Source: a virus. From it: a DNA stretch of 40,139 nucleotides. Positions 1 to 40,139 of this stretch are shown here, in pieces. A program made the position numbers and the translations under genes. The stretch covers positions 1-40,139 of IMG/VR virus record IMGVR_UViG_3300025000_000039. The stretch is one strand, 5' to 3'. The stretch's first letter is position 1; each line of letters starts with the position of its first letter. Below the pieces are notes generated by a model. It saw only the letters and a list, made by a program, of their open reading frames with translations, made no database searches and was not told the origin of the DNA.

Positions 1-123
1 CCCCTCGGGCTGAACGTGTATCCATGATAGAAAACGCTCGCTTTTATCCCGATGCTGGCTTATCAACTGCTCGCGTTGCGTCTGCGGGGATGGAGTATCT
101 CTAAAAAGGTCAGCCTGAATCAT
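1..123 (-). CDS. Partial left copy of hypothetical protein (5' end)
   Basis: This is the first 41 codons of the protein that is complete at 39830-40135. It starts with ATG at 123-121, overlapping the TGA stop of the gene at 120-335 by four bases, and is cut by the contig end. It should not be counted as a separate gene. Confidence 0.85.
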   Translation of the reverse strand, partial: MIQADLFRDTPSPQTQREQLISQHRDKSERFLSWIHVQPEG

Positions 124-127
124 TCCC
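1..127. repeat. Left copy of 127-bp terminal direct repeat
   Basis: These 127 bases are identical to the last 127 bases of the window (40013-40139). The gene that starts at 123 on the minus strand runs off this end and is complete in the right-hand copy. The simplest reading is a circular assembly with a k-mer sized overlap; the unique genome is then 40,012 bp. Confidence 0.95.
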
Positions 128-335
128 CGCCCCCTTTGCGATCCCCGCAGTAGCTCCGCGCGTCGTCGTCATCCTTCCATGGGTGCGCGAACGCATCCAG
201 CTCCATGCTCGTCTGTTCCGCCCGTGGGTAAACGTGGAACGCGCAGTCCCATGCCAAGCCGTGCATGGCCAAGCCAAGGGCGGGCGTCGGGCACGGGCGG
301 CCCTTGAGCGCGCAGGAGGCGCAATGATCGATCAT
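120..335 (-). CDS. Cysteine-containing small hypothetical protein
   Basis: A 71-residue protein of unknown function. It begins MIDHCASC and has further cysteines at about residues 15, 30 and 63 and an acidic KDDDD patch, so a small metal-binding fold is possible. Its ATG overlaps the TGA of the upstream 35-residue gene (332-439), and its own stop overlaps the ATG of the next gene, so the three are translationally coupled. The first four cysteine spacings do not match a zinc finger that I recognise. Confidence 0.6.
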   Translation of the reverse strand: MIDHCASCALKGRPCPTPALGLAMHGLAWDCAFHVYPRAEQTSMELDAFAHPWKDDDDARSYCGDRKGGGE

Positions 336-439
336 GGCCGGTATCTCGTCGGAGAGCGCACGTCAGGGCCGCAGTAGGCTCCGGCGAGGGCGCGGCAGAG
401 GGCGGATAGGAAGCGGATGATTGCGCGGATGGGCTTCAT
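332..439 (-). CDS. 35-residue basic micro-protein
   Basis: A short open frame starting MKPIRAIIRFLSALCRALAG and ending TRYRP. The start is supported by a good ribosome binding site (AAAGGAG, six bases upstream of ATG at 439-437), and the stop overlaps the next start in an ATGA. The N-terminal half is an amphipathic or weakly membrane-spanning helix with arginines. No family is recognised; the ribosome binding site and overlap are the reasons for calling it. Confidence 0.5.
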   Translation of the reverse strand: MKPIRAIIRFLSALCRALAGAYCGPDVRSPTRYRP

Positions 440-459
440 GGATGCTCCTTTTGGTTATG

Positions 460-630
460 CTATGAGTTGATGTGGACAATAAGCGCCACAATAAACCAGA
501 CTTCAATTGCGAAGCCTAAACCCAATGACCATACTGGGCTTTTTTTCTCTTGCTGTCTCGCAAAAAGAATTCTGTTTGACAAAAGTTGCAAGGCCATAAA
601 ACCTAAACCAATGCTGAAAAATAGTTTCAT
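460..630 (-). CDS. Small two-helix membrane protein
   Basis: A 56-residue open frame starting MKLFFSIGLGFMALQLL. It has two hydrophobic stretches, about residues 3-17 and 36-53, separated by a basic RQQEKK loop, so it should be a hairpin in the inner membrane. GAGG lies five bases upstream of the ATG. It follows the tRNA gene at 646-717 and precedes the 35-residue gene. It is more AT-rich than its neighbours. A holin-like or superinfection-exclusion role is possible, but nothing in the sequence decides. Confidence 0.6.
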   Translation of the reverse strand: MKLFFSIGLGFMALQLLSNRILFARQQEKKSPVWSLGLGFAIEVWFIVALIVHINS

Positions 631-645
631 ACATGCCTCATGAAA

Positions 646-717
646 AGCCGTCGCAAGGAATCGAACCCTGGACCTGCCCCTTACGAGGGGGTAGCTCTAC
701 CACTGAGCTACCGCGGC
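646..717 (-). tRNA. tRNA-Thr (anticodon CGT)
   Basis: Read on the minus strand, the D arm (AGCTC-AGTGGTA-GAGC), anticodon loop CTCGTAA and T arm (CAGGG-TTCGATT-CCTTG) are all present. The anticodon CGT reads ACG. The acceptor stem GCCGCGG/CGACGGC has two internal mismatches (positions 5:68 and 6:67), and position 27:43 is A-C, so the molecule is somewhat degenerate. The discriminator base is T and CCA is not encoded. Confidence 0.75.
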
Positions 718-829
718 GAGTCCCGCGCTTGGCCAACGGCGGCGCGGGGTCTTGTACTCTCGCCCCTGTTCTCGCCGGGGCCGGGCGCCGCTATCTAACC
801 GCCGGGACGAATCACCGTGCGGGGATGTG
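718..829 (-). other. GC-rich structured intergenic stretch
   Basis: No convincing gene lies between the lipoprotein stop and the tRNA. On the minus strand GCGGCGC and GCGCCGC can form an outer stem around an inner CCCC/GGGG pairing. This may end the lipoprotein transcript or be part of the tRNA precursor; there is no clear run of T after it and no convincing -35/-10 pair. Confidence 0.35.
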
Positions 830-1210
830 CTATCTCAGATCGATGTCGGGAATGATTACCGACGGTTTGAATATGACGCGGTAATGCGATGTCGAAACAT
901 CGGCGGCCTCCAACTGTTCAGAAAAGTACGTTACGTTGTCCGACAAGCCTAGGTAGTGCTTGAGGAATTCGCCGTTGTCCGTCTTTACCGTAACCACCAG
1001 ATCGCCGTCCCCATCGACGATTATAGCGAGCCTGCCCTCGATTGTGAGGATGTACTCGCCGTTTATCCCGTTGTAGAAAACCACGCGCCGGGACAGCTCG
1101 AAGTTCTGTTCCGACCGTTCGAGATTGGCACGCGCAACGGTTGCGTCGTTCTCGCACCCCATGAGCATTACCGCCAAGATTACCGCAAGTATTCCGATAG
1201 CCTTTTTCAT
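830..1210 (-). CDS. Beta-sandwich lipoprotein
   Basis: A 126-residue lipoprotein. The signal peptide MKKAIGILAVILAVMLMGC ends in a lipobox (L-M-G-C, Cys19). The mature part (NFELSRRVVFYNGING, IEGRLAIIVDGDGDL, GLSDNVTYFSEQL, ending VIIPDIDL) matches from memory a beta-sandwich lipoprotein common in phages of Gram-negative hosts. The start is chosen because of AAGGAG upstream and because the frame further upstream is the shadow of the neighbouring gene. Lipoproteins of this kind may change the host surface or exclude other phages; that role is inferred, not shown. Confidence 0.85.
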   Translation of the reverse strand: MKKAIGILAVILAVMLMGCENDATVARANLERSEQNFELSRRVVFYNGINGEYILTIEGRLAIIVDGDGDLVVTVKTDNGEFLKHYLGLSDNVTYFSEQLEAADVSTSHYRVIFKPSVIIPDIDLR

Positions 1211-1226
1211 TGCCTTCACTCCTTTT

Positions 1227-1586
1227 CTATGCCTGTTTTGCCGGATTGATCCCCGGCGGGATGTCGTGCCCTTCGTATTCCTTGACAAATCGCTTAACTG
1301 GCGCGTTCCGCCTTGCCCGCTCCCGCTTGGCTTGCAGGCGCTGGAAAGCTTTCCAGTCCTGATCATGGATCGACCGGTACGCCTGCCGCGCCCAGTCCTT
1401 GAGCGTCCGCTTGTACCATCGCCCGATCCAGTCCGAATACTTCTTGCGGAGCTTGGGGAAGAACCGTGCAAGCAACCTCCGCCACCATTTGGCGTAAACG
1501 TCGGACTCACCTTTCTTCCAGAGCCCGCGTCGGTTGGCCTCATGGTTGGCCGCCGCACGCGCCCGCTTCGCCTGTTTGGCGTTCAT
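1227..1586 (-). CDS. Highly basic hypothetical protein
   Basis: A 119-residue protein rich in Arg, Lys and Trp (for example KWWRRLLARFFPKLRKK and IGRWYKRTLKDWARQAYR). It is predicted helical and positively charged, suggesting binding to nucleic acid or to the membrane. The start ATG at 1586 overlaps the stop of the upstream gene (ATGA). No family recognised. Confidence 0.65.
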   Translation of the reverse strand: MNAKQAKRARAAANHEANRRGLWKKGESDVYAKWWRRLLARFFPKLRKKYSDWIGRWYKRTLKDWARQAYRSIHDQDWKAFQRLQAKRERARRNAPVKRFVKEYEGHDIPPGINPAKQA

Positions 1587-1831
1587 CCTTCGCGCTCCTC
1601 TATCATGGAATCGGCAAGTCGGTATGCTTCCTCCGCAGTACATCCGGTACTCGTTGATCCGGTCCAATTGCCCGCATTGTCATGAGCACTTGCTAAACCA
1701 GCAAGCGCCATGCCCGCAAACCAGTCGCGAAGTGACATGCCGCCCATCGCATACGAATCTGGATTTTCAGGGCCTCTACCCATATCTACCGTCATCTGAG
1801 GGAAAGCCGCTCCACCATTATTCCTGTTCAT
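1583..1831 (-). CDS. Conserved phage hypothetical protein (SLRDWFAGMAL motif)
   Basis: An 82-residue protein starting MNRNNGGAAF. It contains the pattern GGMSLRDWFAGMALAG followed by AEEAYRLADSMI, which recurs from memory in small early proteins of many phages without known function. The start is placed at 1831 because a run of G (GGGGGGGG) lies two bases before the ATG and because this ATG overlaps the TGA of the preceding micro-gene. Confidence 0.7.
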   Translation of the reverse strand: MNRNNGGAAFPQMTVDMGRGPENPDSYAMGGMSLRDWFAGMALAGLASAHDNAGNWTGSTSTGCTAEEAYRLADSMIEEREG

Positions 1832-2001
1832 TTCCCCCCCCGCATGATCCGGCGCATCCTGCGGCCCTTCCACGCGGGAGGAAGCCCGGAAAGATTGAAT
1901 AGCCCCTTGCTCGCGCCGGACGCGTTGTTAACTTTTCCGTGCCGCATCGGAATAGTGAAAAACAATGCCAGCACCGCGAAAAACCCCAGCTTTTTGATCA
2001 T
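1828..2001 (-). CDS. 57-residue membrane or secreted micro-protein
   Basis: A short frame starting MIKKLGFFAVLALFFTIP, a signal-anchor-like helix, followed by a basic tail (KGRRMRRIMRGGK). Its ATG overlaps the stop of the VRR-NUC gene (GAGATGATC), and its stop overlaps the next ATG. No family recognised. The clean overlap on both sides is the main support. Confidence 0.55.
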   Translation of the reverse strand: MIKKLGFFAVLALFFTIPMRHGKVNNASGASKGLFNLSGLPPAWKGRRMRRIMRGGK

Positions 2002-2306
2002 CTCACCCCCTCGGCCGAAATTGCCTCGGCCAGATCCTCGACAGAATGCGCGACGACGGCAATCCCGCCCAACTTGCGCACGTCATCCAAAAAGTATCGT
2101 TGCTCCTGCGTGACCTTCCCGCCGGGAATCTTGCACTCTACAGCAAGGAAGCGCCCGCCGCGAAGGCACACGATGATATCCGATGACCCAAGCGAGCCAT
2201 ACGACACGCCGCCGCGCCGCCCGGTGTTGTTGCGGATGACCACGGCGCCGATGGCGCGCAGGTAGTCAAGGCAGTCCTTGACTACAATGCCTTCGGGCGT
2301 GCTCAT
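1998..2306 (-). CDS. VRR-NUC domain nuclease
   Basis: A 102-residue protein that is a single VRR-NUC (PD-(D/E)XK fold) domain. The catalytic core is visible as GSSDIIVCLRGGRFLAVECK (Asp, then ExK) followed by GKVTQEQRYFLDDV. In phages this family cuts branched or structured DNA, such as Holliday-like intermediates, during recombination and packaging. It overlaps its neighbours by four bases on both sides. Confidence 0.9.
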   Translation of the reverse strand: MSTPEGIVVKDCLDYLRAIGAVVIRNNTGRRGGVSYGSLGSSDIIVCLRGGRFLAVECKIPGGKVTQEQRYFLDDVRKLGGIAVVAHSVEDLAEAISAEGVR

Positions 2307-2512
2307 GCCTTGACCCGCTCGCCGAACTCCTTGTGGAAGCGCTCGTTGATCGCCGTATGGAACTTGTCCGCGTCCTCCGGGCCGAATGCGTCCATGAGAG
2401 CCGAGACAGTGGCCGCAGGCTCCGCAAAAGCCGCGGTCACTCCCTGCATATAACGCGCCGATGCTCCCGCCACCAGCAGGTCGTACAGGTCGCGGTGCTG
2501 GTCGGGCGTCAT
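2303..2512 (-). CDS. Small helical hypothetical protein
   Basis: A 69-residue, mostly helical, acidic protein (MTPDQHRDLYDLLVAGASAR, ending FHKEFGERVKA). It lies between the VRR-NUC gene and the gene at 2509-2826 with four-base overlaps at both ends. No motif or family is recognised. Confidence 0.65.
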   Translation of the reverse strand: MTPDQHRDLYDLLVAGASARYMQGVTAAFAEPAATVSALMDAFGPEDADKFHTAINERFHKEFGERVKA

Positions 2513-2826
2513 GCCTCGGCCTCCGGCTGAACCATCTTCATAAAAAACCTTCCGGCTTGACTATTTGAACCGTCGCGCTTGTAAGCAATGGCACTAACAA
2601 TGGCTTCATCAAATGTCCCATACGATCGCGCCGTATCTTTACCATTTATCCAAACATGGTAGGAAATACAATCGGATGGTTCTCCCGTTTTCACGGTGCA
2701 TCCACTTACTTTCCATGGGTGGTACTCGGCTATGGTGTATTCGCGTACATCGTATAACACAACGATTAAACCCCACGAAAACATATTACTAAACCGAATT
2801 TTGGTTATGTCGGTTGTACGGTCCAT
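2509..2826 (-). CDS. Hypothetical protein, second gene of leaderless operon
   Basis: A 105-residue protein (MDRTTDITKIRFSNMFSWGL, ending MKMVQPEAEA). The middle (SYHVWINGKDTARSYGTF, DEAIVSAIAYKRD) looks like a small alpha/beta domain. The ATG shares one base with the TAA of the leaderless gene at 2826-2999 (TAATG), so it should be translated by reinitiation. It is AT-richer than genes further downstream. Function unknown. Confidence 0.65.
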   Translation of the reverse strand: MDRTTDITKIRFSNMFSWGLIVVLYDVREYTIAEYHPWKVSGCTVKTGEPSDCISYHVWINGKDTARSYGTFDEAIVSAIAYKRDGSNSQAGRFFMKMVQPEAEA

Positions 2827-2999
2827 TACGTCTCCACCTCGTCCGGCTCTACGATCAATATGTCCCCCGCAACGGAGACCCGTACATACTCCACCCCGCG
2901 CGCCTGGATGCCGTCAACGAGGTACTGCGGCACCGTGATGACCAGCTGCTTGCGGCCGGTGGGAATTTTGATCCTCTTGATGACCCTTGGTTTGTCCAT
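2826..2999 (-). CDS. AbrB-like small protein, leaderless
   Basis: A 57-residue protein (MDKPRVIKRIKIPTGRKQ, VTVPQYLVDGIQARG, VAGDILIVEPDE). The short beta strands, the VTVP.YLVDG turn and the final ILIVEP resemble a SpoVT/AbrB swapped-hairpin DNA-binding domain. The -10 box TATAAT ends six bases before the ATG, so the transcript should begin at the start codon with no ribosome binding site. It faces the plus-strand genes at 3120 and 3336 across a divergent control region, so it may be the local regulator. The fold call is tentative. Confidence 0.55.
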   Translation of the reverse strand: MDKPRVIKRIKIPTGRKQLVITVPQYLVDGIQARGVEYVRVSVAGDILIVEPDEVET

Positions 3000-3005
3000 G
3001 ACGGT

Positions 3006-3035
3006 ATTATATGGGCATTAATATCTTATTGTCAA
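3006..3035 (-). promoter_or_regulatory. Sigma70-type promoter, leftward (leaderless)
   Basis: Minus-strand TTGACA (3030-3035), an 18-base spacer and TATAAT (3006-3011): both hexamers are perfect. Only six bases separate the -10 box from the ATG at 2999. Confidence 0.85.
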
Positions 3036-3067
3036 CGTATTTTTATAATTATATTACTATCCCTCTA

Positions 3068-3096
3068 TTGACAATCGTAACCGGTTATGGTAAAAT
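3068..3096 (+). promoter_or_regulatory. Sigma70-type promoter, rightward
   Basis: TTGACA (3068-3073), a 17-base spacer and TAAAAT (3091-3096). It drives the only two plus-strand genes. Its -35 region (TTGACAAT) and that of the leftward promoter (ATTGTCAA, 3028-3035) form an inverted repeat. Confidence 0.8.
3078..3087. promoter_or_regulatory. Candidate operator palindrome
   Basis: TAACCGGTTA is a perfect 10-bp palindrome lying in the spacer of the rightward promoter. A dimeric repressor bound here would block that promoter. The binding protein is unknown; the AbrB-like protein at 2826-2999 or the XRE protein at 38101-38280 are candidates. Confidence 0.45.
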
Positions 3097-3119
3097 TTAT
3101 ACCAGATTTGGAGGCCAAA

Positions 3120-3278
3120 ATGGACGAAATTGATAGCAAGCTGGATTTGATTGCAAAGATGCTTGATGATCTCAGGCAGGACACGACGACCTCTCCGAGG
3201 GCACACGCTCGGATACAGGCCGCTTACAATGCAGTAATCAAGGCCCAGGCGTTTGAATTGCGAGACAAGGGCAAGTAA
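3120..3278 (+). CDS. Small coiled-coil protein
   Basis: A 52-residue protein (MDEIDSKLDLIAKMLDDLRQ, then ARIQAAYNAVIKAQAFELRDKGK) with a heptad-like N-terminal helix. GGAGG lies five bases upstream of this ATG, which is why a longer frame from 3087 is not chosen. It is the first gene after the rightward promoter. Function unknown; its position suggests a role in regulation. Confidence 0.65.
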   Translation: MDEIDSKLDLIAKMLDDLRQDTTTSPRAHARIQAAYNAVIKAQAFELRDKGK

Positions 3279-3335
3279 TCGCAGATGGCCGCCTCCGGGC
3301 GGTCTGCCGGTCCAAACCGGCAAAGGATGGAGAGG

Positions 3336-3590
3336 ATGATGGTACAGCTTTTAAAAGACGGGAGACGAATCTGCTCGCGTCACTGGGACGAGGCATTTGG
3401 CAGTCTGGAGCCGGTGATGGGATGGATCGCCGGTGAATGCGACTTTTGCGCGAAGGCCGCCGCCTCCGCTCTCGGCCGCAAGGGCGGGCTCGTCCGGTCC
3501 GCCGCCAAGTCGGCCGCCGCAAAGGCGAACAACGCGGCGCGCAAGCTCAACGGCAAGCCGGAGGGAGGGCGGCCTCGGAAGATCAAGTAG
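3336..3590 (+). CDS. Cys-containing, Lys/Arg-tailed putative regulator
   Basis: A protein of about 84 residues (MMVQLLKDGRRICSRHWDEA, GECDFCAKAAASALGRKGG, ending NGKPEGGRPRKIK). It has a CxxC pair preceded by an isolated Cys and His, and the tail GGRPRK resembles an AT-hook. A hairpin with arms GCCGGT and ACCGGC (3306-3321) lies just before its AAAGG ribosome binding site. The second ATG (3339) is an equally possible start. Probably DNA binding, unproven. Confidence 0.65.
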   Translation: MMVQLLKDGRRICSRHWDEAFGSLEPVMGWIAGECDFCAKAAASALGRKGGLVRSAAKSAAAKANNAARKLNGKPEGGRPRKIK

Positions 3591-3623
3591 TCCCCGTCTC
3601 CGGCATGACCCGGATGGACCGCC

Positions 3624-3661
3624 CTCCCCTGTCGGGGCTCGCAATGGGCGCCACGGGGGAG
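3624..3661. terminator. Candidate bidirectional terminator
   Basis: CTCCCC (3624-3629) and GGGGAG (3656-3661) can pair, with CCCC-TGTC-GGGG as an alternative hairpin inside. The site lies between the convergent ends of the plus-strand gene (3590) and the lysis cassette (3665). There is no strong T run on either strand. Confidence 0.35.
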
Positions 3662-3664
3662 TGT

Positions 3665-4141
3665 TTACTTCAGCGCCGCCACGGCCCCCAGCGAGGCCGC
3701 CACGCATCCGGCGATGATTGCCGCGCCCCGCCATAGCCGGACGCCTTGGCGGGCCGCCTGAGCGTCACGGAGGGCTGATTCCAGCTCCTTCCGGGCCGCT
3801 TCCCGTTCCTCCGTCCGCAAGGATTCCAGCTTCGACAAGCGCGCCTCCGATTCCGTCAAGGAGCGCGTCAACCCTTCCGCGATAGCTTGCGACCTTTGAA
3901 GCTCGGTCAACAGCAGATCGGAGTCCGTCCCCCAGTCGCTTACCAACTGCCGCAGAATCTGCCAGTTGTCCGCGAAGCCCGGCAAGCTCGGCATCGGAAG
4001 CGGCGGTTGCGGCGGCGTGCTCTGAAGCGAGGGCGTCGGCGCGTTCGCGTCCTGCGGCCATGCCGAGGTAGCAGCCGAACAAAAAAGAAGAACCGCAAAG
4101 GACAGCGACAAGGAAAAATCTCTCAATCGCCTTTTGCACAC
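3665..4141 (-). CDS. Spanin-like protein with signal peptide and C-terminal TM
   Basis: A 158-residue frame with a GTG start directly after the holin stop. It has a signal sequence (FSLSLSFAVLLFCSAATSA), a Pro-rich linker, a long charged coiled coil (LTESEARLSKLESLRTEERE) and a C-terminal membrane helix (GAAIIAGCVAASLGAVAA). N-terminal export plus C-terminal anchor is the layout of a unimolecular spanin, but Phe precedes the Cys, so the lipobox is not canonical. It overlaps the gene at 3765-4145 in another frame for about 375 bases. The GTG start is uncertain; an internal ATG at MPSLPGF is an alternative. Confidence 0.6.
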   Translation of the reverse strand: MCKRRLRDFSLSLSFAVLLFCSAATSAWPQDANAPTPSLQSTPPQPPLPMPSLPGFADNWQILRQLVSDWGTDSDLLLTELQRSQAIAEGLTRSLTESEARLSKLESLRTEEREAARKELESALRDAQAARQGVRLWRGAAIIAGCVAASLGAVAALK

Positions 4142-4145
4142 TCAA
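3765..4145 (-). CDS. Inner-membrane spanin-like protein
   Basis: A 126-residue protein with an N-terminal membrane helix (FFLVAVLCGSSFLFGCYLGM) followed by an Ala-rich coiled coil (ASEHAAATAASDAELAGLR, RLGDGLRSAVDRASKVASY). This is the usual plan of an i-spanin (Rz-like), which joins an outer-membrane partner to open the outer membrane at lysis. The start is a TTG overlapping the TGA of the holin gene, or a GTG two codons later. The sequence is read in a different frame from the gene at 3665-4141. Confidence 0.7.
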   Translation of the reverse strand: MSVQKAIERFFLVAVLCGSSFLFGCYLGMAAGRERADALASEHAAATAASDAELAGLRGQLADSAAVGKRLGDGLRSAVDRASKVASYRGRVDALLDGIGGALVEAGILADGGTGSGPEGAGISPP

Positions 4146-4351
4146 GCCCCCTTGTTCAATCCGTCCTGAAAGAACTTTCCCTTGACCCCGTTGTCGGCCA
4201 CATTGCCTACGATGTACATGGACGCCAGCGCAACTACCGCGGTCATGGCCGGACCCTCGGAGTCGGCCTTGAAGATTACCGCGCTCACAAGGTAGATGAC
4301 GAGGATCGCCAGCAGGGAATAGACGAAAGCCTTGCCCTTGGTGATTTTCAC
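4142..4351 (-). CDS. Holin
   Basis: A 69-residue protein with two membrane helices (AFVYSLLAILVIYLVSAVIF and MTAVVALASMYIVGNVAD) and a charged C-terminus (GKFFQDGLNKGA), the plan of a class II holin. It would form the membrane hole that starts lysis. The GTG start at 4351 overlaps the TGA of the DUF261 gene; the frame further upstream is a shadow of that gene. Position between the DUF261 gene and the spanin genes supports the call. Confidence 0.75.
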   Translation of the reverse strand: MKITKGKAFVYSLLAILVIYLVSAVIFKADSEGPAMTAVVALASMYIVGNVADNGVKGKFFQDGLNKGA

Positions 4352-4767
4352 GCCATTACCCAAAACACGCGGCGGGAGACGATCTTCCCGTGCTTCACCG
4401 TCTGCGAATCTTCCAGGCTGTCCCAGTCGGGCAGGCGGAAATGTCCCGTCACCATTCCGGTTTGCTTGCGCTCCCATCGGTCAACCACCCATTCGCCCGA
4501 GCGCGGCGCATAGTCCGGGGCGGCCTTGGCAATGGCCCACGGACGCCCGGTCATCCTTGAGAGAAATACATCAGGTCGGATTACGAAAAAGTTTTCGTCG
4601 TCACCCGCGCCGCCATAGTGGATAAGTCCGCGCTCTATGGCATCCTCAAGGGCCGCCATCGGGTAGACCTTGCTACCCATTACGCGCTCGGCAATCTCGA
4701 TGAGACACAGAGCGTAGCAGGCGGATTCGCCCGCCTCGGCAAGGAAAGTCTGTATACCGCTTTTCAT
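4348..4767 (-). CDS. DUF261-like putative lysis peptidase/amidase
   Basis: A 139-residue protein starting MKSGIQTFLAEAGESACYAL. The ESACYALC motif near residue 16 and the TGHFRLPDWDSL segment near residue 110 give a Cys and a His in the order of papain/NlpC-like enzymes. I recognise the pattern as the DUF261 family of Borrelia and Treponema, from memory. In this cassette it is a good candidate for a cell-wall hydrolase. The stop overlaps the holin start and the ATG overlaps the upstream stop. The catalytic reading is inference. Confidence 0.7.
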   Translation of the reverse strand: MKSGIQTFLAEAGESACYALCLIEIAERVMGSKVYPMAALEDAIERGLIHYGGAGDDENFFVIRPDVFLSRMTGRPWAIAKAAPDYAPRSGEWVVDRWERKQTGMVTGHFRLPDWDSLEDSQTVKHGKIVSRRVFWVMA

Positions 4768-5045
4768 ACCGCCTCCAGTTTGCGTTCTATCCGCTCAAGC
4801 GCGCCGAGTACGTGCTTCATGTCGGTCTTCAGCTCGGCAAGGTCGATGTCGGTGCATTTTGACGTTTCCTCCAAAAGGTGGAGCTTGTCGAAAGCGTGGT
4901 CGATGTCTTTCCGCAACTGCGCAATGTCGGCCTGTTTTTTCCCTTGGTCCATCGCGTTGATCCGCCTTTGGTTGTAGAACCCGTAGATTGCGATCAATCC
5001 GAGAATAAGCGAAAGCCACGGAAGGATCAAGGATGGATCGGTCAT
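4764..5045 (-). CDS. XhlA-like membrane-anchored coiled-coil protein
   Basis: A 93-residue protein with one N-terminal membrane helix (SLILPWLSLILGLIAIYGFY) and a long coiled coil (DIAQLRKDIDHAFDKLHLLE, ELKTDMKHVLGALERIERKL). This resembles haemolysin XhlA-type proteins found next to holins. The start at 5045 is set by GGGAGG nine bases upstream and by the ATGA overlap with the tail-spike stop. It is the first gene of the lysis cassette. Confidence 0.7.
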   Translation of the reverse strand: MTDPSLILPWLSLILGLIAIYGFYNQRRINAMDQGKKQADIAQLRKDIDHAFDKLHLLEETSKCTDIDLAELKTDMKHVLGALERIERKLEAV

Positions 5046-6886
5046 GAATTGTAGCCTCCCGCACTTGTATCGGCGCATGCGTTCGTCGTGCCGGAGTCGG
5101 CGTAGGATTCGTCGTATTTTGTTGTATCATCCGTTGTGCATTGCTGAACCGACTTGCAACTATAGAACCCCTTTTCAACCGAAGAACCGGTGTTGGAAGT
5201 GGAAGATGAGCATGTTATGTTGTTATCAGATACATATCCGTTATAGTTTACAGCTTCGTTGTTATATGATTCGCATGAACTTATCCTCTTGCAAGTGCTA
5301 AAAGCTCCAATGCTAGAAGATGCAATATTCCCGGAAACAATACATGATGAAATGTTATTAGCATTCGCAAATCCCTGTATTGATACAGCCGAGGTTATGT
5401 TGTCTATAACTTTGCACAAGGATATCGTATCTATATAATTGAAACCGTATACGCTTCCATTGCTGTTATATACGTCACAAGATGAAACTGTCTGACAATA
5501 TCCCAAGAACGCCGCCCAGCATCCATCAAATCCGCCACTTGACGTCATCCGACATTTTTCAACTACGCCGGCCCCGTAAATGGCATAAAAATATCCCTCT
5601 TCCGCTGATGTATGCCTATCGCGTATTTCTACCTCGGATATTATTGTCTTATTTCCAAGGGTACATTTTATAATGTAATTTATTGCAGTAGTCCACGTTT
5701 TGCCATTTGTGTAATTGCAGTCAATTACAAGTTTCTCCACTTTGTTATTAGAATATGAAGTACAATCAATCATTATTACATTACTGGTATCTGCCTTGAT
5801 AATTGTGCTGTCGCCAACTCCCGTCAATGTTATATTGTCTTTTAGCGTTATTGATGATAAATTATATGTTCCATGCGTTAATTGTACCCAACCTCCCCCG
5901 AATGTGTTGCTCACGTAGTCAATCGCCGCCTGAATCTGCACATCGTCGTCGATCCCGTCGCAACGGTAGTCGTAGGTGCCGTCATATGAGGAGCTTGCTA
6001 CCGTAACTATATTGGATCGATTGACTCTCCGCTTGGGGCTTCCCCCTGTGGCGAGCCGGGTTGCGTAAAGTGTAGTCTTTGCCCAAGAATCTTCGACGTC
6101 TCGCAAGAGCAGAACAGTGCTCCCGATATCGCCATTAACACGCTCACAGTCAACCGCGTAACATTCCACCGTCGCATCGATGTACTCATTGGTATCCGCC
6201 TCCCCCACGCGCAAGTTGTACCATGCGCCTACCTCATACCATGCGGCAAGTCCGGGAATTTGTAAAGAGTAAACATGCTTTTTCTTCCCCAGCGCCTTGT
6301 ACCAGTAGTCTGCGATGTTCGCGCACTGGGTCGCATCCACTATATAGGGATTTCCAATCTCGAAAACGGTCTCCCCGTTGCGGCGGATGTCGTCGTCGCG
6401 CTTCAGGGAATCGTGGATAAGTTCGCCGTTCTCGCCGGAGTACTGCATGATGCGCTTGCCTTCCAGCGTCATGCTTCGCAGATAAACGTCAAACCCGCGT
6501 CCGTTGTAGAGCTTGAGCGTTGCGCGGTCGGGATAGGTGGTCGTATCAAGGATGGTGTTTGCATTGTCCCTCAGGGCGTTATCAGCCTTGTCGGAACCGT
6601 CTGTGTATTTGACAGATTTTTCTTTCATGACAATATCTTTCACGCCAAGCAATTTTACCTTTTTTATCTGGACATACAATTTTCTGTTTTTAAGGGCTTC
6701 CGCAAAGACAAGCCCGCTGTGAAAATCCGCAAGAGCTTGCGGGTCGGTTGTCCCGGCTTGTGCGTATGTATCCGCTATTTGCTGTATTTCATGTATTTGG
6801 ATAAAGGGAGCGCTAAGGGTCTCGCCTATCGGCTGAAATATATTGCTTGCCACCCACGAAAGCGGATTGCCACCCACGTCAGACAT
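5042..6886 (-). CDS. Tail spike with pectate-lyase-like beta-helix
   Basis: A 614-residue protein. Residues 1 to about 290 look like a tail-attachment part, and from DGIDDDVQIQAAIDYV (about residue 313) onward it is a right-handed beta-helix with repeated short Ser/Cys/Asn turns, as in receptor-binding or sugar-cleaving spikes. The DNA coding for the helix (about 5100-5900) is clearly AT-richer than the first half, suggesting a swapped-in receptor domain. The ATG touches GGAGG with no spacer, so the GTG four codons in may be the true start. No catalytic residues can be assigned. Confidence 0.8.
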   Translation of the reverse strand: MSDVGGNPLSWVASNIFQPIGETLSAPFIQIHEIQQIADTYAQAGTTDPQALADFHSGLVFAEALKNRKLYVQIKKVKLLGVKDIVMKEKSVKYTDGSDKADNALRDNANTILDTTTYPDRATLKLYNGRGFDVYLRSMTLEGKRIMQYSGENGELIHDSLKRDDDIRRNGETVFEIGNPYIVDATQCANIADYWYKALGKKKHVYSLQIPGLAAWYEVGAWYNLRVGEADTNEYIDATVECYAVDCERVNGDIGSTVLLLRDVEDSWAKTTLYATRLATGGSPKRRVNRSNIVTVASSSYDGTYDYRCDGIDDDVQIQAAIDYVSNTFGGGWVQLTHGTYNLSSITLKDNITLTGVGDSTIIKADTSNVIMIDCTSYSNNKVEKLVIDCNYTNGKTWTTAINYIIKCTLGNKTIISEVEIRDRHTSAEEGYFYAIYGAGVVEKCRMTSSGGFDGCWAAFLGYCQTVSSCDVYNSNGSVYGFNYIDTISLCKVIDNITSAVSIQGFANANNISSCIVSGNIASSSIGAFSTCKRISSCESYNNEAVNYNGYVSDNNITCSSSTSNTGSSVEKGFYSCKSVQQCTTDDTTKYDESYADSGTTNACADTSAGGYNS

Positions 6887-9428
6887 CCTCCGAATATTTC
6901 ATTTCTATTTCCTCGGCTCCGTATACCTGCATAAATGTAGCAGAGGTTATCGGGTGATTAAGCTTTCCACCTTCATCCGTCGAAAATCCTGCGGCGGTAG
7001 ATGCCTCCCATAGATTCGTGGTGTTTGTCTCCGGGTTTTTTATGATCACCCCGTGGACCTTGATCGAGTTGGCCCCCTTCACGTCAAGGCTCGTCGCTAT
7101 CCCCCCGAAGTCCTCGATGTCGCCGAGGTTCTCCATGTCGTCGCCGTTGTAACGCACGCGGAACTCAAGCACCCCATCGGGCGTCATCCCCGTATACGCC
7201 GCAATGGACGCGTCGCCGATTTGCTTCAGCGCTTCCCACGCGGTAGCACCCTTCTCGACAAGCGCATACGGGTGCTCGATGTCAACCGCGTCCGCGTCTA
7301 TCGCCACTGTGTCGTAGGTTCCGGCCGTGTAGCTGTCGGCGCTGATGACCCCGGACGTCCCGTCATTCGCGTTCACGATGTTCCAGTCAACCGGATCAAT
7401 CCCGCGCGTGAGCATGAAGCCGTCGGCGTAGAAGGTTGACGTTGCGACCGCGTATAACGCGACCCGCAGGCCGACGCATGACGATGACAGGATGGTACGC
7501 GACACGTTGACGCGGGTAAAGTTGGCAGTGTCCGCCCCGCAAGCCGTCTCGCTCGCCGTGCCGATGATGGTTCCGCCCGAGTCGGTTTCCTCGATTGTGA
7601 TCTTGACCGCGGATGCCGTGCCCTGCCGGATGTAGACGGCAAAATTGAACACGTCGTCCACGTCCATCTTGTCATCGCCGACAAACGTCACCCGCTGGGA
7701 AACCTTGTCGCCGATGGCGTCCGCGATACACTTCATCGAGTACGTTCCGAACTGCGCGTAGGTGTTCGACCGTTCGAACGTCGCCATGCCCGCATTGGTC
7801 CATGAGTTTGCGATGGTCGCATTTTCGACCGAGGAATTGCCGAGGTATTCGCGCACTTCCTTGACCGTCACCAGCCGCGCGATGGAATGGAAGAGCGAGT
7901 CGCTTTCCACAGCCGGGTCGCTTATGTCGTAGGAATCAAACCCGTAGGCGCGGCTAAGTTTCGTTTCGCCAAGCTCGGAAATGCCGTCCTCGATGTCGAT
8001 CGATACTTCGCCTTGGAACTTGTCGGGGGAAGAGCGCTTGAATGCGCCGGGAGTAGTGCGGCCCATGAAGACGGGCTCGCGGATTTGGTCGGTAAGCTCG
8101 GTCCCGTCTCCGATGTAGCACCATTCAACATCCCAATCTGCGCTATCTGAGTACATCCTTACGCTTGAATTGGAAGAGGCGTTTATGGAATATACAATCC
8201 ATTTATCTGATGTTGCCGTATATGATACGCTTCCACCCGACTGAATATTAACCGATACGCTTCCGCTGTTTACCCTTATTTTTATTTTCCATTTTTGGCC
8301 CGCTAAAATTGATCTGTAATATCCCTCGCTTGTTCCGTTTGCAACAATGTTCCATAACCCTTTGCCAAACGATGATGTCGGAGATCCGGAGTTGACAAGC
8401 CACCCGGCATCTATTGCTATAAAAACCATCCCCATATATGTCGGAGTCGTCCCGTTGGGTATGTCTTCCGCAGATCCCGTCCGGCTGAAAACAGATTCTA
8501 TTTCCACACATACCCGGTTTTGCAGGTATTTCTGCGTCCCGTTATAGCGTCCGTTGAACGGGTCGAATGCGTCGTATTGGTCATCAGAAAATTGCCCGTT
8601 GGTATTCAGCAGTGTCATACTCGCCGTGTTCGCCCCGGCGCTTCCGGTCATCAGGTTCTCGACCGACTTGGAAAAGCTGAACGCCTTCACTCCGCGATGG
8701 TCGGAAGGGTCATGGACAACGGGAATCCGTATCCGCTCGCGCCCAAGAGTAGTCCCGTTGAAGTCAAATATCACCTGACGGTCGGCTTGATAGGTCTTGT
8801 ATTCCCCCGTCGGGAGAGTTTCGTCGAGTTCGTGGATTATCCAATAGGAAGATTCTGCGGCTACGGTCGGCATGAAGGAAATGGTGTTGAGCGGAACGAA
8901 GGCACCAGCGCCAGGAACATTCTGTGAGTCGGCATATGTAACTCCATTGACGGTGCAGTAAAAGCCTTTTAACTTTGCGACGTTGTCAAAAAAACAACGA
9001 ACGTATACCCATTTTTGCAGGCTAATTGTCGATGTAAATGCGGTTGTGCTTATATTTGTTCCGGGATTGGTATAAAAGTAAACAGTATCATTTGTGGAGT
9101 TATATGCGATAAGCGCGTTATACGGACTTGTGTCTCCACATATTAATTGATACGATGCCACATCATACGCGAACTCCGGCTTGAACCATCCCTCGATGAT
9201 GAACCGTTGCGGAAGCGTGTACAGATAGGTGAGGTTGGTTGACGCGCCGCACTGCATCCGGTACGTTCCGCGCATATTCTCCGGGATGGAGTTTTTGATA
9301 TACGACACGCCCGCCGAAGTCAACGCCGGGAGCACACGCCCGCGAGGGTTGATGTAGAAGTTAAACCTGTGGTTGTAGTTGACGCGCATGTCGTCCTTCC
9401 ACGACTGCGGGATATACTTGAGCGCCAT
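6879..9428 (-). CDS. Large tail tip protein with LamG-like and carbohydrate-binding modules
   Basis: An 849-residue protein. An N-terminal concanavalin/LamG-like region spans about residues 50-210 (FIIEGWFKPEFAYD, LQKWVYVRCFFDNV). A second beta-sandwich around residues 530-680 (MATFERSNTYAQFGTYSMKC, VFNFAVYIRQGTASAV) resembles carbohydrate-binding modules. The C-terminal part (TAWEALKQIGDASIAAYTGM) resembles tail hub domains. It lies between the tape measure and the spike, as expected for tail-tip proteins. The start codon follows the tape-measure stop directly (TAGATG), and it overlaps the spike gene by eight bases. Confidence 0.75.
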   Translation of the reverse strand: MALKYIPQSWKDDMRVNYNHRFNFYINPRGRVLPALTSAGVSYIKNSIPENMRGTYRMQCGASTNLTYLYTLPQRFIIEGWFKPEFAYDVASYQLICGDTSPYNALIAYNSTNDTVYFYTNPGTNISTTAFTSTISLQKWVYVRCFFDNVAKLKGFYCTVNGVTYADSQNVPGAGAFVPLNTISFMPTVAAESSYWIIHELDETLPTGEYKTYQADRQVIFDFNGTTLGRERIRIPVVHDPSDHRGVKAFSFSKSVENLMTGSAGANTASMTLLNTNGQFSDDQYDAFDPFNGRYNGTQKYLQNRVCVEIESVFSRTGSAEDIPNGTTPTYMGMVFIAIDAGWLVNSGSPTSSFGKGLWNIVANGTSEGYYRSILAGQKWKIKIRVNSGSVSVNIQSGGSVSYTATSDKWIVYSINASSNSSVRMYSDSADWDVEWCYIGDGTELTDQIREPVFMGRTTPGAFKRSSPDKFQGEVSIDIEDGISELGETKLSRAYGFDSYDISDPAVESDSLFHSIARLVTVKEVREYLGNSSVENATIANSWTNAGMATFERSNTYAQFGTYSMKCIADAIGDKVSQRVTFVGDDKMDVDDVFNFAVYIRQGTASAVKITIEETDSGGTIIGTASETACGADTANFTRVNVSRTILSSSCVGLRVALYAVATSTFYADGFMLTRGIDPVDWNIVNANDGTSGVISADSYTAGTYDTVAIDADAVDIEHPYALVEKGATAWEALKQIGDASIAAYTGMTPDGVLEFRVRYNGDDMENLGDIEDFGGIATSLDVKGANSIKVHGVIIKNPETNTTNLWEASTAAGFSTDEGGKLNHPITSATFMQVYGAEEIEMKYSEDV

Positions 9429-11501
9429 CTAGTAACCCCTCGCGGCTTTCGCCATGCCGTTCATTGCAAGCGACTGCACCCGGCGCTCGGCAATTACCGA
9501 GCCGCCGATATTCTGTATCACGGTGTTGTTGACGACCGTTGTTCCGCCCATCCCGCGCTTGTTGTTCGCGCCCCCGAAGGCAAAAGGCTCCGGCCCGGCT
9601 TCGCCTGCGAGGAAAAGGGTCGGCTTCGTGACGATGCCGCTTCCCCCCTCGGCCATGGGAATCGCGCGGATTGCACCCGCCGACCCGTGCGCAAGGGCTG
9701 ACGCCGTGATCGCCGCGCCAAGTCCGGGAATCTTGGTAAAGTCTCCGAGAAGCAGTTTAGCGAGGGCCCCGGCTATGAGCACGTCGGACTCTATCGCCAT
9801 GGCTTCGACAACGGCCGCGACTGCGTTCAGCCCCGCGCGCCCGAAGGCCTTCCAGCCGTCTTCGCCCGTGACAAGCGCGGCTCCGAGGGCTCCGGCCATG
9901 GACTGATAGCCGGACATGGCCGCGTCTGCCTGCGCCTGTTGGGTTTTGGCAAGCGTCTGCACGTATACGATGGCCGTGCTCGCGCTCTGGTTGTAGGCGT
10001 CCATGGCGGCCTGAGCCTCGCGTGTGCCTTGGGCGGCCTTTGCCTGCGCGGCTATTGATTTATCGGTCATCGCAAGATATTCACCTTGGAACATATTGAA
10101 TTCTTTTTGTTCTTCCAGAAACGGCCCTATTGATCCCCCGGAAAATGCATTCTTAAGTTTTTCAGCCATTTCCAATGATGCCGCAAGCGACCCGGTGGTC
10201 GCTCCTTTTGACAGGTTCATCGAAACGATCAACGCGGCGTACGCCTCGGACTGCGCTTCAACCGCGGAGAGTTTGGCCTCTTCAGCTTCCTTGCCGGTTA
10301 GTCTCAGCAGGCCGATGGTCTTGATCCGGTCGGCATATTCGGAGGCGATGGCAAGCCGCTTCCCGTCAAGGTCGGCCTGCCATGCGGCGGCGTCGGCCAG
10401 TTTCTTCGCGGCGGCGGTTGCGGCGGCGTCCCTGCCTGCCGATGCTGCCGCGTACAATTTTTGTAGCCGGTCCTGTTCCTTGAGAGAGGCTATGACGCTT
10501 TTCTGTGCCTCTATCTGCGCCTGTACCTCTTCTGTGCCCCCGTACATTTCTTCCAATGCGCTTCCTGTGCGCCCGGCAGTGGTGGCCATATTCTCAAGAA
10601 CCTTCAGGTAATCATTTGCTATGGTAATCTTGTCCTGAGTTGTCGCCGTTCCCTTGGATGCCTTGTCCATGGCCTCGCTGAAATCATTCTGCGCCTTCAT
10701 GGCTACGCCTATCGCGTCGGCCATGGCAATCCATTTCAGGCGCCACGGGGCGAGGTTGTTCGATATCTGTCTGCCGATTTCTTCGCTCACATCTCCTATC
10801 GAGTTTGCAAGCCGTACCTTCAAATTGGTAGCCAGCTTCCCGGCTTCCTCGGCCGCGCCGCCGTAGGTCTTGTCCAGCTCGTCAAGGATGATCTTCTGCG
10901 CTCCCGCGATGTTGCCCGCCTCGACCATGGCTTTCATCATCTCTTTTTCTTGGGCGGTAAACTTGAAGCCTTGCCGGGAAAGGGAGTCAATACCGAGGAT
11001 CGGGTTGTCAAGCGCTTTCCCGACGGCCTGAGCCGCGGAAGTGAGATCCATCTTCATCACGGTGGCCATGTCAAGGATCGCGGTAGTCGCGTGGTCAAAC
11101 TCGTTCCCGGTGATGTTGCGGAAGCCAAGAAGGACCGTCTGCATGGACTCGACCGTCTCGTCGCCGTATTTGGTGACTTTCTGGAGCTTGCCCGCCATGG
11201 CCTCAAGTTGTCCGCTGGATGTCCACGCTCCCGCTCCTGTTGTCTTGACCGCGTTTGCGAGAAGGGAAGCGGCCTCGGCTTGCGCTCCCCATGACGACTC
11301 CATGGCGTCGGAAACCTGCTTGACCTTCCCGATTATGGCGGTAACTTGGTTGAAGGCGGCAATAGGGCCTTGCATCACGTCGCGCATCTTGGCGAACGCG
11401 GATTGATTTTTGCTTATGGCTCCTTCAAGCTGGAAAAGTTTTGCTATTGCCGCGTCAGTTTCGGCTTTTACGACGATTTTAATTTCTTCGACGGTGGCCA
11501 T
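9429..11501 (-). CDS. Tape measure protein
   Basis: A 690-residue protein with the typical tape-measure order: Lys/Ala-rich N-terminus, tail-length domain (GNEFDHATTAILDMATVM, QAVGKALDNPILGIDSLSRQ), a long coiled coil, hydrophobic helices near residues 555-605 (GLNAVAAVVEAMAIESDVL, GAAITASALAHGSAG) and a C-terminal GGTTVVNNTVIQNIGG segment. At roughly 0.15 nm per residue the tail would be near 100 nm, a rough estimate from the general rule. AGGAG lies upstream of the ATG, and the gene follows the frameshifted tail chaperones. Confidence 0.95.
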   Translation of the reverse strand: MATVEEIKIVVKAETDAAIAKLFQLEGAISKNQSAFAKMRDVMQGPIAAFNQVTAIIGKVKQVSDAMESSWGAQAEAASLLANAVKTTGAGAWTSSGQLEAMAGKLQKVTKYGDETVESMQTVLLGFRNITGNEFDHATTAILDMATVMKMDLTSAAQAVGKALDNPILGIDSLSRQGFKFTAQEKEMMKAMVEAGNIAGAQKIILDELDKTYGGAAEEAGKLATNLKVRLANSIGDVSEEIGRQISNNLAPWRLKWIAMADAIGVAMKAQNDFSEAMDKASKGTATTQDKITIANDYLKVLENMATTAGRTGSALEEMYGGTEEVQAQIEAQKSVIASLKEQDRLQKLYAAASAGRDAAATAAAKKLADAAAWQADLDGKRLAIASEYADRIKTIGLLRLTGKEAEEAKLSAVEAQSEAYAALIVSMNLSKGATTGSLAASLEMAEKLKNAFSGGSIGPFLEEQKEFNMFQGEYLAMTDKSIAAQAKAAQGTREAQAAMDAYNQSASTAIVYVQTLAKTQQAQADAAMSGYQSMAGALGAALVTGEDGWKAFGRAGLNAVAAVVEAMAIESDVLIAGALAKLLLGDFTKIPGLGAAITASALAHGSAGAIRAIPMAEGGSGIVTKPTLFLAGEAGPEPFAFGGANNKRGMGGTTVVNNTVIQNIGGSVIAERRVQSLAMNGMAKAARGY

Positions 11502-11504
11502 GGT

Positions 11505-11756
11505 TTACTCCTGCCCTGCGGCCTTCGGAAACTCGACGCCCGCGTCAAGCGCCCGGAAAAGATCGATGATCTCGATATGGACGGCAAGCTGTTCGGCCCA
11601 TCCGCCTGCGTACGCATATTTTCCGTCCATGGACAGCCTCCGGTAGATCGACAGCATGGCCGCGTAGTCCTCGTCCCGCCCGAAGTCCGGCAGGTGCCAT
11701 TCCTCGTCGTCGTCGTCGCCCTCGCCGTTCGTTATCAGCAGGTCATGGTCAGTCAC
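11505..11756 (-). CDS. Tail assembly chaperone, frameshift extension (T part)
   Basis: The frame is acidic (EGDDDDEEWHLPDFGRDED) and ends AGVEFPKAAGQE just before the tape measure. It stays open upstream of the GTG at 11756 all the way to the poly-A site at 11835-11843, with no stop. A -1 slip there joins it to the chaperone at 11798-12193, giving a fusion of about 229 residues, as in the lambda G/GT pair. It is therefore best read as the extension made by frameshifting, not as a separate protein. Such chaperones load the tape measure before tail-tube polymerisation. Confidence 0.75.
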   Translation of the reverse strand: MTDHDLLITNGEGDDDDEEWHLPDFGRDEDYAAMLSIYRRLSMDGKYAYAGGWAEQLAVHIEIIDLFRALDAGVEFPKAAGQE

Positions 11757-11797
11757 GCCCGGGATCGTCTCGATGATGATCCACGGGCACTCATTTC

Positions 11798-12193
11798 TTA
11801 CGCCTCGGCGGCTGGCGCAGAATCCGGCGATAGCTTTTTTTTTACCTCTTCCGAAAGGCTCATCCCGGTCCAGATTTCAATCCACATGGTCAATACCACG
11901 TTGTTGAGAAACCCCGGTTCAGCAGTAAGCGAAAGAAGCTTGCCGATAGTGTCGATCTTCTGGTCGTCCGAATCATAAAGCCGGTCCAGCCTTGTCACTG
12001 CAAGCGACACCAATTCCAGTTTATCGGTATTTTTGAAATCTACCGTCATCCGTCCCTTGACAGCTTTCCACGCTATATGAGCGCTGACTGTTTCCTTTTC
12101 TTCCACGGTAAGCGGGCGGGTGTAGTAGTCGAACCCGTTCTCGCCTTCCCCGAATGTATGCTTCGTCTCGCCCTTCACCAGTTGTACTTTCAT
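11798..12193 (-). CDS. Tail assembly chaperone (G part)
   Basis: A 131-residue protein (MKVQLVKGETKHTFGEGENG, RPLTVEEKETVSAHIAWKAV, LDRLYDSDDQKIDTIGKLLS). It lies between the tail tube and tape measure genes, the fixed position of this chaperone. The last codons contain the run of nine A used for the -1 frameshift. A terminator-like hairpin followed by TTTTT lies immediately before its ribosome binding site (AAGGGGGAG), so its level may be set below that of the tail tube. Confidence 0.8.
   Translation of the reverse strand: MKVQLVKGETKHTFGEGENGFDYYTRPLTVEEKETVSAHIAWKAVKGRMTVDFKNTDKLELVSLAVTRLDRLYDSDDQKIDTIGKLLSLTAEPGFLNNVVLTMWIEIWTGMSLSEEVKKKLSPDSAPAAEA
11835..11843 (-). promoter_or_regulatory. 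Programmed -1 frameshift site
   Basis: On the minus strand the zero frame reads GTA AAA AAA AAG CTA. It contains the heptamer A AAA AAG, the slippery site of E. coli dnaX. After a -1 slip the ribosome reads AAA GCT ATC and remains open for 110 codons to the stop at 11505. Confidence 0.8.
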
Positions 12194-12205
12194 CTCTCCC
12201 CCTTG

Positions 12206-12256
12206 AAAAACTGGGGCCGCATGGGATTGCGGGTCGGGTTGGCCCGCGCGTGCCCC
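12206..12256 (-). terminator. Leader terminator or attenuator before tail chaperones
   Basis: GGGGC (12252-12256) and GCCCC (12213-12217) close a stem around an inner GCGGG/CCCGC hairpin, followed by AGTTTTT and directly by the AAGGGGGAG ribosome binding site of the next gene. There is no room for a promoter after it. Confidence 0.5.
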
Positions 12257-12265
12257 GTTACCCGT

Positions 12266-12757
12266 TTAAGCCGTGGTACAGACCTGAACTTTGGAAATCG
12301 GAAGGAAGCTTGCGCTGAAGGTCGCCTTCCCCTTGACGGGCACGCCGACCTTGAACGATTGCGTGTAGCCCTTCCAGGAGAACTTCCGCTTGTTGACCGT
12401 GTCGGTCGCGGAAAACACGCGCACGGTGTTGGCCGCCGCAACGACGCCTTCATGAAAAACGTCACCCTGAAGCGTTTTCTGTGTTGAACACGTCCCGTCA
12501 AAGTTGCCGGAAATATTTATCGGGTCCTGATTTACCCGGCCCGGTACGTTTTTGTTTATCGTGTCCTCAAATGCGGTAACGTCGATCATTTCCTTTGTTG
12601 CGCCCAGATCAAGGTTATCGCATCCGCCGATTGTCGTACACGTTCCGACGGTAAACCGGATCGCGTCGGCATCTGCGGAACACGCCGTGCATGTCGGATT
12701 TACCGTCCACATTTTGACCAGCCAATTGAATCCTAGTGAACGAGTCGTAGCGCTCAT
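12266..12757 (-). CDS. Major tail tube protein
   Basis: A 163-residue protein (MSATTRSLGFNWLVKMWTVN, GGCDNLDLGATKEMIDVTAF, KRKFSWKGYTQSFKVGVPVK, GKATFSASFLPISKVQV). Length, beta-rich pattern and position between tail terminator and chaperones fit a siphovirus tail tube. It has an unusual number of cysteines (CTACSADAD, GTCTTIGGC), which could form disulfides. AGGAG precedes the ATG. Confidence 0.85.
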   Translation of the reverse strand: MSATTRSLGFNWLVKMWTVNPTCTACSADADAIRFTVGTCTTIGGCDNLDLGATKEMIDVTAFEDTINKNVPGRVNQDPINISGNFDGTCSTQKTLQGDVFHEGVVAAANTVRVFSATDTVNKRKFSWKGYTQSFKVGVPVKGKATFSASFLPISKVQVCTTA

Positions 12758-12760
12758 TGA

Positions 12761-13402
12761 TTACACTCCTGTACGCCCAAGATCAACGGCGCACTGTTTA
12801 TATCCATTCGAGTAGGCAAGTTTCATCTGTGCCTCATCCGCCATTCCCGCATATTCCTCGATCTTGTCGTCGGCAAGCTTGCCCAGCTTGATCGAAGCTT
12901 CCGCTATCTCGTCGCGTTCATGGCAATAGACCCATCTCCGGCTGAATATCGCTGACCCTTGCGACACCGTAACCGGTATTCCACTCCCGCGAAGCATCCC
13001 TATCCAATAGTAAAACGACTGGCGGAACTGGTTGTACTCCGTGTCCGTCGTCAAGTCGATCCCGTAGAGCACTACCTCGGAAACCTTTTTCTTCCCGTAC
13101 AGAATAAAGGCAGCCATGTAGTCGAAGCTGAACTGAAACATAGGCCCATATTTGCGTACCATTTCGTCAATGGGCAGTGGCCAACAATCAAGCAGGTCAG
13201 CCTTCGGTCCGTCGGTAAGAATAGGGCATCCGTAGCCGTTCAGCCGTGCCGCGTCGTATTCCTTGTGCATCTCGAACACGCGGTCCACGCGCGGGAGGAT
13301 TTTCGCCACGCTCGCGGTCGTCCAGATTTCCCCATCGAAGTTGTCCGACTGCCGCGTCGTTGTCCCGTTGCCTACTAAAGCGATCCTCCGAACCTTTTCC
13401 AC
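12761..13402 (-). CDS. Rossmann-like protein inserted in the tail module
   Basis: A 213-residue protein. RRIALVGNGTTT at the N-terminus is a nucleotide-binding Gly-rich loop; DGEIWTTASVAKILPRVDR and VFEMHKEYDAARL follow, and the second half has FSFDYMAAFILYGKKKVSEV, LYGIDLTTDTEYNQFRQSF and GMLRGSGIPVTV. From memory this is a phage family related to MptE/DUF115-like Rossmann proteins, of unknown activity. It sits between tail tube and tail terminator, where enzymes are unusual. A role in modifying a virion protein is possible but not shown. Confidence 0.65.
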   Translation of the reverse strand: MEKVRRIALVGNGTTTRQSDNFDGEIWTTASVAKILPRVDRVFEMHKEYDAARLNGYGCPILTDGPKADLLDCWPLPIDEMVRKYGPMFQFSFDYMAAFILYGKKKVSEVVLYGIDLTTDTEYNQFRQSFYYWIGMLRGSGIPVTVSQGSAIFSRRWVYCHERDEIAEASIKLGKLADDKIEEYAGMADEAQMKLAYSNGYKQCAVDLGRTGV

Positions 13403-13410
13403 GCTTCCCC

Positions 13411-13806
13411 CTATACCCTTGCATACTCGACCATAACGTCAAACTGAAATTGCCACGCGTTGCCGGTCAACTGGATATCCCGTACCCCGTTGGCGACGAT
13501 GGACGTTACCGAAACTCCGTCGGTCCACGGCGCGATATGGTTCAGGTACTTCCGGGCGGCGAGCGCGATGGACTTGTGCGCCAAGCTGTTTACGACAAGA
13601 TCAAATTGCACCCGCGCAATTCCGGTGTCGGTATTCTCATACGCCTCTTCCTCCGTCGGGTCGGATATAACGTTGTAAAACATATACGGAATCGTCGGAG
13701 TGGACGGAGCCCTGTACGGGTATAATCGCCCACCTATGGTCGCAAGCCATGCCGTCTGTGCCGTCAGCTTGACGTCAAGGGCCTGTTCCACGCATGTACT
13801 GGCCAT
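13411..13806 (-). CDS. Tail terminator (tail completion) protein
   Basis: A 131-residue protein (MASTCVEQALDVKLTAQTAW, ARVQFDLVVNSLAHKSIALA, VRDIQLTGNAWQFQFDVMVE). The pattern of a short helix pair and strands with a final FQFDVMVEY matches DUF3168/gpU-type terminators that cap the tail and join it to the head. Its ATG shares a base with the stop of the neighbouring HK97 gp10-like gene, as usual for this module. Confidence 0.8.
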   Translation of the reverse strand: MASTCVEQALDVKLTAQTAWLATIGGRLYPYRAPSTPTIPYMFYNVISDPTEEEAYENTDTGIARVQFDLVVNSLAHKSIALAARKYLNHIAPWTDGVSVTSIVANGVRDIQLTGNAWQFQFDVMVEYARV

Positions 13807-14252
13807 TACGCACCGCCTTTCAGGTTGGACTCGTAGGCGGCCTTGATAGCGGCCTTTATGACCCCGGAGCGGCGGGCCTCGCGGGCCTTTTTGCTGTAGT
13901 CGATGGCAGGGCGAAGGTAGGGTTGGCGCGGGTAGTTCGGCTGGTCCTTGCGGCCGTACTCGACGGGACCGGCGTATTCAAGGTTGGAACCTACGTAGCC
14001 CTCCGTCCCGTCTGGGCTGGATATCTTCGCGGATTCCGGGGCAACGTCGCCCCCGCCCTTGTTGAACTCCCCCTCAGTGCCGTGCGTTTTCCACATGATG
14101 CTATTTTTCAACTGGCCCTTGTCCACCGGAACAAGTTCCTTTGCAAACCCCGTCAGGATAACGCATTCCCCGGTGACAAGCTTTTCGACCGTTTTTTCGT
14201 CGATGATCTTGGAGTAGTCGATATGGAAGGGGGTTATGGTAACGCCGATCAT
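13806..14252 (-). CDS. HK97 gp10-like tail completion protein
   Basis: A 148-residue protein. The family pattern is clear: VPVDKGQLKNSIMWKT, then GYVGSNLEYAGPVEYG, then PRQPYLRPAIDYSK. These proteins complete the tail end or head-tail joint. The start at 14252 is chosen by the ATGA overlap with the upstream stop; the longer frame upstream is a shadow of that gene. Confidence 0.9.
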   Translation of the reverse strand: MIGVTITPFHIDYSKIIDEKTVEKLVTGECVILTGFAKELVPVDKGQLKNSIMWKTHGTEGEFNKGGGDVAPESAKISSPDGTEGYVGSNLEYAGPVEYGRKDQPNYPRQPYLRPAIDYSKKAREARRSGVIKAAIKAAYESNLKGGA

Positions 14253-14587
14253 ATCACCGCCTCGGGAGATTCCTTGACGTAGACCTCTTGGTGATGTCCG
14301 GGAAACTCCGGGAACGTCTTCGGAGGCATGACGATTTCGAACGTGCGCGAATTCCACTTGATCTTGTGCGTAGCCAGCACGGCCACGCTCGACGGCAGGC
14401 AGAAGAACCCATCCGCGCGCACCTCGGTCGCCCCGCCAACCTTCGCACGGTCGCCCGAAAGCTCGGTGAAAGAGCCTTTGAACGGCGAGCCGGTGATGGC
14501 GTTCCACGTGTTGTCGTAGGGCCAGGTCGCGGAGGCCGTGAAGGCGTAGACAGCGATGGACTGGGTGAAGAAGCGCTCGATGCCCAT
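14249..14587 (-). CDS. Head closure (stopper) protein
   Basis: A 112-residue protein (MGIERFFTQSIAVYAFTASA, RADGFFCLPSSVAVLATHKI, RTFEIVMPPKTFPEFPGHHQ EVYV). Size, beta-rich sequence and position between the connector and the gp10-like gene fit a head-tail stopper such as HK97 gp7 or SPP1 gp16. No sequence motif is decisive. Confidence 0.7.
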   Translation of the reverse strand: MGIERFFTQSIAVYAFTASATWPYDNTWNAITGSPFKGSFTELSGDRAKVGGATEVRADGFFCLPSSVAVLATHKIKWNSRTFEIVMPPKTFPEFPGHHQEVYVKESPEAVI

Positions 14588-15243
14588 TACAGCGTCCCGC
14601 CCTCGGAGCTTTCCGCCGCTACCGGCCAGTAGGTACGGTTCTCGTTAATATGCCACTGGATCGTACCGCGCCCCGTTCGCATGTTCTTCCAGTTTTTCAG
14701 CGACCTCAGAATCTCGTCCGGGTAGCCGCCCGCCGAAATCTTCCGCGTCTCGGAGTAGTTGCCGAGCTTCATCGATTCGACGCCCGCGCTGTCTGAGTTG
14801 GCAAGATGATAGCCGATCATCCGCGAGGCGATGAGCTCAAGGGGCTTGGGGAAGCTCACAAGGTCAATGCGCACGTCGTATCCGTCGGTCGTCTGCAACT
14901 CGTCTATGATCGGCTCGGTCGTGGTGATGTAGGTGTCCGCCTGCGCCGCGATGGTGAACAGGCCGTTATTCTGCCGGGAGCTGGAAACGATGAGCGTCCC
15001 GCCCGTCGGCCAGCCCAGCGCGGTGAAGCCGCCTGCGTCAAGAAATATTTTGTAGGTCGATCCGGTGACATCAAAATAAATGTCGTCGGAAATGATTTCG
15101 TAATCAGGCACGCGGAAGAAGTTGTTGCACTCCTCGATTATGTCCGCGTAAACGATGGGGATAAGCAGGGAGATAAGCGTATCCCGCGTCGCGTCGGTGT
15201 CGGTTATGCGGAGGAAGGCTTTGACGTTTGCGAGCGATACCAT
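14587..15243 (-). CDS. Head-tail connector (adaptor) protein
   Basis: A 218-residue protein. The first part (MVSLANVKAFLRITDTDATR, DTLISLLIPIVYADIIEECN NFF) is the helical N-terminus of gp6/gp15-like adaptors that bind under the portal. The middle (DAGGFTALGWPTGGTLIVSS) is an added beta segment, and the end has the usual RKISAGGYPDEILRSLKNWK helix. It begins the connector gene series in the expected order. Confidence 0.8.
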   Translation of the reverse strand: MVSLANVKAFLRITDTDATRDTLISLLIPIVYADIIEECNNFFRVPDYEIISDDIYFDVTGSTYKIFLDAGGFTALGWPTGGTLIVSSSRQNNGLFTIAAQADTYITTTEPIIDELQTTDGYDVRIDLVSFPKPLELIASRMIGYHLANSDSAGVESMKLGNYSETRKISAGGYPDEILRSLKNWKNMRTGRGTIQWHINENRTYWPVAAESSEGGTL

Positions 15244-15801
15244 TTACGCACCATCCTCTTCATACCAAAATAGCCGATAATAACCGATTGTGGCGGTGAC
15301 CGTTCCTATATTTTCAATACGGAATTCGTACATTGTATCCAATTTCAAAACCAGCTCTTCATCTGCTCCGGCGACGCCTCCGGTTTTATTGATTCCTGCC
15401 CCGGATGCTCCTGCTATGTAGTAATCAAGTATTGCCCCTTCAGTCGTTTCGCTTGCGGCTGTATACGCCCGCATTCCTGAAGTGCGGGGCTTTGCCCTGT
15501 TTCTGTTATATGGCGTTACCGAATCTCCGCCTGAACATACCGCGCTTTCCGAAAGACGGGCTTCCAGTATGTTTGCGCTTGATCCAATAAACGCCGGTCT
15601 CCAATGTATATATTTCGTAGCCGGAGTTATAAACGATATGACATATGTTCCGGCCGCGGCTATCGAAGTTGTTTTCCCGGAAATAGTAAAGGCGATGGAG
15701 TCATGAATATAGGCGTGGTCGCTGGATATTGTGGTTATAAACTTCGTCACATGCTCATGCGCGAGCGAGAGCATGTTTTTTATTTCCGTTATCGCACCCA
15801 T
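15244..15801 (-). CDS. Virion structural protein, possible head decoration
   Basis: A 185-residue protein (MGAITEIKNMLSLAHEHVTK). It has VTPYNRNRAKPR in the middle and IGYYRLFWYEEDGA at the end, a combination I remember from small beta-sandwich virion proteins of many phages, often annotated as head decoration. The ATG at 15801 is chosen because GGAG lies six bases upstream; a longer TTG frame has no site. A terminator-like hairpin ends exactly at that GGAG. Confidence 0.6.
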   Translation of the reverse strand: MGAITEIKNMLSLAHEHVTKFITTISSDHAYIHDSIAFTISGKTTSIAAAGTYVISFITPATKYIHWRPAFIGSSANILEARLSESAVCSGGDSVTPYNRNRAKPRTSGMRAYTAASETTEGAILDYYIAGASGAGINKTGGVAGADEELVLKLDTMYEFRIENIGTVTATIGYYRLFWYEEDGA

Positions 15802-15811
15802 GCCGTACTCC

Positions 15812-15861
15812 AAAAAGGCGGGCAAGCCAGGGGAAGGAGGAGGACCCCCAGCCCACCCGCC
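15812..15861 (-). terminator. Leader terminator abutting a ribosome binding site
   Basis: GGCGGG (15856-15861) pairs with CCCGCC (15817-15822) around an inner GGGG/CCCC pairing, and TTTTT (15812-15816) follows. The next four bases are the GGAG of the gene at 15244-15801. Confidence 0.5.
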
Positions 15862-15868
15862 AAAATTA

Positions 15869-16519
15869 CTACTTTCCGTCTACGAGAGGAAGCTCGTATC
15901 CGAGGATGCTGGAGAAGAACAGGGCGGTGGTAGTCGTCACGGAAGCGCACAGGGAAATCGCGTTGCCGGGCATGATGGCTATGGCGCCGTCATAATCGAC
16001 ATCGTAATTGCCCGATCCGGCCGAAGGAGCCACGGCGCCGAGATTGATACCGGTGGAGGCAAGGAACGCGGGGGCGGCCGTAAAGGTACAGACCGCGGGG
16101 GCGAACTTCATCTGTGACGCGTACGGAGCCCCGATGATCGCCGGGTCGGGGGCCTGCTCGGTGAAGGTCACAATCGGCGCGGCGGTCCCAAGGGCGGCCC
16201 CGGCGTTTTTCGTGATCATCCACTGGAGGGAACTTACGGTGGTGGTCCCCGAAAGGAAGTTCACCAGCAACTTGGCGATGTACAGGACCTTGCCGGAGCC
16301 CATCGGGTTCCAGATAGTCGGGCAGTTTCCCGTAGTGGCCGACAAAAGCAGGGCCGCGCCGGTTTTCACCGTGTAGTTGAAGAGGAAGCCGCGGCGGGCG
16401 AGTTCGGCGTATTTCCCGCCCATCTGCGCGACCTTCAGCGACCCGTTGGAGTCCAGGGAAAGGGGGGCTTCCTCGCTGTCGTTGCGGAAAAGCTGTCCTA
16501 CGAGACCTTTAAGATTCAT
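15869..16519 (-). CDS. Virion structural protein with beta-sandwich
   Basis: A 216-residue protein (MNLKGLVGQLFRNDSEEAPL). GSGKVLYIAKLLVNFLSGTT, GAPYASQMKFAPAVCTF and IMPGNAISLCASVTTTTALF indicate a beta-rich domain similar to capsid-fibre or decoration proteins. It lies between the capsid-associated beta-helix protein and the connector genes. Function assigned only from position and composition. Confidence 0.55.
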   Translation of the reverse strand: MNLKGLVGQLFRNDSEEAPLSLDSNGSLKVAQMGGKYAELARRGFLFNYTVKTGAALLLSATTGNCPTIWNPMGSGKVLYIAKLLVNFLSGTTTVSSLQWMITKNAGAALGTAAPIVTFTEQAPDPAIIGAPYASQMKFAPAVCTFTAAPAFLASTGINLGAVAPSAGSGNYDVDYDGAIAIMPGNAISLCASVTTTTALFFSSILGYELPLVDGK

Positions 16520-16719
16520 GTCTGCTCCTCGACGACGTCTTCGTCGTCTATCTCATCGCCCCCAAGGGCGACGGCCTGAAGGTTGAGCTTCTTGAGCTCT
16601 ACGAGGATTGCGCTCAGGCTTTCGTCCAGATCCCCGGCCAGTGCATAGACGAGTTCCCGCGACTCGACGCTTTCAAGGTTCCACTTTTCCGCAAGTTGGG
16701 TAAGCCTGGGGATGCTCAT
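16516..16719 (-). CDS. Small acidic helical protein
   Basis: A 67-residue protein (MSIPRLTQLAEKWNLESVES, ILVELKKLNLQAVALGGDEI, ending DDEDVVEEQT). The acidic tail and amphipathic helices suggest a small head or assembly factor. ATGA overlaps link it to both neighbours. No family recognised. Confidence 0.6.
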   Translation of the reverse strand: MSIPRLTQLAEKWNLESVESRELVYALAGDLDESLSAILVELKKLNLQAVALGGDEIDDEDVVEEQT

Positions 16720-17015
16720 TTTGCGCCTACTTTTTCCCCTTGCCCTTTCCCTTCTTTTCCATCTCCGCCTTTTCCTTTTTCTTTTTCTTTTCCGCCTCTG
16801 TCATTTCCTTTTTCATCAGTGACCACCTTTGCCGGTCTTCCCGGCTTGCGCTTTTCAACCACGGGCGGGGCCGGGGGAGGCTCGAATGAATACCCCCTCC
16901 GCTTCGCCGCTTCGATCAATACCGGATTGACGGTATCGAACGGGCCGTCCTCGAAGTCCCAGACCACCCGGCTTGAGCCGGGGGCGGTGAATGGTCCGCT
17001 TCCGTAGATTTTCAT
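16716..17015 (-). CDS. Small protein with Lys/Gly/Glu low-complexity tail
   Basis: A 99-residue protein. The first half (MKIYGSGPFTAPGSSRVVWD, FDTVNPVLIEAAKRRGYSFE) is a short folded part. After a Pro-rich hinge and KPGRPAKVV, the last 30 residues are a repeat of Lys, Gly, Glu and Asp (KEKEKGKGGDGKEGKGQGEK). Head-module proteins with a similar N-terminus occur next to capsid genes, where the tail may bind DNA or the shell. Function unknown. Confidence 0.6.
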   Translation of the reverse strand: MKIYGSGPFTAPGSSRVVWDFEDGPFDTVNPVLIEAAKRRGYSFEPPPAPPVVEKRKPGRPAKVVTDEKGNDRGGKEKEKGKGGDGKEGKGQGEKVGAK

Positions 17016-17019
17016 ACCG

Positions 17020-18231
17020 TTACCCCGATATCAGGGCAATACCGGCAGTTCCGGCGCCGACAGAGTTATGGGTATAGACGCAATCCCATCCGGTATCAGC
17101 CCAGATGGCCCATCCGATCTGTGTGCAGTCCTTGATCAGAATCCCCAGATTGGTCGGATCAACCCCGCCGACCACTGCGGTCAGGGCTGTAACAGCGCCC
17201 GAATCCCAGTTGACGAAGGAGCATCCCTTGAACTGGACCCACCCGCCCAGGGTCGCGGCATTGGTGATGGCAATCGCCATGTGCCCCGCGGTCGCCGAGT
17301 AGGATACGATGTAGCAGTCCTCAAAAAAGTCCTGCCCGATCTGCCCTGCGGAGATTCCGAGCACGATATGCGCATTGGCCGCGGCCCGGATCGTCGAGTT
17401 GCTTCCGAAGAAACAATGCCTGAACAGACAGGCCGACGCGTTGAGGGTCAGGTCGTTCGCCGTGGTCTCGGCGGCTTGCGTCGCGTTCCCAGCTCCGTTG
17501 AAGTAGCAGTCCTCGAAAACGTTGTGATCCGCCGACACGATGACCGCTCCGATATCCTCGGCGTCATTCCCGTTCTGGACGAAAGACAGGTTTTTAAAAA
17601 CGTTGTTGCTTCCCGACACATTGAGCAACGGGACCGCATGGGTCGAAATCGTGGAAGCCCCGGGCGTCGCGTTCGCGGTGACCGCGTCGGCAAGCGTAAT
17701 GGTCCCCGCAGTCACAGCGGTGATTTTATTGACTACCGTTATTGCGGTTCCGGAAGTGACCGCGACAAGCACCTGGTCGCCGACCTCGAAGCCCTGGACG
17801 ATGAACTGCGCGGCGGAATCGGTGATCGTGGTGGTGGTGATGGCCAGCGTGGACGCGGCATACACCCGGTCAACGCTCGCTATGCGGCATCGGCCGTTGT
17901 AGACGTGCCCGCCGCCGACGCCGACGAAGGTGATATTGTCCTTGCTCCAAAGAAGGGAGCCGCCGAGATAGGACGTGGTATCAGCGGTAGTTCCATCTTC
18001 ACGGGCAAGGAAGCAAATGCCGTCCCCTACGCCCGTGAGGCATTTCCCGTAAGCCGCCCGGACGCTCGCAAGGGCGGTGTCGATGGTCCGGCCGTCGGAA
18101 GTATCCGCGCCGGATTTCGGATCGACAAAATAATAGGTGCCGCGAATGGGAGGAAGGGGGCCCACTTCAGAGATGATTTCAAGGGCGTTGCCCAACCCCT
18201 TCGATATAGCAGAAGAGCTTTCAAACTTCAT
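17020..18231 (-). CDS. Beta-helix protein of the head module
   Basis: A 403-residue protein. FVDPKSGADTSDGRTIDTAL near residue 35 is the usual entry of right-handed beta-helix proteins, and the later part shows coils with NNVFKNLSF, HNVFEDCYFNG, ACLFRHCFFGS and QFKGCSFVNW. The parallel coils contain aligned Cys/Asn turns. It lies directly after the capsid gene, so it is likely a head fibre or decoration rather than a tail spike. It is unlike the tail spike in base composition. Confidence 0.75.
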   Translation of the reverse strand: MKFESSSAISKGLGNALEIISEVGPLPPIRGTYYFVDPKSGADTSDGRTIDTALASVRAAYGKCLTGVGDGICFLAREDGTTADTTSYLGGSLLWSKDNITFVGVGGGHVYNGRCRIASVDRVYAASTLAITTTTITDSAAQFIVQGFEVGDQVLVAVTSGTAITVVNKITAVTAGTITLADAVTANATPGASTISTHAVPLLNVSGSNNVFKNLSFVQNGNDAEDIGAVIVSADHNVFEDCYFNGAGNATQAAETTANDLTLNASACLFRHCFFGSNSTIRAAANAHIVLGISAGQIGQDFFEDCYIVSYSATAGHMAIAITNAATLGGWVQFKGCSFVNWDSGAVTALTAVVGGVDPTNLGILIKDCTQIGWAIWADTGWDCVYTHNSVGAGTAGIALISG

Positions 18232-18241
18232 TTACTGCTCC

Positions 18242-19213
18242 TTACGCCGAGGTCGCGAGGCCGGTGATGGAACCATGCATCTCTTCGGCTCCGTAGTCGA
18301 GGCCGATCTGCATGTACAGAAAGCCGCCCTTCTTGGCCGCGACGGTACCCTTCTGATAGTAGGCTACGTCAAGCCCGTTGGCCGCGTAGGACGCCGACTG
18401 ATTCACTTCATCCATGGTGGGAGGAACCGGGCAGAATACCGGTCCGCAAAGCGCAAGGTCCACGATATAGGCTTGATCGGTCGGCATCTGCGGATCGAAC
18501 AGAATGGGAATACCGGCTCCGGGACCGCCAGCAACAAATATCCGGTTGATGTTGGTTCCGCCTTCGGTTCGGGACATCGGGGAGAAACCGAATATGTCGT
18601 CAAGGGTCTGCAAGGTGAAGACGTTTCCGAGGAAAGCCATGTCACCCCAAAGCGCCCCGGAAGCGACCATCTCGCGGATCAGTTCCTCGATCATGGTCTT
18701 TTGAAGTTTCAGCCCGCCAGCGGCCACAGTGTTCGTGGTTATGGCATTCTTGAGCCCGCGCGTGGTGGTATTGGTGGCGCTGGAAGATTCGGCGGTGTAA
18801 GATCCCTGAAGGAACGAATAGTCCGCATTGACGGCGAGTTGTTTCAGCCCTACCATCTTCTGGAATTCGATCCCGGTAAGACCGCGCCCGAATCCGTCCA
18901 CGTTCAGCCCGGAGAACTGGCCGGCAAGAGATTGCTTTTTAAGGGTCGCTTCAACGTCGTACTTTTGAATTTGACAGACGTTGGTATCCTGAGCGATGGT
19001 GGTATCGGTCGGCGTGCCCTCTGCGGCGGCGGTGTCTTCCGACTGCGTGGTCTGCGCGGCGGCAGAAAGAGCCCACGGCAAGGCGATGGGGAACGTCCAG
19101 GCGGCAGTCCGCTTGGAGTTCTTGGCAATGGCGGCAAGGAAAGGCGCCTGTTGGGCGCCGATCGCAAAAAGCTCGCCCCGGTAATTCAGGGTATCGGAAT
19201 CAGTCGTAGCCAT
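18242..19213 (-). CDS. Major capsid protein (SU10-like)
   Basis: A 323-residue protein (MATTDSDTLNYRGELFAIGA). TTQSEDTAAAEGTPTDTTIA, NVCQIQKYDVEATLKKQSLA, LAVNADYSFLQGSYT and IDLTTD-like C-terminal beta pattern (GGFLYMQIGLDYGAEEMHGS) fit the SU10/DUF5309 class of HK97-fold capsid proteins, from memory. The scaffold gene lies directly upstream. AGGAGT precedes the ATG. Confidence 0.85.
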   Translation of the reverse strand: MATTDSDTLNYRGELFAIGAQQAPFLAAIAKNSKRTAAWTFPIALPWALSAAAQTTQSEDTAAAEGTPTDTTIAQDTNVCQIQKYDVEATLKKQSLAGQFSGLNVDGFGRGLTGIEFQKMVGLKQLAVNADYSFLQGSYTAESSSATNTTTRGLKNAITTNTVAAGGLKLQKTMIEELIREMVASGALWGDMAFLGNVFTLQTLDDIFGFSPMSRTEGGTNINRIFVAGGPGAGIPILFDPQMPTDQAYIVDLALCGPVFCPVPPTMDEVNQSASYAANGLDVAYYQKGTVAAKKGGFLYMQIGLDYGAEEMHGSITGLATSA

Positions 19214-19215
19214 AA

Positions 19216-19878
19216 TTACTCCTGTACGTTCGCGGCTTGAATCAGGCTCTTGAGCCTCAGCATCTCCATGCCGTTACCGGCTTTGGCCGCCGCTTCATAT
19301 TGTGTCTTGAGATCGGCAGGCGGAATTACAGTCCCGCCCTTCGGCGCCCCCACGTTCCCCAGCCGTTCCTTGAGCGCCTTCTCGACCGCCTCATCACGCC
19401 ATGCCTTCATGCGCTTGGCGTATGCCGTGGTCGATTCGGTCGTCTTCGCGTCGTCTTCCCCGAGGAACCGTTCGATGTCGTCCACCGGGATTCCCTCGGC
19501 GGCGGCGAGCTTCAGGGCAACCGCCCGTTGCTTGTCGCGGGTCGCCTCGGCCTCCCGCTTGGTGTCCTTTGCCTCAAGTTCAGCTATCCGTATCTTGAGA
19601 GGGTCGGTCTCAGGTCCGGTCAGCTTCTTGATCTCGGCTTCCAGCAGTTTCGGGAACTTGTCGGCCATGAAGCGCTTGTCGTGCTCTTCCACTTTGACGG
19701 AAATGTCCGAATCGTGCGCCCCTTTGAAAAGCGGGTTCTTTCTGATGAACTCGGCGGCCTGTTCATTGGTCGTCACCCCGGCAAGCGGATTGCCCGCCGC
19801 GATTGCGTCCGTGATGGCCTTTTCCGCCTCCGCGCGGTCAGCTTCCGGCAACTTCGCGATAACATCTTTCAGGTTCAT
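19216..19878 (-). CDS. Scaffold protein
   Basis: A 220-residue, highly helical protein (MNLKDVIAKLPEADRAEAEK). The charged coiled-coil centre (LLEAEIKKLTGPETDPLKIR, ELEAKDTKREAEATRDKQRA) and helical C-terminus (EAAAKAGNGMEMLRLKSLIQ) are those of phage scaffolds that guide capsid assembly. The start is 19878 because AAAGGA lies upstream. No protease domain is visible. The leader carries a terminator and a 22-base element also found in front of the small terminase. Confidence 0.85.
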   Translation of the reverse strand: MNLKDVIAKLPEADRAEAEKAITDAIAAGNPLAGVTTNEQAAEFIRKNPLFKGAHDSDISVKVEEHDKRFMADKFPKLLEAEIKKLTGPETDPLKIRIAELEAKDTKREAEATRDKQRAVALKLAAAEGIPVDDIERFLGEDDAKTTESTTAYAKRMKAWRDEAVEKALKERLGNVGAPKGGTVIPPADLKTQYEAAAKAGNGMEMLRLKSLIQAANVQE

Positions 19879-19891
19879 GGGGTTTCCTTTG

Positions 19892-19913
19892 CCCGCCGAC
19901 GTTTTCCCCGGCA
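19892..19913 (-). repeat. 22-base leader element, copy before scaffold gene
   Basis: These 22 bases are identical to 25698-25719. On the minus strand they contain GCCGGGGAAAACGTCGGC, which can fold as a GCCG/CGGC hairpin. It lies 14 bases before the scaffold ATG. Confidence 0.75.
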
Positions 19914-19926
19914 CGCGTAGAGATAT

Positions 19927-19975
19927 AAAAAAAGCGCGCCGCATGTCCCGGCGAACCGGAGCATGAGACGCGCTT
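19927..19975 (-). terminator. Intrinsic terminator after tRNA-Met
   Basis: AAGCGCGTCTCATG (19962-19975) pairs with CATGCGGCGCGCTT (19932-19945), 13 of 14 positions including one G-T pair. The inner part is CCGG-TTCG-CCGG, a stable tetraloop, and seven T follow. It ends the tRNA transcript. The scaffold ATG is only about 50 bases further on. Confidence 0.85.
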
Positions 19976-20017
19976 CCTTTTCAGGGTAGCGGTTCGGGCC
20001 TGTTGGCCCTACGTATT

Positions 20018-20088
20018 TTGCAGGGGAGGGAGTCGAACCCTCAGCTTCGGCTTATGGGGCCGACGTGTTTCCGCTACACCACCCTACG
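20018..20088 (-). tRNA. tRNA-Met (CAT), initiator-like
   Basis: The minus strand folds as CGTAGGG acceptor, GTGT/ACAC D stem, TCGGC-CCCATAA-GCCGA anticodon arm, four-base variable loop and GAGGG-TTCGACT-CCCTC T arm; CCA is not encoded and the discriminator is A. Pair 1:72 is C-A, the hallmark of bacterial initiator tRNA. The anticodon stem lacks three consecutive G-C pairs with G on the 5' side, pair 11:24 is elongator-like, and position 33 is C instead of T. Confidence 0.85.
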
Positions 20089-20093
20089 GGATA

Positions 20094-20122
20094 ACTGTAG
20101 CACACGGCGATGAATAATGCAA
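20094..20122 (-). promoter_or_regulatory. Promoter of tRNA-Met
   Basis: TTGCAT (20117-20122), 17 bases, TACAGT (20094-20099), with TGC in front of the -10 box (extended -10). The start site would fall at the first base of the tRNA. Confidence 0.55.
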
Positions 20123-20123
20123 G

Positions 20124-20282
20124 TCAATCATTTTTGATCGCCTCGGTCGTCCGAACGGTTATCGACACGGGCCGCCCCTCCTTTGAAACGTGGAGCTCTA
20201 TCCACCCCTCCACGGCCGCCGCCTTCATCTCCTCGATCTTGGCGATGATCTTTTCGGCTACGTGCTTGTCGGCGAGGGTCAT
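20124..20282 (-). CDS. 52-residue hypothetical protein
   Basis: A short protein (MTLADKHVAEKIIAKIEEMK, EGWIELHVSKEGRPVSITVR, ending EAIKND): one helix followed by two strands. The ATG at 20282 overlaps the TGA of the metalloprotease-like gene. No family recognised. Confidence 0.65.
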   Translation of the reverse strand: MTLADKHVAEKIIAKIEEMKAAAVEGWIELHVSKEGRPVSITVRTTEAIKND

Positions 20283-20695
20283 TCCATGTGTCCATGCTCG
20301 CGCAACGTCTCGACGATACCCCGGAACACCCGCCCGATGTAGTACGCAAGCCGCTCCTCGTCCTCGTCGCACGTGCCGCCGTACTTCATGCCGAACCTCA
20401 TCACGTGCCGCTCATGCGCCATTGCGATATGAACCGCCTCATGACAAAGCAATTCGCTTCCCATGCGCTCCTCGCAAACGTACAGGGTCGCGAACATGGG
20501 GCCGTTGAAGATGGTCTCTTCACCTTTGGGCGTGTAGCCGGATGACGGCTGGACAAGCGCGAGCGTGTCGCCGTTTGAGTCTATGACCTCCTCGGCAAGC
20601 TCGGCACGCATGGCCTTCAGGGTCTTGTACACCCTCATCTGCCAGTAGTCGTTCCAACTGTCGCGGCGCATGTCGTAGATTGCCGGGTATTTCAT
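20279..20695 (-). CDS. Zinc metalloprotease-like protein (HExxH)
   Basis: A 138-residue protein with the zinc-binding motif CHEAVHIAMAHER at about residues 84-96, and a later Glu-rich helix (CDEDEERLAYYIGRVFRGI) that could give the third ligand. This is the layout of gluzincin or SprT/M78-like peptidases. In this place, between head genes and tRNA, it may process a virion protein or be a domesticated structural zincin. No capsid protease is otherwise visible in the window. Confidence 0.65.
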   Translation of the reverse strand: MKYPAIYDMRRDSWNDYWQMRVYKTLKAMRAELAEEVIDSNGDTLALVQPSSGYTPKGEETIFNGPMFATLYVCEERMGSELLCHEAVHIAMAHERHVMRFGMKYGGTCDEDEERLAYYIGRVFRGIVETLREHGHME

Positions 20696-20706
20696 AGCTT
20701 TACCCT

Positions 20707-20928
20707 TTATTTACGTATCTCCGGGACAATAAACGGTTGCGCATCCATATTGTCCCAGTCCTCCATATATTTTCTGATATCTTCCTTGATGTTTTCAGCA
20801 AGTTTGCAAAAAGAATCATCAAACGTCATCTTTTCAAATATCGTGTAAGCCCTCACGTCCATAGCCACCTCCTTGATACCTAAGTTTGCAAGATCCTTGC
20901 GCATTTCTGCCCTTGTTGGACCGTTCAC
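20707..20928 (-). CDS. Small helical hypothetical protein
   Basis: A 73-residue protein (GTG start; MNGPTRAEMRKDLANLGIKE, FEKMTFDDSFCKLAENIKED). Mostly helical and charged. The start overlaps the TGA of the preceding 45-residue gene (GTGA). No family recognised. Confidence 0.6.
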   Translation of the reverse strand: MNGPTRAEMRKDLANLGIKEVAMDVRAYTIFEKMTFDDSFCKLAENIKEDIRKYMEDWDNMDAQPFIVPEIRK

Positions 20929-21062
20929 AGTTTCGCCTTTTTTCTTGATTTGTCGGTGCTAAAGGCACAATTGGAGCTTGTGTATTTGAAGGGGACATCA
21001 ATATTTATTAAATCCCCACTGCGAAGATAAATAATATCCCCTTCTTTGTATGGCAAACCCAT
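20925..21062 (-). CDS. 45-residue hypothetical protein
   Basis: A short frame (MGLPYKEGDIIYLRSGDLIN, ending KSRKKAKL) with AAGGGGG upstream of the ATG and a GTGA overlap downstream. The first half may be a small beta barrel piece. No family recognised. Confidence 0.6.
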   Translation of the reverse strand: MGLPYKEGDIIYLRSGDLINIDVPFKYTSSNCAFSTDKSRKKAKL

Positions 21063-21100
21063 GTTTATCCCCCTTGTTGAGTGCGTAAAATATCACAGCT

Positions 21101-22372
21101 TCACCTTTTTATTTTTCGTTTCCAATATTCTTCACTCCCAAAGGCAGGGCCGGATATCCCGGCTTGCTTTTCCCAGTACTCAACGGTCCCGAATTTTTCA
21201 GTGTTTCCGGGCTTTGGTATCTTGTATCCATGCTCGGAGTCCTTGTCTACCGAATCATTCTTGCGAAGTCCTGAGCCAACTTTCCCTTCCTTCATATCCT
21301 TCAATGTTATTTTCTTTTCGGGTTTGTAGGTTTTCGCGGCGGCCTTTTGCTCGGACGTGCTTTGTATTTTCGGCCACCCCTTGGCTTCACTCCACCCTTG
21401 CGGTGTTGCCCACTCCTTGAAGGTCTGATACGGCACGATACGTGACTTCGCCTTTTCGCTGGAATACCCGTCGTCGCCCTCAAGGTCGCGGATGCGGCGC
21501 ATGGAGGGCTCTATCCCGTCCAGTACGTCGTAGGCCGAGCAACGGCAGTTCACCGATTCCGCCGGGTCACTGAATAGGCGCGGCTGAGGTTGCCCCTCGC
21601 CCCCCAGCCAGAAAAGCCCGTCCTTGTCCGCATACTCCCCGTCAAGCCGCGCATGGGAAAGCCGCGTCCGGTTATCAAGGGCCGCCGACCATCTCTTTCT
21701 CACGTCCAACCCCGCATCCGCCGCCGCCCCATGCGCCGCCTCCGCGCCAGTGGACCAGCATCGGCCTGCCTCGGTCCTTACGACGCGCATGGCCTGCCAT
21801 AGGCCCTTGTCGAACTCGTCGCGGATGGAACGGGCTACCTTGGTGTAGGAATGGCCCATGGTGATGCCGCGGACGATTGCGCCCTGCGTTTTGTAGATCG
21901 CGTCGGTCGTGTTCTTCCCCCAGGTCTTCACCATATTCAACCCGGAGGCGTCCGAGTAGACAGCCGCGCGGATCGCGTCGATGGGAAGGGCCGGGATGTC
22001 CAGCCTCATGCCTACGGCTTGCGTGTAGGCCCATACGTTGCGGTAGTAGCCGTCTTGTACGGCCTGCGCGCTGTTTTCCTCGGTGATGAGGACGCCCTGC
22101 TTGCCCAGCTTTTTGAGCTCGGCCTCAAGGTTGGCAAGGCGATTCCCCAGCTGGTTGTAGCGGATCGCGTCTTCCTTGCGGATGTAGACGCCCTTGACCG
22201 GGTCGTCAAGCCCCACCTTGGCGTATAAGGCGGCGATCTGCGCGACGGTTTCCTTGTAGGCGGCTTGGTAGTTGGCAAGGAGGACGCGGTCGATGATCTT
22301 CTCGCGCTCCTCGAAGTCAAGGAACTGGGATTCCTGAAGCTTGGCGAGGTCTCGAAATGGTAGGTCAGGCAT
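21101..22372 (-). CDS. Minor head protein (Mu F / SPP1 gp7-like)
   Basis: A 423-residue protein. The Mu F core is seen at about residues 160-290: AIVRGITMGHSYTKVARSIR, VVRTEAGRCWSTGAEAAHGA, KRWSAALDNRTRLSHARLDG and the ending ESVNCRCSAYDV. Such proteins bind the portal and leave the head with DNA. The C-terminal 110 residues (EKAKSRIVPYQTFKEWATPQ onward) are Lys-rich and unique. It overlaps the portal gene by eight bases. Confidence 0.9.
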   Translation of the reverse strand: MPDLPFRDLAKLQESQFLDFEEREKIIDRVLLANYQAAYKETVAQIAALYAKVGLDDPVKGVYIRKEDAIRYNQLGNRLANLEAELKKLGKQGVLITEENSAQAVQDGYYRNVWAYTQAVGMRLDIPALPIDAIRAAVYSDASGLNMVKTWGKNTTDAIYKTQGAIVRGITMGHSYTKVARSIRDEFDKGLWQAMRVVRTEAGRCWSTGAEAAHGAAADAGLDVRKRWSAALDNRTRLSHARLDGEYADKDGLFWLGGEGQPQPRLFSDPAESVNCRCSAYDVLDGIEPSMRRIRDLEGDDGYSSEKAKSRIVPYQTFKEWATPQGWSEAKGWPKIQSTSEQKAAAKTYKPEKKITLKDMKEGKVGSGLRKNDSVDKDSEHGYKIPKPGNTEKFGTVEYWEKQAGISGPAFGSEEYWKRKIKR

Positions 22373-23774
22373 CTTCGTCCGTCGGCTTGTCTTTACCGTC
22401 CGTCTTCTCCGTCGGCTTGACCGGCGTGTCCATGTTCGGCACCGCGCTATCCCGCTCGATCTCCTGCGCGACTTCCTCGATATCCGGTATCAGGCTCGGC
22501 GGGAACAGTTTAAGCGCTATCCGTATCGGCAGGGACGCCCCCGCGACCTTGCTGTACATCTCCACGGCGGACTGCATGTCAAAGGGCAGGTTCCGCGTGA
22601 ACCGGATTGACACCTGCGGGCGGTCCTGCGGCTTGGCCTTCAGGTTGCCGGTCACGTTCTGGATCAACCGGATGCGCCATTGGAGGAAGCGGGAGAAATA
22701 CGCCTCATAGGTGGCGCTCGCGTACTCAAAGGGCAAGAGCTTGTAGGCTAGGGCGATACCGGAGATCTCCCCGGTAGTCGCCATGTCCTTATTGTCGAAA
22801 AGCATCATCATGTCGTAAGACAGGCGCTCGAAAAGCTCGTCCGCGTTCTTGATGAAGTCGATAGGAATGTTCTTGACGAGGAACGCGACGGCCTTGGTAA
22901 CGTCTTCCCCCAAACCCTCGAAAGTACGGGTCACGCGGAGTTTGTCGGCCTCGTTCAGCCCCAGTTCGTCAAGCTCGGTCGAAAGCCGGTCGCGTAGCAA
23001 CAGGTATGAATTGCTGAACCGTTGCGCCTCGTTGGCGTAGTCCTCGGATACGATCCGGTCCCTGAAGTCGATGATGGACAGTACGTGGTCGAACAGGTTC
23101 TCCCCGCGGCGGTTGATCTTGCCTATCGCCCATGGAACTTCCGCATATGCGTGCGCCTCGCGTTTCGTCTCAATCAGCGTGTCGTAGCCTTTTCCCTCGT
23201 AGTAGGCAATTTCCGCCGCATCGTACACGGTCGCGTGCTTCGTCTCGGTCTCGCCATCGGTCGTCCCGTAGTATCGGATCATGCCCTTGAGCATCGGCGG
23301 GAGCTGATCGTCCCATATCGCGATGCATTGCTCTGGCGGGACCTCGACGAACCGGGCCTCTCCGTCCTTGGTGTAGTGGTACTCATAGGCGAGCCCGTGC
23401 GCGCACGCGGTCCCGAACTCCTCATGCGTGGTAAGGCCCTCGTCGTTGCTGTCAAAGATCGGCTTGAGCACGTCGGAAACGTAGTCTCCCAACCCGGTAA
23501 GAGCGGCCTTGACCTTGGCGACGACGCCCTTGATGCCGCGCTTGACCTTGTCGGTCGTCGAGTACGCGATGCTGTCCTCGCCCGCCATGTAGCCGGATAC
23601 GATGGTCACGGCCTTGCGGACGATGGGGATGCTGATCCGGTTATCGGGTTGCTCATGCGCGGCGCGGCCTAAAATAGCCACGTTCCGGCCCTCCATGTAG
23701 GCCCGCTGGTTCTCGATCTTGGCGCATCGGGCGGAGTCCGCGGCGATAAGTTTCTGGATCTGCTTGATGTCCAT
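22365..23774 (-). CDS. Portal protein
   Basis: A 469-residue protein of the SPP1 gp6-like portal family: NRISIPIVRKAVTIVSGYMA near residue 45, HGLAYEYHYTKDGEARFVEV near 130, NRRGENLFDHVLSIIDFRD near 220, and MATTGEISGIALAYKLLPFE near 330. Twelve copies form the DNA channel at one vertex. It lies between terminase and the Mu F-like gene, in the usual order. Confidence 0.95.
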   Translation of the reverse strand: MDIKQIQKLIAADSARCAKIENQRAYMEGRNVAILGRAAHEQPDNRISIPIVRKAVTIVSGYMAGEDSIAYSTTDKVKRGIKGVVAKVKAALTGLGDYVSDVLKPIFDSNDEGLTTHEEFGTACAHGLAYEYHYTKDGEARFVEVPPEQCIAIWDDQLPPMLKGMIRYYGTTDGETETKHATVYDAAEIAYYEGKGYDTLIETKREAHAYAEVPWAIGKINRRGENLFDHVLSIIDFRDRIVSEDYANEAQRFSNSYLLLRDRLSTELDELGLNEADKLRVTRTFEGLGEDVTKAVAFLVKNIPIDFIKNADELFERLSYDMMMLFDNKDMATTGEISGIALAYKLLPFEYASATYEAYFSRFLQWRIRLIQNVTGNLKAKPQDRPQVSIRFTRNLPFDMQSAVEMYSKVAGASLPIRIALKLFPPSLIPDIEEVAQEIERDSAVPNMDTPVKPTEKTDGKDKPTDEDA

Positions 23775-23784
23775 GGGCTACTCC

Positions 23785-23946
23785 CTATATCCAACCAAGA
23801 TATCTTTTATAGTAAAGCAATAAGACGGTATAAGGTGTCATGTATATTGCAAAAAAATAGCCATCTATTGTTTTTGGAACGCCTATCCATAAAAGCTTGA
23901 TAAGCAATACAATGATCTTGTTGAATGCGACAAAATCCAGTTCCAT
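23785..23946 (-). CDS. 53-residue membrane protein
   Basis: A short frame starting MELDFVAFNKIIVLLIKLLW, with a second hydrophobic stretch (AIYMTPYTVLLLYY) and a basic end (KRYLGWI). A G-rich site (GGGGGTGG) precedes the ATG. It is AT-rich compared with the flanking portal and terminase genes, which suggests a late insertion. No family recognised. Confidence 0.6.
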   Translation of the reverse strand: MELDFVAFNKIIVLLIKLLWIGVPKTIDGYFFAIYMTPYTVLLLYYKRYLGWI

Positions 23947-23959
23947 ACCACCCCCATCA

Positions 23960-24057
23960 AGCAAGAGGCGGGAATCGAACCCGCGATCGGGCCCCTTCCG
24001 AGGTCGCCCGGCGTCAATGACGTCGCCGTACTCCAGCCCCTGTACGGTAGCTCCTGC
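23960..24057 (-). tRNA. tRNA with long variable arm, anticodon uncertain
   Basis: A perfect 7-bp acceptor (GCAGGAG/CTCTTGC, one G-T), a canonical T arm (GCGGG-TTCGATT-CCCGC) and a long variable arm (GGGC..CCT-CGGA-AGG..GCCC) define a class II tRNA of 98 bases. The D stem can pair six bases (CCGTAC/GTACGG). The anticodon arm does not fold into a normal 5-bp stem with a 7-base loop, so no amino acid is assigned. It lies between terminase and the small membrane gene and has no promoter of its own. Confidence 0.6.
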
Positions 24058-24092
24058 ATTTCAATCCTACACCGAAACGGCCCGGAACGCAA

Positions 24093-25388
24093 CTACAGCC
24101 CGAGCTTTGTAGCCGACGGCCCGGCGCGGACCATGCGCGGCTGGTAGAAGCAAAGGATAGCGGCGTCCGCCCTGTCCGGCGAGTGCCGCCCCGTCCGCTT
24201 CTTGTACTCCTCCTTGCTCTCCACCTTGCGCCGTTCGTCCGGCGTGTACTTGAATTGGCGGCTCGCAAGTTCCGCCAAAAGCTCATTATCGTCCTTGAGT
24301 CCGACCGCCGGCAATAGCCCGGCGAGGTTGAACCACATCTCGGAAATGATGTCCGGGTATTTCTTCTTGTCGATCGGAGCCGCCCCGAAGTTGACCGGGC
24401 AGACGTTTGCTCCCATGCGGCGCAGTTTGTCCGTCACCCCGCCGCCGACTCCGGTATCGTCAACGTTGATCTTCCCGCCCTCCGCAAAGGTGAACAGACG
24501 GGACGCCACTTCCTGCGTGTCCTGCTTGAACATGATCTCAACGGCCGTCACCTGCAAGCCCTGGCGCTTGACAAATACCGTAGCGTCATCCCCGAACCGG
24601 GCGATATCCGCCCCTACCACGACTCCCCCGTCAGTCGGGGCCTTGCGCTTCATCGCCTCCATGACTGCGACCCGCGGCATGATAGCCCGCTCCGCGTTGT
24701 CGTAGGGGATGCCGAGCCATATCCGGGCGTACTCCTCGGCGGACATCAGGCGCTCGGCTTCCTTGCGCTCGGCTTCCAGTACTTCCGGGAACCATGGGTT
24801 ATCCGGATAGTTGACGCGGATGCGCCGCACATCGCCGCGCGATTCGGGAAGGACAAGGCTGATCGGGTCGTCCCATGAATACGGGTTCATGGTGTACATG
24901 AACATACGCAAAGGGAAGCGCTTCAGCCCGTCAAGCTCCACACCGAACCATCCATCCGTCCTGAGCGTCGGTATCAGCGTATCAAGGGACTGCTTCGACA
25001 CGCTTTGTGCTTCCTCGATCCATGCCCAGTTGAAGGACTCGTAGGACTTGATCGAATCAACGGTATGCTGTTGAAGCCCGATGAACACGGCCCGCGCGCC
25101 TGTGTGCGACTCGATGATTCCGTCATTTTCCTTCAGGTGGAAGCGGTCGCCGTAGCCGAGGCGGTAAATTTCCTGCTTGATTGACAGATAGGATGATTCT
25201 TTCAGGCTTTTTTGGATCTCGCGCCCGCAAATGATTTTGATCGGGGCTTGGTTCATTATTTCGGTGATGAACCCGGAAACAGTCCGCGTCTTGGAGCCCC
25301 CGCGGCCGCCGTCGAAGACGTTGTGCGTCCGGGGCGACTCGATGAAGGGGCGGTACTTACTCGGTATCTGGAGTTGGGGGGTCAACAA
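24093..25388 (-). CDS. terL: Terminase large subunit
   Basis: A 431-residue protein of the PBSX-type terminase family. Walker A is GGRGGSKT (about residues 28-35), Walker B is NWAWIEEAQS (about 119-128), and the nuclease half shows GADIARFGDDATVFVKR, INVDDTGVGGGVTDKL and SPDRADAAIL with the expected acidic residues. It cuts and pumps DNA into the head through the portal. The start is TTG (25388, or the next codon, also TTG), inside the end of the small subunit gene. Confidence 0.95.
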   Translation of the reverse strand: MLTPQLQIPSKYRPFIESPRTHNVFDGGRGGSKTRTVSGFITEIMNQAPIKIICGREIQKSLKESSYLSIKQEIYRLGYGDRFHLKENDGIIESHTGARAVFIGLQQHTVDSIKSYESFNWAWIEEAQSVSKQSLDTLIPTLRTDGWFGVELDGLKRFPLRMFMYTMNPYSWDDPISLVLPESRGDVRRIRVNYPDNPWFPEVLEAERKEAERLMSAEEYARIWLGIPYDNAERAIMPRVAVMEAMKRKAPTDGGVVVGADIARFGDDATVFVKRQGLQVTAVEIMFKQDTQEVASRLFTFAEGGKINVDDTGVGGGVTDKLRRMGANVCPVNFGAAPIDKKKYPDIISEMWFNLAGLLPAVGLKDDNELLAELASRQFKYTPDERRKVESKEEYKKRTGRHSPDRADAAILCFYQPRMVRAGPSATKLGL

Positions 25389-25689
25389 ACCTGAATCCTA
25401 TGGGACCGCCTTCAAGTCCGGTAAGCTCTATCGACTGCTGAGGAGTACCGTATGCCCTGTTAATAATGGCCTCGGCGGCCCTGATTATATCAGGCGGCCG
25501 GGAACTTTCGTCGTCAAGAATTGCGATAAGCGCCTTCATTGCTTTCGGAGATGCCGCGCGGGCCATGGTTTTTATCTCTTCGGGGATCTTCGGGCGCCCG
25601 CCAGGGTTTCCGCTCTTTCCGGGCTTGAATGGGGTTCCTGGTGTTTTTTTTGCTGTTTTTTTGCTGTTCTCAGCTTTTGCGCGTTCCAT
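25357..25689 (-). CDS. terS: Terminase small subunit (DUF5681-like)
   Basis: A 110-residue protein. The N-terminus (KPGKSGNPGGRPKIPEEIKT) is the DUF5681 DNA-binding-like segment, followed by a helical part (ASPKAMKALIAILDDESSRP, IIRAAEAIINRAYGTPQQSI). It selects the packaging site and gives DNA to the large subunit, whose start lies 32 bases inside this gene. It is the first gene after a promoter-like site at 25749-25777. Confidence 0.85.
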   Translation of the reverse strand: MERAKAENSKKTAKKTPGTPFKPGKSGNPGGRPKIPEEIKTMARAASPKAMKALIAILDDESSRPPDIIRAAEAIINRAYGTPQQSIELTGLEGGPIGFRFVDPPTPDTE

Positions 25690-25697
25690 TTACTACC

Positions 25698-25719
25698 CCC
25701 GCCGACGTTTTCCCCGGCA
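25698..25719 (-). repeat. 22-base leader element, copy before terS
   Basis: Identical to 19892-19913. It lies 8 bases upstream of the terS ATG, between promoter and start codon, so it would be in the mRNA leader. Confidence 0.75.
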
Positions 25720-25748
25720 GTTGCGATTTACGGTTGCCCGTTGCCTAT

Positions 25749-25777
25749 AGTCTATCGCTTAACGGGCAGTCCGTCAA
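25749..25777 (-). promoter_or_regulatory. Candidate promoter of the structural operon
   Basis: TTGACG (25772-25777), 17 bases, TAGACT (25749-25754). It is in the only gap before terS and would give a leader of about 55 bases carrying the 22-base element. Confidence 0.55.
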
Positions 25778-25818
25778 ACGCTCATCTCCCCGCCCCAGCG
25801 CTTGACCTGGTGGACAAA

Positions 25819-26451
25819 TCATTTCTCACTAGGAGCCTCGATGCAATAATTAAATCCATATTTAGAAATAGCATCCACCAATTGCACCCCCGTTAGAGCA
25901 AACCATTCTCCTGCTATCCGGCTATCGGCAAATATTTTATGAAGCATCCTTTCGTCAGACTTGCGATTTATGCTTTGCTTTGTAGCAATAACCGCAATAT
26001 GAGGGTTTCCTGTTTTTAACGATGAGAGTCTTTTCCTGATATCCCTTGTCGATCCAATTTTATAGTTATTAGTCCCAACAGTGTGAGCTATGTATACAAA
26101 CCCAACTTGATAAGCCACGCCCTTTCTGTTTGTTTTCAAATCCAGATCGTCAAAAATATTGAATTGTGTCGGAATCTCACCACCGAGGTCCATAATCCTT
26201 TTTTGACATATATCCAAAGATTCCTGAATAATATCATCATCCGTCATGTTTATACGATTCCAAGCGATAACAGCTTCCGAAAATTCATCTTCGTATTGTG
26301 TTGCCGATCCACAACGGGGACATTCAATCTTGGTTTCGCTCCCCTCTGTGCTGATATTAGGCGTCCCGCCACATAGGCAAGGCCTGAATGCAATTGCAAC
26401 GTCAATCTCATTTAACATTTCTGAGCTTCTTATGTACGCCTTGGCATCCAT
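25819..26451 (-). CDS. Lar-like zinc ribbon fused to GIY-YIG nuclease
   Basis: A 210-residue two-domain protein. The N-terminus has CLCGGTPNI and ECPRCGSATQ followed by EAVIAWNRIN, the pattern of Lar restriction-alleviation proteins. From about residue 110, VGFVYIAHTVGTNNYKIGST, RDIRKRLSSLKTGNPHIAV, DERMLHKIFADSRIAGEWFA is a T5orf172/MUG113-type GIY-YIG domain. Sequence is AT-richer than the neighbours. Its ATG follows a terminator-like leader directly. It may protect phage DNA from, or act on, foreign DNA; the combined role is inference. Confidence 0.75.
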   Translation of the reverse strand: MDAKAYIRSSEMLNEIDVAIAFRPCLCGGTPNISTEGSETKIECPRCGSATQYEDEFSEAVIAWNRINMTDDDIIQESLDICQKRIMDLGGEIPTQFNIFDDLDLKTNRKGVAYQVGFVYIAHTVGTNNYKIGSTRDIRKRLSSLKTGNPHIAVIATKQSINRKSDERMLHKIFADSRIAGEWFALTGVQLVDAISKYGFNYCIEAPSEK

Positions 26452-26466
26452 TTTGTACCCCTGAAT

Positions 26467-26537
26467 AAAAAAGCGCCTGATGAATCCCCCGGCATGGGTT
26501 CGCCTGCTTCACGGACAGGCTGGATTCATCTGACGCT
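26467..26537 (-). terminator. Three-way-junction terminator / leader RNA (copy A)
   Basis: On the minus strand AGCGTCAGATGAATCC (26522-26537) pairs with GGATTCATCAGGCGCT (26472-26487), 15 of 16 positions. The 34 bases inside can form two small hairpins (GCCTG/CAGGC and CCC/GGG). Six T follow, then AGGGG and the ATG at 26451. The predicted start site lies at about 26536-26540, at the foot of the stem, so this is either a small RNA of about 70 bases or an attenuator of the gene at 25819-26451. Confidence 0.75.
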
Positions 26538-26542
26538 CTTGG

Positions 26543-26571
26543 AAATTACGCCCCGTGAAGGCCGCTGTCAA
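26543..26571 (-). promoter_or_regulatory. Promoter P2 of leader A
   Basis: TTGACA (26566-26571), 17 bases, TAATTT (26543-26548). The start site would be at the CAAGAGC sequence opening the hairpin. Confidence 0.6.
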
Positions 26572-26599
26572 GCCGGTATGCCGCCCGCACGACCCTGAA

Positions 26600-26628
26600 A
26601 GCATAGCACAGGAAGAGGCGGGCGTCAA
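26600..26628 (-). promoter_or_regulatory. Promoter P1 of leader A
   Basis: TTGACG (26623-26628), 17 bases, TATGCT (26600-26605). It overlaps the stop codon of the upstream membrane gene and lies 28 bases upstream of P2. Confidence 0.55.
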
Positions 26629-26822
26629 TTGCTCCAGTCGGTCATATCAAAAGCCCACACAATAAAACAAGCGAATGACACAAACACGGCAAAAATAGCA
26701 TGTACGATCAACCCTATCATGATGCCCTCGCGAATGCCTCTGGAGAATATTGGAACCGCCCAAAACACCAAAGCATAAAAAACCGATACGCCTATATACC
26801 CCATAACCCGCTTTGCTTTCAT
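26625..26822 (-). CDS. Small two-helix membrane protein
   Basis: A 65-residue protein (MKAKRVMGYIGVSVFYALVF) with helices at about residues 8-27 and 34-57 (IMIGLIVHAIFAVFVSFACF). AAGGGGG lies five bases upstream of the ATG at 26822; a GTG one codon earlier is an alternative that gives a GTGA overlap. It is the last gene of the radical SAM operon. No family recognised. Confidence 0.65.
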   Translation of the reverse strand: MKAKRVMGYIGVSVFYALVFWAVPIFSRGIREGIMIGLIVHAIFAVFVSFACFIVWAFDMTDWSN

Positions 26823-27163
26823 CACTTCCCCCTTTTGGCTATCGCCTCTTCGGCCTGCCTTGCCCGCAATGCCTTCTTGTTCCGCTTGTACTCCTTGAGC
26901 ATCGCCTTACACGCTTTGGCTTCGTCATGCCGGGCAGAGTTGCGGATGTCGCCGTTCAGGCACCAGCCGAAATAGTCGTCAATGTAGATTACGGGCTCTG
27001 TCATAGGATTCAAAAAACTAAGTGGCCCCTTCACGGCGCGATATTGGCCGATTATTTTCTCAGCCTCTTTCATGGAGCGCGTTTTTTCTTCGCAATGATG
27101 CGAAAACAACTCCTCATAGGCGCCGCAATATGGGCAAGTTTCATACGCCGGTATGCGTTTCAT
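26822..27163 (-). CDS. Cys/His protein with GWCxNGDxxNS motif
   Basis: A 113-residue protein. The N-terminus has CPYCGAYEELFSHHCEE, a probable zinc site. The centre has IDDYFGWCLNGDIRNSARHD, and the C-terminal 45 residues are a basic helix (MLKEYKRNKKALRARQAEEA). The centre shares GWCxNGDxxNS with the small protein at 28348-28584 on the other side of the radical SAM gene. GGAGG lies seven bases upstream of the ATG. It overlaps the end of the radical SAM gene by 23 bases. Confidence 0.65.
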   Translation of the reverse strand: MKRIPAYETCPYCGAYEELFSHHCEEKTRSMKEAEKIIGQYRAVKGPLSFLNPMTEPVIYIDDYFGWCLNGDIRNSARHDEAKACKAMLKEYKRNKKALRARQAEEAIAKRGK

Positions 27164-28355
27164 GACTCATCCTCCCTATCGCCTCTTCCCTGTCCTTCGC
27201 CTTGATCGCCTCGACATCCTCCGGCCCGAACTCCGGCGTCCGTATCAACCCGTGCGTGTACAGCAGATCCCTGTAGTCCTTAGACACAAGCCAGCCCTCC
27301 CGCTTGCAGTCCTCGTACAGCGGAGTGCCCGGATAAGGCGTCGCGATGTAAATGTTCCGCTGATCAAGCGGGAGATGGTTCGCATAGTCCAGCGTCGTCC
27401 GCATGTCGTCATGGGTTTCGCCGGGATACCCGATGATGAAAAAGCCGCACGTCTTGATGCCCTCCGCCTTCAGGTCGTGGACAAGCGAAAACGCCTCGTT
27501 GAACGGCATCCATTTGCTTCCCAGCCGCATCAGGCGGGCCGTGGACGCGTTCCCCGTCTCGAAAGGCAGGGAAACACGCCAGCACCCCGATTGACGCAAC
27601 CTCGGCACGAATTGGCGAAGTTCGCGGGCGGATATCCCGTTCGGCGTTGACCAAGCGATACCGCGCGCTCTCAGAGCCCGCATGATCCACGAAAATAGCC
27701 CCGGATCGCTGATTGCATTGTCGTCCTCGATGAAGATTTCCCGGATACCGGCGGCGACAAGGGCGTCAAGATGCGCGATGATCTTCGCTCGGGAGTAGTA
27801 CCGCACCCCACCCCAGTACCCATTGACCCCGCAGAATCCGCAGTGACGGTCGCATCCCCGGGAAAACTCCATGGGCATCCAGCGGCCGGTAAGGGATTGC
27901 AGATCATGCGGCGCCCTCATGGACCAATACGGCGAGATGCGATCCACCGATACCGGAGGGTATTCGATGTCACTGAATACCTTCCCGGGGAAGAGAGCAA
28001 GCTCGCCGTCGCCCCGGAAGACTTGGTCCACCCCATAAGGCGGAGGAACGGCGGCGGCGTGAAAGCCCCCCGCGATAACTTTCGCCCCGGACATCGAAGC
28101 CATTTCGGCTACGGCCTCGTATCCGGCGTGCTGGATGGAGAATTGCGCCGAGATTCCGACAACGTCCCATCCGAGGCTGAGGACCGCCTCAAGGCCGGTC
28201 ATCCCGTGGAGGTGGAGGTCAAGAGTCTGCGCGTCCCATCCCCATCGGCGGGCGTTGTGCTCGATGGACCAGAGGCCGAAGGGCGGCATGTAGGTGAGTT
28301 TCTGCGTCGGGCGCGCGGGCTCCGGGAGCTTGAGAAGGAGAAGGCGGTTACTCAT
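27141..28355 (-). CDS. Radical SAM enzyme with B12-binding-like N-terminus
   Basis: A 404-residue protein. Residues 1-135 have the plan of a cobalamin-binding domain (DVVGISAQFSIQHAGYEAVA, VIAGGFHAAAVPPPYGVDQV, FRGDGELAL). The radical SAM motif is SRGCDRHCGFC (Cys168, 172, 175), with the usual FIEDDNAISDPGLFSWIMRA, LPFETGNASTARLMRLGSKW and FFIIGYPGETHDDMRTTLDY segments. Reaction type (methylation, cyclisation or other) cannot be told. The start at 28355 overlaps the upstream gene by eight bases. Rare in a genome of this size. Confidence 0.9.
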   Translation of the reverse strand: MSNRLLLLKLPEPARPTQKLTYMPPFGLWSIEHNARRWGWDAQTLDLHLHGMTGLEAVLSLGWDVVGISAQFSIQHAGYEAVAEMASMSGAKVIAGGFHAAAVPPPYGVDQVFRGDGELALFPGKVFSDIEYPPVSVDRISPYWSMRAPHDLQSLTGRWMPMEFSRGCDRHCGFCGVNGYWGGVRYYSRAKIIAHLDALVAAGIREIFIEDDNAISDPGLFSWIMRALRARGIAWSTPNGISARELRQFVPRLRQSGCWRVSLPFETGNASTARLMRLGSKWMPFNEAFSLVHDLKAEGIKTCGFFIIGYPGETHDDMRTTLDYANHLPLDQRNIYIATPYPGTPLYEDCKREGWLVSKDYRDLLYTHGLIRTPEFGPEDVEAIKAKDREEAIGRMSHETHTGV

Positions 28356-28584
28356 GACCCGGTTTTCCGTCTGGCCAGTATTTGGAGTTATGAACATCCC
28401 CATTGCGGCACCATCCCCATCGATAACCTAGGTAGAGCATTTCCACCGGATCAGGAAATGCATCTCCGGCCCTTAACGACAAAAGTAAATCTATTGTCGG
28501 GTAGGATATTTGAATGGTTAATCTTTTAATTCTACCTTCCACCCCACTATATTCAGAATCAAGACTCGTAATCTGGTTATCCAT
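28348..28584 (-). CDS. Small protein with GWCxNGDxxNS motif
   Basis: A 78-residue protein (MDNQITSLDSEYSGVEGRIK). The C-terminal third holds DPVEMLYLGYRWGWCRNGDV HNS and ends KYWPDGKPGHE. The motif is shared with the protein at 26822-27163. GGAGG precedes the ATG at 28584. As the gene directly before the radical SAM enzyme and overlapping it, it is a candidate partner or substrate; this is inference. Confidence 0.65.
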   Translation of the reverse strand: MDNQITSLDSEYSGVEGRIKRLTIQISYPTIDLLLSLRAGDAFPDPVEMLYLGYRWGWCRNGDVHNSKYWPDGKPGHE

Positions 28585-28624
28585 CCTTTCCTCCTTGTGC
28601 TTCATCGGGCTAACAATTGCTTAA

Positions 28625-28804
28625 TTAGACGTACCTGCTTAATGAATCGCAAACCCTTTCAAGGTCTGAAATATCATCGTCCTTTCCTTCCATTAATTCA
28701 TCAACTGTATCTTGCAACTCTCTCAAATCGTCGCGGTCTTTTTCAAGACGTTTGATAATTTTCTGTAGTTGTATTCGAGCCTGTTTTATTCCGGCAACTT
28801 TCAT
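28625..28804 (-). CDS. 59-residue coiled-coil protein
   Basis: A short frame (MKVAGIKQARIQLQKIIKRL, DLRELQDTVDELMEGKDDD) with a clear heptad pattern. AAGGGGG lies upstream of the ATG, which overlaps the TGA of the gene at 28801-28974. No family recognised. Confidence 0.65.
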   Translation of the reverse strand: MKVAGIKQARIQLQKIIKRLEKDRDDLRELQDTVDELMEGKDDDISDLERVCDSLSRYV

Positions 28805-28974
28805 AATTCCCCCTTTGCCAACTTGTCAGCGCAATCCGCCATCCTCATCCTCGGACACCATTCCGGCAACTTCCCTACGACCTCCCTCCTCAAGGTCGCG
28901 CACGTCCTGCGGCCGGTTATCGCGCTATGGGTATATGCGGGGCATTTCAGGGAGGAGCAGGTACGGTCAGTCAT
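28801..28974 (-). CDS. 57-residue Cys-rich protein
   Basis: A short frame (MTDRTCSSLKCPAYTHSAIT, REVVGKLPEWCPRMRMADCA) with five cysteines, suggesting a metal site. GGAGG lies seven bases upstream of the ATG, which is inside the end of the helicase gene; the stop overlaps the next ATG. No family recognised. Confidence 0.6.
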   Translation of the reverse strand: MTDRTCSSLKCPAYTHSAITGRRTCATLRREVVGKLPEWCPRMRMADCADKLAKGEL

Positions 28975-30256
28975 TTTGGACCTCCGGTTTTTCGATGAAC
29001 TTGGTCAGCCTTGGAATATATATCAGATTGCATACTCCGGTTGGCCCGTTCCTGTTTTTCGCTACTATCAGCTCGGTAGGTATCTTGTCGTCTGTGCATT
29101 CCTTGTCGCGGTGCAGAAACATTACCACGTCCGCATCTTGTTCAAGACTCCGGCTCTCAGCGAGATTGGCAAGATTCGGCCTCTTGCCCTCCGAATCCCG
29201 GACAAGCTGGGAAAGCATTATGATCGGGATCTTCAATTCCTTCGCCATGCCCTTTACTTCCCGGCTTATGACGGCAACCTGTTCATGCCTCGGAATGCGC
29301 GGTTGTTCGGCGTCGATCAAGCTCATGTAGTCGATCATGATTATCTTGCATTTATCAACGTGGACCATTCGGCGGGCCTTTGCCTTGAGCTCTGATATCT
29401 TTATCCCGCTGGTTTCATCAATCCACAATGGCGCATTCCCTATCTCCATCATCGTGTCTTCCATCCGGGCAACATTGTTTTCGGATTTGTACAGGCCATT
29501 GTCTATTCCCCATGAATTATACCCGGTCATGCTTGCCAATATGCGTAGCTCAAGTTGTTTCGCCGTCATTTCCACCGAAAAGAACCCGGCCGGTATTCTG
29601 CGCATGACCGCGATATTCTCAATCAGGTTAAGCGCAAGGGCTGTTTTCCCCACCGATGGCCGCGCCGCGATGATTATATATTCTCCATCCCTGAAGCCGG
29701 TTATCCCGCGAAGTGACTCGAAATGGCTATCTACGCCTTTTATCTGGCCCCTCGTCTTGATATTCCACTGGACTTGTTCGGCGACCGAGTTTATATACCC
29801 TCCTGCGTTTTTATACCCATTCGCGCAATCTCCGAGAACCACGGATGAAATTTCATTCTCGATGCCGTTTGCGATGTCAATGCCTTTTTCTCCCAACTGC
29901 TCAAGTCTTGCCCTTGCTCCGTCGATTATCGCGGATGTCGCCCGCTTGACCGATAAATCCTTGACCATCTCCAAATAATGGTCAACGTTGGCGGATGTAT
30001 AGGTCATCCCGGCAATCATGGCGATATCCGGGATCGCATCGGCGGCTCCTCTTTTTTTGGCCTCGGATGAAACCGCCTTCAGGTCGGGGTTGGTTCCGGC
30101 ACGATGCAACCGGATGATGTCGTCGAACAAGTCGCGGTGAATCTTGCTTCCGAAATCTGCCGAGCCAACACGGGAAGAAAGCCGCTCTATCGTCGCCGGA
30201 TCGAGCATGAGGGCGCACAAAACCATTCCCTCGGCCTCGCTGTTGAAAAAGTTCAT
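28967..30256 (-). CDS. dnaB: Replicative DNA helicase (DnaB-like)
   Basis: A 429-residue DnaB-type helicase. The N-terminal domain (AEGMVLCALMLDPATIERLS) is followed by the RecA-like core: Walker A AARPSVGKTALA (about 198-209), FFSVEMTAKQLELRILASMT, IIMIDYMSLIDAEQP (Walker B) and LSQLVRDSEGKRPNLANLAE. It unwinds DNA at the phage fork. The start at 30256 is fixed by the ATGA overlap with the DUF6291-like gene, a probable initiator or loader. Confidence 0.95.
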   Translation of the reverse strand: MNFFNSEAEGMVLCALMLDPATIERLSSRVGSADFGSKIHRDLFDDIIRLHRAGTNPDLKAVSSEAKKRGAADAIPDIAMIAGMTYTSANVDHYLEMVKDLSVKRATSAIIDGARARLEQLGEKGIDIANGIENEISSVVLGDCANGYKNAGGYINSVAEQVQWNIKTRGQIKGVDSHFESLRGITGFRDGEYIIIAARPSVGKTALALNLIENIAVMRRIPAGFFSVEMTAKQLELRILASMTGYNSWGIDNGLYKSENNVARMEDTMMEIGNAPLWIDETSGIKISELKAKARRMVHVDKCKIIMIDYMSLIDAEQPRIPRHEQVAVISREVKGMAKELKIPIIMLSQLVRDSEGKRPNLANLAESRSLEQDADVVMFLHRDKECTDDKIPTELIVAKNRNGPTGVCNLIYIPRLTKFIEKPEVQND

Positions 30257-31026
30257 TGCATGGCTTCCCATTCTTCTTTGGTCGCAACACGGTCCCATCC
30301 GCAATCCTTGCAACACCCCGGACCCAGCCGCTCACTCCCGCAGATAAGGCATACCCTTTTGGGTTTGACCGGCTCAACGACAGGCGCGGAAGCAGGTTTC
30401 TGCTTCCTAACTTCGTCAACCACCCATTTTCTGATAGCAAGGTCATCGCGCTTGTATTTGTAGCCCTTCATGGCCTTTGCGGTCGAAAGCGTCTCGATGC
30501 AAGCGACGGTAAACTCTTCTCCGAACTCGGAAACAAGAGAGAGCCTTTGAGTATCTGTCATGAGAACGTTCTTCTCTTTCCCGAAAATATGTCTTGGTTC
30601 TTCGTTTTTAAGGTTCTTCGGTTTTGGTGTTTGATCATTTACATTATCATTTACATTATCATTTACATTATCATTTACATTATCATTAGGTTCTTTAGTT
30701 TCATAACCTATGGTTATTTCTTTTTTAACCATAGGTTCTTTAGTTTCATAACCTATGGTTATTTCTTTTTTAACCATAGGTTCTTTAGTTTCATAACCTA
30801 TGGTTTTCGGTCTTCCGCCTCTCTTCCCGTTGCTATATCTATCGTTATTGGCGTCTATCTGCGGCTTGATAAGTGTAAAAATATTTACTTCCATTCCAAT
30901 GAGTTCAGTCTCTTCGCCTTCAATGGCGTACTTCATTATAGCCATAGACAGACGGCAAAACGATTCTTCCGGGAGCGTCTTTATCGCATCATAAAATGAC
31001 CTGTAAAATACAAACGAATCTCTCAT
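30253..31026 (-). CDS. DUF6291-like replication protein with internal repeats
   Basis: A 257-residue protein. The N-terminus (MRDSFVFYRSFYDAIKTLPE, IKPQIDANNDRYSNGKRGGR) is the DUF6291-type domain found before phage helicases. Residues about 76-127 are repeats: TIGYETKEPMVKKEI twice and a third partial copy, then NDNV four times. A charged centre follows, and the end has a zinc ribbon (CLICGSERLGPGCCKDCGWD). It probably starts replication or loads DnaB. The repeat DNA is AT-rich and may be the origin. Confidence 0.75.
   Translation of the reverse strand: MRDSFVFYRSFYDAIKTLPEESFCRLSMAIMKYAIEGEETELIGMEVNIFTLIKPQIDANNDRYSNGKRGGRPKTIGYETKEPMVKKEITIGYETKEPMVKKEITIGYETKEPNDNVNDNVNDNVNDNVNDQTPKPKNLKNEEPRHIFGKEKNVLMTDTQRLSLVSEFGEEFTVACIETLSTAKAMKGYKYKRDDLAIRKWVVDEVRKQKPASAPVVEPVKPKRVCLICGSERLGPGCCKDCGWDRVATKEEWEAMQ
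30635..30805. repeat. Tandem repeats inside replication gene, candidate origin
   Basis: Four copies of TCATTTACATTA (30635-30682) are followed by a 45-base unit repeated twice and begun a third time (30705-30805). Each 45-base unit holds AACCTATGGTT and AACCATAGGTT as an 11-bp inverted repeat with an AT-rich spacer. The block is much more AT-rich than its surroundings. Repeats inside the replication initiator gene are the usual place for an origin in lambdoid-type phages, so an origin is likely but unproven. Confidence 0.7.
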
Positions 31027-31199
31027 ATATCCCTCGCGGAATTGATGATCTCGTGTTTTTCTGGAATGTCTGAATTTATGATTACGGCGAGCAAATCACC
31101 CTTGTCTTTTGGCCATATTTTGATTCCTCGGCTATTCATTGCGACGGCAAGCCTGAGAAGTCGATAGGCAAGGATTGGAGGGTATGTATCTATATCCAT
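31023..31199 (-). CDS. 58-residue hypothetical protein
   Basis: A short frame (MDIDTYPPILAYRLLRLAVA, IKIWPKDKGDLLAVIINSDI). The site GGAGA lies five bases before the ATG. The stop overlaps the start of the replication gene. The leader is the terminator-like element B. No family recognised. Confidence 0.65.
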   Translation of the reverse strand: MDIDTYPPILAYRLLRLAVAMNSRGIKIWPKDKGDLLAVIINSDIPEKHEIINSARDI

Positions 31200-31214
31200 T
31201 TTTATCTCCAGAAA

Positions 31215-31287
31215 GGAAAAGCCCTTTAGTTCCCCGCGCTGGTGAGGCGCTGTCCGGCGTGTTCGCGCCGTAGGGAGCTAAAGGGCT
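31215..31287 (-). terminator. Three-way-junction terminator / leader RNA (copy B)
   Basis: AGCCCTTTAGCTCCCT (31272-31287) pairs with GGGGAACTAAAGGGCT (31220-31235), 15 of 16 positions counting one G-T. The 36 bases inside can form two hairpins (CGGCG/CGCCG and GCGC/GCGC). TTTTCCTTTCT follows, then GGAGA and the ATG at 31199. The predicted start (about 31286-31288) is at the foot of the stem, exactly as in copy A, though the sequence differs. Confidence 0.75.
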
Positions 31288-31292
31288 CTTGC

Positions 31293-31321
31293 ATTATCGC
31301 CCCGAACAAGACGATCGTCAA
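31293..31321 (-). promoter_or_regulatory. Promoter P2 of leader B
   Basis: TTGACG (31316-31321), 17 bases, GATAAT (31293-31298). The start would be at CAAGAGC. Confidence 0.7.
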
Positions 31322-31347
31322 CGGGTTACCATCCAGTTGACGCTTCG

Positions 31348-31376
31348 ATCCTAGCACGCAAGCCGCCCGAAGTCAA
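31348..31376 (-). promoter_or_regulatory. Promoter P1 of leader B
   Basis: TTGACT (31371-31376), 17 bases, TAGGAT (31348-31353), 26 bases upstream of P2. Confidence 0.7.
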
Positions 31377-31408
31377 GCGGGAGGAGGGCCGAATAGCGGA
31401 GGCGTGAT

Positions 31409-31585
31409 TCAGGTCGGATCGGCATGGGTCGCCTCCTTGATCTCCTTCTCTGCGCATTCGCCGCAAACCCCGTACTCGTCGAACCCGGTAGAGCATGCGG
31501 CGCATATGTCGTCTCCGCACTCCGTGCAGTTGCCCCATGCGGTACCCTCGACGCATTCCCTTCCGCAACGGTCGCAAATAATCAT
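31409..31585 (-). CDS. 58-residue zinc-ribbon protein
   Basis: A short protein with seven or more cysteines in CxxC pairs (MIICDRCGRECVEGTAWGNC, ECGDDICAACSTGFD, VCGECAEKEI), likely binding two zinc ions. The ATG overlaps the stop of the ASCH gene (ATGA). It is the last gene before the tandem promoters of leader B. Specific function unknown. Confidence 0.75.
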   Translation of the reverse strand: MIICDRCGRECVEGTAWGNCTECGDDICAACSTGFDEYGVCGECAEKEIKEATHADPT

Positions 31586-32337
31586 GGGCGAGCCTCCTTG
31601 ATCTGCCTGAACTCGACGACCCATACCCACGGGTTGGCGTCCCAGCCATAGCCGCGCTTGGCGTTGATCGAGTCCCAAATATTGCGGAAGGCATCGATAT
31701 TCCCTGCGCATTGTGGAACCGGAGAAGTACAGGAGCAGGTCGCACCCTCGTTCCATGCGTCGCGTGAACTGATATCCTGCACCCGCTCGACTCGGACGGA
31801 CACGACCTCAAGGATGATGCGGGCGTCTTCTCGGGGCATATAGATCGATGGGCGCCAATTAAGTGGCGCTTTGCCTGGCTCCCAGTGATAGTTCCCATCG
31901 CTGTCGGGCGTCACGTCCTTTTTCGCGAGTTCGTCGCACGTCTGAACCCAGTAGCGGTTGAACTTTTCTCCGTCGTCATCGTCGGGGATCGATAGCCATG
32001 GTGTGCGGGTTATTTCCGGCGAGGCTTTGTAGTCAACTGCTATTTGGCCGTCATCCATGCACCACGCGCCTATCCGCCACGTCTCCCGCACCCATAGCCG
32101 GTCGCCGGGCTGGCCGTAGGGGCAACGCGCCTTTATCTGGCCGGTTGCGCAGTATTTAGAATTGCTTTCCGGCACGATGGTGGCCTTCCCGCGATCCTTT
32201 TGCGGCTCGCAAACCCATCCGCCCCATCGATATCCTGACACCGGGAATTGCGTGATCACCCGACGCGTCATAGTTTTTCGTCCGTCAAGAATCGCCCGGA
32301 CCATCGGGCCGCTGAACAGGATTGGTCGCTCTTTCAC
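31582..32337 (-). CDS. ASCH-domain protein
   Basis: A 251-residue protein. PILFSGPMVRAILDGRKTMTRR at the N-terminus, then CPYGQPGDRLWVRETWRI, WRPSIYMPREDARIILEVVS and NPWVWVVEFRQI are the blocks of the phage ASCH/YqfB-like family, a PUA-related fold that binds RNA or modified nucleosides. Its part in infection is not known. The GTG start overlaps the upstream TGA. Confidence 0.85.
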   Translation of the reverse strand: MKERPILFSGPMVRAILDGRKTMTRRVITQFPVSGYRWGGWVCEPQKDRGKATIVPESNSKYCATGQIKARCPYGQPGDRLWVRETWRIGAWCMDDGQIAVDYKASPEITRTPWLSIPDDDDGEKFNRYWVQTCDELAKKDVTPDSDGNYHWEPGKAPLNWRPSIYMPREDARIILEVVSVRVERVQDISSRDAWNEGATCSCTSPVPQCAGNIDAFRNIWDSINAKRGYGWDANPWVWVVEFRQIKEARP

Positions 32338-32993
32338 TTCCCCGCCTCCTTGATCTTCCGCTCCACGTCGGCGCGGCGCATGATGACCAGTTTCGGAGCT
32401 ACGTGTATGTTAGGTTTGAAATCTCCAAAACACCTAGACTCACCTTTTTCCCACATACACACGTCCCCTATCTCCGGCCCCGCTTCCACGCTCCCGGCCA
32501 GTGGGGTTTTGCCAGTTCCTCCGCAGTCGGGACACTTGGAATTCGGTATGCGGTGTTTCTCATCATGGCCGCATAAAGGACAGCCGATACGCCCCATGTC
32601 CGTGAAGACAAGAGCGTATATAAATCCATGATCAGGATTGGTACAACGCTCTATCCCATCTCCTCCGCATGTGGCGCATTTATTCTCGGCGTCTTTCACC
32701 TCGACGAAATCCAGCTTTCCGACGTTCTCAAAGTCTGGATCGTACGGCCATGTTTCCTCTCCGCAGTCCTCCGGGCAGGCGTCGGTGTGCTCGTGGTAGT
32801 TTTCTTTTTGGTCGGTTTCGGTGAACTTTGTCCGGTGGGTTATCTTCGCAATGAACGACCTCCCGGACATGGCACCTTCGCCTATGCCTTCCTCGTTGTT
32901 TTCGGTTAGCCATGCCTTCGCTTCTTCCAGCGTCTCGAATGTATCATCCTCGTATGCGTCGGAATCGAATGCCAGCCAGTTTTCAGCGGGCAT
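32334..32993 (-). CDS. Multi-cysteine zinc-finger protein
   Basis: A 219-residue protein. The N-terminus (MPAENWLAFDSDAYEDDTFE, TLEEAKAWLTEN) is acidic. The centre has DnaJ-like knuckles: NKCATCGGDGIERCTNPDHG, GCPLCGHDEKHRIPNSKCPD and CGGTGKTP. AGGAGG lies before the ATG at 32993. It may be a scaffold that binds zinc and protein; no enzymatic motif is seen. Confidence 0.7.
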   Translation of the reverse strand: MPAENWLAFDSDAYEDDTFETLEEAKAWLTENNEEGIGEGAMSGRSFIAKITHRTKFTETDQKENYHEHTDACPEDCGEETWPYDPDFENVGKLDFVEVKDAENKCATCGGDGIERCTNPDHGFIYALVFTDMGRIGCPLCGHDEKHRIPNSKCPDCGGTGKTPLAGSVEAGPEIGDVCMWEKGESRCFGDFKPNIHVAPKLVIMRRADVERKIKEAGK

Positions 32994-33249
32994 TTTCAGC
33001 CTCCTTATCAGCCTGCGGGGAGTTGACGAGGGCGGCGCGGCGATTCCACGCCTCAACGGCCTCTTTTTCAGAACTCCGATAGCCGCCTGCCGCCCCACAA
33101 CCTCCATGCGTAATATCGCATACAACTTGCCACGCTTCGGAATGAGGGTACTTATAAATATCACCATGGTTGTCCGCCCAATCCTCAGACGCAGTGTAGA
33201 TAATGGGCCGGTTAGCTCCGCAAAACGGACATGATTCAGGCTTTTCCAT
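32983..33249 (-). CDS. Lar-like restriction alleviation protein
   Basis: An 88-residue protein with MEKPESCPFCGANRPIIY, then ITHGGCGAAGGYRSSEKEAV, then EAWNRRA. This is the Lar pattern: zinc ribbon plus AWNRR. Lar proteins modulate type I restriction in favour of the phage. It is the second Lar-like domain in the genome (see 25819-26451). The start at 33249 is set by the overlap with the upstream gene end. Confidence 0.8.
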   Translation of the reverse strand: MEKPESCPFCGANRPIIYTASEDWADNHGDIYKYPHSEAWQVVCDITHGGCGAAGGYRSSEKEAVEAWNRRAALVNSPQADKEAENAR

Positions 33250-33550
33250 CAGTGGCCCCCGTAGCGTGCTGTTCATCCTCGGAAATCATCGCATCGGCCA
33301 TGCGTCCGCAGAATAAGGCTATTCTATCCGTATAATTCTGTATGTCGGCGTCAACGCGAACCACCCCCATAGCCGCCATCTTGTATCGCTGGCGGACGGT
33401 CAGCCCGATTACCAATATGTCCTCATCCCCATGCCTATCCAGCGCCTCGTCAACGCGCACCAGCGCCGCTATGGCCGCCTCCGTGTCCTCGCCGCGCCAT
33501 GCTTGCGCCAGTACCCGGCCTATGGCTTCCGTGTCGTGTTTCAGGCTCAT
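33236..33550 (-). CDS. Hypothetical helical protein
   Basis: A 104-residue protein (MSLKHDTEAIGRVLAQAWRG, DADIQNYTDRIALFCGRMAD, ending TGATDGKA). Mostly helical with an acidic N-terminal half. ATGA overlap with the upstream gene. No family recognised. Confidence 0.65.
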   Translation of the reverse strand: MSLKHDTEAIGRVLAQAWRGEDTEAAIAALVRVDEALDRHGDEDILVIGLTVRQRYKMAAMGVVRVDADIQNYTDRIALFCGRMADAMISEDEQHATGATDGKA

Positions 33551-33732
33551 GATATGGGTCTCCTTAAAGCAACCAGTACGTTGCTCAGGTCCATCGACGC
33601 GCGCTTAACGGCGGCGGATTCCTTGGAGCGAAAAATGTATCCGCTGGTCTTTACCAGTGCACGATAGGCAAACGCGGCGGCCCGGAAACGGTCGGTTTCC
33701 TTGATGGCTATTTCAACCTCGTCGATGGTCAT
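33547..33732 (-). CDS. 61-residue hypothetical protein
   Basis: A short, mainly helical protein (MTIDEVEIAIKETDRFRAAA, FRSKESAAVKRASMDLSNVL). ATGA overlap at its start and at its end. No family recognised. Confidence 0.6.
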   Translation of the reverse strand: MTIDEVEIAIKETDRFRAAAFAYRALVKTSGYIFRSKESAAVKRASMDLSNVLVALRRPIS

Positions 33733-33950
33733 GATTCCTCCTTGCTTTTCATCTCCGTTATTGTTTCTCTTAAGACATTTCCAAGGCCCAATATCAACGT
33801 ATCAATTTCCCTGTAGATATTGATCGTCTGCAATTCGTTAAGCCGCGCCTGTCGCCGATACTGGATCTCCACGGCCACAAGCCGGGCGACGTTGGCGAGC
33901 GCGTCGAACGCGAGGGCGATGATCAGGATTGCGGCGATTCGGTCTGACAT
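33729..33950 (-). CDS. Small membrane protein
   Basis: A 73-residue protein with one N-terminal membrane helix (MSDRIAAILIIALAFDALAN) and a helical cytoplasmic tail (INIYREIDTLILGLGNVLRE). AGGAGG precedes the ATG at 33950, which lies inside the end of the HNH gene. No family recognised. Confidence 0.65.
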   Translation of the reverse strand: MSDRIAAILIIALAFDALANVARLVAVEIQYRRQARLNELQTINIYREIDTLILGLGNVLRETITEMKSKEES

Positions 33951-34270
33951 TCTGTAGCCTCCTTGATTTCTCGAACAATGGCCGCGCACGCCGCCGGGTC
34001 TCCCCCGCAGTTTTGGCGCGAGTTGCATCTTCCCGGGCAGGTCACGCGCTTGTTAAGCGGATGGTCGATTACCGCGGCCCCGTAGCGACGGCGGTTTGCT
34101 TTGGTCGCCGCAATGCAGTGTGCCAACTCGAACGCGCCGAACGCGACGGGCTTCCCGCACGTCTGGCAATGGCCCCGCGCCCGGTTGTAAAGGGCCTCGC
34201 GTTCGTCTTGAGAGGCGAAGCCTGCGCGGGTGATACCGTCAAACTTGGGGCGGGTGTCAGGCGGCCGCAT
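33923..34270 (-). CDS. HNH-type nuclease-like protein
   Basis: A 115-residue protein. CQTCGKPVAFGAFELAHCIA, ATKANRRRYGAAVIDHPLNK and RVTCPGRCNSRQNCGG have the Cys, His and Asn spacing of HNH endonucleases with two structural CxxC pairs. A recombination or packaging nuclease role is likely. The ATG shares one base with the stop of the nucleotidyltransferase gene. Confidence 0.7.
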   Translation of the reverse strand: MRPPDTRPKFDGITRAGFASQDEREALYNRARGHCQTCGKPVAFGAFELAHCIAATKANRRRYGAAVIDHPLNKRVTCPGRCNSRQNCGGDPAACAAIVREIKEATECQTESPQS

Positions 34271-34728
34271 TAAAATAAAAGCTCCGCATCCGTGGATTCT
34301 GTTTCGGGTAACGGACCGATAATTGTGCGTTTAACCTTTTCGTATTCAGATATAGTTCCGAGTTGATCAATCATGCCTTTGTACAAGCAAACAATACCCT
34401 GAAAAATAGCATACTTCTTAATCGGATCTATTATCCCGCTTTCCTTGAAAGTTGCCGTCATAGCTTTGGTAGCGAGAAACCACGGAAAGAATTCATGCGG
34501 GTGAACAGGAATAAGATTGATGGCTTTGCCTTCGTCATCAACTACATACCCAACGAAATAGCTACTCTGTGTTCGTGTTCTAGGTCCAAGTATTTCGTTG
34601 ATTTTATCGGAATCTTGTATTGCATACACTAAATCGATATCGCTATCCTCTTTTGCCGTTCCGAACGCCTGCGAGCCGGTGATAAACCCATAGTGAAGCA
34701 ATTTTGATAGCAAGCAACTTATTTCCAT
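34270..34728 (-). CDS. Nucleotidyltransferase-like protein
   Basis: A 152-residue protein. ITGSQAFGTAKEDSDIDLVY near residue 16 is the classical nucleotidyltransferase site (GS...DSDID). The rest (FVGYVVDDEGKAINLIPVHP, YAIFQGIVCLYKGMIDQLG) has no known partner domain. Related enzymes serve as antitoxins or modify tRNA and proteins. The gene is clearly AT-richer than its neighbours, a sign of separate acquisition. No HEPN partner is seen next to it. Confidence 0.75.
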   Translation of the reverse strand: MEISCLLSKLLHYGFITGSQAFGTAKEDSDIDLVYAIQDSDKINEILGPRTRTQSSYFVGYVVDDEGKAINLIPVHPHEFFPWFLATKAMTATFKESGIIDPIKKYAIFQGIVCLYKGMIDQLGTISEYEKVKRTIIGPLPETESTDAELLF

Positions 34729-35225
34729 ATCCCCTCCATCCCTTCAAGTATCTGGCTGAATTTGTCCGTGTTGACGCCAACCTGAATCATTTCGGCTATG
34801 AGCCTGTCCATCGTATCCCGGCGCTCCGACTTGCTGTAATCGATCCAGCTTTTAAGACGGCCCCGGACAATCTGTTTCAGCGCCGGGTCTGCGCGGACGG
34901 AGGCCGGTATGTCGGCGTATGTCTTGGCGTCCTTGATGACTGGCTTGCCTTTCACAATTTCGGCATAAACGAACGCCTCAAACCCTGCCCCCAACTTGCG
35001 CTTGATCATGTTGCGGAACTCGTCGTAGGTCGCTCCCTGATTGTACCCGGAGCCCTGATACGACCACGCCCCCGACTTGTAGTAGATATCCAGCACGGCG
35101 TGGAAAAGGCGGTTTTGCGCGCCCGTTCCGCAGGAGGCATTTTCCAGATTATATGACTGCCCCAGGACAGGCGCGTCCTTCGATGCGACGATGTAGGTTT
35201 CGTCCGGGGCGATCGTGATGGTCAT
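34719..35225 (-). CDS. Conserved hypothetical in recombination module
   Basis: A 168-residue protein (MTITIAPDETYIVASKDAPV). NASCGTGAQNRLFHAVLDIYYKSG, TYDEFRNMIKRKLGAGFEAF and DPALKQIVRGRLKSWIDYSK give a conserved, basic alpha/beta domain, reminiscent of recombination accessory proteins, but I do not recognise a named family. The start at 35225 follows GGTGAGG and lies just after the SSB gene. Confidence 0.65.
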   Translation of the reverse strand: MTITIAPDETYIVASKDAPVLGQSYNLENASCGTGAQNRLFHAVLDIYYKSGAWSYQGSGYNQGATYDEFRNMIKRKLGAGFEAFVYAEIVKGKPVIKDAKTYADIPASVRADPALKQIVRGRLKSWIDYSKSERRDTMDRLIAEMIQVGVNTDKFSQILEGMEGIWK

Positions 35226-35229
35226 TGCC

Positions 35230-35655
35230 TCACCATGGGATGTCGTCAGTATATCCGTCGTCTCTTGCCGCCAGGGCAGATTTAGCCGACGGGGTATTTG
35301 TCGCCGGTGATCCACTGGATGAGGTCGTTTGCTGGCTTCCAAGAAGTTGGACATCGTTGGCGGTGATCTTGACCTTCATCCGGTTCTGGCCGTCCTGTTC
35401 CCATTTGTCCTGGCGCATATCGCCTTGGACCGCGACAAGTTTTCCCTTCGTGAGATACTGGTTCAGGGACTCGGCTCGCTTGCCCCATAGATCGACGTCC
35501 CAAAAACTGGCCTCGTCTATCCATTGGTCACCCTTCTTGACCCGCGAGCTGGTGGCGACGGAGAAATGCGAAACCGCTTGACCGGACGCGGTGTATTTAA
35601 GCTCCGCATCTCTTGTAAGTCTCCCCACGAGTACGGCCGTTGATAAATCGCCCAT
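35230..35655 (-). CDS. ssb: Single-stranded DNA-binding protein
   Basis: A 141-residue OB-fold protein: LSTAVLVGRLTRDAELKYTA, AVSHFSVATSSRVKKGDQW and SFWDVDLWGKRAESLNQYL are typical SSB blocks. The flexible tail ends DGYTDDIPW, an acidic tip like that of bacterial SSB, used to bind partner proteins. The ATG overlaps the stop of the ERF gene. Confidence 0.95.
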   Translation of the reverse strand: MGDLSTAVLVGRLTRDAELKYTASGQAVSHFSVATSSRVKKGDQWIDEASFWDVDLWGKRAESLNQYLTKGKLVAVQGDMRQDKWEQDGQNRMKVKITANDVQLLGSQQTTSSSGSPATNTPSAKSALAARDDGYTDDIPW

Positions 35656-36302
35656 TATTCCGCCTCCCTTGCGGCCTTCGAGGTTTCGCGGCCTTTCGCT
35701 GCCGCAAGCGCTTCCCGCATTTTTATAATGTTTTTTGCGTCTATTACTTTGTTTACGTTTTCGGGATGATCAAACCATCCGGCGTTTATGTAGTCGATGA
35801 GCGCCGCTTTTAGTTCGACGTATTCAGAGGGAGAAGACGCTTGCGTAATTGCGGGCTGATTTGGCTTGTTATCGGGTTGTATCGGCGGATGAGAATCCGC
35901 GTCCGGGTCTTTCGCTTCCTCGGTCGGGATGCAAAACACCTGAAAGCAGGCATACTTAAACGCGACCGCTAAGGCCTTGTTGCTTGCCTTGTCGGCAGAG
36001 TCCATACCCTCACCTATAATAACCGCCGATATGCTTGAACCGTCGTCGGCGTAAAAAGTGAACTTGATTTTCTGGATGGAGTAGAAAAGCGTACCTCCGC
36101 TTTTGGTCTGCTTTTCCATCCTTGTCGTTTCTATAACCTCCGGCACGATGAAGACTTTGTACTTTACGAGGATCGGCTGAATCTCGTTCATAACCTCGTC
36201 AACGCCTCGATACATGAATCCCTGCTGGGCATTCTTGCGAGCCTTTGCGATAGGTGATATTTCGCCCATGACGCCGGAGATTGCGGCGTAAATGTTCATC
36301 AT
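35655..36302 (-). CDS. erf: ERF-family single-strand annealing protein
   Basis: A 215-residue protein. MNIYAAISGVMGEISPIAKA, FMYRGVDEVMNEIQPILVKY and KASNKALAVAFKYACFQVFC match the ERF superfamily core. It pairs single strands during phage recombination. A Pro/Gln-rich linker and helical end follow. ATGA overlap with the DUF1351 gene. Confidence 0.95.
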   Translation of the reverse strand: MMNIYAAISGVMGEISPIAKARKNAQQGFMYRGVDEVMNEIQPILVKYKVFIVPEVIETTRMEKQTKSGGTLFYSIQKIKFTFYADDGSSISAVIIGEGMDSADKASNKALAVAFKYACFQVFCIPTEEAKDPDADSHPPIQPDNKPNQPAITQASSPSEYVELKAALIDYINAGWFDHPENVNKVIDAKNIIKMREALAAAKGRETSKAAREAE

Positions 36303-37183
36303 TCTCCCCCTTCGATCTTGTCGTATTCGATCCCCTCGCGCGTCATGTACGCCCGGAGGTTGATCAGTTGTGATCTGGTTCCGCGGAACTCAAGGACGTA
36401 CCTGATTATCGGATCTTTGGGCAATTCCAGCGCCTCGGCCGCGACGGACGCAACTTTGTCGGCCCTCACCTCGGCCACGGTATCCACCCGCAACTCTGCG
36501 GCCTGCGCCTCAAGGTGTTCCGCGTGCTTCCGCGCTTCCCGGTCTTTGGCTTCCTGCGCTAGGCGTTCCCGGTTGGCCTTAAGCCGTTGAGCGAGGGCCA
36601 GGGCCGCGCCGATGTCCAGCGAGTCAAGGTAATTCGCCTTGATGCTCACCGCGTCGGCCGGGTCAATCCCGATGCCTTCTATGGTGGATATATCGGAGTA
36701 GACCTTCTGGGCCTTGGCCCGCAGTTCGTCCTCGACGTCGGACATTTTCGCGCCCTTGTTCAGCCATTTGGAATCGAACAGGCGATCCAGCGGAACGAGG
36801 TCGAAGCCTGTCGCGCTGAAAAAGCCCTCTATCTCCCGGCGCTTTTCGTTGCGCTGGGTTTCCTCGACGGCCTTGACGATCTCGTCAAGCTTGGTCGAAC
36901 CGATTTTCAGTTTTGACTTGATCCGTTCGGTGACGGCCTTGAATGCCTCGAACGGAGCCATCCATTCCCGCTCCCGCGTCAGCCGGTAATCGTTGACGCT
37001 GGAAATGAGCCCGTTGAATACGGCCCGGTCCTTTTTGGCCATGTCGGGATCATCGTAGTATACCTCTACCGAGAATTCCGCCATCCGCTCATCGATCTGT
37101 TTTTCGACCTCAAGAGCGTTTGTTACAAGCTCTCCCGGAGTCTGCACTACCTCAAGAGCAAAACTGCTAGCCTCTAACATCAT
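36299..37183 (-). CDS. DUF1351 protein (recombination module)
   Basis: A 294-residue, mostly coiled-coil protein (ALEVEKQIDERMAEFSVEVY, DRAVFNGLISSVNDYRLTRE, EREWMAPFEAFKAVTERIKS). This is the DUF1351 pattern, usually encoded next to ERF and SSB. Its C-terminal part (IIRYVLEFRGTRSQLINLRA) is a small folded domain. The second ATG (37180) is an alternative start. Confidence 0.85.
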   Translation of the reverse strand: MMLEASSFALEVVQTPGELVTNALEVEKQIDERMAEFSVEVYYDDPDMAKKDRAVFNGLISSVNDYRLTREREWMAPFEAFKAVTERIKSKLKIGSTKLDEIVKAVEETQRNEKRREIEGFFSATGFDLVPLDRLFDSKWLNKGAKMSDVEDELRAKAQKVYSDISTIEGIGIDPADAVSIKANYLDSLDIGAALALAQRLKANRERLAQEAKDREARKHAEHLEAQAAELRVDTVAEVRADKVASVAAEALELPKDPIIRYVLEFRGTRSQLINLRAYMTREGIEYDKIEGGE

Positions 37184-37448
37184 CTCCCCCTATCATCGCG
37201 CTGATTGTTGTCCTCTCCCCCGTCCGGTCTATGACGAGATGCGCCCTTGCGCGGTCCGTCCCGATGATCCCCCGCGCTCCGGCGAGGATGTCCGTGATTG
37301 CCCCGTCGATATCGGCAGACGTCGCACCCGGGCCGATCCGGCGGAAAGTCGATACGGCCACATGACGGCATCTCCCGTCGCTCAGGCAGTCGGGCGCGGT
37401 CACCGTAGTGATGTCGTCCAGCCCGCAAAGGCAGTCGGCGGCGCTCAT
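37167..37448 (-). CDS. Hypothetical protein with Cys-rich start
   Basis: A 93-residue protein (MSAADCLCGLDDITTVTAPD, CLSDGRCRHVAVSTFRRIGP). Cysteines at 6, 8, 21 and 27 could hold a metal ion. The C-terminal half is a small alpha/beta domain (DIDGAITDILAGARG, RAHLVIDRTGERTTI). ATGA overlap with the Ala-repeat gene. No family recognised. Confidence 0.65.
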   Translation of the reverse strand: MSAADCLCGLDDITTVTAPDCLSDGRCRHVAVSTFRRIGPGATSADIDGAITDILAGARGIIGTDRARAHLVIDRTGERTTISAMIGGDDVRG

Positions 37449-38104
37449 TTGCGGACCCACGCTTTTATCGCGGCTTCCACGTCATCCCATGCAATCATGG
37501 ACCGCAAAAGACCAGCCTGAAATACTCTGGCGGCGTTGGCGGCGTTGGCGTAGGCGGCGTAGGCGGCGGCGTAGGCGGCGGCGGCGTTGGCGGCGGCGTT
37601 GGAGGCGGCGGCGTTGGCGTTGGCGGCGGCGTTGGCGGCGGCGGCGTAGGCGGCGTAGGCGGCGGCGTTGGCGGCGGCGTTGGCGGCGGCGGCGTAGGCG
37701 GCGTAGGCGGCGGCGGCGTTGGCGGCGGCGTTGGCGGCGGCGGCGTTGGCGGCGTTGGCGGCGGCGGCGTTGGCGGCGGCGTTGGCGGCGGCGTTCAACT
37801 GATCCCTTGTCGCATTCCCAGCGCAATACCGTTCGGCCACTTCGACCGCCTCGCGGCTTCTGGAATCGGTAAGCAAGTCCCACACCTTGCGACCATCATG
37901 CAATGGAGTCTCCCTTACACACTTGCACGCGAAAGCCCGCAGCCTGTTTGCGTCAAAGTCTATTTTTTCAAGGCCCCAAAGCATCCAATCAGCCCGCTGG
38001 CATGTGTCCCATGCCTCCCGCATATCCTTTGTGTCGGCGGCCCACATAACGGCACCATGACACGCATTTGTTTTTTTCAGCAACGACATCCCGGCCTTGT
38101 TCAT
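37445..38104 (-). CDS. Imm5-like protein with Ala/Asn/Tyr repeats
   Basis: A 219-residue protein. The N-terminus (MNKAGMSLLKKTNACHGAVM, WDTCQRADWMLWGLEKIDFD, VEVAERYCAGNATRDQLNAA) matches from memory an Imm5-like 'putative immunity protein' family seen in phages. Residues 104-192 are an extended repeat of Ala with Asn and Tyr every three to four residues. The end (SMIAWDDVEAAIKAWVRK) is a normal helix. Function unknown; copy number of the repeat may vary. Confidence 0.7.
   Translation of the reverse strand: MNKAGMSLLKKTNACHGAVMWAADTKDMREAWDTCQRADWMLWGLEKIDFDANRLRAFACKCVRETPLHDGRKVWDLLTDSRSREAVEVAERYCAGNATRDQLNAAANAAANAAAANAANAAAANAAANAAAAYAAYAAAANAAANAAAYAAYAAAANAAANANAAASNAAANAAAAYAAAYAAYANAANAARVFQAGLLRSMIAWDDVEAAIKAWVRK
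37528..37796. repeat. Low-complexity GCC/GGC trinucleotide repeat block
   Basis: About 270 bases of GGC repeats broken by GTT or GTA every 6 to 12 bases on the plus strand, coding Ala with Asn or Tyr on the minus strand. The long plus-strand and alternative-frame open frames over it, all Arg/Trp-rich, are by-products of the repeat. Confidence 0.85.
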
Positions 38105-38280
38105 GCTTTCCCCTTGTTTGCGTCCAGCTCCCTGAGCGCCTTTTCGTTGTCCTCCTTAGGGCACCTGCGCCCCTGCTCCCACTCCTCGACCGTGCGCCGG
38201 GATACCCCCAGCGCGACGGCAAGCACGGCCTGCGAAACGCAAAGGGCCTCGCGGATACGTTTGACCTCGGGTCCATCCAT
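38101..38280 (-). CDS. XRE-family helix-turn-helix regulator
   Basis: A 59-residue protein (MDGPEVKRIREALCVSQAVL, AVALGVSRRTVEEWEQGRRC) that is a single XRE DNA-binding domain; the recognition helix is VSRRTVEEWEQG. GGAGG lies five bases before the ATG at 38280. Its own promoter (38300-38329) has two GCCGGACG repeats in the spacer, so it may regulate itself. It is a candidate early regulator. Confidence 0.85.
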   Translation of the reverse strand: MDGPEVKRIREALCVSQAVLAVALGVSRRTVEEWEQGRRCPKEDNEKALRELDANKGKA

Positions 38281-38299
38281 AAGTACCTCCATCGCCTGT

Positions 38300-38329
38300 A
38301 TTATACGTCCGGCCGTCCGGCTTTGTCAA
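38300..38329 (-). promoter_or_regulatory. Promoter of the XRE gene with repeated operator-like spacer
   Basis: TTGACA (38324-38329), 18 bases, TATAAT (38300-38305), both perfect. The spacer on the minus strand is AA followed by GCCGGACG twice, a likely binding site for the XRE protein. Confidence 0.8.
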
Positions 38330-38341
38330 GCGGGATTTTGG

Positions 38342-38563
38342 CTAGAAAAGCTCACCTTGAATAAAAACATCGCGCCAACTGCACTTGACGGCGCCCGGAT
38401 AGCAGATCGGGCAGACTGAGTAGAACATAGTAAAATCCCAAGATTGGCGATTGAGCGTTGGCTCGCAAAAAACGAATCCGCCGAATGCTCGATGCAGTAC
38501 GCCGCCGATGACGACAGGACCATAAGAGGCGACACGCAATCCGTTACGATCTTCGTAGATCAT
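38342..38563 (-). CDS. 73-residue hypothetical protein
   Basis: A protein (MIYEDRNGLRVASYGPVVIG, CEPTLNRQSWDFTMFYSVCP, ICYPGAVKCSWRDV) with a late CPICYPG knuckle and further cysteines. It resembles the small metal-binding proteins of the early region. The ribosome binding site is weak (GGAA). It ends just before the promoter of the XRE gene. Confidence 0.55.
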   Translation of the reverse strand: MIYEDRNGLRVASYGPVVIGGVLHRAFGGFVFCEPTLNRQSWDFTMFYSVCPICYPGAVKCSWRDVFIQGELF

Positions 38564-38588
38564 TTCCGTGACGACGCCCCGACCTCAA

Positions 38589-38954
38589 TCACCATCTCCC
38601 CCCGCCATACGTCCCCAGACGATGCGTGCAAAGCCCCGCCAGCAACGACGGCTTGAGCGGCTTCCCGGCGGGCTCCTCCAGCGTCTCAGCGACAAACTTC
38701 GGGGCGGGGTCCGCGATCATGCGCAAGGGCTCGGACAGGGCGAACCGGTGGCCGCATGAGTCGAAATACACGGCGCCCTTTTTGTAGGCCCGCGCCTTGG
38801 CACTGCGGACGACCACGGGATTGATGCCGATGGCCGTCGCCGCGGCGGTCAGCGATTCGTAGCGGACGAAGCCTCCGTCGTCCAGCAATACCCATACCGG
38901 GATGGACCGCGAGCACACGCCCTGCCCCTGCTTGCTTTTCCGCGTGCGCTTCAT
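38589..38954 (-). CDS. NUMOD1-like DNA-binding protein
   Basis: A 121-residue protein. LLDDGGFVRYESLTAAATAI, GINPVVVRSAKARAYKKGAV is the pattern of NUMOD1 or similar helix-turn-helix modules found next to homing nucleases, here without a nuclease. The rest (CGHRFALSEPLRMIADPAPK) is of unknown function. The ATG overlaps the upstream stop (ATGA). Confidence 0.6.
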   Translation of the reverse strand: MKRTRKSKQGQGVCSRSIPVWVLLDDGGFVRYESLTAAATAIGINPVVVRSAKARAYKKGAVYFDSCGHRFALSEPLRMIADPAPKFVAETLEEPAGKPLKPSLLAGLCTHRLGTYGGGRW

Positions 38955-39151
38955 CTCGCACGCTCGATCAGCTCATCCAGCTTGGTCCCGTCATGGACTA
39001 CGGCCTCAAGGGCGAGCGCCTGCTTGACGGCTATCTCGTATTCCCGCGCCATGTCCAGCGCCGCAACAACGAGGGGAGACGATTCGCCGTGGTCGGTCGC
39101 CTCATGGCAAAGGGTTCGGACGCGGGAGATGAGGGCGGCGGAATAGGTCAT
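38951..39151 (-). CDS. 66-residue helical hypothetical protein
   Basis: A short helical protein (MTYSAALISRVRTLCHEATD, ALDMAREYEIAVKQALALEA). GAGG precedes the ATG. ATGA overlap with the next gene. No family recognised. Confidence 0.6.
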   Translation of the reverse strand: MTYSAALISRVRTLCHEATDHGESSPLVVAALDMAREYEIAVKQALALEAVVHDGTKLDELIERAR

Positions 39152-39154
39152 GGT

Positions 39155-39391
39155 TTACCTCGCTTTGGTGATTCTGTTTGCCTTAAGCAACTCATAAGGC
39201 GATTCATCGCAATCCTTTTGCCATTCTCTCCATTTGTAAAAATCTTTGGAGCGAACCGCCTTGACTTTCGCTTCTATCGCGCCTCTTGCCTCTACTTCGG
39301 TGTGATTACAAAAATATTCCCTCGGTCCTGACCCATCGTCCAATATAGGTACCTTTATCCACATTTCAGGACTGACCACGCTATAACGCAT
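39155..39391 (-). CDS. Hypothetical protein
   Basis: A 78-residue protein (MRYSVVSPEMWIKVPILDDG, GPREYFCNHTEVEARGAIEA, ending KANRITKAR). The ATG at 39391 is preceded by GGAGG at seven bases; it lies inside the end of the transglycosylase gene by eleven bases. No family recognised. Confidence 0.65.
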   Translation of the reverse strand: MRYSVVSPEMWIKVPILDDGSGPREYFCNHTEVEARGAIEAKVKAVRSKDFYKWREWQKDCDESPYELLKANRITKAR

Positions 39392-39833
39392 TAATGATCC
39401 TCCTTGCATAAGCTCTCGTCGATTCGGGGGCGTTTCGTACCCGCCCGCAGTTGTAGAAAAGTAGCGCCTGGAACCAGTTGCCGTAGCGGTCATGGAGTTC
39501 AGACAGGTATCCAAGCCCCACAGTCGCATTGTGCCGCGGGTCGTCGATGTCGAAGATTGCGGGATCTCCCGGCCAGTGGTTCTCCAGCAGGTAGGCTAGA
39601 TTGTCCGGTCGCGTGTAGATCTGGACGAGGCCGCGACTGCAATACCCCTCTGCCGTCGGGCGGCTCCGCGCTGTTGCATCCCCTCCCGACTCCTCCATCA
39701 CCAGCGCCCGCGTGACCGACCGCGGAACGCCGTGCGCATAGCCTATATCAAGCACTGCGGCGAAGGTCGCGTCATCGATGGGCGCGGCGGACAGAGCGGA
39801 TGCGAGGAGGAGGAGCGGGAGGAAACGGGTCAT
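39381..39833 (-). CDS. Secreted lytic transglycosylase (SLT-like)
   Basis: A 150-residue protein with a cleavable signal peptide (MTRFLPLLLLASALSAAP). The SLT core is visible: LVMEESGGDATA with the catalytic Glu, SRGLVQIYTRP, and NWFQALLFYNCGRVRN. It cuts glycan strands of peptidoglycan and acts in the periplasm. It is encoded away from the main lysis cassette (3665-5045), so it may act in lysis or at DNA entry. The ATG overlaps the upstream TGA. Confidence 0.85.
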   Translation of the reverse strand: MTRFLPLLLLASALSAAPIDDATFAAVLDIGYAHGVPRSVTRALVMEESGGDATARSRPTAEGYCSRGLVQIYTRPDNLAYLLENHWPGDPAIFDIDDPRHNATVGLGYLSELHDRYGNWFQALLFYNCGRVRNAPESTRAYARRIINAL

Positions 39834-40135
39834 TCTGCCCTTCTCTCCATTGTCTCTTCTTCATCGATCACATACCCAGCTCCGTGAATCCAAAGCCATG
39901 CGGTATATTCGTCTTCCTGCTTCCATGAGAGACCAGCCTCGCGGTCTATTTTTAGTTCCGCCTTGAACGCCGCGCGTGTCCTGCTGATCCAATTTACGTA
40001 CTCATAAAAACACCCCTCGGGCTGAACGTGTATCCATGATAGAAAACGCTCGCTTTTATCCCGATGCTGGCTTATCAACTGCTCGCGTTGCGTCTGCGGG
40101 GATGGAGTATCTCTAAAAAGGTCAGCCTGAATCAT
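39830..40135 (-). CDS. Hypothetical protein (complete copy across the junction)
   Basis: A 101-residue charged, Trp-rich protein (MIQADLFRDTPSPQTQREQL, RFLSWIHVQPEGCFYEYVNW, AAFKAELKIDREAGLSWKQE). It is the gene whose first part appears again at 1-123. No family is recognised; a small winged-helix-like fold is possible from the helix pattern. ATGA overlaps at both ends. Confidence 0.7.
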   Translation of the reverse strand: MIQADLFRDTPSPQTQREQLISQHRDKSERFLSWIHVQPEGCFYEYVNWISRTRAAFKAELKIDREAGLSWKQEDEYTAWLWIHGAGYVIDEEETMERRAE

Positions 40136-40139
40136 TCCC
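40013..40139. repeat. Right copy of 127-bp terminal direct repeat
   Basis: Identical to bases 1-127; see the left copy. Confidence 0.95.

Follow-up and report, generated by a model that had tools for sequence, protein, structure and literature searches.

Leaders of an uncultured phage probably act as RNA on/off switches of a C4-like kind

Introduction

The window, as we call the whole stretch of DNA analysed here, is a viral contig of 40,139 bases whose minus strand carries two leaders built to one plan. In each of them two promoters stand in tandem, a long stem enclosing two hairpins begins at the second start site, and a T run, a ribosome binding site (SD) and a start codon follow. This raises the question of what such a leader does to the gene behind it, and what the second promoter is for. 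A preliminary description of the sequence had proposed short phage RNAs, attenuators or riboswitch-like elements.

A comparable arrangement is known from phage P1, in which the order is two promoters, a1, b1, C4, a2, b2, icd and ant. The loops a' and b' of the C4 RNA bind their targets, b' at the ribosome site (PMC5320573; PMC12197685), and c4-a1b1 has been listed as a motif (PMC2864571). In this regard, we consider it likely that each leader of the window is a C4-like antisense-RNA attenuator whose loop specificities differ between the two copies, and which probably serves as an RNA-based on/off switch in phage development. In the following, P1 and P2 are the two promoters of a leader, and the phage is always written phage P1.

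Results

Reading the minus strand, we located promoter P1 of leader 1 at 26628-26600 (TTGACG-17-TATGCT, with TG before the -10), in an arrangement conserved in relatives, and promoter P2 at 26571-26543 (TTGACA-17-TAATTT), the P1-P2 interval being 28 bases. Hairpin A of the P1 RNA (26567..26593), which was obtained by folding and from an own-versus-cross stem test, lies near the predicted P1 start and contains the P2 -35 in its 3' arm. Two short sites emerged from the loop-to-site complementarity tests described below: site a (CGGCAT, 26578..26583) is complementary to the loop of hairpin 2 (ATGCCG), and site b (CTTCACGGG, 26552..26560), which lies within the P2 spacer, is complementary to the loop of hairpin 1, the pair being CCGTGAAG with CTTCACGG. 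After P2 comes CAAGAGC, and the core of the P2 RNA, a predicted three-way junction, spans 26470..26539 (75.7 bits with our covariance model R1, of which it is a training member). Its stem pairs 26539-26522 with 26487-26470 with one mismatch, and the 34 inner bases fold into hairpin 1 (26520-26502, loop b' 26514-26508) and hairpin 2 (26498-26488, loop a' 26495-26491). The core ends like an intrinsic terminator in a run of six T (26467..26472), followed by the SD AGGGG and by ATG at 26451, where a gene for a 210-aa MUG113/T5orf172 (GIY-YIG-like) protein begins (25819..26451, minus strand, Pfam).

Leader 2, also on the minus strand, has promoter P1 at 31376-31348 (TTGACT-17-TAGGAT, with TG before the -10) and promoter P2 at 31321-31293 (TTGACG-17-GATAAT), both read from the letters and returned by a promoter scan, at an interval of 26 bases. 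Hairpin A (31317..31341, GTCAAC..GTTGAC) rests on the fold and the same stem test. Site a is weak here, with a match of only 4 bp (CTGG, 31333..31336), and site b (TGTTCG, 31303..31308) again lies within the P2 spacer and is complementary to the hairpin 1 loop CGAACA. CAAGAGC follows P2, and the three-way-junction core (31218..31289; 52.7 bits with R1, training member) has a stem of 31289-31272 with 31235-31218, again with one mismatch, around 36 inner bases that form hairpin 1 (31270-31255, loop b' 31265-31260) and hairpin 2 (31250-31236, loop 31246-31240). A run of four T (31217..31220), the SD TGGAG and ATG at 31199 complete the leader. The first gene is a 58-aa ORF (31023..31199), which visual comparison relates to the 58-aa ORF behind the replication leader of contig L001; it is followed by a DUF6291 protein with a partial replisome-organizer match (30253-31026) and a DnaB helicase (28967-30316), both by Pfam and on the same strand.

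The plan given in the preliminary description, with tandem promoters, 17-base spacers, CAAGAGC, a stem with one mismatch, T run, SD and ATG, is thus present letter for letter in both leaders. The stem of 16 positions is also there, and it counts 18 positions when its AG/TT ends are included. In both leaders P1 and P2 are oriented alike; transcription from P1 is predicted to begin where hairpin A begins or close by, and that from P2 at the first position of the stem. A consensus promoter scan of the leader region found 4 promoters against 3.9 expected, which is not above chance, and the case for the promoters therefore rests on how their arrangement is conserved in other phages.

When both leaders were folded, the predicted P2 RNAs formed the long stem enclosing both hairpins, with energies of -37.4 kcal/mol (leader 1) and -40.3 kcal/mol (leader 2), corresponding to z = -5.9 and -5.4 against shuffled sequences, and none of 200 shuffles was as good. 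The stem letters of the two leaders share only 42% identity. A search of Rfam at gathering and at permissive thresholds returned only two tRNAs in the window and no family at the leaders.

The same design recurs in 21 modules from about 14 lineages of uncultured phages, all carriers being metagenomic. Each has two promoters of sigma-70-like type and, from the second start site on, the stem of a three-way junction; T run, SD and start codon come after it. Contigs L001-L003, found as homologues of the radical SAM gene, have this design with other stem letters. We then scanned a viral collection with a pattern of two promoters plus AGAG that left stem and loops unconstrained, and all matches that folded strongly into a three-way junction proved to be copies of this module (L012/L016, whose leader is counted as one module, L025, L027/L028, L030 and L042). 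Relatives of DnaB, searched without a promoter condition, contributed two copies in L166 and one each in L167 and L190; the last two lack a clean P1 -35. These gave a model-building set of 15 modules with a mean pairwise stem identity of 58% (lowest 36%). Model R1, built from the alignment of the 15 cores, recovered six modules outside training, namely L169, a third copy in the L166 contig (L321), two in L344, L353 and L354. In the window record R1 found exactly two copies.

Cellular genomes and cultured phages yielded no clear case. A pattern scan of bacterial and archaeal genomes gave 32 loci, none of which was a module on inspection. With R1, whose sensitivity here is limited, only two weak matches, both in one genome, were found among 393 genomes of the phylum of a Spirochaetes MAG, and none among 398 genomes of the phylum of a Desulfocucumis genome. 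R1 gave no match on phage P1 and seven other phage or prophage records. A scan with a stem-sequence pattern returned mostly noise, and an alignment of the antirepressors was too diverse to serve as a scan query.

Absence of covariation in homologous leaders had been named beforehand as evidence against a kept structure. In the alignment of 15 cores 95.7% of the cells were paired, and 21 of the 25 pairs carried changes on both sides. The covariation score was 0.724, compared with 0.194 (sd 0.024) for shuffled alignments and at most 0.164 with partners slid. Paired positions held 24 G-U cells and 3 A-C cells, an excess that points to RNA of the leader's own strand and not to DNA. The proposed structure withstood this check, and on this comparative evidence the three-way-junction fold is under selection.

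All 21 modules close the stem with a run of 4-8 T, and in 20 of them the SD begins at most 11 nt from the stem. Judged from the letters, the features of an intrinsic (Rho-independent) terminator, a stable stem directly followed by a T run, are found in every module. A covarying structure with its T run just before the SD supports the short phage RNA and the attenuator first suggested. The riboswitch-like option is not supported: variation is greatest in the loops, which complement sites upstream, there is no conserved unpaired core, and Rfam gives no match.

The main feature lies in the loops. The hairpin 1 loop, 5-8 bases long in nearly all modules, is complementary to the P2 spacer (site b), and the hairpin 2 loop is complementary to the P1-P2 segment (site a); elsewhere, for example, GTGCTGG matches CCAGCAC in L167 and CCGCCAG matches CTGGCGG in L344. 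When duplex energies were compared over the entire inner region, own and cross partners were not told apart, the own partner being best in only 2 of 15 rows. Since long flexible duplexes swamp the loop signal, we adopted a loop-based test. For the 15 modules, own pairs scored 15.7 against 10.0 for cross pairs with hairpin 1 and site b, and 15.0 against 9.9 with hairpin 2 and site a (0 of 20,000 permutations as good in either case). Swapped sites and direct orientation, used as controls on the same 15 modules, gave no significant signal. The hairpin 1 signal was confined to about -26..-4, peaking at -26..-12 (z 11.6), and the hairpin 2 signal to -50..-28 (z about 6.8); both were flat elsewhere.

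The six held-out modules gave the same result, with 32 of 20,000 permutations as good for hairpin 1 and site b (p = 0.0016) and 119 of 20,000 for hairpin 2 and site a (p = 0.006), L169 being weak at both matches. Over all 21 modules no permutation in 20,000 reached the observed value for either pair. Sites a and b are themselves parts of hairpins: A, whose 3' arm includes the P2 -35, and B, located within the P2 spacer. The stems of both hairpins are likewise own-specific (0 of 20,000 each). Of the predicted transcripts only the P1 RNA carries a and b, and the P2 RNA is the loop-bearing, self-terminating structure alone. As far as sequence comparison can tell, loops and upstream sites change together, and pairing between them is well supported.

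The gene behind the leader has an antirepressor-type domain (ANT/KilAC, AntA, Bro-N or Rha) in 10 of the 21 modules: L001 (second copy), L003, L016, L025, L027, L030, L167, L190, L344 (first copy) and L169. Unlike L016, L012 has a nucleotidyltransferase as its next gene, and L042 has a replication loader. Small ORFs of 58-60 aa follow leader 2 of the window, the first copy in L001, the second copy in L344 and the leader of L354; in the remaining modules the next gene encodes either an HTH protein or a product of no recognised kind. No clear antirepressor stands behind the window leaders, which precede the T5orf172 gene (leader 1) and the 58-aa ORF with the replication genes (leader 2). The earlier reading had noticed neither that the loops match the P1 transcript in antisense fashion nor that such leaders stand, as C4 does, before antirepressor genes.

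Discussion

Our best reading is a new C4-like class in which the short P2 RNA controls read-through of the P1 RNA at a terminator that both share. Promoter P1 would give a long RNA with hairpin A (loop a), hairpin B (loop b) and the three-way-junction terminator, in the order A-B-S-hp1-hp2-S'-U run, and its read-through product would be the mRNA. Promoter P2, starting exactly at the terminator stem, would give a self-terminating RNA of roughly 75 nt that is without A-B and has loops b' and a' complementary to sites b and a. Because A-B is complementary to hp2-hp1 in antiparallel order (a-b-b'-a'), pairing would be possible in cis or in trans. In the nascent P1 RNA, loops A and B would kiss hairpins 2 and 1 in cis before the 3' stem arm exists, which would keep S in a closed loop, hinder the terminator and leave the gene on. 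P2 RNA that is already there, from a resident phage or through build-up, would bind A and B in trans, free the terminator and turn the gene off. Since the minimum-free-energy fold of the P1 RNA always holds the full terminator, antitermination in cis would have to be kinetic. We infer this direction of the loop-pairing effect; the sign may be the opposite, with kissing favouring termination. The gene context and phages P1 and P4 suggest that the leaders could act as RNA immunity and as a timing switch for antirepressor and replication genes.

More tentatively, we propose a switch made of RNA only, in which same-strand tandem promoters would yield target and antisense from one leader, cis kissing would antiterminate, and the short self-terminating RNA would repress in trans. 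Its immunity specificities would be loop-coded, quickly diverging and mutually independent, with up to three in one phage.

The P2 RNA might instead work as in phage P1, with a block of translation (or Rho termination) through a second target over the downstream ribosome site and not through its own terminator. The order of elements and the type of downstream gene are indeed those of c4-icd-ant, but a2 and b2 of phage P1 lie just after C4, and here no own-specific complement of either loop was found in the 59 bases 3' of the stem (p about 0.12-0.13). The sole other a-b pair for the leader 1 RNA in the window is a partial match at 14543, deep in the structural-gene region, and we regard this explanation as unlikely. 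It is also quite improbable that the a/b pairing is simply an internal fold of the P1 RNA, which stabilises the mRNA or always antiterminates, and that the P2 RNA does nothing in trans. Such a fold would suit the nested order of partners within one P1 RNA, but it does not need a P2 promoter starting exactly at the structure, which is kept across the modules.

At the level of DNA, a, b, a' and b' could be repressor binding sites or cruciforms, with the RNA fold incidental, and dyads of GTCAAC/GTTGAC do overlap the P2 -35. A dimer operator would not show such variable spacing, however, which ranges from 15 to 19 bases between GTC and TTGA in modules inspected by eye; the complementary letters are located in hairpin loops, and the 24 to 3 ratio of G-U to A-C cells also argues against this view, which we hold to be very improbable. 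That the leader serves as nothing but a strong terminator and stabiliser of the 5' end, its promoters being there through compaction and a phage protein (Q-like or other) acting as antiterminator, fits a stem that begins at the start site and closes in a T run, but is scarcely credible because it leaves the covarying loop-to-upstream complementarity unexplained and no shared protein could be traced to an antitermination role.

The preferred reading, an attenuator controlled by its own short RNA, can be set beside known systems. With C4 of phages P1 and P7 (RF01695) the leaders share an RNA of roughly 75 nt with a three-way junction of outer stem and inner hairpins, targets a and b upstream on the same strand (a1 and b1 in C4) with complements ordered b', a', two upstream promoters, and an antirepressor operon downstream, the last found directly in 10 of the 21 modules and not clearly in the window. 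Several features differ. Both pairing segments are hairpin loops here, whereas a' of phage P1 is single-stranded beside a hairpin; the RNA possesses a promoter of its own, at its first base, as well as a T run of its own; a and b lie inside or beside that promoter; and no second target like the a2/b2 of phage P1, which directly follow C4, was found at the ribosome site. C4 is processed by RNase P at its 5' end from a longer precursor, a step that may be unneeded here because P2 starts at the structure. The RF01695 model, which scored 68.8 bits on phage P1 as a positive control, gave no match at the leaders in any of 12 records with modules, searched at E up to 10, and neither did the model of c4-2 RNA (RF02944), presumably a C4-related motif by its name, in 12 module-bearing records at the same E. 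Two weak RF01695 matches away from the leaders looked like chance. Since neither model matches and an a2/b2 equivalent is missing, the leaders are partly C4-like in working but are not classed as C4.

The CI RNA of satellite phage P4 acts on a replication operon. This short RNA derives from an untranslated leader and governs termination of transcription through antisense pairing, with targets upstream and downstream of CI (PMC4825925), whereas here the targets were found upstream only and the terminator is the RNA itself. Kissing-loop binding to a nascent leader as a means of terminator control would be shared with plasmid antisense attenuators of the pT181 type. In these the antisense is transcribed across its target from the opposite strand, whereas here it comes from the same strand, inside the target leader. 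The pT181 antisense RNA forms kissing hairpins on the nascent leader, upon which a terminator forms (PMC3753616). The switch proposed here also resembles IsrK of prophage Gifsy-1, compared by description only, in that one region gives a short terminated RNA and a read-through mRNA (PMC4825925). Promoter choice would decide between regulator and message in the compact design of our leaders. To our knowledge, IsrK has no three-way junction with upstream loop sites of its own.

If our reading holds, C4-type phage control RNA, described from phages P1 and P7 and relatives, would extend to a class present in many uncultured phages and undetected by existing models. The loop code would make specificity readable from sequence, and with it phage cross-immunity predictable and testable, and the leaders would offer a natural model for orthogonal RNA attenuators.

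Genes associated with the replication block and the leaders

The replication block on the minus strand of the window contains a B12-binding radical SAM gene (27141-28403), which is kept with about 77% identity in both L002 and L003, two relatives that carry the same leader design. Among 50,697 phage records, tblastn matches to this gene were found in only five.

Directly 3' of several leaders, we observed ORFs of 58-60 aa: in the window (31023-31199, minus strand), after the first leader copy of the relative L001, after the second copy of the uncultured phage record L344, and in a further such record, L354. The small ORFs of the window and L001 look related to each other, as do those of L344 and L354.

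Other promoters and tRNA genes

A predicted promoter (TTGACG-17-TAGACT) followed by a GCCGGGGAAAACGTCGGCGGGGG hairpin lies at 25777-25690 on the minus strand, where the hairpin stands immediately upstream of the ATG of a 110-aa ORF preceding the terminase gene. L003 has a near-identical promoter and hairpin at about 4225-4290, but ahead of a different ORF, and a near-identical pair is likewise present in L036, another compared sequence. The ORF behind a good predicted promoter (TTGACA-17-TATAAT) at 38329 (minus strand) resembles a helix-turn-helix regulator and may be a repressor or Cro gene. Two tRNA genes (646-717 and 20018-20088) are also located on the minus strand.
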